Part shown: positions 1 to 40,558 of the stretch, piece after piece
Layout of the letters: every line of letters begins with the position of its first letter
How positions within the stretch are numbered: the stretch's first letter is position 1
From: an uncultured Caryophanales bacterium
Lineage (GTDB): Bacteria; Bacillota_I; Bacilli_A; RF39; UBA660
Assembly (NCBI GenBank): GCA_947564265.1
Contig: CANOBK010000015.1
Location: forward strand, 1-40,558
DNA: 40,558 nt
Direction of reading: 5' to 3'
Notes under the pieces: generated by a model
Told to the model about the DNA's origin: nothing
Databases searched by the model: none
What the model saw: only the letters and a program-made list of their open reading frames with translations
Made by a program: the position numbers and the translations under genes

Positions 1-71
1 TCTTCATATAGTGATAATTCTTCAATTAACGTTTCTATTTTACAAACCTCCCTTTTAATTAATTCGTTCAT
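1..71 (-). CDS. N-terminal fragment of an unidentified protein, cut by the window edge
   Basis: An open minus-strand frame starts at the ATG at 71 and runs off the left edge, giving 23 codons beginning MNELIKREVCK. The residues are charged and leucine-rich, suggesting a helix or coiled coil, but no family can be named. The ATG has no ribosome site in front of it. A good AGGGAGG lies inside the frame (complement of about 48-54), but no normal in-frame start codon follows it at a suitable distance. The promoter at 82-110 would give a nearly leaderless transcript, so the true start is uncertain. Confidence 0.4.
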   Translation of the reverse strand, partial: MNELIKREVCKIETLIEELSLYE

Positions 72-81
72 GAACAATGCC

Positions 82-110
82 ACTATAACAAAAGAAAGAA
101 GGCTTGTAAA
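82..110 (-). promoter_or_regulatory. Sigma-A-type promoter for the left-edge gene
   Basis: On the minus strand TTTACA (105-110) and TATAGT (82-87) are separated by 17 bases, close to the sigma-A consensus. The predicted start of transcription is near 75, only a few bases before the ATG at 71. Confidence 0.5.
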
Positions 111-152
111 ATGAGGAAAATTGATGCTTTTTAGGATTTTCACCTAGACAAA

Positions 153-184
153 AAAAGGAAATTCACGATAGGAAATTCCTTTTT
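153..184. terminator. Secondary hairpin between divergently placed transcription ends
   Basis: AAGGAA and TTCCTT arms flank a short loop, with A- and T-runs on both sides, so it could end transcription in either direction. It lies behind the stronger terminator at 258-285. The middle of the stem is mismatched. Confidence 0.35.
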
Positions 185-257
185 CATTCATCAATTTTAA
201 AAATTAGATATTTTTAATTTTTTTTTGAAATTTTCGTAGAACTTGTGAAGTCCATTT

Positions 258-285
258 AAAAAAAGAATAGAACTTTTTTCTATTC
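258..285 (-). terminator. Rho-independent terminator of the cation-efflux operon
   Basis: GAATAGAA (65-72 of the third hundred, i.e. 265-272) pairs perfectly with TTCTATTC (278-285) across a 5-base loop. On the minus strand it is followed by seven T residues. It sits directly after the stop codon of the P-type ATPase. Confidence 0.8.
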
Positions 286-2943
286 CTATTTACTAGTCCT
301 ATATTTAATTTTTTTATAAATTTCTATTACCAAAAGAATCACTGTAGATAAAAGTGCCAGTTTTAATAAATCAATCATTGGAATGGACGAAGTCTGTAAG
401 AAGGCACTTAAAAATGGTACTTCCATTACTAAAATTTGTAAGAAAATAGAGCCAAAAATAACGATTGGAATCCATAGATTACTTTTTAAGGAAATTTTAT
501 AGAAAGATTCCTTCTCACTACGACAATTAAATACATGAATATTTTGAATAAATACCATTAAAGCCATTACATAACCACGAGCCAGTTTTACTTCCATTCC
601 CACATTTTGAATTAAGTAATACCAAACTCCAAAGACAATTAGTCCAATTGCAAGACCTGCGACTAATACTTCTTCTAATAAGGAACGGTTAAATAGCGAT
701 TCCTTAGGGTTTCTCGGTTTTTCCTTCATAACTCCAGGTTCTAATTTTTCAAAAGATAAGGCAAAATCTTGTAATCCATCTGTTACTAGATTTAACCATA
801 ATAATTGAATGGCAACCAGTGGCATTGGTAAATCAAAAATGACAGATAAGACAAAGAATAATACTTCTGCAAGCCCACAGGATAAAAGCATATAACATAC
901 TTTTCGAATATTGCTGTAAGCACATCTCCCTTCCCCTACACCAGAGACAATTGATTTAAAGTTATCATCAACAATAATCATAGAAGCAGTTTCTTTCGCA
1001 ACATCCGTTCCACTTCCCATGGCAACACCGATATTTGCACTACGAATGGCAGGAGCGTCATTCACGCCATCCCCCGTAACAGCAACAAATTCTCCTTGTC
1101 TCTTTAAAGACTCTACAATCTCTAATTTATCAAGTGGAGTCACTCTCGTAAACACTCGTTTTTCCTTAATAAACTGATCAAAAACTTCTGGTCCTTTCGC
1201 TAAATACTCAGAAACTTCTACACCAGATGTTACTTCCTCCCATTTTTCTACTAAGTTCAACTCTTTGGCAATTGAAAAAGCTGTTAAAGGATGATCTCCA
1301 GTAATCATTAATACCTTGATTCCAGCATCCTTACACTTCTGAATAGAACCTTTCACTTCCTCACGAACAGGATCTATAAATCCAACAAGTCCTTGAAACG
1401 TTAATTGTTTAATGTCAGATTCTGTGTAATTTTCCTTTTCTTTAACAATTCCATCCGCAAGAGCGATAACACGATATCCCTCTCTTGCTAAATTCTCATT
1501 TTGTTTTAATAGCATTTTTTCATCAATAGGAGTAACAGATTCTCCCTTTTTCATTTTCTTAGAAAATTCTATGATTTTTTCAATGGAACCTTTAACAGTA
1601 CAATGGATTTCTCCCTTAGATTCATAAAAAATTGCCGAATATTTATTTTCAGATTCATAGGGGATTTCCCCTACAATCTTATAGTCTGACGCAGAGACCT
1701 TTAATTTTTCTCCTAAAGCAAGAAACGCAATATCAATCGAATCTCCATAACTTTCCCAAGTACCATTTTTATGTTCTAAATGTGCTTCATTATTTAAAAC
1801 TCCAAATAGGCCAATCGGTTTCACCAAATCGATAGAACTATCATTTTCAGAGACTACTTTTCCATGATTGTTATAACCTCTTCCCTCAACATTAAAACAT
1901 TCTCCTGATGGAAGGATAATTTTCTTGGCAGTTTGTTCATTAACTGTTAGTGTCCCTGTTTTATCACTCGCAATTACTGTACAACTTCCTAAACTTTCAA
2001 CAGAATTCAATTTTTTTACAATTACTTGTTTTTTGGCCATTCGGTTAGAACCAATTGTTAATGCCATCGTTAAAGCAAGGGGAAGTCCCTCTGGCATTGC
2101 TGATACGCTTAATGCGATAACTGATAGAAAAATCTCACTACCAGGAAGCCCTTTTTGATATAGGATAATAGCAATTATAATAGCGATAACGATAATCAGT
2201 CCTGTAATTTGTTTCGAAAATTTCTCCATTCGGATTGAAAGAGGAGATTTTGTCTCTTTTGTATTTGCAACATGATTTGCGATAGAACCAATTTCTGTAT
2301 CAAGAGAAGTTGCAACAACCACACAGAGTGCACGACCAGTAATAACGGAAGTACCTGCATATACCATATTCTTTCTTTCTGCTAGAGGAGTATCCTTTTC
2401 TAGTACCTCTATATTTTTTTGAATCCCTAAACTTTCTCCTGTTAAAACTGCTTCATCTACTTGAAAATTATGACATTCTAAAATTCTTAAATCTGCACTA
2501 ATTTTATCACCAGACTCTAATTCGACAAGATCCCCTACTACTAATTCACTAGAATCTATCTGTTCTGCTCTACCATCTCGAATTACGTTACAATGAACCT
2601 TAATTAAACTAGCAAGCGACATCGCATTCTTTTCTGCGTTCCACTCCTGTAGAGTTCCAAGAACTAAATCTACTAAAATAATAAAGATAATCGCACACCC
2701 ATCAATTACTTCTCCAATTATAAAAGAAAATATTACAGTAACGACCAAAAGCAAAACAATAGGATCTGTGATTTCTTCCCATAGAATTTTAAAAATACTA
2801 GTCGTCTTTTTCTGAGGAAGTTCATTTTTCCCATATTTTGCTAATCGTTTTTGAACTTCTTCTCTCGTTAACCCATGTTTCGTTGTTTTTAATTTTTTTA
2901 AGAGTTCCTCTTCCTCCATACAATACCAATTTTCTTGTTTCAT
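286..2943 (-). CDS. P-type cation-transporting ATPase (Ca2+/Mn2+ type, PMR1/PacL/YoaB-like)
   Basis: This membrane pump, about 885 residues long, uses ATP to move divalent cations out of the cytoplasm. It has the N-terminal cation-ATPase domain, the actuator motif TGES near residue 170, PEGLP in membrane segment 4, the phosphorylation motif DKTGTLT near residue 330, TGD and the hinge GDGVNDAP. NLVTDG in segment 6 is typical of Ca2+/Mn2+ pumps. I start at the ATG at 2943, because AGGTGAG lies seven bases upstream of it; the longer frame begins with a GTG that overlaps this ribosome site. The gene lies 21 bases after the CaCA exchanger and is probably cotranscribed with it from the promoter and yybP-ykoY riboswitch near 4.0 kb. 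P-type ATPases under this riboswitch (L. lactis YoaB, pneumococcal MgtA) are known, which makes Mn2+ or Ca2+/Mn2+ export likely. The ion itself is inferred. Confidence 0.93.
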   Translation of the reverse strand: MKQENWYCMEEEELLKKLKTTKHGLTREEVQKRLAKYGKNELPQKKTTSIFKILWEEITDPIVLLLVVTVIFSFIIGEVIDGCAIIFIILVDLVLGTLQEWNAEKNAMSLASLIKVHCNVIRDGRAEQIDSSELVVGDLVELESGDKISADLRILECHNFQVDEAVLTGESLGIQKNIEVLEKDTPLAERKNMVYAGTSVITGRALCVVVATSLDTEIGSIANHVANTKETKSPLSIRMEKFSKQITGLIIVIAIIIAIILYQKGLPGSEIFLSVIALSVSAMPEGLPLALTMALTIGSNRMAKKQVIVKKLNSVESLGSCTVIASDKTGTLTVNEQTAKKIILPSGECFNVEGRGYNNHGKVVSENDSSIDLVKPIGLFGVLNNEAHLEHKNGTWESYGDSIDIAFLALGEKLKVSASDYKIVGEIPYESENKYSAIFYESKGEIHCTVKGSIEKIIEFSKKMKKGESVTPIDEKMLLKQNENLAREGYRVIALADGIVKEKENYTESDIKQLTFQGLVGFIDPVREEVKGSIQKCKDAGIKVLMITGDHPLTAFSIAKELNLVEKWEEVTSGVEVSEYLAKGPEVFDQFIKEKRVFTRVTPLDKLEIVESLKRQGEFVAVTGDGVNDAPAIRSANIGVAMGSGTDVAKETASMIIVDDNFKSIVSGVGEGRCAYSNIRKVCYMLLSCGLAEVLFFVLSVIFDLPMPLVAIQLLWLNLVTDGLQDFALSFEKLEPGVMKEKPRNPKESLFNRSLLEEVLVAGLAIGLIVFGVWYYLIQNVGMEVKLARGYVMALMVFIQNIHVFNCRSEKESFYKISLKSNLWIPIVIFGSIFLQILVMEVPFLSAFLQTSSIPMIDLLKLALLSTVILLVIEIYKKIKYRTSK

Positions 2944-2964
2944 ATATCGTCTCACCTATTTTTT

Positions 2965-3906
2965 CTATCTTCCTATAATATACACTATATAACTAAAATA
3001 AAGCAAGAGCATAAGAATTCCTTTTTTTTGATCTAATTTGAATTTCTTAATCATCATTAAATAAACTAAAATCTCAACAGAAGCCATGACAATAATATCA
3101 ATCATAGAACTAAATTCTACCGTTAACGGCATAATTGTAGCAGAAGCCCCTAAGATAAAGAAAATGTTAAAAATATTACTTCCTATTACATTCCCAATCG
3201 CTATATCGGTTTCTCCCTTTTTGGCAGCAACAACACTAGTCACTAATTCTGGAAGAGAGGTTCCTATTGCTACAATGGTAAGTGCAATTAAATTTTCACT
3301 GATATGGTAAGACTTAGCAATATCAACAGCAGAATTAACAACTAAATTTCCACCAATTAAAATTCCAATTGCTCCAACAATAATCCATACAATATCTTTC
3401 CAAGAAAATTTTCGTTTTTCTACTTCTAATTTCTTTTTTTCAGATAAAGCATCAAGCAGTAAAGAATATAAATACATTCCTAAAAAACAAAGTAATACAA
3501 GACCATTACTTCTAGTGATGATTGCGCTTTCCCCCCCTGATAAAAATGTTTCCATTACCATAAAAATTAAAATAACAGAGGATAAAATACAAAATAAGTA
3601 ATCTCGTTGAATCACTTTTCTTGTTGTTTTTAATGGCCTACATAAAGCACTTAATCCTAGAACCAAAAGAAGATTACAGATGTTTGACCCAATTACATTT
3701 CCGATTGTAATCCCATTACTTCCGCTAAGGGACGCTGTAATACTAACAGCAGCTTCTGGAGCACTCGTCCCAAAAGCAACAATCGTTAGTCCAATAATTA
3801 ATGTGGGAACTTTTAATACTTTCGCCAAGTTGGAACTTCCCTCTACAAAAATATCAGCTCCCTTTACCAAAAAGAAAAAACCTAAAATTAATAATAAATA
3901 ACTCAT
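2965..3906 (-). CDS. CaCA-family Na+/Ca2+-type (possibly Mn2+) exchanger, YrbG-like
   Basis: This is a 313-residue integral membrane antiporter with the two inverted alpha repeats of the Ca2+/cation antiporter family. The first repeat carries GTSAPEAAVS near residue 47 and GNVIGSN. The second carries GTSLPELVTS near residue 215 and GNVIGSNIFN. These acidic motifs bind the exchanged cation. About ten hydrophobic segments are visible and the length is normal for YrbG-type proteins. The start is supported by AGGAGATGAG eight bases upstream. It is the first gene of a two-gene operon with the P-type ATPase, directly behind a yybP-ykoY Mn2+ riboswitch. Ca2+ is the classical family substrate; a role in Mn2+ tolerance is inferred from the riboswitch. 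Confidence 0.92.
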   Translation of the reverse strand: MSYLLLILGFFFLVKGADIFVEGSSNLAKVLKVPTLIIGLTIVAFGTSAPEAAVSITASLSGSNGITIGNVIGSNICNLLLVLGLSALCRPLKTTRKVIQRDYLFCILSSVILIFMVMETFLSGGESAIITRSNGLVLLCFLGMYLYSLLLDALSEKKKLEVEKRKFSWKDIVWIIVGAIGILIGGNLVVNSAVDIAKSYHISENLIALTIVAIGTSLPELVTSVVAAKKGETDIAIGNVIGSNIFNIFFILGASATIMPLTVEFSSMIDIIVMASVEILVYLMMIKKFKLDQKKGILMLLLYFSYIVYIIGR

Positions 3907-3936
3907 ATTCTCATCTCCTATATTTTTCCAAGAGAA

Positions 3937-3966
3937 AAGACTCTTAGTATTATCACTAAAAGTCTT
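3937..3966 (-). terminator. Switching terminator of the yybP-ykoY riboswitch
   Basis: On the minus strand AAGACTTTTAGT pairs with ACTAAGAGTCTT (12 pairs, one T-G) around the loop GATAAT, followed by a U-rich tract. Its first arm contains the TTAGT that also closes helix P1 of the aptamer. The two structures therefore exclude each other, as expected for a transcriptional ON switch. Confidence 0.75.
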
Positions 3967-4067
3967 GTTAATAATACCGTCGTATTACATTATAAAGCGA
4001 AAAGTTTTCACTTTTGTGATGACGCCTTATAATCACTAGATGAAAAGTGTAACTACTCCCTATTAGT
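3955..4067 (-). ncRNA. yybP-ykoY (Mn2+-sensing) riboswitch aptamer
   Basis: Read on the minus strand, the leader shows the family's landmarks in order: ACTAATAGGGAGTAG, then a variable helix, AAGGCGTCATCA, then a second helix, CGCTTTATAATGTAATACG, and finally TTAACAAGACTTTTAGT. These match the conserved GGGGAGUAG, GUCGUCA, CGGCUUU and AGCAAGACCUUU blocks of the L. lactis element. P1 is closed by ACTAA (4063-4067) with TTAGT (3955-3959). The aptamer begins within a few bases of the predicted transcription start and ends about 50 bases before the exchanger gene. Family knowledge says Mn2+ binding stabilises P1; here that would break the terminator at 3937-3966 and switch the operon on. Confidence 0.85.
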
Positions 4068-4075
4068 ATGAATTC

Positions 4076-4104
4076 ATAGTATCACATTTTTGTATCTTCC
4101 GCAA
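4076..4104 (-). promoter_or_regulatory. Sigma-A promoter of the riboswitch operon
   Basis: The minus strand carries TTGCGG (4099-4104), a 17-base spacer and TACTAT (4076-4081), with TGTGA just before the -10 box. The predicted start near 4069 coincides with the 5' end of the riboswitch. Confidence 0.7.
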
Positions 4105-4136
4105 CTAGAAATCATTATTTTACTTTTGAGATTTAA

Positions 4137-4160
4137 AAGAATCAATCCTATGATTGACTC
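4137..4160 (-). terminator. Terminator after the 69-residue protein gene
   Basis: GTCAATC and GATTGAT arms surround a short loop and are followed on the minus strand by TCTTTTAAA. It separates the small gene at 4178-4387 from the riboswitch promoter. Confidence 0.55.
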
Positions 4161-4177
4161 AAAACTCTAAAATCAAA

Positions 4178-4387
4178 TTATCTTAACTTGATATAGTTTC
4201 TATTTTGTTCTAACGCAACAAGTTCAGGTTTTCTCATTGATTCCTGTCTAAGATTGCACTCCCCTGTTGGAATTTCTAATGTTATACATTTTGGTTCTGA
4301 TGATAATTGTTTTTTTATGAAACGAACTCCCGTAATTAAAGCTCCTGCTCCTACTACATAAGGTACTACATTTTTTATTTTTGCCAT
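4178..4387 (-). CDS. Small protein of unknown function, 69 residues
   Basis: The start is well supported by AAAGGAG about seven bases upstream. Residues 8-24 form one hydrophobic segment (VVPYVVGAGALITGV). A basic stretch and a polar tail follow, with cysteines near residues 34 and 44. It may be a single-span membrane protein. No family is recognised. It has its own terminator and lies between the cation-efflux operon and another small membrane protein, with about 80 bases to the latter. Confidence 0.6.
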   Translation of the reverse strand: MAKIKNVVPYVVGAGALITGVRFIKKQLSSEPKCITLEIPTGECNLRQESMRKPELVALEQNRNYIKLR

Positions 4388-4470
4388 AATTTTTCTCCTT
4401 TGCTACCTTATTATATATGTTCTATCAGAAAATGAAAAGCAATTTCTATGTTTTTCATAATCTCCCATTT

Positions 4471-4899
4471 TTATTCTTCAACAGATTCTTTAATTTGCCC
4501 TAAAACGCCACCGATTCCTAAGAATGTAAATAAAACAGAAATTGCATAATCTTTCAATATTGCTGTTTTAAATTCACTAGATTGATATAATAGATCTAAA
4601 ATATCAAAAGAAAAATCCAATCCATTTTTTACTCCTAATAAAAGTGGAATGATTACTAATGTTGCTAAAGTGATGATTAAAAGAGAAATTGCCGCAACGA
4701 TATATGGTAATTTTCCATCCTGTTTACCCTTTAACATTTGATATCCCTTCCATGCTCCTAATGCAATTGGTAAAGCTAGCAAAGAAAGAATCATATTTCC
4801 ATATACATAAACTAAAATCCAAGGAAGAGAGGCAATTAATCCACCTACAAAAGCACCTAAAATCCCGATTAAATAACCATTATCTTTTTTATTCTCCAT
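4471..4899 (-). CDS. Four-segment membrane protein of unknown function
   Basis: The product is about 142 residues. It has a short charged N-terminus (MENKKDNGYL) and four hydrophobic segments near residues 9-33, 36-51, 63-87 and 117-134. I start at the ATG at 4899 because AAAGGAGTG lies five bases before it; the longer frame starts upstream of that ribosome site. There are no catalytic motifs and the glycine-rich helices do not identify a family. It lies between two other small unknown genes on the same strand. Confidence 0.6.
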   Translation of the reverse strand: MENKKDNGYLIGILGAFVGGLIASLPWILVYVYGNMILSLLALPIALGAWKGYQMLKGKQDGKLPYIVAAISLLIITLATLVIIPLLLGVKNGLDFSFDILDLLYQSSEFKTAILKDYAISVLFTFLGIGGVLGQIKESVEE

Positions 4900-4955
4900 A
4901 ATAACACTCCTTTCTAACAAGTGATTTTAACATGAAACTAATAGAAAAACAAGAC

Positions 4956-5162
4956 CTATACATTTTCATCTTGCTCATATAATATTTCTGATAAATATCG
5001 AAACTTTTCATTTAGCATTTCTTTCACCAATGCCAATTCTTCCCTCTTGATAGATTTCTTCCAAAATTTTGCTTTTGTAAGTTCTCTTTCTAATTGATTT
5101 TTCTGTTTTTCTAATGGTTTTATGATATATTTACAGTACAACTCAACCATCCTTGTATCCAT
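4956..5162 (-). CDS. Small charged helical protein of unknown function
   Basis: This 68-residue product starts MDTRMVELYCKY and contains a long charged helix rich in Lys, Glu and Leu (about residues 18-60), typical of a short coiled coil. AAGGA precedes the ATG at 5162 by five bases, and the longer frame is less likely. The gene is divergent from the HTH regulator at 5267 and shares a roughly 100-base intergenic region with it, which contains a perfect palindrome. It may therefore be controlled by that regulator. No family is recognised. Confidence 0.5.
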   Translation of the reverse strand: MDTRMVELYCKYIIKPLEKQKNQLERELTKAKFWKKSIKREELALVKEMLNEKFRYLSEILYEQDENV

Positions 5163-5212
5163 TTTATTCCTTCTTTCCATTTCATGATTATAACATAAAA
5201 ATCGTATTTACG

Positions 5213-5227
5213 TATGAAATTTTCATA
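5213..5227. promoter_or_regulatory. Palindromic operator candidate between divergent genes
   Basis: TATGAAATTTTCATA is a perfect 7-1-7 inverted repeat. It lies between the small gene at 4956-5162 and the HTH regulator at 5267, just upstream of a TTGAAA (5228-5233)/TATACT (5250-5255) promoter-like pair. This is a typical place for autoregulation by an XRE-family protein. Binding is inferred. Confidence 0.45.
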
Positions 5228-5266
5228 TTGAAAAGGAAAGTTGGGAAAATATACTTAGGTGATGTT

Positions 5267-5743
5267 ATGATTTCTATGAATGGTGTCCTATTCCAAAGAC
5301 TACAAGATATTAGGGAGGATTTAGACTTAACTCAAAAGGATTTAGCAGACCAATTAGAGGTTTCTCAAGCATGTTATTCAAGATGGGAAACAGGAAAAGA
5401 ATTAATCCCTCTTCGAAAACTAAATGACTTTTGTAATATTACAGGTCATTCTATGGATTATGTTGTTGGACTTATTAGTACTGAGAGAAGTATAGGAAAA
5501 GAAAAATTCAATCTGAATCCTAAGGAAATTGGTCAAAAACTAAAAGAGATTCGAATACAAAAAGGATTATATCAACATCAACTAGCGAAATTACTAAATA
5601 CAACACAATCTACAATCAGCGCCTATGAAAAAGGAGAAACTCTAATTTTAACAGCTTTTGCTTATCAACTTGCCAAACAATTACATCTTTCTTTAGACGA
5701 GCTCTGTGGAAGAATGGAAAAGTCTACAAAAGTTTTGATTTAA
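5267..5743 (+). CDS. XRE-family transcriptional regulator with two helix-turn-helix domains
   Basis: The 158-residue protein carries two Cro/C1-type HTH domains. The first spans about residues 5-63 and includes DLTQKDLADQLEVSQACYSR; the second spans about residues 86-145 and includes LYQHQLAKLLNTTQSTISAY. Tandem XRE domains in one short chain are uncommon; the protein may bind as a monomer or contact two sites. I start at the ATG at 5267, which follows AGGTGATG, rather than further upstream inside the divergent gene's coding strand. A strong terminator follows. The palindrome at 5213-5227 is the obvious candidate operator. The target genes are not known. Confidence 0.85.
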   Translation: MISMNGVLFQRLQDIREDLDLTQKDLADQLEVSQACYSRWETGKELIPLRKLNDFCNITGHSMDYVVGLISTERSIGKEKFNLNPKEIGQKLKEIRIQKGLYQHQLAKLLNTTQSTISAYEKGETLILTAFAYQLAKQLHLSLDELCGRMEKSTKVLI

Positions 5744-5770
5744 TTCAAGAATATGTAGACTTTTTCTTTT
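5718..5770 (+). terminator. Terminator after the double-HTH gene
   Basis: AAAAGTCTACA (5718-5728), inside the end of the gene, pairs with TGTAGACTTTTT (5754-5765) and is followed by TCTTTT. The loop of about 25 bases is long, but the 11-pair stem is perfect. Confidence 0.6.
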
Positions 5771-5824
5771 GAAATCTATTTTTCTTAGATGGCTATTATA
5801 GTATAATAGTTTCGGTGATAAATT

Positions 5825-6733
5825 ATGCAATTAGAGGAAGCGTATTGTTCTCTCTGTCCAAGAGAATGCAACATAAATAGAAAAAAAGAAAAAGGAGTAT
5901 GTGGTGCTTCAGAAATCATGAGAATCGCAAGATATTCTCTTCATGAATGGGAAGAGCCTTGTTTATCTGGAACTCATGGTTCTGGAACTATCTTCTTTTC
6001 TTTTTGTAATCTCCAATGTATCTTTTGCCAAAATTATAAAATTAGTTCTGAACATATTGGATATGAAATTACGATTGATGACTTTGTCAATATCTGCTTA
6101 GAATTACAAGAAAAAGGAGCGCATAATATTAATTTAGTTACCCCAACCCATTATGTTCCTCAAATTATTTTAGGAATTAAAGAAGCAAGAAAAAAAGGAT
6201 TAATTCTTCCTATCATCTATAATACGAGTGGATATGAGAAAAAAGAAACTATTAAACAATTAAATGGAATTATCGATATTTATTTACCTGATTTTAAATA
6301 CTTTGACGATACCATCGGACTCCGCTACTCCAAAGTTTCTAATTACTCTGACTACGCAAAAGAGAGTCTTGAAGAAATGGTCTCTCAAGTAGGTTCACCT
6401 ATATATGAAAATGGTTTATTAAAAAAAGGAGTGATTGTACGCCATTTATGTCTTCCAGGAGAAGTAGAAGACTCTAAAAAAATACTCAAGTATTTGTATC
6501 AAACTTACCATGATTCAATAATTATTAGTATTATGAATCAGTACACTCCTATTAGGAAATTTTTAAAGTATCCTAATCTAAATCGTACTTTGACAGAACA
6601 AGAATATGAGGAAATCATCGACTTTGCTTGCGATACTGGAATTACCAATGCTTTTATTCAAGAAGGAGAAACTTGTAAAGAAAGTTTTATTCCTGAATTT
6701 TATGATAAACCAACCAAAAAGGAACAGTACTAA
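5825..6733 (+). CDS. Radical SAM protein, PflX/AmrS-like (pyruvate-formate-lyase-activase homologue)
   Basis: This 302-residue iron-sulphur enzyme belongs to the group of radical SAM proteins related to pyruvate formate-lyase activase (COG1313, PflX). Near residue 61 it has the cluster-binding CNLQCIFC (CX3CX2C), which holds the [4Fe-4S] used to cleave S-adenosylmethionine. An N-terminal CSLCPRECN...CG cysteine motif at residues 8-27 is typical of this subgroup. The substrate of PflX-type proteins is not settled, so none is assigned. GGTGAT precedes the ATG, with overlapping TATTAT/TATAAT -10 boxes near 5794-5807. It is a single gene convergent with the housekeeping operon, with which it shares a terminator. 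Confidence 0.88.
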   Translation: MQLEEAYCSLCPRECNINRKKEKGVCGASEIMRIARYSLHEWEEPCLSGTHGSGTIFFSFCNLQCIFCQNYKISSEHIGYEITIDDFVNICLELQEKGAHNINLVTPTHYVPQIILGIKEARKKGLILPIIYNTSGYEKKETIKQLNGIIDIYLPDFKYFDDTIGLRYSKVSNYSDYAKESLEEMVSQVGSPIYENGLLKKGVIVRHLCLPGEVEDSKKILKYLYQTYHDSIIISIMNQYTPIRKFLKYPNLNRTLTEQEYEEIIDFACDTGITNAFIQEGETCKESFIPEFYDKPTKKEQY

Positions 6734-6746
6734 CTATTCCTTTTCT
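6716..6746. terminator. Bidirectional terminator between convergent genes
   Basis: AAAAGGAA and TTCCTTTT pair around a loop of about 12 bases. A T-run follows on the plus strand and TTTTTGG on the minus strand. It overlaps the ends of both the radical SAM gene and the small membrane protein gene. Confidence 0.65.
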
Positions 6747-6955
6747 TTTTTTACCTCTTTAAAATATTTCATTAACTTCGTAAATACCATTTCTAAAATA
6801 AAACTAATAACTGCAAAGATAGGAGAAACATGTTGAATTAAAGATAAAAGAGAAAACGCAATGGTCATAATTCCAGTAATAATTACTAAGTACCAACATA
6901 GAATTCGATATTTGGTATATTTATATTTTTCCTCATTTGTTAGTTTCTTTTTCAT
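6734..6955 (-). CDS. Small two-span membrane protein of unknown function
   Basis: The 73-residue product starts MKKKLTNEEKYKY. Two hydrophobic segments follow, near residues 21-38 and 44-62, and then a lysine-rich tail. The ATG at 6955 overlaps the stop codon of the upstream ArsC-like gene as ATGA, which decides the start over the longer frame and implies translational coupling. It is the last gene of a seven-gene operon. No family can be named. Confidence 0.6.
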   Translation of the reverse strand: MKKKLTNEEKYKYTKYRILCWYLVIITGIMTIAFSLLSLIQHVSPIFAVISFILEMVFTKLMKYFKEVKKEKE

Positions 6956-7302
6956 ATAATTTCTTCCCATTCCTTTTCTTTAAAGCCAATCCATATTTTA
7001 TTTTCACCAATTAGAATTGGTCTTTTTACAAGCATCCCATCACTTGCTAGTAATTTTATTTTTTCTTCTTCTGACATCGTAGGGAGAAGATCCTTTAATT
7101 TCTTTTCTCGATATAATATTCCACTTGTATTCCAAAGTTTTCTTAAATCTACAGAATATTTCTCTAACCAGTTTTTGATTTCTAATTCAGTAGGAGGATC
7201 TTCTTTAAGATTTCTTTCTTGATATATAATTTGATGATGATCTAAAAATTCTTTCGCCTTCTTACAAGTACTACACTTTGGATACCAAAGAAAGAGATTC
7301 AC
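6952..7302 (-). CDS. ArsC/Spx-family thioredoxin-fold protein
   Basis: This 116-residue protein belongs to the arsenate reductase/Spx/MgsR fold group. It has the N-terminal CSTC redox motif at residues 10-13 and KRPI near residue 93, the conserved basic-proline turn of the family. Proteins with CXXC here are usually redox regulators or uncharacterised YffB/ArsC relatives rather than proven arsenate reductases. No ars genes are nearby, so an arsenic role is not supported. The start is a GTG that overlaps the DUF308 stop codon (GTGA). The following gene also overlaps, so the three genes are coupled. Confidence 0.8.
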   Translation of the reverse strand: MNLFLWYPKCSTCKKAKEFLDHHQIIYQERNLKEDPPTELEIKNWLEKYSVDLRKLWNTSGILYREKKLKDLLPTMSEEEKIKLLASDGMLVKRPILIGENKIWIGFKEKEWEEII

Positions 7303-7856
7303 TCTTTAATCTCCTTTACAAATTCCTTAACCTTCTGTTTCGTAGTAACTGCATTATAAATATCAAGTGCTGCATAGACAATCATGAAAATTCCAATGAC
7401 TTGAGTCATAGCCATCGCTCCACTGAAAGGATTCACAATTAATAAAACCCCACATGCCAGAATTAGAACAGAAGAGATAAGAGATGGTGCATAATCAGGC
7501 ACTTTATTTTTCTTCATCTCAATCGCATACTGAAGCCTACTAAGTCCATTAATAATAAAATAAATTCCTAATACAAACGGTAAAATACTTGAAATAAACT
7601 TTGGGTTAAAAATAAAGATAAGTCCTAAAATTCCCAAAATCACTCCTACTACCAAATTAGGCATATATTTTGTCTTAAAGTAATCTACTAAAGAAATAAT
7701 TCCTGGAATTAAAACAATTAACCCTACGACAGTAGATAAAGTCGTTAGCACAAAATCTGGTTTCATTAATAAGAAAATCCCCATGATAAGCATAATAACT
7801 GAAGTAACAAGTGATGTTACAAAAATCTTTTTCAATTCATTTTTTAAATAATCCAT
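7299..7856 (-). CDS. HdeD/DUF308-family membrane protein
   Basis: The product is about 185 residues with six membrane segments in three hairpins, each with the pattern hydrophobic-Gly/Pro-hydrophobic typical of the DUF308 repeat. Examples are the MGIFLLMKPD-like and GLIFIFNPKF-like turns. E. coli HdeD is an acid-resistance membrane protein, but the biochemical function of the family is not known. GGAGG lies eight bases before the ATG at 7856, which I prefer to the longer frame. It sits 51 bases after the RluA gene and overlaps the ArsC-like gene. Confidence 0.82.
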   Translation of the reverse strand: MDYLKNELKKIFVTSLVTSVIMLIMGIFLLMKPDFVLTTLSTVVGLIVLIPGIISLVDYFKTKYMPNLVVGVILGILGLIFIFNPKFISSILPFVLGIYFIINGLSRLQYAIEMKKNKVPDYAPSLISSVLILACGVLLIVNPFSGAMAMTQVIGIFMIVYAALDIYNAVTTKQKVKEFVKEIKE

Positions 7857-7907
7857 TTTACTTTCCTCCAATACTAATATATAACACTTTTTTTCTTCTT
7901 GCCCTAT

Positions 7908-8747
7908 CTATAATTGTCTTTCAAAATCTCTAGGTGTATTTACTTCAAAAGATAACACTTTCCCTGTTAGTGGATCTCGAATCAGTAGTTCCGTTGCATG
8001 AAGATACAAGCGTTTCCCCTTCGTTGTTCCATATTTATTATCCCCTAAAATCGAGTGTCCAATTTCTGCGAGTTGTACGCGAATCTGATTTTTTCTTCCT
8101 GTTTCTATTTCAATTTCTAATAAACTATTTTTGTTTTCCCGAACCACTCGGTAATTAGTAATTGCTTCTTTTCCAGAATGGTCTTTAGAAACAAAGACCC
8201 GATTTTGAACATTTTCTTTTAAGTACGATACTAAATGGTCTTCTTTTTTTTCTAAAATACCAACCACTACTGCAACATACTTTCTTTTTACTGCTACTTT
8301 TTCCCAGTTTTCTTGTAATTTTCTTTTTAATTCTTCGCTTTTTACAAATAAAACAATTCCACTAGTTTCTCGGTCCAATCTATGAACAATAAAAATTTTA
8401 TTTCTCTTATTTTGTTCCTTGATATAATTTCTAACAAAATGATAGAGTGTTCTAGTACTTTCTTTTTCTGTTGAAATAGTTAACATCCCACTCGGTTTAT
8501 TCACTACCAAATAATTTTCATCTTCATAGACAATATCAATTTTACCAATTTTCGTAATCTTTTTTTCTGAAGAAATAGATATTACTTGTTTTGGTTTTAC
8601 TATAGTATCATGTTTTACTTGACGAATCCCAGAAATGGTAATCGAATGATATTTTAATAAACTTTTTATTTTATTTCTAGAATACTCTGTATTTTCTACT
8701 AGGTAATCCATTAGTTTTGCTTCTTTTGTTACAACAATTTGGTTCAT
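7908..8747 (-). CDS. RluA-family RNA pseudouridine synthase
   Basis: This 279-residue enzyme converts uridines in RNA to pseudouridine. An N-terminal S4-type RNA-binding segment spans about residues 10-55. The catalytic domain carries HRLDRETSG near residue 142, in which the aspartate is the nucleophile. The pattern INKPSGM-like (VVNKPSGML) near residue 80 and the C-terminal TGRKNQIRVQ also fit RluA/RluC/RluD/YjbO-type proteins. The target position in rRNA or tRNA cannot be read from the sequence. It lies 10 bases from the NUDIX gene and belongs to the leftward operon starting at 11.16 kb. Confidence 0.92.
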   Translation of the reverse strand: MNQIVVTKEAKLMDYLVENTEYSRNKIKSLLKYHSITISGIRQVKHDTIVKPKQVISISSEKKITKIGKIDIVYEDENYLVVNKPSGMLTISTEKESTRTLYHFVRNYIKEQNKRNKIFIVHRLDRETSGIVLFVKSEELKRKLQENWEKVAVKRKYVAVVVGILEKKEDHLVSYLKENVQNRVFVSKDHSGKEAITNYRVVRENKNSLLEIEIETGRKNQIRVQLAEIGHSILGDNKYGTTKGKRLYLHATELLIRDPLTGKVLSFEVNTPRDFERQL

Positions 8748-8757
8748 ATTACCTCCT

Positions 8758-9201
8758 TTACTTATCGGTTACTAGCTCTTCCATTTTTAATAGGCGTGTA
8801 CGATAAATTTTAACTTGTTCTAAGATATGATAAATATTTCCTTCTCCTGCATATTTTGTCATATCAGAAAAATTTTCATTTTTACTTACCCAAAAAAGAT
8901 GATTTACTTCTTCTATTAATTTTTTTTCTTTATTAAGTTTACCAACATAAACCTGAAGTTCTATATTACTCATTTCATATTGGAAAGCCATCAAGTAACT
9001 TAAAATAATATCCTTTCTTGTAATTCCTGTTTCTTCTTCTAATTCTCGGTACGCAGCATCTTCACTTGATTCATTTTTTTCTACTTTCCCCCCTACCAGA
9101 TTATAAAGATTGCGATAAGGTTCTTTAGAACGATAACACATCAAGATGTTTTCTTCTTTCTGATCATAAACTACAATTACATTCATCTTTCTCTTATTCA
9201 T
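8758..9201 (-). CDS. NUDIX hydrolase, MutT/8-oxo-dGTP type
   Basis: The 147-residue protein has a complete NUDIX box at about residues 38-60: GGKVEKNE, seven residues, then RELEEETGI. This fits GX5EX7REUXEEXGU and binds the metal for pyrophosphate hydrolysis. The N-terminal MNVIVVYDQ strand and the GG preceding the box fit MutT-like nucleotide-cleaning enzymes; the exact substrate is open. AAGG lies before the ATG and the ribosome site is weak. It is closely packed in an operon with cyclophilin (11 bases) and RluA (10 bases). Confidence 0.88.
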   Translation of the reverse strand: MNKRKMNVIVVYDQKEENILMCYRSKEPYRNLYNLVGGKVEKNESSEDAAYRELEEETGITRKDIILSYLMAFQYEMSNIELQVYVGKLNKEKKLIEEVNHLFWVSKNENFSDMTKYAGEGNIYHILEQVKIYRTRLLKMEELVTDK

Positions 9202-9212
9202 ATAATACCTTA

Positions 9213-9836
9213 CTATTCATCTAGATTTTCGATTTCACGGATGGATTCAATAACAGGTTGATTTTCATAAGCTACATTTCCATCTTCATCCTCTGTAATT
9301 GCATTTTCACAGATTTCATCGACCACTTCCAATCCCTCTGTTACTCGACCAAAAGCCGCATAATCACCATCGAGATAACGGTTATCCTGATGCATGATAA
9401 AGAACTGACTGCTAGCGCTATTATTGTAAGATGCTCTCGCCATCGATAAAGTTCCTCTGATATGGCTTAGTGAATTAGAAACACCATTGGAACTAAATTC
9501 TCCCTTGATGGTATCTGCAATTCTGTGATCACTTTCTGGATTTTGAGTAGGATCTCCTCCCTGCATCATAAACCCATCAATAATTCGGTGAAATGTTAAT
9601 CCATCATAGAATTTTTCATTTACGAGCTCCATAAAATTCGTTACCGTAATAGGAGCAATATCTGCATAAAGTTCTGCTTTAATGGTTCCATAATCACGAA
9701 TTACAATTTCTATATAATGTGTTCCCTTCAAATATTCCTTGGCCGCTTCTTGTTTTTTACCTCCAAAGACAAAAGCAATTACGATCACTAAGATAACAGC
9801 TACTACTAATGCAATATTTTTTGTTTGATTTTTCAT
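9213..9836 (-). CDS. Membrane-anchored cyclophilin-type peptidyl-prolyl isomerase
   Basis: This 207-residue protein has an N-terminal signal anchor (residues 7-24). A cyclophilin domain follows, which would act outside the membrane on protein folding. Catalytic-core motifs are present: FHRIIDGFMMQGGDP (about 92-106), a GTLSMAR motif and SQFFI. The tryptophan often used for cyclosporin binding is not evident. GGAGG lies six bases before the ATG at 9836, which decides the start. It is the second gene of the operon after the RlmD-type methyltransferase, about 75 bases away. Confidence 0.9.
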   Translation of the reverse strand: MKNQTKNIALVVAVILVIVIAFVFGGKKQEAAKEYLKGTHYIEIVIRDYGTIKAELYADIAPITVTNFMELVNEKFYDGLTFHRIIDGFMMQGGDPTQNPESDHRIADTIKGEFSSNGVSNSLSHIRGTLSMARASYNNSASSQFFIMHQDNRYLDGDYAAFGRVTEGLEVVDEICENAITEDEDGNVAYENQPVIESIREIENLDE

Positions 9837-9911
9837 TTCTTCCTCCAATTTTTCAAAATATGATTTCTAATATCATTTTATCATACAATCCTTACTTTGT
9901 CTCTTAGAAGT

Positions 9912-11159
9912 TCACTTTCTCCTCTTTTCTAGAAAAACAATCGTTTCTATATGATAAGTATTAGGAAACATATCAACTAGATGAGTTTCTATCAAAGTAT
10001 AATCCCCTAGTAATTGACTTAAATCTCTCGCTAGCGTTACAGGATCACAAGAAATATAGACGATACTTTTTGGATTCATTTTTAAAATTGACTGTAATGT
10101 TTTTCTATCTAACCCACTTCTTGGTGGATCGACAATAACGGAATCTACCTTTTGAAAAAGATGAATTTTATCCTCTACTTTCCCCTCTACAAAGGAAATA
10201 TTTGAAACTTGATTTTGTTTTTTATTTTGATTCGCTGAAAGAATAGAGTCTTTTACTACTTCTACTCCAATTACTTCTTTTACATAGGGACTAACAAGCA
10301 TTCCAATCGTTCCAGTTCCACAATATAAATCTAAAACGCATGAGAGATTCCTTTTTTGATAATAATCAACTACCAATTGATAAAGTTCTTTCATCATTTC
10401 GTAGTTTACCTGAAAAAAAGCATTTTTATAAATATTAAATTTAAAATCAAAAATTTGTTCTGTGATAGATTCTTTTCCATAGATTCTCTGATGATTCAAA
10501 AAAATAGAACAAACAGAAAAATGCTCAAGCTCCTGGATTAACAAATTAGGACTTTTTATGTTTCCCTCTAAGACAATCATGATTTCCCCTAACGAAGTTT
10601 TTCGAATCATTAAGGAATCTAGCGTATCTTCTTTATTGAAATCTAAATAAGTACGAATCTTCTGATATACCAAATTGATATTCTCATCTACCAAAATACA
10701 CTCTTTTATAGGAATTAAATCATTACTCTTTTCTTGGTAAAATCCAAGTTTTTTATTTTTCCCATGAAAAATTACTTTATTTCGATAGTGAAACGGACTT
10801 CCTGAATAAATCTGTTCTATTTTTAAAGAATCAATTCTTGCAAACTTTTTAAATAATTCACGAACCTTTTCTTCTTTAAATCTTAATTGACTTTGATAGT
10901 TCTGTTCCATAATCTGGCAACCACCACATTGTTCGTAGTAAGGGCATTCTGCTTGTTTTCGATCTAAAGACGTCTCCTTTATTTCTTTCACTTTGGCATT
11001 CATAAATTTCTTTTTTGTTTCTGTGACGGTTACCATTACTCTCTCTTTTGGTAACGCACCCTTTACAAATACAAACTGTCCATTTATTTTAGCAATTCCT
11101 GAACCAAAATGATCCTGTTTCTCAATCATTACTTCATAGGTATCTTTCATTTTTCCCAT
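9912..11159 (-). CDS. rlmD: 23S rRNA (uracil-C5)-methyltransferase, RlmD/RumA/TrmA family
   Basis: This 415-residue SAM-dependent enzyme makes 5-methyluridine in RNA. An N-terminal TRAM domain (about 1-60) is followed by the iron-sulphur cysteines CPYYEQCGGC near residue 72. Further on come the SAM-binding LDLYCGTGTIG near 275, VDPPRSGLD near 345 and the catalytic-cysteine motif SCDP near 372. In B. subtilis one enzyme of this type (RlmCD) modifies two 23S positions; which positions apply here is unknown. The ribosome site before the start is weak and an ATG three codons later is possible. It is the first gene of the leftward operon. Confidence 0.9.
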   Translation of the reverse strand: MGKMKDTYEVMIEKQDHFGSGIAKINGQFVFVKGALPKERVMVTVTETKKKFMNAKVKEIKETSLDRKQAECPYYEQCGGCQIMEQNYQSQLRFKEEKVRELFKKFARIDSLKIEQIYSGSPFHYRNKVIFHGKNKKLGFYQEKSNDLIPIKECILVDENINLVYQKIRTYLDFNKEDTLDSLMIRKTSLGEIMIVLEGNIKSPNLLIQELEHFSVCSIFLNHQRIYGKESITEQIFDFKFNIYKNAFFQVNYEMMKELYQLVVDYYQKRNLSCVLDLYCGTGTIGMLVSPYVKEVIGVEVVKDSILSANQNKKQNQVSNISFVEGKVEDKIHLFQKVDSVIVDPPRSGLDRKTLQSILKMNPKSIVYISCDPVTLARDLSQLLGDYTLIETHLVDMFPNTYHIETIVFLEKRRK

Positions 11160-11183
11160 ACTATCACACTCATCTTTATTATA

Positions 11184-11221
11184 CTAAAAAATAAAAACTT
11201 CCACCATTCTATAGTGAAAAT
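11184..11221 (-). terminator. Terminator of the kinase-like gene
   Basis: On the minus strand TTTCACTA pairs with TGGTGGAA (with T-G pairs) around a five-base loop and is followed by GTTTTTATTTTTT. It lies just beyond the out-of-frame tail ending at 11229, not beyond the earlier stop at 11303. This fits the longer product being the original one. Confidence 0.6.
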
Positions 11222-11228
11222 TTTATCT

Positions 11229-11318
11229 TTATATTTTAAATTTCTTTGCTTTTGCATCTTCTAAATAGGCACATAAATCAGGAAAATCTTTCGTTTCTGT
11301 TTCTAACAAATTTTTCCC
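11229..11318 (-). other. Out-of-frame C-terminal tail of the kinase-like gene
   Basis: In the -1 frame after the A5 run (about 11311-11315), an open reading continues for about 27 codons beyond the stop at 11303, through ETKDFPDLCAYLEDAKAKKF, to a TAA at 11229. Restoring one A (A6) joins it exactly to the upstream frame. The tail also resembles the residues just before it (DFPNLQLYLDDYFEKQKKK), so it reads as protein rather than as random sequence. Confidence 0.6.
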
Positions 11319-12055
11319 TTTTTCTTTTGTTTTTCAAAATAGTCATCCAAATATAATTGTAGGTTAGGAAAATCACCCATATTTCTTTCTAAGTTCGGAA
11401 GAGTACAATAAAACATAGTAGGATTGATAATTTCATTCATAAAATCCACTAAATAATCATCTTTACCAATAGTTCCCCCTCGTTTCTCAAAATGAAATTT
11501 TACAATAGAACGAAGTAATCGATTAAATTCTTGCTGATTATGAAATTCAGTATCACTAGAGGCAAGCATATAAAAACTATCATCAAATATATAGGTTCCA
11601 ACAGGAAGTTTACTTCCCTTCCCAATTATCATATTATGAATTCCTAGATCATATAAGCTGATGTGATGTTTATCAAAAACAGGAATTTTTTCTTGGATTT
11701 GTTGTAAATCTTCAAAAAGTTTTTCTTTTGGTAATTGATATAAAGTCTCTTTTGTTTTTCCTTTTATTTCTTCAATAAAAGGCGTACTTTCTCCAATATA
11801 AGCACCCTCTTCATCTAAAACTGGATACTTACTTAATAAAATAGGAACTGTTTCTTCATGAATTTCATGAAAAATCTCTAATTCTCTTTCTGATAAATGA
11901 TCGATATAATGCCCTTCTTCTTGATAATAAATCTTCACCATCATATCTTCATCTTCTACCTTCAAGCGGTAGCAATCACCTGTTGTTTTACCATGAATTG
12001 CATCTTCCGTATTTAGACTATACATTTTTTCATTAATTACAACATTCTTAACCAT
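11303..12055 (-). CDS. Protein-kinase-like protein, C-terminus probably lost by frameshift
   Basis: The 250-residue frame has a kinase-like layout. A lysine in an MMVKIYY strand near residue 40 could bind ATP. SLYDLGIHNMIIG near residue 158 resembles a catalytic loop of the form D-x(4)-N. YIFDDSF, about 18 residues later, resembles the DFG metal-binding position. This is pattern-based, and no named family is certain. GAGGGAG precedes the ATG. The end is suspicious: after EKQKKKGK the frame stops at 11303, while the adjacent frame continues to 11229 and a terminator lies only beyond that. A one-base loss in an A-run, real or from sequencing, is the simplest explanation. Confidence 0.65.
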   Translation of the reverse strand: MVKNVVINEKMYSLNTEDAIHGKTTGDCYRLKVEDEDMMVKIYYQEEGHYIDHLSERELEIFHEIHEETVPILLSKYPVLDEEGAYIGESTPFIEEIKGKTKETLYQLPKEKLFEDLQQIQEKIPVFDKHHISLYDLGIHNMIIGKGSKLPVGTYIFDDSFYMLASSDTEFHNQQEFNRLLRSIVKFHFEKRGGTIGKDDYLVDFMNEIINPTMFYCTLPNLERNMGDFPNLQLYLDDYFEKQKKKGKIC

Positions 12056-12155
12056 AAATACTCCCTCTTAATTGCCACATATTATACACGATTTTCTAAA
12101 TAAAATCAATAATTGTTAAAAAATTTTCTTTGAAAAATTTTTCTTTTCATTCTTT

Positions 12156-12185
12156 TTCATATTTTGAAAATTTTTCTCCATACTA
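12156..12185 (+). promoter_or_regulatory. Forespore (sigma-G/sigma-F type) promoter of the ger operon
   Basis: TCATA (12157-12161), a 17-base spacer and CATACTA (12179-12185) match the sigma-G pattern (-35 G/T-CATA, -10 CATNNTA). No sigma-A -35 box is visible. It lies 24 bases before the start codon of the germinant receptor gene, which in Bacillus is forespore-expressed. Confidence 0.55.
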
Positions 12186-12209
12186 AAACTAAGAAAAAGA
12201 AGGGATATT

Positions 12210-13643
12210 ATGATCGAAAGAATTAAAAAAGATACAAATTATGCAGGAGATATTATTTATAAAGAAATTGAAATGCAAGGACAGAGAATTACCCTTGTCT
12301 ATTCTGAAGTATTAGCGAGTGGTGGAGATATCAGTAATGTCATTTTAAAAAATATTTCGAAAATTATCGATGAAAAGATAGAACTCCCAAAGGACCTCTT
12401 CCTCTTTTTTTATAATTCAATCCCGAGTCACAATGTAACACAAATCAAAGATTATACAGATCTTTTGAACAAACTTTGGAATGGTTACACAATTTTTATT
12501 ATTGATGATAACAACTATTTTGGAATTGAAACTAGAGCAAACCTAGATCGTGGAATTACAAGTAGTGAAAATGAAATTTCCGTTCGCGGACCCAAAGATT
12601 CTTTGACAGAAAACTTTAATAAGAACTTAGGACTTATTCGAAAAAGAATTAAGACAGAAAAATTATGGGTAGAATCGGTCGAGATTGGAAAACAGTCGAA
12701 AACAAAGGTTGGTATTTTATATATGGAAAATATCGCAGAACTTTCTTTAATTCAAGAAATTAAAGAAAAACTACAAAAAATTAATATTGATGGTATTTTA
12801 GATTGTGCTTATTTAAAAGACTACTTACACGAGGAATCAACCATTTTCCCAACAATTTTGACAACAGAAAAACCAGATTTAGCATCGATGGCTCTTTTAG
12901 AGGGAAAGATTGTCATTTTATGTGATAATAGTCCTTATTCGTTAATCCTACCCTGTTTCTTTATTGATTTATTTCATACACCAGATGATTACTATCAAAA
13001 GCCAATTAATATTTCTTTTATTCGAATCATTCGCCTATTGGCATTCTTGATTTCTATTTTGATTCCTGCCTACTATATTGCGATTACAACTCACAACCAC
13101 GATGCGATTACTACTGATTTGTTACTGAATTTTCTCTCGCAAAGACTAACCGTTCCTTTTCCCGCATTAGTAGAGGCACTCCTCATGACTGTTTCCTTTG
13201 AAATTTTAAGAGAAAGTGATATGAGAATGGCATCTACAATGGGAACTGCCGTCTCGATTCTTGGAGGTTTAGTTTTAGGAGATGCAGCAGTCAGTGCGGG
13301 AATTATTTCTCCCATCATGATCATCGTCATCGCTGTTTCTGCGATTTCAGGACTTGTGTTTACTTCCATTGAACTTTCTTCTGCCATTAGATATTTTAGA
13401 ATCTTACTGATGATTCTAGCTTCTCTCTTTGGAATTTATGGTATTTTTCTAGGATCTTTATTTCTAATTATTAAACTTTCTAGTATGCATTCTTTCCATA
13501 AACCCTATCTCGCCCCTTTCTCTCCTCTCATCTTATCTGAACAAGAAGATGCCTTTATTAGAATTAACAACGTTAAGAAAACGAAACTGAGAAATCCTCT
13601 ATTAACCAAAAAGAATCGAGTACGTGGGAGGTCATCCAAATGA
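12210..13643 (+). CDS. gerAA: Germinant receptor subunit A (GerAA/GerKA family)
   Basis: The product is a 477-residue subunit A of a spore inner-membrane germinant receptor. The soluble N-terminal half runs to about residue 240. Several membrane segments follow, including the family-typical PFPALVEALLMTVSFEILRE near residue 312 and GTAVSILGGLVLGDAAV near 347. The length is normal. AAGGGA precedes the ATG, and a sigma-G-like promoter lies upstream. The gene is the first of a three-gene operon with 4-base ATGA overlaps, in the order A-C-B. Together with GerAC and GerAB it should sense nutrients and trigger spore germination; the germinant cannot be read from the sequence. Confidence 0.95.
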   Translation: MIERIKKDTNYAGDIIYKEIEMQGQRITLVYSEVLASGGDISNVILKNISKIIDEKIELPKDLFLFFYNSIPSHNVTQIKDYTDLLNKLWNGYTIFIIDDNNYFGIETRANLDRGITSSENEISVRGPKDSLTENFNKNLGLIRKRIKTEKLWVESVEIGKQSKTKVGILYMENIAELSLIQEIKEKLQKINIDGILDCAYLKDYLHEESTIFPTILTTEKPDLASMALLEGKIVILCDNSPYSLILPCFFIDLFHTPDDYYQKPINISFIRIIRLLAFLISILIPAYYIAITTHNHDAITTDLLLNFLSQRLTVPFPALVEALLMTVSFEILRESDMRMASTMGTAVSILGGLVLGDAAVSAGIISPIMIIVIAVSAISGLVFTSIELSSAIRYFRILLMILASLFGIYGIFLGSLFLIIKLSSMHSFHKPYLAPFSPLILSEQEDAFIRINNVKKTKLRNPLLTKKNRVRGRSSK

Positions 13644-14626
13644 AAAAACTAAAAATACTTTTTCTTTTTCTGCCCCTTTTCCTTCTAACAGGATGTTCTT
13701 CCTATACAGAGTTAAATGAACTAGGGGTCGTTAGTTTATTAGGAATCGATTATCAAGATCAAACATATCATTTATATATTAGTATCGTAGAGGGAGAACA
13801 AAAGGATGGAACGTTTGAGAAAGGATCTTTCTACTATGAGTCTGAGGCAGAAACACTCGATCAAGCTTTCCATCATCTCTATTTAAAAAGTAATAAAAAA
13901 ATCTATTTTTCCCATATGGATACCCTTCTTTTAACAGATGATGCCATTAATAATAAATTAAAAGAAATTATTACTTATCTTCTAAATCAACGAGATGTTC
14001 GTAATAACTTTGAAATAATTGAACTAGAGTCAGAAATGAATACTATTTTTGAAAAAGAAATAGAATCAAAAGATTTAAATGACTTAATTAAAACCAATCA
14101 ACAATATATGGGAACTACTAGATCCATTACATTTGAACAATTCTTAGAAGAACTCTTAATTGATCAAAATACTTATCTACCACTCGTCTCCTATCAAAAA
14201 GAATTAGAAATTCAAGGTCTTTCTTTAATTCAAGATTTTAAAGTGTTAGATACCCTCTCTTCAGAAGATACCATTCTCTTTAATATTCTAAACAATCAAA
14301 TTCAACAAACAATTTATCAAGATACAACCATTTATAAAAGTCAAACGAATTTAGAATACCAAAAAGATCAAATTACTTTTCATATTTCAATGGAAGTAAA
14401 CAATCAAGACCAGACTACCAAAAAAAATTTAGAACAAGATTTAAAACGATTATTAATTTATTATCAGAACCAAGAATACGATCTTATGAAACTCACTTAT
14501 CGCATGAAACAGAATCATTTATTTTCTTTTAAGGATCAAGATATTCTTTTAGATAAACTGAAATTAAAATTTGAAGTACGTATGAAAACAGTAGATAATT
14601 ATTTAGAAAGGGAGTTATCCTCATGA
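13640..14626 (+). CDS. gerAC: Germinant receptor lipoprotein subunit C (GerAC/GerKC family)
   Basis: This 328-residue lipoprotein begins with a signal peptide and the lipobox LLTGC (cysteine at residue 19). ELNELGVVSLLGIDY follows, the standard N-terminal signature of Ger(x)C proteins. The rest is the family's three-domain extracytoplasmic body, somewhat shorter than Bacillus examples of about 370-400 residues. It would be anchored to the outer face of the spore inner membrane. The ATG overlaps the gerAA stop (ATGA), and the end overlaps gerAB in the same way, so all three are translationally coupled. Confidence 0.93.
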   Translation: MKKLKILFLFLPLFLLTGCSSYTELNELGVVSLLGIDYQDQTYHLYISIVEGEQKDGTFEKGSFYYESEAETLDQAFHHLYLKSNKKIYFSHMDTLLLTDDAINNKLKEIITYLLNQRDVRNNFEIIELESEMNTIFEKEIESKDLNDLIKTNQQYMGTTRSITFEQFLEELLIDQNTYLPLVSYQKELEIQGLSLIQDFKVLDTLSSEDTILFNILNNQIQQTIYQDTTIYKSQTNLEYQKDQITFHISMEVNNQDQTTKKNLEQDLKRLLIYYQNQEYDLMKLTYRMKQNHLFSFKDQDILLDKLKLKFEVRMKTVDNYLERELSS

Positions 14627-15696
14627 AAAAAAATAAAATTACAAGATTTCAGTATTTTACAGTTTTCTTCTTTTTATTAAATGCTTTTATCCCAACCATC
14701 GGTTTTCATAAATTAACGATGATTAGTAAGCAAGATGCCCTATTTTCTATTCTTCTAGGGGGAGGATTCATGGTTCTTTTTGTACTTTTAATAAAAAATA
14801 TTCCTACCTATTTACCGAATAAGACCCTATTTCAAAAGATTAAATTTCTCTTCCCAAAAAGTTTTTTTATTTATTTTTTCCTTTTCTTTGTTATTCTTAC
14901 AAGCCTTTTGTTTTGGTTAACACAAGAATTTTCTGGATTTGTTCACTTCTACTTACTCCCACAACTAGAAAGTTTTTGGATTGTACTTCCGTTTTTCTTA
15001 CTTCTTTTTTATATTTTAAAGAAACCAAGCGAGACCCTATTTCGTACTTCTGAAATTTGTTTTTACTTTTATATTCTATTTTTCATTATCTCTGTTTTAG
15101 GAATTCTACCACAATCTAATTTTTTAAAGATTAAACCACTCCTCTCTTCGGGAATCCGTCCTATTTTAGAAAGTTCTCTTTTCTTTTTCTTCTCTCTCCC
15201 ACTCCCTTTTTTCCTACTTCTATATTTTCCTAGGAACACACTAAAAAGGAAACAAGAAATGACAAAGACTTGGATAAGGACTATTTTTTGGAGTAGTATG
15301 TTCCTATTTGTTACACTATTCTTAATTCTAAGTTCTATTGGAATTCATCTTGCGAATCTCTATAAAAATCCACTGATGGTTACTTACCAGAAAATATCAT
15401 TTTTAAATATCTTAGAGCGGGTAGAAACGACATTATCTTTTTCTTATATTCTCCTCTATTTTTTCCCAATTACTTTTTTAATTTATCTTTTAAAAGAATT
15501 AGTTCTTGAAATTTTTCCTCATCACAAAAAAAGAGAGAGCTTAATTCTCTCTCTCATTCTCATATTTGTTCTATTGGGAAATCAATTTTTTTCTTTTCGA
15601 TTTGATATTTATATTATCTTAAATCTTTTTCTATTTTTCTTTTTATTGTTTCTATCTACCAGTATCTATTGGAAAAAGGAATCATCTAATACATGA
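14623..15696 (+). CDS. gerAB: Germinant receptor permease-like subunit B (GerAB/GerKB family)
   Basis: This 357-residue membrane protein has about ten hydrophobic segments and belongs to the amino-acid-permease-like spore germination subunit family (APC fold). The N-terminal ITRFQYFTVFF and the extreme Phe/Leu richness fit GerAB proteins, and the length is normal. Subunit B is held to carry the germinant-binding pocket. The ATG overlaps the gerAC stop by four bases. No clear terminator is visible in the 30 bases before the convergent gene at 15727. Confidence 0.92.
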   Translation: MKKNKITRFQYFTVFFFLLNAFIPTIGFHKLTMISKQDALFSILLGGGFMVLFVLLIKNIPTYLPNKTLFQKIKFLFPKSFFIYFFLFFVILTSLLFWLTQEFSGFVHFYLLPQLESFWIVLPFFLLLFYILKKPSETLFRTSEICFYFYILFFIISVLGILPQSNFLKIKPLLSSGIRPILESSLFFFFSLPLPFFLLLYFPRNTLKRKQEMTKTWIRTIFWSSMFLFVTLFLILSSIGIHLANLYKNPLMVTYQKISFLNILERVETTLSFSYILLYFFPITFLIYLLKELVLEIFPHHKKRESLILSLILIFVLLGNQFFSFRFDIYIILNLFLFFFLLFLSTSIYWKKESSNT

Positions 15697-15726
15697 TGTT
15701 CTTTTTTTATGGTAGAAAATCACTAA

Positions 15727-16479
15727 TTATGGCAATAAAGTAGGAGTTGGATCTGGTGTTACTTCTGGCGTTGGTGTTACCTCTGGCTCCTCTACAGGTG
15801 ATTGAGAGGGAGAGGGAGATGGCGTTGAAGTTGGAACTTCAACTAGTTGAATCTCTTCACAGACATAACCTTGTTTTTCTAAATCTTTCCGAATCACTCG
15901 AACATTTTGATCCAAATAGTAAGGAGTAGTAATTAATTTCTCTTCTTGATTGATGGTAACTCTTTTTTCTTTGAAATTTGAAAGATCAAATTTTTGAGTA
16001 AGTTGAATCTCATTTTCGGAAGAAGTACAATCGTAGTTAAATCCACGAATTGTCAAATAGACAGATGGTACTTCGTCACAACTTGTTTTTTCTTTCAAAA
16101 ATGACGAATGATCAGATTCTTCAGATAATTGATATGTTTTTTTATTAATACTTGAATAAATTTTTAACTGGCCATTTTCATGTGCTAGTGAAAAAGTGTT
16201 TAATTCCTGATAAGTTTCACTGTTTGTCTCTTCCTTAGTACAGATTACTTTTTCATATTGACTATCATCAATCGGTGAGGTTTCTGTTGTCGAAGGTTCG
16301 TCTCCCAAATCAGTAGGAGTTGGTGTTGGTGCTAATGTATTATTAGGTGTATCTTCTTGAAAAACAATTCGAAATACAGGTGGTAAAACCATAAGTAAAG
16401 TTAAAATTGTAATTGCGCCAATACAAAGAATCCATTCTTTCGTACTAAGTGCCTTTTTTGTTTTATTCTCTTTCTCCAT
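15727..16479 (-). CDS. Membrane-anchored extracellular protein with Pro/Thr-rich linkers
   Basis: The 250-residue product has a charged N-terminus and a single membrane segment at about residues 13-37. A proline/threonine-rich stretch (about 47-65) follows, then a globular region (about 70-210) with four cysteines in CTKEE, TSCDE, YDCTS and YVCEE contexts that could form two disulphides. A C-terminal Thr-Pro-Ser tail (about 213-250) completes it. The orientation suggests the domain faces outside. No family is recognised. GAGGGA precedes the ATG. It is convergent with the ger operon; a spore or envelope role would be a guess. Confidence 0.7.
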   Translation of the reverse strand: MEKENKTKKALSTKEWILCIGAITILTLLMVLPPVFRIVFQEDTPNNTLAPTPTPTDLGDEPSTTETSPIDDSQYEKVICTKEETNSETYQELNTFSLAHENGQLKIYSSINKKTYQLSEESDHSSFLKEKTSCDEVPSVYLTIRGFNYDCTSSENEIQLTQKFDLSNFKEKRVTINQEEKLITTPYYLDQNVRVIRKDLEKQGYVCEEIQLVEVPTSTPSPSPSQSPVEEPEVTPTPEVTPDPTPTLLP

Positions 16480-16601
16480 AAATTCCCTCTATTCTTTCTA
16501 ATGTGATTTTATCACATTTCACAATTATTGAAAAGACTTTCTAAATTTTTAATAAAAAGCATAAGTACCCTATTGATTTTCAATAATATCTTTTAAATTC
16601 T

Positions 16602-16979
16602 TTATATTTTTGGTTCTAGGATAAACTGATAAGAATAGCCCTTTAACTTCATTTTAAAAGGTAAATTTTCAATATCTATGGTAGCAATTAATTGATCTTT
16701 TTCATTCAATAACGTTAAATGATACCGATCCGTTCCTGAGCCAGTATACGCCATGTCTTTGGGTGGAATAGAACAATTTAATAAGATATTGACCAGTTCT
16801 TTTACTCTTTCTTCATCTTGTATAACAACATTGAAATCTCTTCCATGAGTAATTATGGCAGTTCTATTAACGCTTATCTTTTTAGCGAATTTCATTTGTT
16901 CCTTATAGAAAAACAACAAATGATAGATGTCAATATTATAATTTTTTTCTTTTTTATCATAGAGAGGATCATTTCCCAT
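16602..16979 (-). CDS. Protein of unknown function, 125 residues
   Basis: This soluble, mixed alpha/beta-looking protein has charged segments and the motif YTGSGTDRYHLTLL near residue 79; no family is recognised. There is no ribosome site before the first ATG, and a stop codon lies just upstream in frame, so the start could instead be the internal MKFAKK at about residue 29. The upstream gap contains a perfect palindrome, TGAAGTTACTTCA (17027-17039), of unknown role. It could be a decayed or truncated gene. Confidence 0.45.
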   Translation of the reverse strand: MGNDPLYDKKEKNYNIDIYHLLFFYKEQMKFAKKISVNRTAIITHGRDFNVVIQDEERVKELVNILLNCSIPPKDMAYTGSGTDRYHLTLLNEKDQLIATIDIENLPFKMKLKGYSYQFILEPKI

Positions 16980-17097
16980 TAAAATCTATTGAGTAAAAAT
17001 TAGCATATATTCAGTAAGATAGTAATTGAAGTTACTTCAGCCGAGAAACACAAACAAAAAACTAGAAATGAAACATATAACATAATTGAATATTTTC

Positions 17098-17727
17098 TTA
17101 TGAACGAATTTCAATCTCAAAAAGTGAAATCAAATCCATCGCTTGTTCTCTTGCGATAATCATCCCTTTTAGATAGTTTGAATCTGCGCGCAACCCAGTT
17201 AGATTGCAAGTTGAAACATCTTGCTTTTCCATACTAGTTTCAATTAATTCTAAATTGGAAAAATCACAATGATTCCATTCCGTTACAGAAAATTGATTCG
17301 AATGAAATCTAGACTCTTGAAACCTACAATCAGTAAATTCACAAGTCTTTGTCTTACAATCCGCAAGATTACTATATTCTAAATTACAATCTTCAAATAA
17401 ACAATCATAAAAATTAACTTTTAAAAATTCCGTTCCTACAAACTTACAAGAATGGAACTCTACTCGATAAAATGCTTGATTTTCAAAATTACCATTCGAA
17501 AAATCGCAATGTTCAAAGATAGTATCCATCACCCCTATTTCTTTTAAATTCGCTATTTCAAAGGAAATATTCTTAAAAATACACTCATTCCATTCTGAAA
17601 CTTCAACCAAGGAAGAAGGATAATCCTCTTTTTCAAAACTTTTTTGATACCATTCTTCTTCCTTTAAGACTTCCTCTAGCTTAGATGGAATGGTTTGTTT
17701 GATTTTAGGTTTTACTAATTTTTTCAT
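17098..17727 (-). CDS. Pentapeptide-repeat protein
   Basis: This 209-residue protein contains a run of pentapeptide repeats of the form A(D/N)LXX with central F/L. Examples are FENQAF, CKFVG, CLFED, CNLEYSNL, CEFTDCRF and CNLTGL, from about residue 48 to 185. Such repeats build a right-handed quadrilateral beta-helix. Relatives include Qnr/MfpA gyrase protectors, but most are of unknown function. An unusual number of cysteines occupy repeat positions, suggesting an intracellular protein. AGGAGAG precedes the ATG. The N-terminal 45 residues are charged and not repeat-like. No partner gene is evident. Confidence 0.85.
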   Translation of the reverse strand: MKKLVKPKIKQTIPSKLEEVLKEEEWYQKSFEKEDYPSSLVEVSEWNECIFKNISFEIANLKEIGVMDTIFEHCDFSNGNFENQAFYRVEFHSCKFVGTEFLKVNFYDCLFEDCNLEYSNLADCKTKTCEFTDCRFQESRFHSNQFSVTEWNHCDFSNLELIETSMEKQDVSTCNLTGLRADSNYLKGMIIAREQAMDLISLFEIEIRS

Positions 17728-17859
17728 TGATTCTCTCCTATTACTATAAGTATATCAAATATTCTTTCTAAGAGCGACATGATAGTTGCAACTTTCTCAC
17801 TTCTTAACGAGTAAAAAAATAAAATATTCCTCACTACCGAAAATTTTAAGAAAAATAAA

Positions 17860-17887
17860 TTGAGATTCAGTTGTCTTTTGATATAAT
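17860..17887 (+). promoter_or_regulatory. Sigma-A promoter of the unknown gene at 17914
   Basis: TTGAGA (17860-17865) and TATAAT (17882-17887) are separated by 16 bases. A good GAAAGGA ribosome site follows before the ATG at 17914. Confidence 0.7.
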
Positions 17888-17913
17888 ATTGTTAACGAAA
17901 GGAAAAATATATT

Positions 17914-18546
17914 ATGGCTTTAAAAGAAAGATTAGAAAATTTAAAACAAGAATTATTTACGTCTATAAAAATTAATAGAGACTTCGAATTTGAAGCAGAT
18001 TTAGAGGATCATCCACTAGGAATGCAAAATGTCTATAGACTACACTATGTAGATTATCATAGATTTGGCGAAAGATACGGTATGGGTCCAAATCATGTAG
18101 GAGTGGTTGATTGGCCATTTCAACCTTTCATGTTACCATCAGGGATGAACCGTGAAGATGCCTTTAAAGTCCTATCCTATTTAACAGATCGTATTGAAGA
18201 AAATCCTAATATTAAACCATATTCACAAAAAAGTGTCGCAACATTAAATCAAACACTAGACTTAGAAAAGTTAGATTTTACGAGATTAAATATATGTGTT
18301 AGTAGAAATGAAACGGATATAATTGACTTATTTACAGTAACAGGAAGATTATTACTCTTTAAACAAAGTGAATATTATTCAAAATATTTTGAATGGTATA
18401 CAGAAAATGTAACATTAGAAGAAGTCAAAAATATATATGACAGATGTGGCATGGAATTTCCTAATATAGTTTTTGGGAAAGATTCAGATGAAACAGCACA
18501 AAATCATGGTAAAATGCTAAACAAAACTTATTCAGAAAATAATTAG
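17914..18546 (+). CDS. Soluble protein of unknown function, 210 residues
   Basis: The frame is firmly supported by its promoter, a GAAAGGA ribosome site and normal codon use. The protein is acidic, with no membrane segment or signal peptide. A stretch near residues 44-75, rich in Tyr, His and Gly (LHYVDYHRFGERYGMG) and followed by WPFQPF, looks structured and may be a ligand site. No family is recognised. It stands alone on the plus strand between minus-strand genes, which suggests an independently acquired or independently controlled gene. Confidence 0.65.
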   Translation: MALKERLENLKQELFTSIKINRDFEFEADLEDHPLGMQNVYRLHYVDYHRFGERYGMGPNHVGVVDWPFQPFMLPSGMNREDAFKVLSYLTDRIEENPNIKPYSQKSVATLNQTLDLEKLDFTRLNICVSRNETDIIDLFTVTGRLLLFKQSEYYSKYFEWYTENVTLEEVKNIYDRCGMEFPNIVFGKDSDETAQNHGKMLNKTYSENN

Positions 18547-18599
18547 AAATTAAAACATATCTGAATTCAGCAGATTCATCAATATAATGAGAAAATAAA

Positions 18600-18640
18600 A
18601 AAAGAAGAACTAGCGTAAATATAGTTCTTCTCCTTTTTTT
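18600..18640. terminator. Bidirectional terminator between the unknown gene and the endolysin gene
   Basis: AAGAACTA (18605-18612) pairs with TAGTTCTT (18622-18629). On the plus strand TCTCCTTTTTTT follows; on the minus strand CTTTTTTTATTTT follows. It overlaps the last codons of the endolysin gene. Confidence 0.75.
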
Positions 18641-19512
18641 AAGGAAATAATATATTTTCCTGTTTTTGGGCATTGAAAAATAAGTCGTGGTTCTTGGATA
18701 ATTTCTTCTTGTTCTTCCTCTTTCGGATAAAGATTTTCCCAACCTTCTTGATAAGCAACATAAAAGTTTTCAATCTTATACCAAGTATAATTGTCATTTT
18801 CTACTACTTCTTGATAATCGTAAATTCCTGGATTTACATATCCTAACTTTTGACCTTGAATGGATGCTTCACTTCTTGCATTTAAATTCGTGACTAAAAC
18901 CTCAATTTGATTTTTAGAAGAATCTCTAGGAATTGGGGTTCCAATGGTATCGTTCGGTAAATCTATCCAAGGGAGATATCCTCCCCATAATTCTGTTGTG
19001 AAACTTCGATCGATATAGAAAACTTCTTCTGGTTTTTTGGTATCTCCTTGAATCACCCAACTCCCATTTGTATTTTGAATCCAATTATTACTAGATCCTC
19101 TACCACAAACGATGTGAATATGGTCACTGGATGCTCCATCGCGTCCCTCGTGACAAATCACTTCTCCTCGTTTAAATTTCCTTCCAACAGTAACATCTTT
19201 CAAGTCACTATCAGAAGAATGCGTAAGTGTCATGAAAGCAATATCTTGAAAAGTTGGTGTCACAACAGGAGAAGTTGATACTAGCCATACTGTATTGGTT
19301 GCGGAATTACCAACCCCTTTCACAGCCGTTACAACCATTTCATCACAAGGACAATAAATCGCTTCACTTCCACTATTTTCTCCTCCATCATCGATTGGAT
19401 AATCTGAGTAGTTAGTCGCTGGATCCCAGTGTCTTCTATGGGAAGTATCTCCATAGTAACTTTGGGTAATTCTCATGTGTTTTAAAGGATACGTCATATA
19501 GTTTTTAATCAC
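18610..19512 (-). CDS. Endolysin-like M23-type peptidase with SH3 domain
   Basis: This 300-residue protein begins with a LytM/M23-like peptidase region. It has a histidine and aspartate cluster (HRRHWDP near 26 and YPIDDGG near 38), CPCDEMVV near 54, and DGASSDHIHI near 130, in which HxH would complete the zinc site. A bacterial SH3-type wall-binding domain (about 205-265, LNARSEASIQGQKLGYV) follows, and then a short repeated tail. There is no signal peptide, consistent with export through the holin encoded just upstream. The start is a GTG at 19512 with GGGGTGAT upstream; it overlaps the holin stop by eight bases. The zinc-ligand spacing is not textbook, so the catalytic class is likely but not certain. 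Confidence 0.75.
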   Translation of the reverse strand: MIKNYMTYPLKHMRITQSYYGDTSHRRHWDPATNYSDYPIDDGGENSGSEAIYCPCDEMVVTAVKGVGNSATNTVWLVSTSPVVTPTFQDIAFMTLTHSSDSDLKDVTVGRKFKRGEVICHEGRDGASSDHIHIVCGRGSSNNWIQNTNGSWVIQGDTKKPEEVFYIDRSFTTELWGGYLPWIDLPNDTIGTPIPRDSSKNQIEVLVTNLNARSEASIQGQKLGYVNPGIYDYQEVVENDNYTWYKIENFYVAYQEGWENLYPKEEEQEEIIQEPRLIFQCPKTGKYIISLKKGEELYLR

Positions 19513-19900
19513 GAGAAATCACCCCTATAATTTCATCATCACTCGTTGTATTTTCTTGTTTTTTAGATTCTTCTGCACTCGAATTACTTGCCTCATTCTG
19601 GTTTTTAGTTCCTCCTCTAAGTTCTGTATAAGTTGTTAGTTTTCCCTCTAGATTTCGATAAATAGTATCAGCTCCAATAAAACTAAATAATCCAACCCAT
19701 AGACTTTGAATGGAACTTAAGTCCGTAAATGTTTTAGAAAAGAAATATCCAAAGACCATATTTACGACAAAACTATATCCAGTAACCCACTTCTTATTTT
19801 TACAAAACCGTTTTGTTTTCTGGATAAATGCTACAGTGATAGTACTACATGCAATTGCTATAATTAATAGTTCTTGTAACATGTCCCAATTTAATGACAC
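19505..19900 (-). CDS. Phage-type holin
   Basis: The 131-residue protein has a short N-terminus and three hydrophobic segments, near residues 8-26, 41-56 and 63-77. The last one leads into GADTIYRNLEGKL, the pattern of Gram-positive phage holins. A polar Asn/Ser/Glu-rich tail of about 45 residues ends the protein. It would form the membrane lesion that lets the endolysin out. The start is GTG, with GGGTGATG four bases upstream. The coupling with the endolysin gene (8-base overlap) is typical of a phage lysis cassette, but no other phage gene is present in the window. Confidence 0.72.
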   Translation of the reverse strand: MSLNWDMLQELLIIAIACSTITVAFIQKTKRFCKNKKWVTGYSFVVNMVFGYFFSKTFTDLSSIQSLWVGLFSFIGADTIYRNLEGKLTTYTELRGGTKNQNEASNSSAEESKKQENTTSDDEIIGVISRD

Positions 19901-19930
19901 TTTTCATCACCCACTATACTTTATGCTCCG

Positions 19931-19965
19931 AAAAAAAAAGAAACTGTTCCTTTGACTAGAAACAC
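19931..19965 (-). terminator. Terminator after the DUF3298-type gene
   Basis: TGTTTC and GGAACA arms (one T-G pair) enclose eight bases and are followed on the minus strand by GTTTCTTTTTTTTT. Confidence 0.6.
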
Positions 19966-19967
19966 TC

Positions 19968-20690
19968 CTATTTTTTAATTTTTTGAAATAAAGAATATGG
20001 TAAAAGAACCTGAAATTTTCCAGAACTATAGGGAGCTACTTGATAAGGAGAAAAGAAAAATAAATACCCATTCTCAGTAACAGCAAACTGAGAAAAATTT
20101 TCTACTTCAGGAGAAGTTCCTTGAATCATCTGATCATAACTTACAATTTTTTTATTTTTAGAAAGTTGTTCTCTTGTATTTTCTGATACGATGTCTAAAA
20201 AATTAGGATTCTCTTTTATAAAATCTTCTATAGTAACTACTTGATTTGTTTCTGTATTGTAAGTGATAGAATCATAAAAGGAAATTGGATGGGCACCACC
20301 AGTATCTTGAAAAACAGTAAATAGATAGGAAATATAAGGTTCTTTTTGATATTTTTGATACAAAATATCTAAACTATAGGTTTGGTTCAACTGAACTCCC
20401 GAATTTAATGCCTCATCTTTAAAATCTCGAATATGGGACTGTATCTTCGTATCAATCGCTTGATTCAATGTTGGGTAATTAGTAATTGGATAGTAAACAC
20501 GTAATTGATAAGGATGTTTTTCTTCTATCATCTTTTTTTCAGGTGCAGCATTCTGAAAATGAATTACTTCTGTTACTCTGTTATTTTCTCGTTGCTTTAA
20601 AAAATAAAACTGAATGGACAAACTAATATTAAATAGAATTAGAAAGAAAGATAATATGGCAAATCGATATCTCTTTAGATTTTTTTTCAT
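19968..20690 (-). CDS. Membrane-anchored DUF3298/DUF4163-type protein (RsiV/PdaC-like ectodomain)
   Basis: This 240-residue protein has one N-terminal membrane segment (about 9-30) and an extracytoplasmic region. Residues about 60-240 resemble the paired DUF4163/DUF3298 domains seen in RsiV and PdaC: DTGGAHPISFYDS near 128, and YQVAPYSSG near the end. In RsiV this region binds lysozyme, but no sigma factor gene lies beside this one and no NodB deacetylase domain is attached, so the function is open. GGTGA precedes the ATG. The gene lies between two terminators and is probably monocistronic. Confidence 0.78.
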   Translation of the reverse strand: MKKNLKRYRFAILSFFLILFNISLSIQFYFLKQRENNRVTEVIHFQNAAPEKKMIEEKHPYQLRVYYPITNYPTLNQAIDTKIQSHIRDFKDEALNSGVQLNQTYSLDILYQKYQKEPYISYLFTVFQDTGGAHPISFYDSITYNTETNQVVTIEDFIKENPNFLDIVSENTREQLSKNKKIVSYDQMIQGTSPEVENFSQFAVTENGYLFFFSPYQVAPYSSGKFQVLLPYSLFQKIKK

Positions 20691-20718
20691 TTGGCTTCAC
20701 CAATACATTTTATGAAAG

Positions 20719-20746
20719 AAAAAAAAGCTTATGTCAAAGCTTTTTT
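20719..20746. terminator. Terminator of the two-component/ABC operon
   Basis: AAAAAAAGCTT and AAGCTTTTTT pair around a short loop and carry T-runs in both orientations. It lies just after the ABC permease stop codon. Confidence 0.7.
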
Positions 20747-20754
20747 GAATTTGG

Positions 20755-23289
20755 TTAAATATTCTCTTCTCGGATTGCTTCCATAATATTTTCATGCTTT
20801 ATTTTTCGAGTCGCATACATAGTAGTAATTAAAATAATAAAGAAAACCATAAAGATTACAATTAGAATACTTCCTACTGGCCATAACATTTCCCCAAACG
20901 AAGTAACATCTTCCATAAAACGGTTAAGTAGTACAATCAAGAAAGCACTTACAGGTAAGGAGTATAAAAGGGATTTTAGTCCAAAGAAGAGACATTCAAA
21001 GAGTAACATTCGATTAAAACCTTTGGTTGTGAGTCCCATACTACGAAGAACAGCAAATTCTCTTCTTCTTAGATGAATGCTTGTATATAATGTATTAAAT
21101 ACACTCGTAATTCCAATTAAAGAGACTAATCCAACAAAACCGTAAACTAAGAGTTTAATCACGAAAATCATGTTTCTTTTATATTTTACATTTTCTCTGA
21201 AATCATAGTAACTTCCACTTTCTATCCTTCCCTGCTCTTCATAGGATTGCATTGTCTCACGAAAAACATCGTTATTTTCTAGCTTAAAATAAATTACATC
21301 CAACATTCCATCATGAAATTCTGTGAAATCACCTAGGTATCCTTCAGGAATAATCATTAAAAGATCTCCTAAATTTTTACGATTTTGAATCCCAAAAAAA
21401 TCGTTATTTAAAAATCCATATTTTGTAATTTCTTTTTCACAAGATAGAACTGTTTTACTACTTCCATCTTCCTGTTCAATAAATCTATCTTCACATAACT
21501 CAAATGGAATTTGTTTTTCTTCTTTAAATCGCTTCATGAAGTATGATTTTCTAGTATTTCTTGTATATTCAACCGTATTAAAATTATTATAAATTAATGG
21601 AATTTCTTCTTTTACCTTAGCATCTTTTTGATAGATTTTATAATCTTCTTTGGATACTTCTAAGATACTGATATTAAATACCCGATTATTTTCAGGAAAC
21701 CGTCTTTTAAAATCATCTGTAAAATCATCACTCAAGTTTCCTTTGGCACTTAACTGATATTCTTTTGCATAGAAAGACTGCTCAATTCCTTTTTCATTTC
21801 TTACTATTTGAATATCCTTTTTTGATAAATTAGAGGAAGAAATATTAAGAGTTGCATCATACTCTGGATTTTGAATAAAATTATTAACTCCCCCAAAAAT
21901 TAGTTGCATATAAGAACTAAAGGTTAAAAATAATACGATACTAATAAATAAGGAAACAATCGTAATCCGATACTTTTTCTTATTTCTTTTCATGTTTTTA
22001 TAAGCAATCACGCCCTCTTCCCTAAATAGAATTCGAATCAATTTAGGCACTTTTAATTTTCTCGCTGGCATTTTGATATCGTCATTTAAACGAATTGCTT
22101 CAATTGGGCTAATTTGACTTGCACGACGAGCAGGAAGAAAGGCAGAAATCAAAATCGTAACAATCATAAAGATAACAGGTACAAGTAAGAAGATTGGATA
22201 GGCACATAAACGAAGAGGACCTCCACTTAAGAAATCAGGAAGTAAATGATTAATAATCATTAAAACAATTCCAATTCCTACAAAGGCTCCTAAAATTCCT
22301 AACACAATTCCAATTGTACCAACAACAATTGCTTCAAAGATTACCGTATGCTGTATCTGCTTCTTTGTAGCACCAATCGATGAAAACAAACCAAATTGTT
22401 TTTTTCTTTCCAGGACACTAATCGCAAATGAATTATAAATTACAATAATACATCCAACAGACACTAATAGTAGTAAAATTGCCATACTCTTTACTAGGCT
22501 TTGAATAATGTTATCATATTTGGAAATTCCCGAAAGACCTAATAAAGAAGAATTGTACTTAACTTCTTTTTGACCAAATTCTCCTGCCAATTCAGAAGTA
22601 ATCGAATCTGTCTTCGACATTTTAGTAAAACGAAGATAAACTGTATAGGTTTTCTCATTAGAAATATTTGGCATCATAGTAATTACAGTCGGCTCTGCCC
22701 ACGACACATAAGGATTATTCCCATAATAACCAACAATTGTATAAGTATTTCTTTCCTTTTCAATAAATTGTTCCTCTTCACTAGTACATTCGATACATCT
22801 TTTTTTGGATTCTTCTCCATCTACAAGAAAGACACCTGTCGATAAAGTAAGTGACTTCCCTAATTGAAAGCTTTTATCATTTTCATAGTCTTGAGAAACA
22901 AGAATTTCTCCTTCCTTTTGTGGAAGTCTTCCTTTCACTAATTCAATTTCTTTAAAATAATTAGAATCCCCTGCTTCTATTTTTAAATAATTGTCACCAT
23001 CTGAATTTTTCATTTCAGCATAGCTAAGAAACTCTGTTAAAAAGTAGTCCCTGATTCCTTCTTTTTTGGAAAGCGTTGAGATAAAATCACCATCTACATC
23101 AAGAATTTGTGAATGATAACTTCCAAATTGGAGAATGGTTTCTTGGACGGCATTGTCTCTTAACGTAGAAAATAAAAGTCCGATTCCTACCATTAAGGCA
23201 GTAGACAAAATAATCCCAATAATAGAAACAATCGTTCTTTTTTTATTTAATTTGAGATGACGGATCGTCAGTTTGTTCAAAATATTCAT
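20755..23289 (-). CDS. ABC transporter permease, FtsX/MacB type with large extracellular domain
   Basis: This 844-residue permease has an N-terminal membrane segment, a large extracellular region (about 45-260), and an FtsX block of three segments near 265-395 that includes VLERKKQFGLFSSIGATKKQ. A second extracellular region and a second FtsX block (about 700-835, RRREFAVLRSMGLTTKGF) follow. It would be powered by the ATPase encoded two bases upstream. Together with the adjacent sensor kinase and regulator, the layout matches peptide-antibiotic sensing and detoxification modules or related envelope-stress transporters. The ligand is not known. This class moves its substrate by mechanotransmission rather than by carrying it through a pore. 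Confidence 0.9.
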   Translation of the reverse strand: MNILNKLTIRHLKLNKKRTIVSIIGIILSTALMVGIGLLFSTLRDNAVQETILQFGSYHSQILDVDGDFISTLSKKEGIRDYFLTEFLSYAEMKNSDGDNYLKIEAGDSNYFKEIELVKGRLPQKEGEILVSQDYENDKSFQLGKSLTLSTGVFLVDGEESKKRCIECTSEEEQFIEKERNTYTIVGYYGNNPYVSWAEPTVITMMPNISNEKTYTVYLRFTKMSKTDSITSELAGEFGQKEVKYNSSLLGLSGISKYDNIIQSLVKSMAILLLLVSVGCIIVIYNSFAISVLERKKQFGLFSSIGATKKQIQHTVIFEAIVVGTIGIVLGILGAFVGIGIVLMIINHLLPDFLSGGPLRLCAYPIFLLVPVIFMIVTILISAFLPARRASQISPIEAIRLNDDIKMPARKLKVPKLIRILFREEGVIAYKNMKRNKKKYRITIVSLFISIVLFLTFSSYMQLIFGGVNNFIQNPEYDATLNISSSNLSKKDIQIVRNEKGIEQSFYAKEYQLSAKGNLSDDFTDDFKRRFPENNRVFNISILEVSKEDYKIYQKDAKVKEEIPLIYNNFNTVEYTRNTRKSYFMKRFKEEKQIPFELCEDRFIEQEDGSSKTVLSCEKEITKYGFLNNDFFGIQNRKNLGDLLMIIPEGYLGDFTEFHDGMLDVIYFKLENNDVFRETMQSYEEQGRIESGSYYDFRENVKYKRNMIFVIKLLVYGFVGLVSLIGITSVFNTLYTSIHLRRREFAVLRSMGLTTKGFNRMLLFECLFFGLKSLLYSLPVSAFLIVLLNRFMEDVTSFGEMLWPVGSILIVIFMVFFIILITTMYATRKIKHENIMEAIREENI

Positions 23290-23291
23290 GA

Positions 23292-23972
23292 TTACCCTAC
23301 CTTCTCATCTGAAACGATTTTTCCATCATCAATGGTAATAATACGGTCTGCATTTAACGCAAGATTATAGTCATGGGTAATCATAATAATGGTTTGTTTA
23401 TATTTTTGATTGGATAATTTTAGAAGTTCCACAACATCTTTACTTGCCTTAGAATCCAAGTTTCCTGTTGGTTCATCTGCTAGAAGTAAAGCAGGCCGAT
23501 TCATCAAAGCTCTCCCAATCGATACTCTTTGTTGTTGCCCACCCGATAATTCATTGGGTAAATGATTGATTCTTTTCTTTAAATTTAACATTTCAATTAA
23601 TTCATTTAAATAAGCTTGATCTGGTTTTCTTCCATCTAACAAAATAGGAAGGGTAATGTTTTCCTCTACATTTAAAATCGGAATCAGGTTATAAAACTGA
23701 TAAATCAGTCCTACTTGCCTTCTTCTAAAAATAGCGAGATTAGACTCGTTCAATTGATAAACATTTTCTCCATCGATAATAATTTCACCACTTGTTGGAT
23801 GATCGACTCCTCCTAATAAATGAAGAAGCGTACTTTTCCCACTTCCACTTGCGCCAACAATGGCAACAAATTCTCCTCGCTCTACAGAAAAAGAAACATG
23901 ATCTAATGCCTTCACTAAGGTATTCCCTTTTCCATAGGATTTACACAAATCTTTTACTTTTAAAATTTCCAT
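23292..23972 (-). CDS. ABC transporter ATP-binding protein (LolD/MacB/BceA-like)
   Basis: The 226-residue ATPase has Walker A GASGSGKST near residue 38, the signature LSGGQQQR near 144, and Walker B LLLADEPTGNLD near 161. A switch histidine in MITHD near 205 completes the set. AGAGGAA precedes the ATG at 23972, so I reject the longer frame; the longer frame would also run through the operator-like repeats. It lies two bases before the permease gene. A -10 box and tandem repeats upstream suggest separate, regulator-dependent expression of the two ABC genes. Confidence 0.93.
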   Translation of the reverse strand: MEILKVKDLCKSYGKGNTLVKALDHVSFSVERGEFVAIVGASGSGKSTLLHLLGGVDHPTSGEIIIDGENVYQLNESNLAIFRRRQVGLIYQFYNLIPILNVEENITLPILLDGRKPDQAYLNELIEMLNLKKRINHLPNELSGGQQQRVSIGRALMNRPALLLADEPTGNLDSKASKDVVELLKLSNQKYKQTIIMITHDYNLALNADRIITIDDGKIVSDEKVG

Positions 23973-23994
23973 AAATTCCTCTCTTTCGCTAATC

Positions 23995-24031
23995 ATTGTA
24001 CAAATTGAAAGTGACTTTTTAGTGACTTTTT
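23995..24031 (-). promoter_or_regulatory. Activator-dependent promoter with tandem 11-bp response-regulator repeats
   Basis: On the minus strand AAAAAGTCACT occurs twice in direct tandem (24010-24020 and 24021-24031), identical in both copies. TACAAT follows at 23995-24000. The expected -35 position carries no TTGACA and is covered by the repeats. An 11-base (one helical turn) spacing is the hallmark of OmpR-family regulator sites, so the neighbouring regulator is the likely activator of the ABC genes. Confidence 0.7.
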
Positions 24032-24033
24032 CC

Positions 24034-24049
24034 ATTACAATTTTGTAAT
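24034..24049. repeat. Perfect 16-base palindrome between kinase and ABC genes
   Basis: ATTACAATTTTGTAAT is a perfect inverted repeat (7-2-7) directly upstream of the tandem repeats. It has no T-run behind it, so it is not a clear terminator. It could be a second protein-binding site or a processing hairpin. Confidence 0.5.
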
Positions 24050-24050
24050 A

Positions 24051-25055
24051 CTAGAAATTTTTCTTATAAAATTTTATTACAAACTGCGTCCCTTTATCTA
24101 AAGAAATAGCCTTAATATCCCCCTGCTGCATCGTAATAATCTTCTTCGCCATATGAAGTCCAATGCCAATACTTTCTTTACTACTACTTCCTTTATAAAA
24201 ACGTTCAAAAATATGAGGAAGGTCTTCTTTCGGAATTCCACACCCCGTATCAGAAATAATAATTTGATGATAAATAGGTGTTTCTGTTACTTCTATCATA
24301 AGATTTCCAAATTCTTCTGTATGTTCATGAGCATTTTTTAAAATATTAACGAAAGCTTCACGAGTCCAATTAGGATCTACGAAAAGAATTGGATCTTTAT
24401 GATAATTGATTTCTAATGTTTGTTTTTTTAATTCAATAGGAATCTTTAATGGTTCCACAACACTAGAAATTAAATCACTACTCTTTATCTTCTTTCGTTT
24501 TAGTGTTTCTGTTCCACTATCTAATCTAGACATTTTTAAAAGCGAAGTGACTAGCCATTCTATTCTTTCTAATTGTGCTCGATTCTTTAAGAGAAATTCT
24601 CTTCTTACCTCTTCTTTCATTGTTTTATCTTCTAAAAACAAATCGTTCATAACATACATGGAAGTTAAAGGTGTTTTAATTTGATGAGAAATATCTGATA
24701 AAATCTCTTCTAGATATTTTTTATCTTTTCTACTTTGTTCTGTCTGTTCTCTTAATTTAATCATCATTTGATCAATATCACTTTTTAAATTACTAATATC
24801 TCCCTCTTCATAATCTAGAATTCCAATACTATAATCTCCATTCAAGATTTTATTCATATCAGAGGACAGTTTTTCTATCTGTCTACTTTCTTTACAAAGA
24901 ATCCAAAAGAACAATAGATCACATCCAAGGATAGAACTAATTACTAGAATGAAAGTGGTAGAAGAAATTGTTTCTAAGAATAATAAAACAACAAGAAAAA
25001 GACAAAAGATAGTTTGAATTTTAATCAGTCTTTGAACTTCTTTCCGCCTAATCAT
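24051..25055 (-). CDS. Sensor histidine kinase
   Basis: This 334-residue membrane kinase has two N-terminal membrane segments (about 11-30 and 34-55) with almost no extracellular loop. A linker follows, then the H-box SDISHQIKTPLTSM near residue 122 with the phosphoacceptor histidine, then the HATPase_c domain with N-box NILKNAHEH near 235 and DTGCGIP near 270. A missing sensor loop is typical of intramembrane-sensing kinases, in which the partner ABC permease does the sensing (BceS type). It overlaps the regulator gene by eight bases. AGGAG precedes the ATG. Confidence 0.92.
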   Translation of the reverse strand: MIRRKEVQRLIKIQTIFCLFLVVLLFLETISSTTFILVISSILGCDLLFFWILCKESRQIEKLSSDMNKILNGDYSIGILDYEEGDISNLKSDIDQMMIKLREQTEQSRKDKKYLEEILSDISHQIKTPLTSMYVMNDLFLEDKTMKEEVRREFLLKNRAQLERIEWLVTSLLKMSRLDSGTETLKRKKIKSSDLISSVVEPLKIPIELKKQTLEINYHKDPILFVDPNWTREAFVNILKNAHEHTEEFGNLMIEVTETPIYHQIIISDTGCGIPKEDLPHIFERFYKGSSSKESIGIGLHMAKKIITMQQGDIKAISLDKGTQFVIKFYKKNF

Positions 25056-25737
25056 AGAAATCTCCTAATTGATAACCAATTCCTCGAACAGTCTTAATAA
25101 TTTTTGGATTACTAGGATCCTCTTCAATTTTTTCCCGAATTCGTTTGATATAAACAGTTAAAGTATTGTCATTGACATATTCCTCATCAACATCCCAAAT
25201 ATTAGAAAGAATTTTATCTCTGGTAAAAACAACTTTTGGATTTAGAAAAAAAGTTAAAATAATCTTATATTCTAAAGCAGTTAACATGACGTCTTTCCCA
25301 TCTTTTAGTACTTTGGCCTGTTTCGTATCCAAAGTAACTCCACCATATTCAATAACAGAAGACTCATTCTTATTTTCGGTTCTTCTTAACACATTTCGAA
25401 TTCGAGAAACCAATTCTCTTGCTTTAAATGGCTTGGTAATATAATCATCTGCACCCATATCAAGTCCCATAACAATCGACGTTTCTAAATCATCTGCCGT
25501 TAAAAAGATAATCGGTACGTTTGAGAATGTCCGAATCTCTTTAAATAGAGAAAAACCATTCATATCTGGAAGATTAACATCTAAAAGACAAAGAACAATT
25601 TCTAAATCTTTTTTTAAATAAGTAAGGGCATCTTTCGCAGTAGAAGACTCAATCGTAGAAAAATCTTCTTGTTTTAAATAATAGTTTAAACCCATACGAA
25701 TCGCTTCATCATCTTCGATAATTAATATTTTTTTCAT
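25048..25737 (-). CDS. OmpR/PhoB-family response regulator
   Basis: This 229-residue DNA-binding regulator has a receiver domain with acidic pocket EDDE near residue 8, phospho-aspartate in LLDVNLPDMNG near 53, and lysine in ITKPFKARELVSR near 102. The C-terminal winged-helix domain (about 130-225) includes RDKILSNIWD and VYIKRIREKI. It pairs with the kinase downstream (8-base overlap). A likely target is the tandem repeat at 24010-24031 in front of the ABC genes. Two imperfect CTTAYAA-type sequences 22 bases apart upstream of its own -10 box may mean autoregulation. Confidence 0.93.
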   Translation of the reverse strand: MKKILIIEDDEAIRMGLNYYLKQEDFSTIESSTAKDALTYLKKDLEIVLCLLDVNLPDMNGFSLFKEIRTFSNVPIIFLTADDLETSIVMGLDMGADDYITKPFKARELVSRIRNVLRRTENKNESSVIEYGGVTLDTKQAKVLKDGKDVMLTALEYKIILTFFLNPKVVFTRDKILSNIWDVDEEYVNDNTLTVYIKRIREKIEEDPSNPKIIKTVRGIGYQLGDFYD

Positions 25738-25752
25738 CTAATCACCAAGAAT

Positions 25753-25797
25753 ATTATACAAAACTTATAAGAAAAATAAATGACTAATTTGTAAGAA
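25753..25797 (-). promoter_or_regulatory. Promoter region of the two-component genes
   Basis: On the minus strand TATAAT (25753-25758) lies 16 bases before the regulator ATG. No good -35 box is present. TTCTTACAAATT and TTCTTATAAGTT occur 22 bases apart just upstream, which could be a regulator site. Confidence 0.45.
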
Positions 25798-25883
25798 TTA
25801 TAAAACAATTATCAAATTCTTTGATTTAATATTTACACTTTTCAAAGAAAACGTCAAAATTGTATATTGAAACTTTAACAATA

Positions 25884-25892
25884 TGGTATAAT
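25884..25892 (+). promoter_or_regulatory. Extended -10 promoter of the unknown gene at 25918
   Basis: TGGTATAAT (25884-25892) is a TGN-extended -10 box. TTGAAA at 25867 is too close (14 bases) to be an ideal -35. AAGGTGGT follows as ribosome site. Confidence 0.55.
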
Positions 25893-25917
25893 GATTTAAA
25901 AAGGTGGTATTAAAATA

Positions 25918-26670
25918 ATGATTTCAAAAAATTCTATTACTGCAATGGCTCGTCAACAACAAACTTCAAATATGCAATCATATATGAAAGGATATGCAAG
26001 CGATGATAGTTTTCAAGATTACAAACAGATTGAAGAAGACCTTATAAAAGAGAAATTAAAGAAAAGCTTTAGCGATTTTCTAGGTGCATTCGCTAGAATT
26101 ACATATCGTAAAGTTTCTTTAATCAAAGAAAAAAATCAAAATTTTACTGAATTTATGAATGCACAGTATGTTCATCTTAATGAAATAGCAGAATATTTAA
26201 TAATGGCCAATGAAGAATTGTTAAACGACCCTGATTTTGGGACTAAACCCTCAATAAAAAAATTAGGAGAAGAAGGTATCGTAATTAATAGTATACATTC
26301 TTTAGTGAAAATAAGTATGTTCTATATTGCGGGAACTACAAATGAAGAACCAAATATTATTAGAATTGGTATAGCCAAAGGAAATACCTCAAAAAATGTA
26401 TTTATAAATGGAAATATTGATATTTGTAGTGATGGAGAAATCATAATACAGGATTTTGCTAAAACTATTTGTAGAACAAGATGGGCAGAAGGTAAAAAAT
26501 ATGTTCCAGCAACTGATGAAAATGGGAAGATAATTTATGATATTGAAACATCACCAGCAGATATTAGAGATTCTGAAATTGATTTGGAACAAATAGACGA
26601 AATCAAAGATTTCTTTATGCAAATTTTTGAGTTAGCAGATTTAAAAACAAAACGACCAAATACATATTAA
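25918..26670 (+). CDS. Soluble protein of unknown function, 250 residues
   Basis: The frame has its own extended -10 promoter, an AAGGTGG ribosome site and a strong terminator, so it is real. A charged helical N-terminal region (about 1-130, with a Lys/Glu-rich coiled coil around 40-60) is followed by a strand-rich part (about 150-215) and an acidic tail. There is no membrane segment or signal peptide. No family is recognised. It stands as a single plus-strand gene at the border of the accessory stretch, divergent from the two-component operon. Confidence 0.6.
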   Translation: MISKNSITAMARQQQTSNMQSYMKGYASDDSFQDYKQIEEDLIKEKLKKSFSDFLGAFARITYRKVSLIKEKNQNFTEFMNAQYVHLNEIAEYLIMANEELLNDPDFGTKPSIKKLGEEGIVINSIHSLVKISMFYIAGTTNEEPNIIRIGIAKGNTSKNVFINGNIDICSDGEIIIQDFAKTICRTRWAEGKKYVPATDENGKIIYDIETSPADIRDSEIDLEQIDEIKDFFMQIFELADLKTKRPNTY

Positions 26671-26737
26671 AAATCTGAATGACGTCCTAAAAAATAAAAT
26701 AACTTCATTGATATTTAATTTTTTACATTTTCTGAAC

Positions 26738-26766
26738 AAAAATCGAACTTTAAAGGTTCGATTTTT
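26738..26766 (+). terminator. Terminator of the unknown gene at 25918
   Basis: AAAAATCGAAC (26738-26748) pairs with GTTCGATTTTT (26756-26766), an 11-base perfect stem with T-run. The remaining 26767-26941 is AT-rich and I see no gene in it. Confidence 0.85.
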
Positions 26767-26941
26767 CAATTTAATAAAATTTTACATTCATAGCTATCTC
26801 AATTAGGTTAATACATGTTTCACTTCATACTTACCTTTCATTTATTATACATTACTTTTAAACTATTTCCTTCTTCCCTTGCAGACTATAACCATTCCTA
26901 AAATCAAAAAAAACACCTAGTAATTTATAATTATAATTATT

Positions 26942-26976
26942 AAAAAAACAGATAACTATCAATTAATTATCTGTTT
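26942..26976 (-). terminator. Terminator of the DUF3592-like gene
   Basis: On the minus strand AAACAGATAA pairs with TTATCTGTTT across an AT-rich loop and is followed by TTTTTT. Confidence 0.75.
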
Positions 26977-27016
26977 CCATTCTTTACATAGCCTCTTCAT
27001 TTCTTGTGAATTGATA

Positions 27017-27448
27017 TTATGATTGTACTCGTTTCTTTGTTTTCGATTTTGACATATAAGTAGCTGATACCATCAACATCCCAAAAGTTCCAAATAAAAA
27101 TACAAAATAAACTATAGCAACAGGTGAAGTTGATTTAATACCTTCAACGTTTGCATACAGTTTTCCATTAGATAGCAGAGCTTTTACACTTTTTCCCTTA
27201 TAGTATCCAGAAAGTCCATGAACATTTTGTAAATTATACTCTTCTCCCTCATATCTTACTTTAACTTCATAAAAAGTAGTCCTAGAACCAGTTTTCTTAT
27301 TTACAACAGATTTACTAGAAGTATTTGTAACAATTGCTGTAACTTCTTCATAATGAACATCCACATTATTCATTAAAAACCAAAAAACAATTGTCAAAAT
27401 CAAACAAATTCCCGTAATAATCCATAGAACTGCAGTTTTATTTTTCAT
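27017..27448 (-). CDS. DUF3592-like two-span membrane protein
   Basis: The 143-residue protein has a membrane segment at about 8-26, an extracytoplasmic beta-rich domain (about 33-105) with TSSKSVVNKKTGSRTTFYEV and YEGEEYNL, and a second membrane segment near 110-132. This hairpin layout, with a VTAIVTNTS-type first strand, fits DUF3592 proteins, whose function is unknown. A weak AAAGGAT-type ribosome site precedes the ATG. Upstream lies the most decayed copy of the intergenic module that separates the genes in this stretch. Confidence 0.65.
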   Translation of the reverse strand: MKNKTAVLWIITGICLILTIVFWFLMNNVDVHYEEVTAIVTNTSSKSVVNKKTGSRTTFYEVKVRYEGEEYNLQNVHGLSGYYKGKSVKALLSNGKLYANVEGIKSTSPVAIVYFVFLFGTFGMLMVSATYMSKSKTKKRVQS

Positions 27449-27488
27449 ATACCCATCCTTTCTAAAATGTATATTATCTTACTTACAA

Positions 27489-27606
27489 CAATATACAAGT
27501 AATTTCTAAATTAATAAAATTAAATTTACATAAATTATAACAATTTTATCATATTAAAAATCGAAAATAAAAGTTCAAATTTCCTATCAATTTGATGTCC
27601 TAAGGA
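27489..27606 (-). repeat. Intergenic module copy B (most decayed)
   Basis: On the minus strand this contains a decayed tRNA 3'-end-like piece (TTAGGACATCA), then AATTGATAGGAAATT, a weakened hairpin derived from CTCGAAC/GTTCGAG, and an AT-rich leader with TACTTGTATA-like sequence. It aligns along its whole length with copies C (28208-28344) and D (29069-29183). It starts within about 20 bases after the NUDIX stop codon and runs up to the leader of the DUF3592-like gene. Confidence 0.65.
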
Positions 27607-27623
27607 AAGGACGTACAACAACT

Positions 27624-28172
27624 TTAAAATCTAAATAAGAAATTTGTTAAAACTTGATAAATTTCAGATCGCTCAACAAGTTCTTTTTTTTCTATCATTT
27701 TTTGTATTGTTGATAAATCTACAAATTTTACAGCTTGTACTTCTTCCTTTTGGAAATATAAAGTTTTATCATCAACACCTGATGTTCTTAAAATAAAGAA
27801 ATCATAAAATTGTCTTTCGATAAAATCTTCCCTAAATTTTTGTTCTTTTCTAAAACAATACATATATCTAAAATCTTTTATTTCAGTTCTATATCCAAGT
27901 AAAACGCTTACTTCTTCATTTATTTCACGTGCTGCAGCTGATAAAGAATCCTGCCCTGCAGAGATATGCCCTGCAACAGAAATATCCCACATTCCAGCAT
28001 TTTTTTCTTTCTTTTCACTCCTTTGTTGTAATAATATTTCGTTTTTTTCATTTATAATCGCAACTACGATTGCCCTATGCCACAGTCCTCTTTTATGGAC
28101 TTCGCTTCTTGGTAAAACTTCCCCTGTTAGTACTCCATCTTCATTAAGTACATCAATTAATTCAGTAGCCAT
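27624..28172 (-). CDS. NUDIX hydrolase, YfcD/IPP-isomerase-like
   Basis: This 182-residue protein has the layout of YfcD-type NUDIX enzymes: N-terminal ELIDVLNEDG, RGLWHRAI near residue 28, LLQQRS near 48 and the box GHISAGQ...AAAREINEEVSV near 67-89. Two box positions are altered: the first glutamate is Gln and the final glycine is Ser. The REXXEE metal core is intact. These proteins hydrolyse nucleotide-type pyrophosphates or are uncharacterised. GGGAGG precedes the ATG. It is flanked on both sides by copies of the intergenic module and has its own TTGTCA promoter in copy C. Confidence 0.85.
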   Translation of the reverse strand: MATELIDVLNEDGVLTGEVLPRSEVHKRGLWHRAIVVAIINEKNEILLQQRSEKKEKNAGMWDISVAGHISAGQDSLSAAAREINEEVSVLLGYRTEIKDFRYMYCFRKEQKFREDFIERQFYDFFILRTSGVDDKTLYFQKEEVQAVKFVDLSTIQKMIEKKELVERSEIYQVLTNFLFRF

Positions 28173-28207
28173 ATTTATTCCTCCCTTATTTATATATATT
28201 GTTTATG

Positions 28208-28344
28208 ACGGTATACAAGTGTGTTATGAAATTGACAAAATCAATTTCATTTATATAGATTATATTATCATATATTAGGTAAAATGAAAACTCGAATCAT
28301 AAAAGTTCGAGCTTGGTATCAATCTGGTGCCCTAAGGGGGACTT
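28208..28344 (-). repeat. Intergenic module copy C with tRNA 3'-end remnant and promoter
   Basis: The minus strand begins with AGTCCCCCTTAGGGCACCA (28325-28343), directly after the RibD-like stop codon. This reads as the end of a T-loop, a T-stem (CCCCC), a seven-base acceptor strand (TTAGGGC), discriminator A and CCA. GATTGATACC, the hairpin CTCGAAC/TTCGAG and a leader with TTGTCA, 17 bases, TATACC follow; this pair is the likely promoter of the NUDIX gene. No upstream part of the tRNA is present. It aligns with copies B and D. Confidence 0.75.
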
Positions 28345-29039
28345 TATTTTATAACCTGATATTTTAATTGAATATATGAATTTTCTAACTTTGTACATTC
28401 GATTAATTTCAATGCTTTTAATTTATTAAGTTCTCTAGCAGACATTATCGATTCTCCATCTATAAGAGTTGATGTTTCTTTGCCACCTACCAATAATGGA
28501 GCAATCACCACATTTACATAATCGATTAAGTTTTCCCTTAAAAATTTTCCATTTAGTGTTCCGCCAGACTGAATAGTAATAGCTTCTGCATCATATTTTT
28601 TTCTCATATCGATTAGCAAAGCATTTAGATCTAAATCATTATAAAATAATATATCAAGATTTTTATACTTCTCTTGCAATGAATACGCAACATGATTTTT
28701 ATTAGTCGTCACAAGTATAAGTTTATCAACCCAATGACATATATAATCTATACCTTTTTCATTTAAATGCGGTTTATTATCTATAATAATAAACCTGCAA
28801 TCTACTTTATCATGATATTCAGTTCTCTCATTAACTCCAATTTTTGCCATCACTCTACCAGTATTTAGTGAATAAAAGTCTGTAGTTGCTTCAATTTCAT
28901 AATATTGATGCAGTCCTTCTTTAACGCCATCTATTTGACACCAGTCCTTATCTGCATCCAGGTTGTCGTTATTTCCACTACTAATTTTCCCATCTAAAGA
29001 TTCCAACATAAATAATGTTGTTATAGGTTTGTCCTTCAT
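28344..29039 (-). CDS. RibD C-terminal/dihydrofolate-reductase-like protein
   Basis: This 231-residue protein resembles the RibD C-terminal reductase family. It has an N-terminal FMLESLDGKISSG near residue 11, the conserved QSGGTLNGKFLRENLID near 157-173, and PLLVGGKETSTLI near 182. The GG motif binds NADPH in this fold. No other riboflavin gene is nearby and the deaminase half is absent, so it is a stand-alone reductase of unknown substrate. GGAGGTACTT precedes the ATG. It lies between intergenic module copies C and D, directly downstream of tRNA-Leu. Confidence 0.85.
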   Translation of the reverse strand: MKDKPITTLFMLESLDGKISSGNNDNLDADKDWCQIDGVKEGLHQYYEIEATTDFYSLNTGRVMAKIGVNERTEYHDKVDCRFIIIDNKPHLNEKGIDYICHWVDKLILVTTNKNHVAYSLQEKYKNLDILFYNDLDLNALLIDMRKKYDAEAITIQSGGTLNGKFLRENLIDYVNVVIAPLLVGGKETSTLIDGESIMSARELNKLKALKLIECTKLENSYIQLKYQVIK

Positions 29040-29068
29040 AAGTACCTCCTAAACTCACTTATTGATTG

Positions 29069-29183
29069 TGTCAATGCACAAGTGTTTTTTAATTGACAAA
29101 ATTCAATTTAAATCTATAAAAATTATAACATAATTTTAGCCATATTAAAACTCGACCTTAAAAGTTCGAGTTTCCTATCAATC
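29069..29183 (-). repeat. Intergenic module copy D behind tRNA-Leu
   Basis: Directly after the tRNA-Leu CCA end, the minus strand reads GATTGATAGGAAACTCGAAC and closes a hairpin with GTCGAG plus TTTT; this is the tRNA terminator (about 29147-29173). An AT-rich leader follows with TTGAATTTTGTCAATT and AACACTTG, matching copy C base for base in long stretches. It ends at the leader of the RibD-like gene. Confidence 0.75.
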
Positions 29184-29269
29184 TGGTGCGAGAAAAGGGA
29201 CTTGAACCCTCACAGTACAAAACTACTAGCGCCTGAAGCTAGCGCGTCTACCAATTCCGCCATCCTCGC
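29184..29269 (-). tRNA. tRNA-Leu (CAG anticodon)
   Basis: The 86-base minus-strand sequence folds as a class II tRNA. The acceptor GCGAGGA pairs with TTCTCGC, the anticodon stem CTAGC/GCTAG carries loop TTCAGGC (anticodon CAG), a long variable arm follows, and the T-arm is GAGGG-TTCAAGT-CCCTT (TTC loop). The CCA is encoded. It has its own promoter (29281-29309) and terminator hairpin. It is not part of a tRNA cluster. Confidence 0.95.
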
Positions 29270-29280
29270 ATAACAGTATT

Positions 29281-29309
29281 AATATAACATAGACTTTAAT
29301 TTTTTACAA
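29281..29309 (-). promoter_or_regulatory. Promoter of tRNA-Leu
   Basis: TTGTAA (29304-29309), 17 bases, then TATATT (29281-29286) on the minus strand, 11 bases before the tRNA 5' end. Confidence 0.7.
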
Positions 29310-29375
29310 TTGTACAGATACAAACAAAAAGTTCAAACATTAATCAAGTATTTAAAGGAAAATATATAACCACTT

Positions 29376-29929
29376 TTATGGTTTTATATTCCTTTTATAT
29401 TTTTCAATTTTCCTGATATATTTATCGAAATCAATACTTGATACCCTGTTAATAAATTGATCAATCCTTTCTTTCGATAAAATACAATCTACGTAAGGAC
29501 TTCCTGGATAATGTTCACTAGGATAAGCTTTATAATCATTTTCTGTAATGTTATATTTTTCAGATACATAAAGATTTAAATGAGCATACGCAAAATATAA
29601 ATCCTTACAAAAATCTTCATAACTATTACTTAATAAATACTCTCTTGTAAAACATTCTTCAAAAAAGAGATAATCTGTCACTAGATGCAAAAACCAACCA
29701 AACTCAAAATCATCTAAACCCCATGCTCTTTTAAGAAAGAATATAGATTTACTTTACCACGTAGATGACTTACATTATCACTACCACGATTCCTATCAGT
29801 ATAGTGTGATTCATCTTTTTTAACTGTATCTGGATAAAGTGTACCAGCAATTACCTTTTCATAATTCCAATCTCTATGATTTTCTAAATATCGTTTAACA
29901 ATTGCTAGATGAATTGCTGCACAAGCCAT
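29376..29929 (-). pseudogene. Zinc-dependent phospholipase-C-like/HD-like hydrolase gene broken by one frameshift
   Basis: Two frames join into one protein of about 184 residues. The first (29714-29929) starts MACAAIHLAIVKRYLEN with AGAGGTGAT upstream, and has GTLYPD and DESHYTD. After FLKEHG it meets a stop at 29714. The second frame (to 29376) continues upstream of its nominal start as DDFEFGWFLHLVTDYLFF. The break lies in a run of four G at about 29716-29719; one added G restores the frame exactly. Histidine/aspartate motifs (AIHLAI, YPD, SHY, HLVTDYLF) fit bacterial zinc-phospholipase-C-like proteins. It is either a real pseudogene or a homopolymer sequencing error. It lies between tRNA-Arg and tRNA-Leu. 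Confidence 0.72.
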
Positions 29930-29954
29930 AAATATCACCTCTTTCTAATTGATA

Positions 29955-30029
29955 CTGACAACTTTCAATTTAAATATTTTAAAACTCGAACCATAGAAAA
30001 AGTCTAAAAGTTCGAGTTATCATTTAATC
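29955..30029 (-). repeat. Intergenic module copy E behind tRNA-Arg
   Basis: After the tRNA-Arg CCA end, the minus strand reads GATTAAATGATAACTCGAAC, a 17-base loop and GTTCGAG plus TTTT (terminator, about 29984-30017). A shorter AT-rich leader with TTTAAATTGAAAGTTGTCAG follows. It matches copies C and D at the hairpin and at the TTGTCA part, but less along the full length. Confidence 0.6.
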
Positions 30030-30104
30030 TGGTGTCCCCGGTAGGAATCGAACCTACATTTGATCCTTAGGAGGGACCTACACTATCCATTATGTTACGA
30101 GGAC
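30030..30104 (-). tRNA. tRNA-Arg (CCU anticodon)
   Basis: The 75-base minus-strand tRNA has acceptor GTCCTCG paired with CGGGGAC. The anticodon loop CTCCTAA in stem GGTCC/GGATC gives anticodon CCU. The T-arm is GTAGG-TTCGATT-CCTAC and the CCA is encoded. tRNA-Arg(CCU) genes are frequent targets of tyrosine-recombinase elements in other bacteria. No integrase is seen here. Confidence 0.95.
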
Positions 30105-30110
30105 ATAAAA

Positions 30111-30152
30111 TTCATAAGATATTATAACATAATTTTTAACATTCTTATGAAT
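30111..30152. promoter_or_regulatory. tRNA-Arg promoter inside a 9-base inverted repeat
   Basis: TTCATAAGA (30111-30119) and TCTTATGAA (30143-30151) flank the minus-strand TATAAT at 30121-30126, 17 bases before the tRNA 5' end. The inverted repeat could end transcription from the HD gene in either strand. No -35 consensus is evident. Confidence 0.45.
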
Positions 30153-30181
30153 TTTTTAATTTTTAAAAGAAAAGTTTCCTA

Positions 30182-30688
30182 TTATCTAAGATAATTTAGG
30201 AAACATACAAACATAAATGACATTGCTGCAGATAATTGGTGTCTAATACTATAGAATCTTTCACCAATTGATACAGCGTCATCTACAGCATCTACTAGCC
30301 AACTTTCTAGATATTTTGGAACTTTAGGAGAAACTGGAAACATATGAGTTAAAATAATATCACTTTCCAAATCTGATAATTCAAAATATTCTTTTGCATT
30401 CTCTAAAGCATACTCTGGGTGTTTCATTAAAGTTTTTAATTTCGTTTTCTTTTCTTCCCCTTCATTTACTTCGAAGAAAAAATCATGTAAAAGTGCTCCT
30501 CTTGCAATCTTTTCATAATCTAAAGTAAGCATTTTACCTATTTTATAAGAATAATAGGAAACTCTTAGAGAATGATCCATTCGATTATTACCATGATGAA
30601 CGATAGTTCCCAATTTTTTGAATTCTTTATGTTCTAAGATATCTTGGACTAGAGATGTGTAGTCTTCTTTATTTGTATGATTTTTCAT
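30182..30688 (-). CDS. HD-domain hydrolase
   Basis: This 168-residue protein carries an HD-type metal site: HHGNNRMDHSLRVS near residue 28 supplies the first histidine, ALLHDFF near 64 is the HD pair, and VDAVDDAVS near 128 holds the late aspartate. In this family such proteins are phosphohydrolases of nucleotides; the substrate here is unknown. GGGGTGA lies just before the ATG at 30688, so I reject the longer frame that begins in the intergenic region. It follows comEC after a terminator and precedes the tRNA-Arg. Confidence 0.82.
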   Translation of the reverse strand: MKNHTNKEDYTSLVQDILEHKEFKKLGTIVHHGNNRMDHSLRVSYYSYKIGKMLTLDYEKIARGALLHDFFFEVNEGEEKKTKLKTLMKHPEYALENAKEYFELSDLESDIILTHMFPVSPKVPKYLESWLVDAVDDAVSIGERFYSIRHQLSAAMSFMFVCFLNYLR

Positions 30689-30752
30689 ATAGTCACCCCA
30701 ATAAATATTACTCCAATCCATTCCATTATAACACAAAAATAGAATTATCAAT

Positions 30753-30776
30753 AAAAAAAGGAGAATTTTCTCCTTA
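30753..30776 (-). terminator. Terminator after comEC
   Basis: On the minus strand AAGGAGAAAATTCTCCTT forms a perfect stem followed by TTTTTATT. It lies about 40 bases after the comEC stop codon. Confidence 0.75.
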
Positions 30777-30813
30777 TCTATGTAAAGCGCTTTTTCAAGC
30801 GACTTACTATATA

Positions 30814-32886
30814 TTATGGCGAAAATAAGGAAAAAGTTACATTTTTTTGAAATTTTATAAAAATACTTCCATCTTCACTTGTCATATAAATAGATTTAGA
30901 ATTATCTTTTAAGCGGTCCACTACCTCTTGATTAGGATGACCATAAAAATTATTTTTCCCAACAGAAATAAGAGAATATTTTGGCTTTACTTCTTGAAGT
31001 AGTTTTAAACTAGTACTAGTTTTAGAGCCATGATGCCCTACTTTTAGAAAGAGAAGTTCGGGAACCCGATACTTTTCTATCATATAACTTTCTGATTCTA
31101 CGGTAGCATCTCCCGTTAAAAGAAAGGAAAATTCACTAATTATGCCAAGAAGAACAATACTACTACTATTTTCAGAAATCATCTCTTTATTTAAAGAAAA
31201 GAAAGAAAAATTGCCAATTTGAAATGAGTCCCCTTCTTTCAAGGTATCATAGTATATTTTGTTTCTTTCTAATTGACTTTTTAATTTTTCCTCTTCTGCT
31301 GTACTACTTCCCTCATTAAAATAAACCTTTTTAACTGACATCTCTTGAATTAAGGAAAAAGCCTCCCCTAAATGATCATAATCTCCATGTGTTAAACAGA
31401 GTACATCGAGTTTCCGAATTCCTAAGGATGAAAGTAATGGTTTTAGTTTTTTCTGATAGATAGTTCCCTGTTTTTGATAATAGTTTCCACCTGTATCAAC
31501 TAGCATTGTTTGATTATGAGAATGAATTAACAAAGAATCCCCTTGACCTACATCAATCATTAAAAAATAAGATTGAGGAAAGAAAAAATTCCAGTGATAA
31601 AGAACTACTATTAAAATAATAATAATCCCTATCATCTTTCTAATATGAAATCTCTTTAAAAATAGAAAGAGACACAGATAATATAGTAAAATCCACCATA
31701 TTGGTGGTCGATGAAAAATGACAATCAAGAAGTCAAAGGTTTGTAGAATCCTAGAGACTCCTTCAAACCATTCTCCTAAAATATATCCTAGAAAGGAAAG
31801 TGGTGGCAAAAAGAAAGAGAATAATTGAATCGGAAAAAAAATCATGGTTACAAAAGGAACTAAAAACAAATTCCAAACAATACTTAAAAAATTAATAGAA
31901 AAATAATAATAAAGTGCAATGGGTAGACTAACTGAAAAGGCAAAAATAGAAAAGGAAAGAGCACGAAAAAAGGAATTTTGATTTTGAAAAAGTTCTCTCC
32001 CCTCACATAAGAAAAAGCTCAAGACTAGAGAAAATTGAAATCCTATATCAAATAAATAAAAGGGTTTCCAAAATAAAATAGTTACAATCATAAAAAAGAA
32101 ACATCGAAGTTCCGACCAATCTAGTTTTAAGTAGTTAGAAAGTGCCTTGAATTCCCAAAATAAAAAAGCACGACAGGCGGATGGGATAAAATCAACAAGA
32201 TAAAGATAACCCAATAAAAATACATTTAGTAGAATTAGCGACCCTAAATGGTTCTTTCTTTTTAGTATTAGATAAGAAATGATTTCGATGAGAAAAGAAA
32301 AATGCATTCCTGAGATGGAAAACAAATGACTAATACCATTCACTTGAAAGCCTTCTCGATCAGAATGCTCAATTTTAGAAGAATCACCTAATATAAACAA
32401 AGATAAGTAGTCATGATTTTTTCTTTTCGAAATGATAGAAATTAATCCTCTTTTGAAGTTTAAAGCAATATTCTTACTCTTTCCAATGATACTGATACTT
32501 TCAGCCTCAAAAAACACCTTTTCCCTATGGTACCATAGGTAATATTTATAATTAAATCCATTCGGAATTGTATTATTCTGGGGTTTACAAAACTTTCCGA
32601 TTGCCATGATGTTATCCCCTACTTGTATATCACTAAATTGATTTAGAAAAATACGAAGGTTGGGCTTTCCAATTTCCTGAACCCACACTTCTACTCTTTC
32701 CTCTTTTTGTTTTACTTTTTTCACAACTCCATAAACCTTAGTATCACTCTCTTGAAAAGAATCCGAAAGTGGCCTTGTAACAGAATAAAGCCAAAATAAA
32801 AGTCCAAAAAATAAGAGAATGCCAAGAAAAAAATTAGAGCATAATATATGGTTCCACTTTGGCAAAAACAGCTTCTCCGATTCCAC
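30814..32886 (-). CDS. comEC: Competence DNA-uptake channel ComEC/Rec2
   Basis: This 690-residue membrane protein carries single-stranded DNA across the membrane during transformation. It has N-terminal membrane segments, a small extracellular beta domain (about 45-130), and the multi-span competence domain (about 150-430) with HLFSISGMHFSFL. The C-terminal metallo-beta-lactamase-like domain has LTHGDYDHLG near 500 and GHHGS near 630. The frame starts with GTG at 32886, overlapping comEA by 53 bases and without a clear ribosome site. A TTG at 32865 preceded by GGAGAAG is an alternative. It is co-transcribed with comEA. Confidence 0.93.
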   Translation of the reverse strand: MESEKLFLPKWNHILCSNFFLGILLFFGLLFWLYSVTRPLSDSFQESDTKVYGVVKKVKQKEERVEVWVQEIGKPNLRIFLNQFSDIQVGDNIMAIGKFCKPQNNTIPNGFNYKYYLWYHREKVFFEAESISIIGKSKNIALNFKRGLISIISKRKNHDYLSLFILGDSSKIEHSDREGFQVNGISHLFSISGMHFSFLIEIISYLILKRKNHLGSLILLNVFLLGYLYLVDFIPSACRAFLFWEFKALSNYLKLDWSELRCFFFMIVTILFWKPFYLFDIGFQFSLVLSFFLCEGRELFQNQNSFFRALSFSIFAFSVSLPIALYYYFSINFLSIVWNLFLVPFVTMIFFPIQLFSFFLPPLSFLGYILGEWFEGVSRILQTFDFLIVIFHRPPIWWILLYYLCLFLFLKRFHIRKMIGIIIILIVVLYHWNFFFPQSYFLMIDVGQGDSLLIHSHNQTMLVDTGGNYYQKQGTIYQKKLKPLLSSLGIRKLDVLCLTHGDYDHLGEAFSLIQEMSVKKVYFNEGSSTAEEEKLKSQLERNKIYYDTLKEGDSFQIGNFSFFSLNKEMISENSSSIVLLGIISEFSFLLTGDATVESESYMIEKYRVPELLFLKVGHHGSKTSTSLKLLQEVKPKYSLISVGKNNFYGHPNQEVVDRLKDNSKSIYMTSEDGSIFIKFQKNVTFSLFSP

Positions 32887-33556
32887 TGACGTTCATTAAC
32901 TCTTCTAAAGTTTGAAAACCACCATTTTTTTCGCGATAACTAATGATAGACTGAGCCTTACTTTCCCCAATTCCTGGTAATGTCATTAATACCTCTACGT
33001 TCGCTTGATTAATAGAGATTTTCGATGGACTTTCGGAACTACCATTCGATGAATGATCCTCACTAATACAGGCATCATTTGTAATGGGCGTACTAGGGCA
33101 TTCAATAACTGGAGTAGTTAATGAATCATCTTCCTTTTTCATTGCCAATATTTCTTCTTTTGTATAGACAATAATTACCATTTCATCCTCTACCCTCTTG
33201 CTGAGATTAATATAAGACACATCTGCATTCTCTTTTAATCCAGATGCTTGATTAATTACATCTTGTACCCTCTTTCCCTCTTCAATTTCATAAACACCAG
33301 GTTTTTCAACAGCACCTTTAATATCAACTGTAAAATATTTAGAAGAAAGTTCTTCTTTCTTTTCTTCCTCTAAAGGCACCTCTTCTTCCTCTTTCATCTC
33401 AATAGGAAACTCTTCCAACTTTTTCTGTTCTTCCCTTAAAGAAAAATAATCACGGAAATGATAAGCAAGTACTGTTAAGCAACCAACTAGAAGAACTCCT
33501 AAAATAACAAAAATAACTTTCCGATTTTCCTCTATCCAATAACGAATTTGTATCAT
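32834..33556 (-). CDS. comEA: Competence DNA receptor ComEA
   Basis: The 240-residue membrane protein binds incoming double-stranded DNA. It has one membrane segment (about 13-31), an acidic Glu/Lys linker, an SLBB-type domain (about 72-135, VDIKGAVEKPGVYEI) and a C-terminal pair of helix-hairpin-helix motifs (about 178-240, INQANVEVLMTLPGIG and LMNVSGIGEAVFAKV) that contact DNA. AGGAGG precedes the ATG. It overlaps comEC, the channel it feeds. ComFA, ComGA and the pilus genes are not in the window. Confidence 0.94.
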   Translation of the reverse strand: MIQIRYWIEENRKVIFVILGVLLVGCLTVLAYHFRDYFSLREEQKKLEEFPIEMKEEEEVPLEEEKKEELSSKYFTVDIKGAVEKPGVYEIEEGKRVQDVINQASGLKENADVSYINLSKRVEDEMVIIVYTKEEILAMKKEDDSLTTPVIECPSTPITNDACISEDHSSNGSSESPSKISINQANVEVLMTLPGIGESKAQSIISYREKNGGFQTLEELMNVSGIGEAVFAKVEPYIML

Positions 33557-33579
33557 AAAAAAATAACCTCCTAATAAGA

Positions 33580-34761
33580 TTATTTATTTTTCTTTAGCAA
33601 TCGGTTACTTTTTTTTGAATTTTCTTGTTTTTTTTCACGAAATGCAATATTTTCGTAATTAATTCTTTGAACAAATGTTAGCGCTAGGATTAAACACATC
33701 GCAAAACTACCACCATAACTCATAAAAGGTAAAGGAACTCCTGTCATTGGAATAAGTCCCATAACTCCACCTAAATTAACGGAGACATGTAACAAAATAT
33801 AAATTGCTACCCCCATACATATCAAGTAGCCTCGACTATTATAACAATCTTTTGCAATTTTAATAATCCTTCCAATCAGTGCATAATAAAGGATAAGTAA
33901 TAAGATAGCTGCAATTACACCATTTTCTTCTACCATAATTGGAAAAATAAAATCAGTATGAGCCTCTGGTAAATATAAATATTTTTGTGTACTCTTTCCC
34001 AATCCAACTCCTGTAATACCCCCATGATTCATCGCAATATAGCCATTACACAACTGGTTCCCATCACCATAAAAGTTTTCTGCACTACAAGGGTCTTGAA
34101 ATTGCATTCTTTTTTGCTGACGTTCATTTAAAAGAGAAACCCCACTTGTAATAGCAATCGCTCCTATCATCAAAATACATGCTAGTAAAAAGAACATTTT
34201 TCCCTTAATCTCTTTTGAGACTGGAGATAAGAAAAAAATACTTGCTACTAAAATACTAAAAATAATTGTCGTTCCTAAATCAGGCTGAATAAAAATTAAA
34301 ATCGCTAAACACACACAGATTGCGATTGGATAAAGTGCAGCCAAATATTTATCTAACTTATCTTTATGAGACTCATAATAGCCTGCTAACCAAATGATTG
34401 CAATAATTTTAGCAAATTCACTCGGCTGAATCGAAAATCTTTCAAAGTTCAACCAACTTCTAGCATTATTGCTAATATCACCGAACAGTCGAACAAACAT
34501 CAAAGCCCCACCTACAACCCAAATTCCAATCGTAGAAAAGAAATAATAGCTCTTGCTATGAAATGGTAAAATGATAATTGCTACAACCAAACTGGCTACA
34601 ATAAATACTGTCTGTTTTATAAAATAACGATAAGGAGAAGCACCATATTTCATAAAAGCTGTAATATTTCCCGCAGAGAAGATATTAATTAGGCCAATCA
34701 CGATTAAAAGGAGAGTTACAATCAATAATGGTTTATCTAAATTTTTCAATATTTTTCTCAT
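33580..34761 (-). CDS. ftsW: Septal peptidoglycan glycosyltransferase FtsW (SEDS family)
   Basis: This 393-residue, ten-segment SEDS protein polymerises lipid II with a partner class-B PBP. Family motifs are present: SWLNFERFSIQPSEFAKI near 104, GGITGVGLGKS near 246 and LPEAHTDFIF near 263, and PMTGVPLPFMSYGGS near 335. PEAHTDFIF favours FtsW over RodA. An odd feature is a Cys-flanked insert (CSAENFYGDGNQLC near 223-236) in an extracytoplasmic loop, possibly a disulphide. AAGGAGAGG precedes the ATG and an extended -10 box (TGGTATGAT) lies upstream. Confidence 0.9.
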   Translation of the reverse strand: MRKILKNLDKPLLIVTLLLIVIGLINIFSAGNITAFMKYGASPYRYFIKQTVFIVASLVVAIIILPFHSKSYYFFSTIGIWVVGGALMFVRLFGDISNNARSWLNFERFSIQPSEFAKIIAIIWLAGYYESHKDKLDKYLAALYPIAICVCLAILIFIQPDLGTTIIFSILVASIFFLSPVSKEIKGKMFFLLACILMIGAIAITSGVSLLNERQQKRMQFQDPCSAENFYGDGNQLCNGYIAMNHGGITGVGLGKSTQKYLYLPEAHTDFIFPIMVEENGVIAAILLLILYYALIGRIIKIAKDCYNSRGYLICMGVAIYILLHVSVNLGGVMGLIPMTGVPLPFMSYGGSFAMCLILALTFVQRINYENIAFREKKQENSKKSNRLLKKNK

Positions 34762-34917
34762 GTAATCCTCTCCTTTCTATCTTACTTCTATCATACCATA
34801 CTTTGAAACCTTTCGTTTTTGATAATTCCTTTTCTTTACAAAAATAGACTTTTGTAATAACATTCTTTCCCATAGTTGAATACCTTATATTAGGTAAGAA
34901 AAAAAGGAGGGAAAATT

Positions 34918-35088
34918 ATGTATTATTACGGAGGAGGATCTGGTTGCGGATGCTCTAATATGAGTTATGCTCCTTGCTACCCATATTTCCAATCATGCAG
35001 TAATGGAAACAATACTTCTAATTATGCAATTGTCTTAGTATTATTTATACTTCTAGTGATTGTAATCGGTTCTAGATTCAGTCGCTAA
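34918..35088 (+). CDS. YjcZ-family small sporulation protein
   Basis: A 56-residue peptide begins MYYYGGGSGCGCSN and has four cysteines in its first 27 residues. It ends in one membrane segment (NYAIVLVLFILLVIVIGSRF). This Gly/Cys/Tyr N-terminus followed by a C-terminal FILLVIVG-type helix is the YjcZ/YnzH-like sporulation peptide pattern. AAGGAGGG lies six bases before the ATG and a perfect terminator follows. It was probably missed by length filters. No clear sigma-E or sigma-K promoter was found upstream. Confidence 0.85.
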   Translation: MYYYGGGSGCGCSNMSYAPCYPYFQSCSNGNNTSNYAIVLVLFILLVIVIGSRFSR

Positions 35089-35092
35089 AAAG

Positions 35093-35117
35093 AGATAGCG
35101 CATGCTATCTTTTTTGA
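35093..35117 (+). terminator. Terminator of the YjcZ-type gene
   Basis: AGATAGC (35093-35099) and GCTATCT (35104-35110) pair around GCAT and are followed by TTTTT. Confidence 0.85.
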
Positions 35118-35199
35118 TGAAATTTTTGTTAGTATTTGAATATCAATAAAAAATGTGATATACTATGACCGAATTAGACACAAAAAGTGGGGATGAAAT

Positions 35200-35745
35200 A
35201 TGTTAAAGATGAAGGATATTTTAGATGAAAAAGATCCGAAACTTCGACAAATTAGTAAAGAAGTTACTTTTCCAATGACTAAGGAAGATTTAAAAAACAT
35301 TGATTTGATGGAAGAATATTTAGTAAACAGCCAAATTGAAGAAACTGCTGAAAAATATGACCTTCGTCCAGGAATGGGACTATCTGCTGTACAAATTGGA
35401 GTTTTAAAAAGATATATCGTAATTGTCGATGACACAGAGGAAGGTTTTGAATCCTATGTAATGGTAAATCCAAAAATTGTATCTACTTCTCAAGAAATGA
35501 TTTATGTAGAAAGTGGCGAAGGATGTTTATCTGTTAATAGAGAATGTGAAGGAATTGTACCAAGATACGCAAGAGTAACTGTTGAAGGATATGACACAGA
35601 GGGAAATAAAATCAGAGTGAGAGCACGAGAAGAATTAGCAATTGCCTTCCAACATGAAATTGACCACTTAAATGGAATCCTATTTGTTGATAAAATCGAT
35701 CCAAAAAACCCTTATAAGAATATCAATCAGTATCGACCAATTTAA
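35200..35745 (+). CDS. def: Peptide deformylase
   Basis: This 181-residue metalloenzyme removes the formyl group from new proteins. The three signatures are present in order: GMGLSAVQIG near residue 57, EGCLSV near 108, whose cysteine binds Fe2+, and QHEIDHLNG near 150, with the two remaining ligands and catalytic glutamate. GTGGGGATG precedes the ATG. It is a single gene with its own terminator. The GXGLSAXQ first motif (Ser instead of Ala) fits type-II deformylases of Gram-positives. Confidence 0.95.
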   Translation: MLKMKDILDEKDPKLRQISKEVTFPMTKEDLKNIDLMEEYLVNSQIEETAEKYDLRPGMGLSAVQIGVLKRYIVIVDDTEEGFESYVMVNPKIVSTSQEMIYVESGEGCLSVNRECEGIVPRYARVTVEGYDTEGNKIRVRAREELAIAFQHEIDHLNGILFVDKIDPKNPYKNINQYRPI

Positions 35746-35746
35746 G

Positions 35747-35771
35747 CTAGAACTTCTATCTAGTTTTTTTA
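35747..35771 (+). terminator. Terminator of def
   Basis: CTAGA (35747-35751) and TCTAG (35759-35763) pair around a short loop; seven T residues follow. Confidence 0.7.
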
Positions 35772-35801
35772 TTATAAATCTTAGTTGAGGGGGAACATTT
35801 T

Positions 35802-36713
35802 ATGATCAAAGATTGTTTTACAGATGAAACCGAAATTTTTGAAATTGAATGTCAAGAATTAATTCGATATCAAGAAGAAAAAGAAGAAGAACTAGATTTA
35901 TTAGCTCAATATATCAGCGAAGAAACAAATGTTCCAAAGTCGAGCATCTTTACTGGAGAGTTCCTTTGTAGAATAGAAAACTGGCACAAAGTAAACGGTG
36001 AATATTACTACTTTAAACCAATAGATTATTCTCTTTTCTTTTTCAATGAGTTACTTGGAGAGCTTATATCTCAATATTTTAACTTAGATACAGTTCATTA
36101 TAAAATTGCAAAATTAAAAGTAAAAGGAGAGGAAGATCAATATGGAATCGCCTCTAAAAACTTTTGTAATCCAAACTATACTTATAAAACTTTAGATGAT
36201 TATCTTAGTGAAACTGATGGTCTACATTTTTTTGAACAGGATTTAAATATCATTGATAAGATAAGAGTAATATGCAAATCAGAAAAAGAATTCAGATTGC
36301 TACAGGACGATTTAAAAAAGATGTTTATCAGGCATTTTTACAATACACAATGCGACGGAGGAAACGGACAAAATATTTTTTTAAGAAGTACTACAAATGG
36401 TATCAGATTGGCTCCCTTACTTGATTATGAATTTGCTTATATTGACTATGAAAAAATACATAGACATCTATGGGATATTGGAGAATTAGATATAACAAAT
36501 CCAAAAACCATCACTCTATTTAGAAATGATTTCAGATTTCAAGAATTACTATATAAATTGATGGATGCTAACATGAACTCATTTATTTCTAAGGTGGAGG
36601 AGATATTTAAAGTTAAAGTTCCAGAAAAAGAAAAAAATCACTATATAAGATATGAAGCAAGAGTAAAAGAATTAGTGTTAGAAAATAATTTAATAAACAA
36701 ACAAGCAAGTTAA
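35802..36713 (+). CDS. HipA-like stand-alone kinase fold protein
   Basis: The 303-residue protein shows the C-terminal pattern of HipA/CtkA-type kinases. FIRHFYNTQCDGGNGQNIFL near residue 176 corresponds to the catalytic HDxHxxN region. RLAPLLDYEFAY near 204 corresponds to the metal-binding LAPxYD strand. An acidic N-terminal part (about 15-50) is unlike standard HipA, and the HipA N-terminal domain is missing. No HipB-like antitoxin lies next to it, so a toxin role is not established. AGTTGAGGGGG precedes the ATG. It has its own terminator. Confidence 0.65.
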   Translation: MIKDCFTDETEIFEIECQELIRYQEEKEEELDLLAQYISEETNVPKSSIFTGEFLCRIENWHKVNGEYYYFKPIDYSLFFFNELLGELISQYFNLDTVHYKIAKLKVKGEEDQYGIASKNFCNPNYTYKTLDDYLSETDGLHFFEQDLNIIDKIRVICKSEKEFRLLQDDLKKMFIRHFYNTQCDGGNGQNIFLRSTTNGIRLAPLLDYEFAYIDYEKIHRHLWDIGELDITNPKTITLFRNDFRFQELLYKLMDANMNSFISKVEEIFKVKVPEKEKNHYIRYEARVKELVLENNLINKQAS

Positions 36714-36738
36714 CAACATTAACTTGCCTTTTTATTTT
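36703..36738. terminator. Bidirectional terminator between the HipA-like and sensor-kinase genes
   Basis: GCAAGTTAA (36705-36713) and TTAACTTGC (36719-36727) form a perfect stem around five bases, with CTTTTTATTTTTC following on the plus strand. Confidence 0.8.
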
Positions 36739-37904
36739 TCTTTTTGAATCGGAAGAGTAATTGTCACCTTTGTACCCTTTCCTACTTTAGAACTATATTT
36801 CATTTTTCCCTTATGAAGACGTACAATTTCTTCTGATAAATGCACTCCTACCCCTGTGCCCGTTTGTTTTGTCGTAAAGAACAATTCTCCTAGATGGGAA
36901 AGTGTTTCTTCTGGAATTCCTTTCCCAGTATCATAAACTACAATTGTTAACCTTCCATTCTTTACTTTTGTTTCTATTAAAATATTCTTAGCACCAGCCT
37001 CTACACTATTCTTTATTAAATTGATAAATACTTGTTTCAATCGATCATAGTCAGCTAGAATGAAAAGTTCTTCAGTGCAGTCTGGGACTTCTAGCGAACA
37101 TCCATATTTTCTTAAGAGTAATTCTACTGTATCATGTAGATCTTCTATCAACAAATAAAAATCCATAATGTCTGTTTTAATAGAAACGTTTCGAATACTC
37201 ATAAAATCTTCCATAATTACTAGTGTTCTAGCAATCTCATTTTTAAGAATTGGCAAATACTTTTCAGTCTTTTTTACATCTTTTGGATCTAGCATATCTA
37301 AATATCCTTTACAGACAGTAATTGGATTCTTTATTTCATGTGTTATCTTAAATAAATTCTTTTCTAATTCATTCATCCCATCATCCATGTCCTCAACTTT
37401 TATAAGAATTAAAGACATCTTTGAAAGACAAAAGCTTTGAATTAATAGTAAGAAAAACAATACTAGAAATCCTAAAGGAAAAGAAATGTCTCTTTGAAAT
37501 AATAAAGTCGAAAGAATAAATCCCTTGAACAGTAATACCATTTCCCCACTCTTCTGTCTATTTTCTCTCAAAATATTCATAATCAAAAAATAACCAACAA
37601 GTAAAAATAAAACCCAAATGCTTGGAATAATATTCATCATAAGAAAGCAAAACACAAAAAGAAGTGATAATAGGATTCCCATTCTAGGAAGCTTTTCTTG
37701 ATATGCTAACATAATCAGCAAATCTAAAAGAAAATAACGCACAAGAGAAGGAAATAAAAGAAGTAAAAGAAAGGATCCAAGTAAAAAAAGTTCGTAGTTA
37801 CTAGTATTTTTTCTACTTCTATCTTTTGAAACATATTCTTTGTAAATCCAATATAAACTGAATATACAACTGATAGATAAAAAAACATCTTGAAAAAAAC
37901 ACAT
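36732..37904 (-). CDS. Orphan multi-span sensor histidine kinase (KinB-like architecture)
   Basis: This 390-residue kinase has about six membrane segments in its first 165 residues with almost no outside loops. The H-box KITHEIKNPITVCKGY near 188 follows, then an ATPase domain with NLIKNSVEAGA near 294, DTGKGIPEE near 319 and FFTTKQTGTGVGVHLS near 338. There is no response regulator next to it. Six spans with a THEIKNP-type H-box resemble the sporulation kinase KinB of B. subtilis, and spore genes lie nearby; a role in a Spo0A phosphorelay is therefore plausible but inferred. GAGGG precedes the ATG. Confidence 0.85.
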   Translation of the reverse strand: MCFFQDVFLSISCIFSLYWIYKEYVSKDRSRKNTSNYELFLLGSFLLLLLFPSLVRYFLLDLLIMLAYQEKLPRMGILLSLLFVFCFLMMNIIPSIWVLFLLVGYFLIMNILRENRQKSGEMVLLFKGFILSTLLFQRDISFPLGFLVLFFLLLIQSFCLSKMSLILIKVEDMDDGMNELEKNLFKITHEIKNPITVCKGYLDMLDPKDVKKTEKYLPILKNEIARTLVIMEDFMSIRNVSIKTDIMDFYLLIEDLHDTVELLLRKYGCSLEVPDCTEELFILADYDRLKQVFINLIKNSVEAGAKNILIETKVKNGRLTIVVYDTGKGIPEETLSHLGELFFTTKQTGTGVGVHLSEEIVRLHKGKMKYSSKVGKGTKVTITLPIQKEK

Positions 37905-37996
37905 AAATTTAGCCCTCTTTCAAGACTATTATATGTGTTCTTTGTGTCGAATATTGTCGAAAAATGACTACTTGTCTTACTTTTTGTCAATTTTTC

Positions 37997-38311
37997 TTAT
38001 TTTAAATCATCAATATACCTTTTAAGTTGTTTACTTTCTGTACCTAAAATAATCTTTAGCTGATTATCTATCTCAACAATTCCCTTCGCTCCAAGTTTTT
38101 GAATCGCTTCTTTATTGACAATACTTACATCCTTTAAAGTAACTTTAAATCTAGAAAGGTTAGTTTCTGTTGAAATAATATTTTCCTTTCCTCCTAAATA
38201 TTCTACTAACTTATTTAATTCTAGATGAGCATCTTTTCTCGTCGCTTTTAAAATTGCTAAAGCAATCACTACCAAAACAAGAATAATGATCCCATACTGT
38301 AAATAATCCAT
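37997..38311 (-). CDS. Membrane-anchored EIIB-like domain protein lacking the phospho-cysteine
   Basis: This 104-residue protein has an N-terminal membrane segment (about 6-22) and then a domain like PTS glucose-family EIIB: LVEYLGGKENIIST near 36, LSRFKVTLKD near 54, and GAKGIVEIDNQLKIILG near 73. The EIIB active-site motif is C-x-T-R-L-R. Here the aligned sequence is N-L-S-R-F-K, so the phosphorylated cysteine is missing. It cannot act as a normal sugar-transport phosphodonor and may be a structural or regulatory derivative. AGTGGTGAT precedes the ATG at 38311. Confidence 0.75.
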   Translation of the reverse strand: MDYLQYGIIILVLVVIALAILKATRKDAHLELNKLVEYLGGKENIISTETNLSRFKVTLKDVSIVNKEAIQKLGAKGIVEIDNQLKIILGTESKQLKRYIDDLK

Positions 38312-38504
38312 TTTTATCACCACTTTCATTATACAATAAATCCTATAAAATGAAAAGAATTTTCATACCAGTAATTGGGTAATCATATACACAAAATTAG
38401 AAAAAAAAGAATATCTTATATTAGATAATTTTTAAAACCGCAATTCCTTAATAACAAAATAATCAAAAAAATTATCATTGATTTCTAAGAAAGGAGGAAT
38501 AGAA

Positions 38505-38930
38505 ATGTGCAAAGATGAAAATACAGATAGAAATGAAGAATGCTGCATTGCTAATATCCTAAAAGTGATTGTTACTTTACAAAACAGAAGCGACAAGTTT
38601 GACTGTTTCGCTGAGGGATGTGATCGTCCTTTTCTAGGACCAATCCCTACTACTGTTTGCTTCAATACTAGACCAATTGAACTTTATCGTTGTAGCGATG
38701 GAGGACTTTGGACTTTCCCTTATACTCTAAATGGAATTACTGGTACTAGTAGTGTTTTACGTGTTGAAAATGTAGAAGGATGTTGCTGTACTTGTAGAGT
38801 TCTAGCACCAAACCCTGATACAACAGCAGATGCTACACCATACGTTGGAACAGAAGCTTTCCTTACCATCAACTTAAACTGCGTCGGTGCACTACGTTGC
38901 CTTCCTGATACTTATATCGGTTGTGTATAG
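38505..38930 (+). CDS. cotY: CotY/CotZ-type spore surface protein
   Basis: This 141-residue, cysteine-rich protein matches CotY/CotZ spore crust/exosporium proteins. It has an acidic N-terminus, then CCIANILKVIVTLQN near 17, DCFAEGCDRPFLG near 37, and a strand-rich body with NTRPIELYRC and ENVEGCCCTCRVL near 90-102, including a CCCTC cluster. Such proteins build disulphide-linked lattices on the spore. AAGGAGG lies seven bases before the ATG at 38505. It is convergent with the CotO-like gene, with a shared terminator. Confidence 0.9.
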   Translation: MCKDENTDRNEECCIANILKVIVTLQNRSDKFDCFAEGCDRPFLGPIPTTVCFNTRPIELYRCSDGGLWTFPYTLNGITGTSSVLRVENVEGCCCTCRVLAPNPDTTADATPYVGTEAFLTINLNCVGALRCLPDTYIGCV

Positions 38931-38935
38931 TAAAA

Positions 38936-38966
38936 ATAAAGGACCGTTACAAACGGTCTTTTATTA
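38936..38966. terminator. Bidirectional terminator between convergent spore genes
   Basis: GACCGT (38942-38947) and ACGGTC (38953-38958) pair around TACAA. Plus-strand TTTTATT and minus-strand CTTTATTTTT complete terminators both ways. It overlaps the last codons of the gene at 38947. Confidence 0.75.
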
Positions 38967-39279
38967 TGATATCTTCAATTTCAATAATAGGAATTACTTC
39001 TCCATCAATGGTTACAATACTGTTTTTTACTTTTCCTGCAATCTTAGTATCATAAGTTTTCTTATTTGTCACAATCTCTACTCCAATATTAAAAATATAA
39101 CGTCTACTTTGAAATAATTTTTTTAATTTTTCTTCGACTGTCAAATCCGGATTTACAGAACGCGACACAACATCTTTTCTTGAAGTCCCCTCAGTATTAG
39201 GAATGTGATAAACTTTCCGATTTCGATTCACTTGATTTACAAATTCATTTTTATAAATATTTGGTAATTCTTTTTTCAT
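38947..39279 (-). CDS. Possible CotO-like spore coat protein
   Basis: This 110-residue basic protein has a disordered N-terminal half. Its C-terminal half (about 54-105) holds alternating strands, KLFQSRRYIFNIGVEIV and SIVTIDGEVIPIIEIEDI. This strand pattern resembles the C-terminal domain of CotO-type spore morphogenetic proteins, and the neighbour is a CotY/CotZ homologue, as in Bacillus spore-surface sets. The resemblance is from memory and is moderate; a small unknown protein is the alternative. AGGGAGGAA precedes the ATG. Its end overlaps the shared terminator. Confidence 0.5.
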   Translation of the reverse strand: MKKELPNIYKNEFVNQVNRNRKVYHIPNTEGTSRKDVVSRSVNPDLTVEEKLKKLFQSRRYIFNIGVEIVTNKKTYDTKIAGKVKNSIVTIDGEVIPIIEIEDIIIKDRL

Positions 39280-39356
39280 AAGATTCCTCCCTATTTTACT
39301 TTATGATTTGTATATTTTTTTTAAAACTAAGAATACTAAAAAAGAGGGATTTTAAT

Positions 39357-40487
39357 ATGAAAAAAAAGAGTTATATTTTTAATTATCCAATTCTTTTCTG
39401 TCTGTTTTTTTTCATGTCAATTAGTATTTTATCCATTCTAAGTGCCAGTGACTATCTTTCTTCGTCTCTTGGAAAATTATATTTAAAACAGTTTTTCTGG
39501 TATCTTTTAGGCTTTATATTATTATTTTTAGTGATGAAAATTGGGAATAAAAGAATTAAAAAATGGTCTTGGTTTCTCTATTTTTTTGGAAATTTTCTAT
39601 TGCTACTATTATTATTTATTGGAAAGCCAATTAATAATAGTCGATGTTGGTTTATAATTCCCGGTATTGGCTCTTTTCAGCCAAGTGAATTTATGAAAGT
39701 GTTTTTAATTTTAATCGTTAGTTATGTAGTAAGTGATATGATAGAAAAAAAATCAAAATTCACATTAAAGGATGAAATCATTCTAATCGGAAAAGTTATC
39801 TTACTTTTCTTATTACCTACTATTCTTACTTTTTTAGAACCAGATACAGGAGTCATTCTTCTTTATTTTATTATCTGTTTCTCAATTCTATTCGTCTCTC
39901 CTATTAGAAAACGATGGTTTTTAATCAGTGGAGGAATAGGAATTGGAATCTTGCTTTTATTTCTCTTTCTCTATTTTGAAAAACAGAAATTATTTGTAAA
40001 TTTATTTGGAACAGATTTATTTTATCGAATCGATCGACTACTAGATTGGAAAAATGGAACTGGAATGCAGTTAGAAAACTCACTGACTGCGATTGGTTCT
40101 AGTGGTTTGTATGGACATGGTTTCCATCGAACGCCACTTTATTTTCCGGAAGCTGGTACTGATTTTATTTTTTCAGTCTTTGTATCCAATTTTGGATTAA
40201 TTGGTAGTTATTTATTCTTAGTTGTTTTACTCGTTTTTGATTTTTCTCTAATTAAGATTGCTAAAAATACGAAAAATTTAAATGATCAATCGATTGTTAT
40301 TGGGGGAACTGCTATGATTATTTACCAACAATTTCAAAATATTGCGATGACTCTTGGCGTTCTACCAATTACTGGAATTACACTGCCATTTATTAGTTAT
40401 GGAGGATCTTCATTACTCTCTTATATGTTTTTACTTGGAATTATTTTAAATGTGTATCATGATACCAATAAAAAAATTAATTTATAA
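39357..40487 (+). CDS. FtsW/RodA/SpoVE (SEDS) family protein
   Basis: The 376-residue, ten-segment SEDS glycosyltransferase has WFIIPGIGSFQPSEFMKV near 101, HRTPLYFPEAGTDFIF near 255 and LPITGITLPFISYGGSS near 339. PEAGTDFIF replaces the PEAHTDFIF seen in the FtsW at 33580. I start at the ATG at 39357 because GAGGGA lies seven bases upstream; the longer frame begins before it. A position beside spore coat genes suggests a sporulation SpoVE-like role, but RodA cannot be excluded. The partner PBP is not in the window. Confidence 0.88.
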   Translation: MKKKSYIFNYPILFCLFFFMSISILSILSASDYLSSSLGKLYLKQFFWYLLGFILLFLVMKIGNKRIKKWSWFLYFFGNFLLLLLLFIGKPINNSRCWFIIPGIGSFQPSEFMKVFLILIVSYVVSDMIEKKSKFTLKDEIILIGKVILLFLLPTILTFLEPDTGVILLYFIICFSILFVSPIRKRWFLISGGIGIGILLLFLFLYFEKQKLFVNLFGTDLFYRIDRLLDWKNGTGMQLENSLTAIGSSGLYGHGFHRTPLYFPEAGTDFIFSVFVSNFGLIGSYLFLVVLLVFDFSLIKIAKNTKNLNDQSIVIGGTAMIIYQQFQNIAMTLGVLPITGITLPFISYGGSSLLSYMFLLGIILNVYHDTNKKINL

Positions 40488-40510
40488 AAAAAAATAGCTG
40501 TTTTTGATAT

Positions 40511-40546
40511 GAACCCCGTTTCTTGGACATAGAAACGAGGTTTTTA
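40511..40546 (+). terminator. Terminator of the second SEDS gene
   Basis: AACCCCGTTTCT and AGAAACGAGGTT pair with one mismatch around TGGACAT and are followed by TTTTT. Confidence 0.75.
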
Positions 40547-40558
40547 TATGAGTAAATT

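Follow-up and report, generated by a model that had tools for sequence, protein, structure and literature searches.

The segment at positions 27,489–30,104 carries an array of accessory genes separated by copies of one module, and its units are read here, with a probability of roughly 0.8, as small, non-autonomous large serine recombinase (LSR) cassettes that sit at tRNA/tmRNA ends and are probably mobilised in trans. The window, i.e., the whole stretch of DNA analysed, comprises 40,558 nt of the forward strand of contig CANOBK010000015.1 (assembly GCA_947564265.1) of an uncultured Caryophanales bacterium (RF39; UBA660). Judged by its sequence, the module is the right half of an LSR attachment site. 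The first-pass annotation had proposed that cassettes akin to those of integrons form an array at the 3′ ends of tRNAs, which was borne out. It had also taken the ends to be tRNA-derived and had seen no integrase; these two points had to be given up, as the ends match the attachment half-sites of LSR elements, with the tRNA apparently serving as the target only, and as a recombinase of this type is present in relatives.

Organization of the cassette array

Four related copies of the module were confirmed, all of them, like the other features described here, on the minus strand. The sequence CACCAGATTGATANNAAACTCGAAC was matched within three mismatches by two copies in the window, against 0.00 expected in 100 shuffles. 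When copy D was used as a query against the whole genome of the same organism, copies B and C were recovered with E-values of 6.7e-16 and 4.3e-15, respectively, and copy E with only 0.025.

Unit E begins at tRNA-Arg(cct) (30,030–30,104), its presumed target site, where module E (30,010–30,034) consists of CACCA and the right half-site with five mismatches. Its cargo is an apparently interrupted gene, represented by two ORFs (upstream part 29,714–29,938, downstream part 29,376–29,690) with no Pfam match. Unit D follows tRNA-Leu(cag) (29,184–29,269) as its presumed target; module D (29,164–29,188) shows CACCA and the exact consensus of the right half-site, with a hairpin next to it, followed by an oriT-like core (29,069–29,088, four mismatches) and a gene encoding a RibD_C-domain protein (28,344–29,039; PF01872, E 4.1e-16), for which a gene-only relative, 82.7% identical, was found in L279. 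The right end of this unit may be a worn left half-site (28,330–28,355), with ...CCCCCTTAGGG before CACCA, a tentative assignment made by eye. Module C (28,305–28,329) carries CACCA and the right half-site with three mismatches, and is followed by an oriT-like core (28,206–28,225, two mismatches) and a gene encoding a NUDIX-domain protein (27,624–28,172; Pfam), whose top NCBIfam match was the isopentenyl-diphosphate isomerase model, below its cut-off. The right end of unit C is a left half-site (27,598–27,622) reading GTTGTTGTACGTCC..CCTTAGGA, i.e., GTTGTTGTACGTCCTTTCCTTAGGA|CATCA, of a type that also ends LSR elements. Finally, module B (27,573–27,597) combines CATCA with the right half-site at four mismatches, and precedes an oriT-like core (27,486–27,505, five mismatches) and a gene for a 143-aa protein (27,017–27,448) assigned to no family in Pfam or NCBIfam. 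For units E and B, a motif search of the window located no right end above chance.

Several details of the initial description were retained in part. A tRNA 3′ end before each copy was found for D and E, which stand behind complete tRNAs, while B has the half-site instead, and the flank once read as a tRNA 3′ end kept by C may likewise be the worn half-site mentioned above. The TTGTCA/ACACTTG block, reported for all four copies, was present in D, C, and B at up to six mismatches and was not found in E. Different genes do lie between the copies. As for the proposed increase of decay away from the tRNAs, the order D, C, B stands, since the hairpin of D is much more stable than shuffled sequence (z −4.3), that of C moderately so (−2.6), and that of B not (−0.8); copy E departs from it, being diverged although it lies behind a complete tRNA. 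Because the oriT-like hairpin of unit C folds no better than shuffles, the array may now be immobile.

The comEA-comEC-HD-tRNA-Arg neighbourhood recurs in the sister genome G016 without the insert, with tRNA-Leu(cag) situated 50 bp behind. There, unrelated sequence stands behind the tRNA-Arg, and the tRNA-Leu(cag) bears a right half-site that belongs to a different LSR subfamily.

Attachment sites shared with LSR elements

Autonomous relatives of the units begin with the same end, often directly behind a tRNA or tmRNA, followed by a protein of about 89 aa (P89), an LSR with the domains PF00239 and PF07508, and often a MobV-type relaxase, and their far ends are left half-sites like those between cassettes. 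The closest NCBIfam models of the LSR were XisF and CcrB, both below cut-off, and the relaxase of element L119 matched the MobV model with 108 bits (cut-off 100). Among the L119-type LSR elements, 14 of 15 placeable right ends were of the type found at the C/B junction of the window, which ends L214, L215, and 12 more placed elements. Other LSR subfamilies terminate in 23-mers that are found unchanged at cassette junctions, namely L221 (L112 and L267), L226 (L278), and L220 (L172, L262, and L279), and L278 combines the left end seen in the window and a short LSR ORF with a right end of another half-site type. Thus, the same sites flank LSR-encoding elements at both the left and the right end. 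These relatives encode their own serine recombinase, as integrative mobilizable elements (IMEs) do, and the window units have none.

The genome of the window (89.6% complete) encodes three LSRs of 35–43% identity, none of the cognate type. Cognate LSRs (E ≤ 1e-170) occur in at least 30 of the 386 genomes of the family, counted among the matches listed, for which no more than three candidates per genome were scored. Modules were present in 25 of these 30 genomes and in 174 of the 356 others (p = 2.3e-4; LSR genomes again among the matches listed), an excess that is confounded because an LSR element itself brings a module. In plasmid records, LSR relatives were found only below 60% identity, and viral contigs gave no exact match.

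An LSR attP is pseudo-palindromic, about 50 bp long, and has a central dinucleotide. The half-sites here measure 21–24 nt around CA, and their symmetry was best at the expected offset, yet it was reached in 76 of 5000 shuffles, and 14 element pairs gave no clear excess; as evidence for an attP, half-site symmetry is weak.

Distribution and recurrence of the cassettes

Within the family, 199 of 386 genomes contain modules, with several arrays per genome, against none of 173 genomes sampled from other families. Of 220 distinct modules, 110 adjoin a complete tRNA, 15 a tmRNA, and 95 neither, five of the latter keeping a T-loop and resembling cut tRNA/tmRNA ends. Mean mismatches to the consensus amounted to 0.27 at tRNA/tmRNA ends (n = 125) versus 0.76 elsewhere (n = 95; p = 2.3e-4), both groups being influenced by the five-mismatch cut and by the search pattern. 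Of the 125 occupied sites, 120 have the T-loop motif GTTCRA at 19 nt before CACCA; among the 220 cassette half-sites, 205 show a similar GTTCGA/GTCCGA at a distance of 23 nt from the centre.

The 42 units between consecutive modules (one is listed twice) measure 544–5498 bp with a median of 1.4 kb; 41 lack an LSR and all 42 lack a relaxase. Their cargo is diverse, with 61 proteins matching 41 Pfam models and no model found in more than two proteins. LSR-less units recur at 82–94% identity at different tRNAs or junctions. For instance, unit C of the window is 90.16% identical over 752 bp to a unit of G297 that lies behind tRNA-Thr(cgt), i.e., at a different tRNA and in a different genus, and the identity breaks at CACCA on both sides; a boundary-precise recurrence of the same kind was observed for L023/L086 (82.2%). 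Among nine recurring pairs examined, both boundaries fall at CACCA in two, three run to within about 40 nt of the right junction, and four stop inside the unit.

These data bear on two other readings. According to one, which we regard as highly improbable, the modules are normal terminators of tRNA genes that recombination has duplicated from one tRNA locus to another, and the intervening genes are ordinary neighbours, the very outcome the first-pass annotation had named as refuting its array. The terminator-like hairpin and the frequent position behind tRNA genes fit this, but 95 of the 220 modules, including some in the genome of the window, are not behind a recognised tRNA or tmRNA, the tRNA-Arg of G016 has unrelated sequence behind it, LSR elements are bounded by these ends as well, and a terminator-pattern search flagged no modules; the boundary-precise recurrence of cassettes at different tRNAs makes the reading hard to keep, and it was rejected. 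According to the other, the units are dead remnants, immobile since ordinary LSR elements lost recombinase and relaxase by deletion, as in cis-mobilizable elements (CIMEs), whose accretion is a described route in the accessible part of PMC5704250. The decay of the window copies and the lack of a cognate LSR in their genome agree with it. Against it, LSR-less units recur at different tRNAs and junctions, some with precise or nearly precise ends, 41 of 42 units lack the LSR and still have a module at both ends, the cargo differs almost every time, and modules are found in far more genomes than the LSR (199 versus at least 30 of 386, among the matches listed). We therefore consider the remnant reading unlikely and prefer that of cassettes mobilised in trans.

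A tyrosine-recombinase or integron system was also considered and was dropped when the LSR elements appeared. The integron integrase model (IntI type, TIGR02249) was over its curated cut-off in 0 of 59 genomes, including that of the window; matches below the cut-off were taken as generic tyrosine recombinases because they occurred in 58 of the 59 genomes and in all 14 control genomes. An Rfam scan of five loci with their leaders returned tRNAs only, and promoter-like sites showed no excess over shuffles.

The oriT-like motif

The AT-rich leader with TTGTCA…ACACTTG is similar to a MobV transfer origin, and its hairpin is shared with relaxase-bearing elements. The motif was found in 77 of 220 segments downstream of modules, and the reversed motif in none; of the 195 modules without P89 or LSR behind them, most fail the motif cut, as only 76 have it. 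In 11 of 14 elements with an L119-type relaxase, it follows the relaxase gene at a distance of 39–57 nt; including two with one extra ORF between raises the count to 13 of the 14, against 0 of 9 elements with other relaxase types. Two of its arms covary, with 40 of 91 own pairs agreeing at ≥7/8 versus a maximum of 33 in 200 swapped sets, and a second arm pair (a-b) showed no covariation beyond swapped controls. In the window, units D, C, and B bear the site and contain no relaxase, and its function is predicted from sequence. In many cassettes, the motif was seen by eye shortly before the cargo start.

In the accessible text on the pMV158 MobV oriT, the inverted repeat IR1 lies 8 nt before the nick site TGTG/TTATAC (PMC5863519). 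Compared by eye, the complement of the motif, hairpin-CAAGTGTG-TTTT, has this layout, with the hairpin 8 nt before TGTG/TT and beside the relaxase gene, but behind it. This last feature of the autonomous elements, together with the position before the cargo start, would suit a transcription-control or recombination-enhancer site that was taken along rather than an oriT. The likeness to pMV158 and the association with one relaxase type speak against such a site, which we hold to be a rather doubtful alternative.

Proposed mechanism

Under the reading of trans-mobilised cassettes, the left end of a cassette would be the right half of an LSR attachment site that begins in the CACCA of the tRNA, with a hairpin that could stand in for the tRNA's own terminator. 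In many units, the oriT-like hairpin would come next, then mostly one to three cargo genes, and the right end would be a left half-site whose end is once more CACCA. If closed at CACCA, a circle would bear a complete attP. An autonomous element in the same cell would supply the LSR in trans, and such circles would be integrated, presumably with crossover at CA, either directly behind a tRNA or tmRNA or at the junction of a cassette already in place, which would let cassettes accumulate at the tRNA. Since the recombinase, on this account, reads the T-loop, almost any tRNA or tmRNA could found an array; P89 might be the directionality factor, and a relaxase nicking the putative oriT would allow transfer to other cells. 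Sequence comparison shows the common end sites and oriT-like site, the recurrence of whole cassettes at other tRNAs and in other genera, the lack of the LSR in nearly all bounded units, and the tRNA-Arg free of an insert in the sister genome; neither recombination nor excision nor transfer was seen to take place. Tandem arrays are harder for the model, since they call for a reaction of attP with a junction or with attL, and studied serine integrases are poor at this, according to the part of PMC3783163 available.

Comparison with known systems

The closest precedents are staphylococcal SCC, the Dehalococcoides ssrA islands, CIMEs, and integrons. It is about an even proposition that the system is a serine-recombinase counterpart of the integron, i.e., a family-wide pool of cassettes of one to a few genes that bear no more than an attachment site and, in many cases, an oriT, and that LSR/MobV elements move in trans within and between cells, with the T-loop being read. 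Integron cassettes lie mostly in one orientation, with common recombination sites beside one anchor site and highly diverse cargo. The cassettes described here are likewise genes, mostly in one orientation, between common sites by one anchor, with diverse cargo, and they look like integron-style gene shuffling because their ends match elements encoding an LSR and DNA-transfer enzymes. They differ in that the ends match serine- rather than tyrosine-recombinase elements, the target is a tRNA/tmRNA 3′ end rather than attI, the recombinase is not beside the array, several arrays occur per genome, and no integrase exceeded the cut-off in the 59 genomes. In SCC, Ccr recombinases act at rlmH; the LSR-type recombinase, insertion at a gene 3′ end, tandem arrays, and recombinase-less members are common to both systems. 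Here, in contrast, many tRNAs and the tmRNA are used, the units are bounded at 0.5–5.5 kb, and the relatives carry a MobV-type relaxase and an oriT-like site. Tycheposons are tRNA-end elements with variable cargo, many of them recombinase-less, that use tyrosine recombinases and are larger; they were compared by description, not by sequence.

In Dehalococcoides, a CcrB-like serine recombinase acts at the tmRNA 3′ end, the islands are in tandem and bounded by repeats of the target end, and 15 of them lack an integration module and might be cis-mobilizable (PMC3146451). These are multi-gene islands at one target gene, and the available text of that paper yielded no single-gene cassettes or link to a relaxase or oriT. 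CIMEs, in the accessible account of ICE/IME accretion, keep attL and attR, have lost integration and transfer genes, and stand in tandem with relatives (PMC5704250). Unit C and its G297 copy share these traits, with both att ends, no integration or transfer genes, and tandem relatives; in contrast to CIMEs, the defective elements in this sample outnumber the autonomous ones, many have an oriT-like site, and the cargo is nearly always different.

No prior description of such LSR cassettes was found in the accessible open-access literature. In one family of uncultured gut bacteria, a related set of LSRs uses many tRNAs, and their attachment sites bound an apparent second integron-type gene-capture system (199/386 genomes), a possible account of how single genes spread without a mobility gene of their own. 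The recombinase, attP, tRNA attB, relaxase, and oriT make ready test pairs, and the near-universal targets of these recombinases may make them useful.

Modules in the window and their neighbours

The first-pass annotation had proposed four related intergenic copies in the window, and this was borne out: modules E, D, C, and B, each composed of CACCA (CATCA in B) and the right half-site of a large serine recombinase (LSR) attachment site, are present, heading the like-named cassettes of an array on the minus strand, which also carries tRNA-Arg(cct) and tRNA-Leu(cag). With up to three mismatches, CACCAGATTGATANNAAACTCGAAC matched two window modules against 0.00 expected by chance. When copy D was used as a query against the whole genome holding the window (a 1.68-Mb draft, 89.6% complete, in which the window is contig C15), B and C were strong matches, E was a weak one, and more copies were found on other contigs. 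This genome contained 10 module copies at ≤3 mismatches and none of the reversed pattern; copies adjoined tRNA-Leu(tag), tRNA-Arg(ccg), tRNA-Thr(cgt), and tRNA-Leu(cag), and some were situated at places without any tRNA found. Elsewhere in the window, three consecutive ORFs (12210-15696, plus strand) resemble a spore-germination receptor operon, judging by eye from their translations.

From the loci collected (numbered L), 220 distinct modules with ≤5 mismatches were obtained, a set in which diverged modules are under-counted because the loci were found by near-consensus patterns. A complete tRNA lay directly ahead of 110 (16 kinds, Thr and Leu being the commonest) and a tmRNA directly ahead of 15, e.g., L309:6095-6448; tmRNA 3' ends are targets just like tRNAs. 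The other 95 modules lay behind neither. Five of these have a correctly positioned T-loop in their flanks, which look like cut or unrecognised tRNA or tmRNA ends; many others have left flanks in register with CACCA, namely GTTGTAGATAACTAC...CG, GTTTGAAATAACT...CG, GTTGTTGTAC...CCTTTAGGG, and other types, while some match none of those types. GTT was found at -23/-24 in 60 of the 95 flanks versus 3.8 expected from shuffled flanks. Downstream, P89 (a protein of ~89 aa) or an LSR was encoded within 900 nt of 25/220 modules, and 41/220 headed cassettes of one class, whose members share a leader of ~400 nt ahead of unrelated genes (L022, L027, L086, L091, L123, and others, over the first ~430 nt past the module); an Rfam search of five such loci returned nothing but tRNAs. 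By eye, an IS200-like transposase gene (L096:2230 onward) and an intron-like sequence (L144:607 onward) were each observed close behind a module hairpin.

Recombinase elements and their ends

P89 recurred behind the module in 16 of 104 first ORFs and matched no Pfam or NCBIfam family. It was followed by an LSR in six of eight inspected loci, in pieces in L081, and by none in L073 and L074. In the autonomous element L119, P89 (L119:6568-6834, minus strand, aligned with its relatives) precedes an LSR with PF00239 and PF07508 domains, and the LSR is followed by a relaxase that matches PF01076 and exceeds the cut-off of the NCBIfam MobV model. Among 20 further loci with a cognate (L119-type) LSR, P89 was ahead of the LSR in 16, a relaxase was beside it in 12, and the module was directly behind a called tRNA in 11. 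Other LSR subfamilies (40-50% identical) showed the same gene order with a different right half-site, were directly behind a called tRNA in five loci (Gly, Thr, Thr, Leu, Leu), and formed a tandem of two elements in L223; in several of them P89 is also ahead of the LSR, and P89 is a candidate recombination directionality factor.

The left half-sites separating cassettes are the same as those at the far ends of LSR elements. Far ends were of the form GTTGTAGATA...CG|C[AT]CCA in L216 (from the window's own genome), L221, and L226, and GTTTGAAATAACT...CG|C[AT]CCA in L220 and L223; three LSR-element ends were 23-mers identical to cassette junctions elsewhere. L214 and L215, which bear the window-type right half-site, ended in GTTGTT...GG|CACCA, the type of the window's C/B junction. 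In a scan limited to six listed types (≤5 mismatches in 17 for GTTGTT...GG), 12 of the 20 further cognate loci had a GTTGTT...GG end and L351 had a GTTTGAAATAACT end, seven ends were not placed, mostly on short contigs, and two extra matches were left out of the count (L344, wrong strand; L361, 6 kb off). L278, which shares the window's left end and has an LSR ORF of 320 aa, has a far end of the GTTGTAGATA type.

Cargo and recurrence of cassettes

Units between consecutive modules (n=42, with unit C entered twice, as L001 and as the window) measured 544-5498 bp, with a median of 1420 bp; 41 lacked an LSR and all 42 a relaxase. After the duplicate and the single LSR unit were dropped, 34 of 40 units contained same-strand ORFs of ≥75 aa. 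These 61 proteins matched 41 Pfam models, each in at most two proteins, including NUDIX, GNAT, HD, KilA-N, TatD, SDR, HIT, and glycosyltransferase, and a defence-system scan gave scattered matches to 12 models.

Window unit C recurred in L252 (genome G297, another genus) with 90.16% identity over 752 bp, directly behind tRNA-Thr(cgt), the homology ending at CACCA on both sides. Overall, 390 pairs of ≥350 bp began near a module in both members, many of them being LSR elements or shared leaders. Nine pairs were picked from this list for boundary inspection, all with members at different tRNAs or junctions: two reached CACCA at both ends (unit C/L252; L023/L086, 82.2%, 1284 bp), three ended ~40 nt or less before the right CACCA (L090/L276, L230/L267, L230/L264), and four began at the module and broke off inside the unit (L049/L114, 92.9%; L143/L170, 91.7%; L183/L253, 94.4%; L097/L099, 93.4%). 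From these shared ends and this recurrence, we infer that the cassettes are probably mobile.

A putative transfer origin

The TTGTCA/ACACTTG block described earlier as part of an AT-rich leader belongs to a larger motif, TTGTCAATTTAG-AAACACACTTGTATATTGTCA...CAATATAC, found in 77/220 module-downstream segments (reversed motif, 0), at 50-130 nt past the module in 46 and 350-450 nt in 28; of 195 modules not followed by P89 or LSR, 76 carried it. Fourteen elements had a complete L119-type relaxase (≥45% identity) with visible sequence behind it. The motif was located 39-57 nt past the relaxase stop in 11 (L119, L214, L342, L346, L347, L348, L349, L350, L351, L356, and L359); in L225 and L358 a single additional ORF intervened, with the motif at its end, and in L345 the motif was not found. 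It was present at this place in 0/9 elements with other relaxase types. Two of its arms covary, and another arm pair showed no covariation. The opposite strand reads hairpin-CAAGTGTG-TTTT, close to the pMV158 layout, in which, according to PMC5863519, IR1 lies 8 nt before TGTG/TTATAC. Judging from its sequence and position, we infer that the motif would act as oriT for the MobV relaxase.

Possible recognition of tRNA ends

GTTCRA, in the T-loop, begins 19 nt before CACCA in 120/125 tRNA and tmRNA sites, a spacing fixed by tRNA anatomy. Right half-sites read outward have GTTCGA (142) or GTCCGA (63) beginning 23 nt from the centre in 205/220, letters that the search pattern itself favours; independently of that pattern, those of other subfamilies begin GTTCG in 9/10 listed, two being repeats. 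In an LSR structure described in PMC3783163, the zinc-domain motif lies 5 bp nearer the centre in attB than in attP; according to the same paper, studied serine integrases join attP poorly to sites other than attB, a reaction that growth of a tandem array would require. The shift of a few bp between the T-loop and the half-site GTTC suggests that the LSR may recognise the tRNA T-loop.

Distribution and the window locus in relatives

The module (≤2 mismatches) was detected in 199/386 genomes of the family, with 0 for the reversed control among the matches listed. A class-wide sample yielded 11/198 genomes, which, counted from the listed rows, were 11/25 of this family and 0/173 of others. Searching named genome contigs for the exact pattern gave at least 117 stretches with the module; the 80 listed were titled uncultured Bacilli, Tenericutes, Bacillales, Erysipelotrichaceae, and similar, and many also carried isolate labels (Lapin, Goat, Water deer, among others). 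The viral contigs scanned gave 0. At E≤1e-170, and with no more than three candidates per genome scored among the matches listed, cognate LSRs were found in 30/386 family genomes. The co-occurrence of LSR and module is confounded because LSR elements carry the module along. The window's own genome yielded no cognate LSR; its contig C24 encodes a partial relaxase that shares 64.5% identity with the L119 relaxase across 214 aa.

The order comEA-comEC-HD-tRNA-Arg(cct) was common to several relatives. In genome G016, unrelated sequence comes after tRNA-Arg, with tRNA-Leu(cag) 50 bp further along, an arrangement that fits an origin of unit E by insertion; this tRNA-Leu(cag) bears a right half-site that belongs to a different LSR subfamily. 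In genome G002, tRNA-Arg precedes a module with 6 mismatches and a gene other than that in the window. Unit D's RibD_C gene has an 82.7% identical relative in L279, the likeness being confined to the gene and the leader differing. Behind the same tRNA-Arg(cct), the sister genome G008 carries an ORF that by eye is integrase-like (L303:5338-6369), so this tRNA may also serve unrelated elements as a hotspot.
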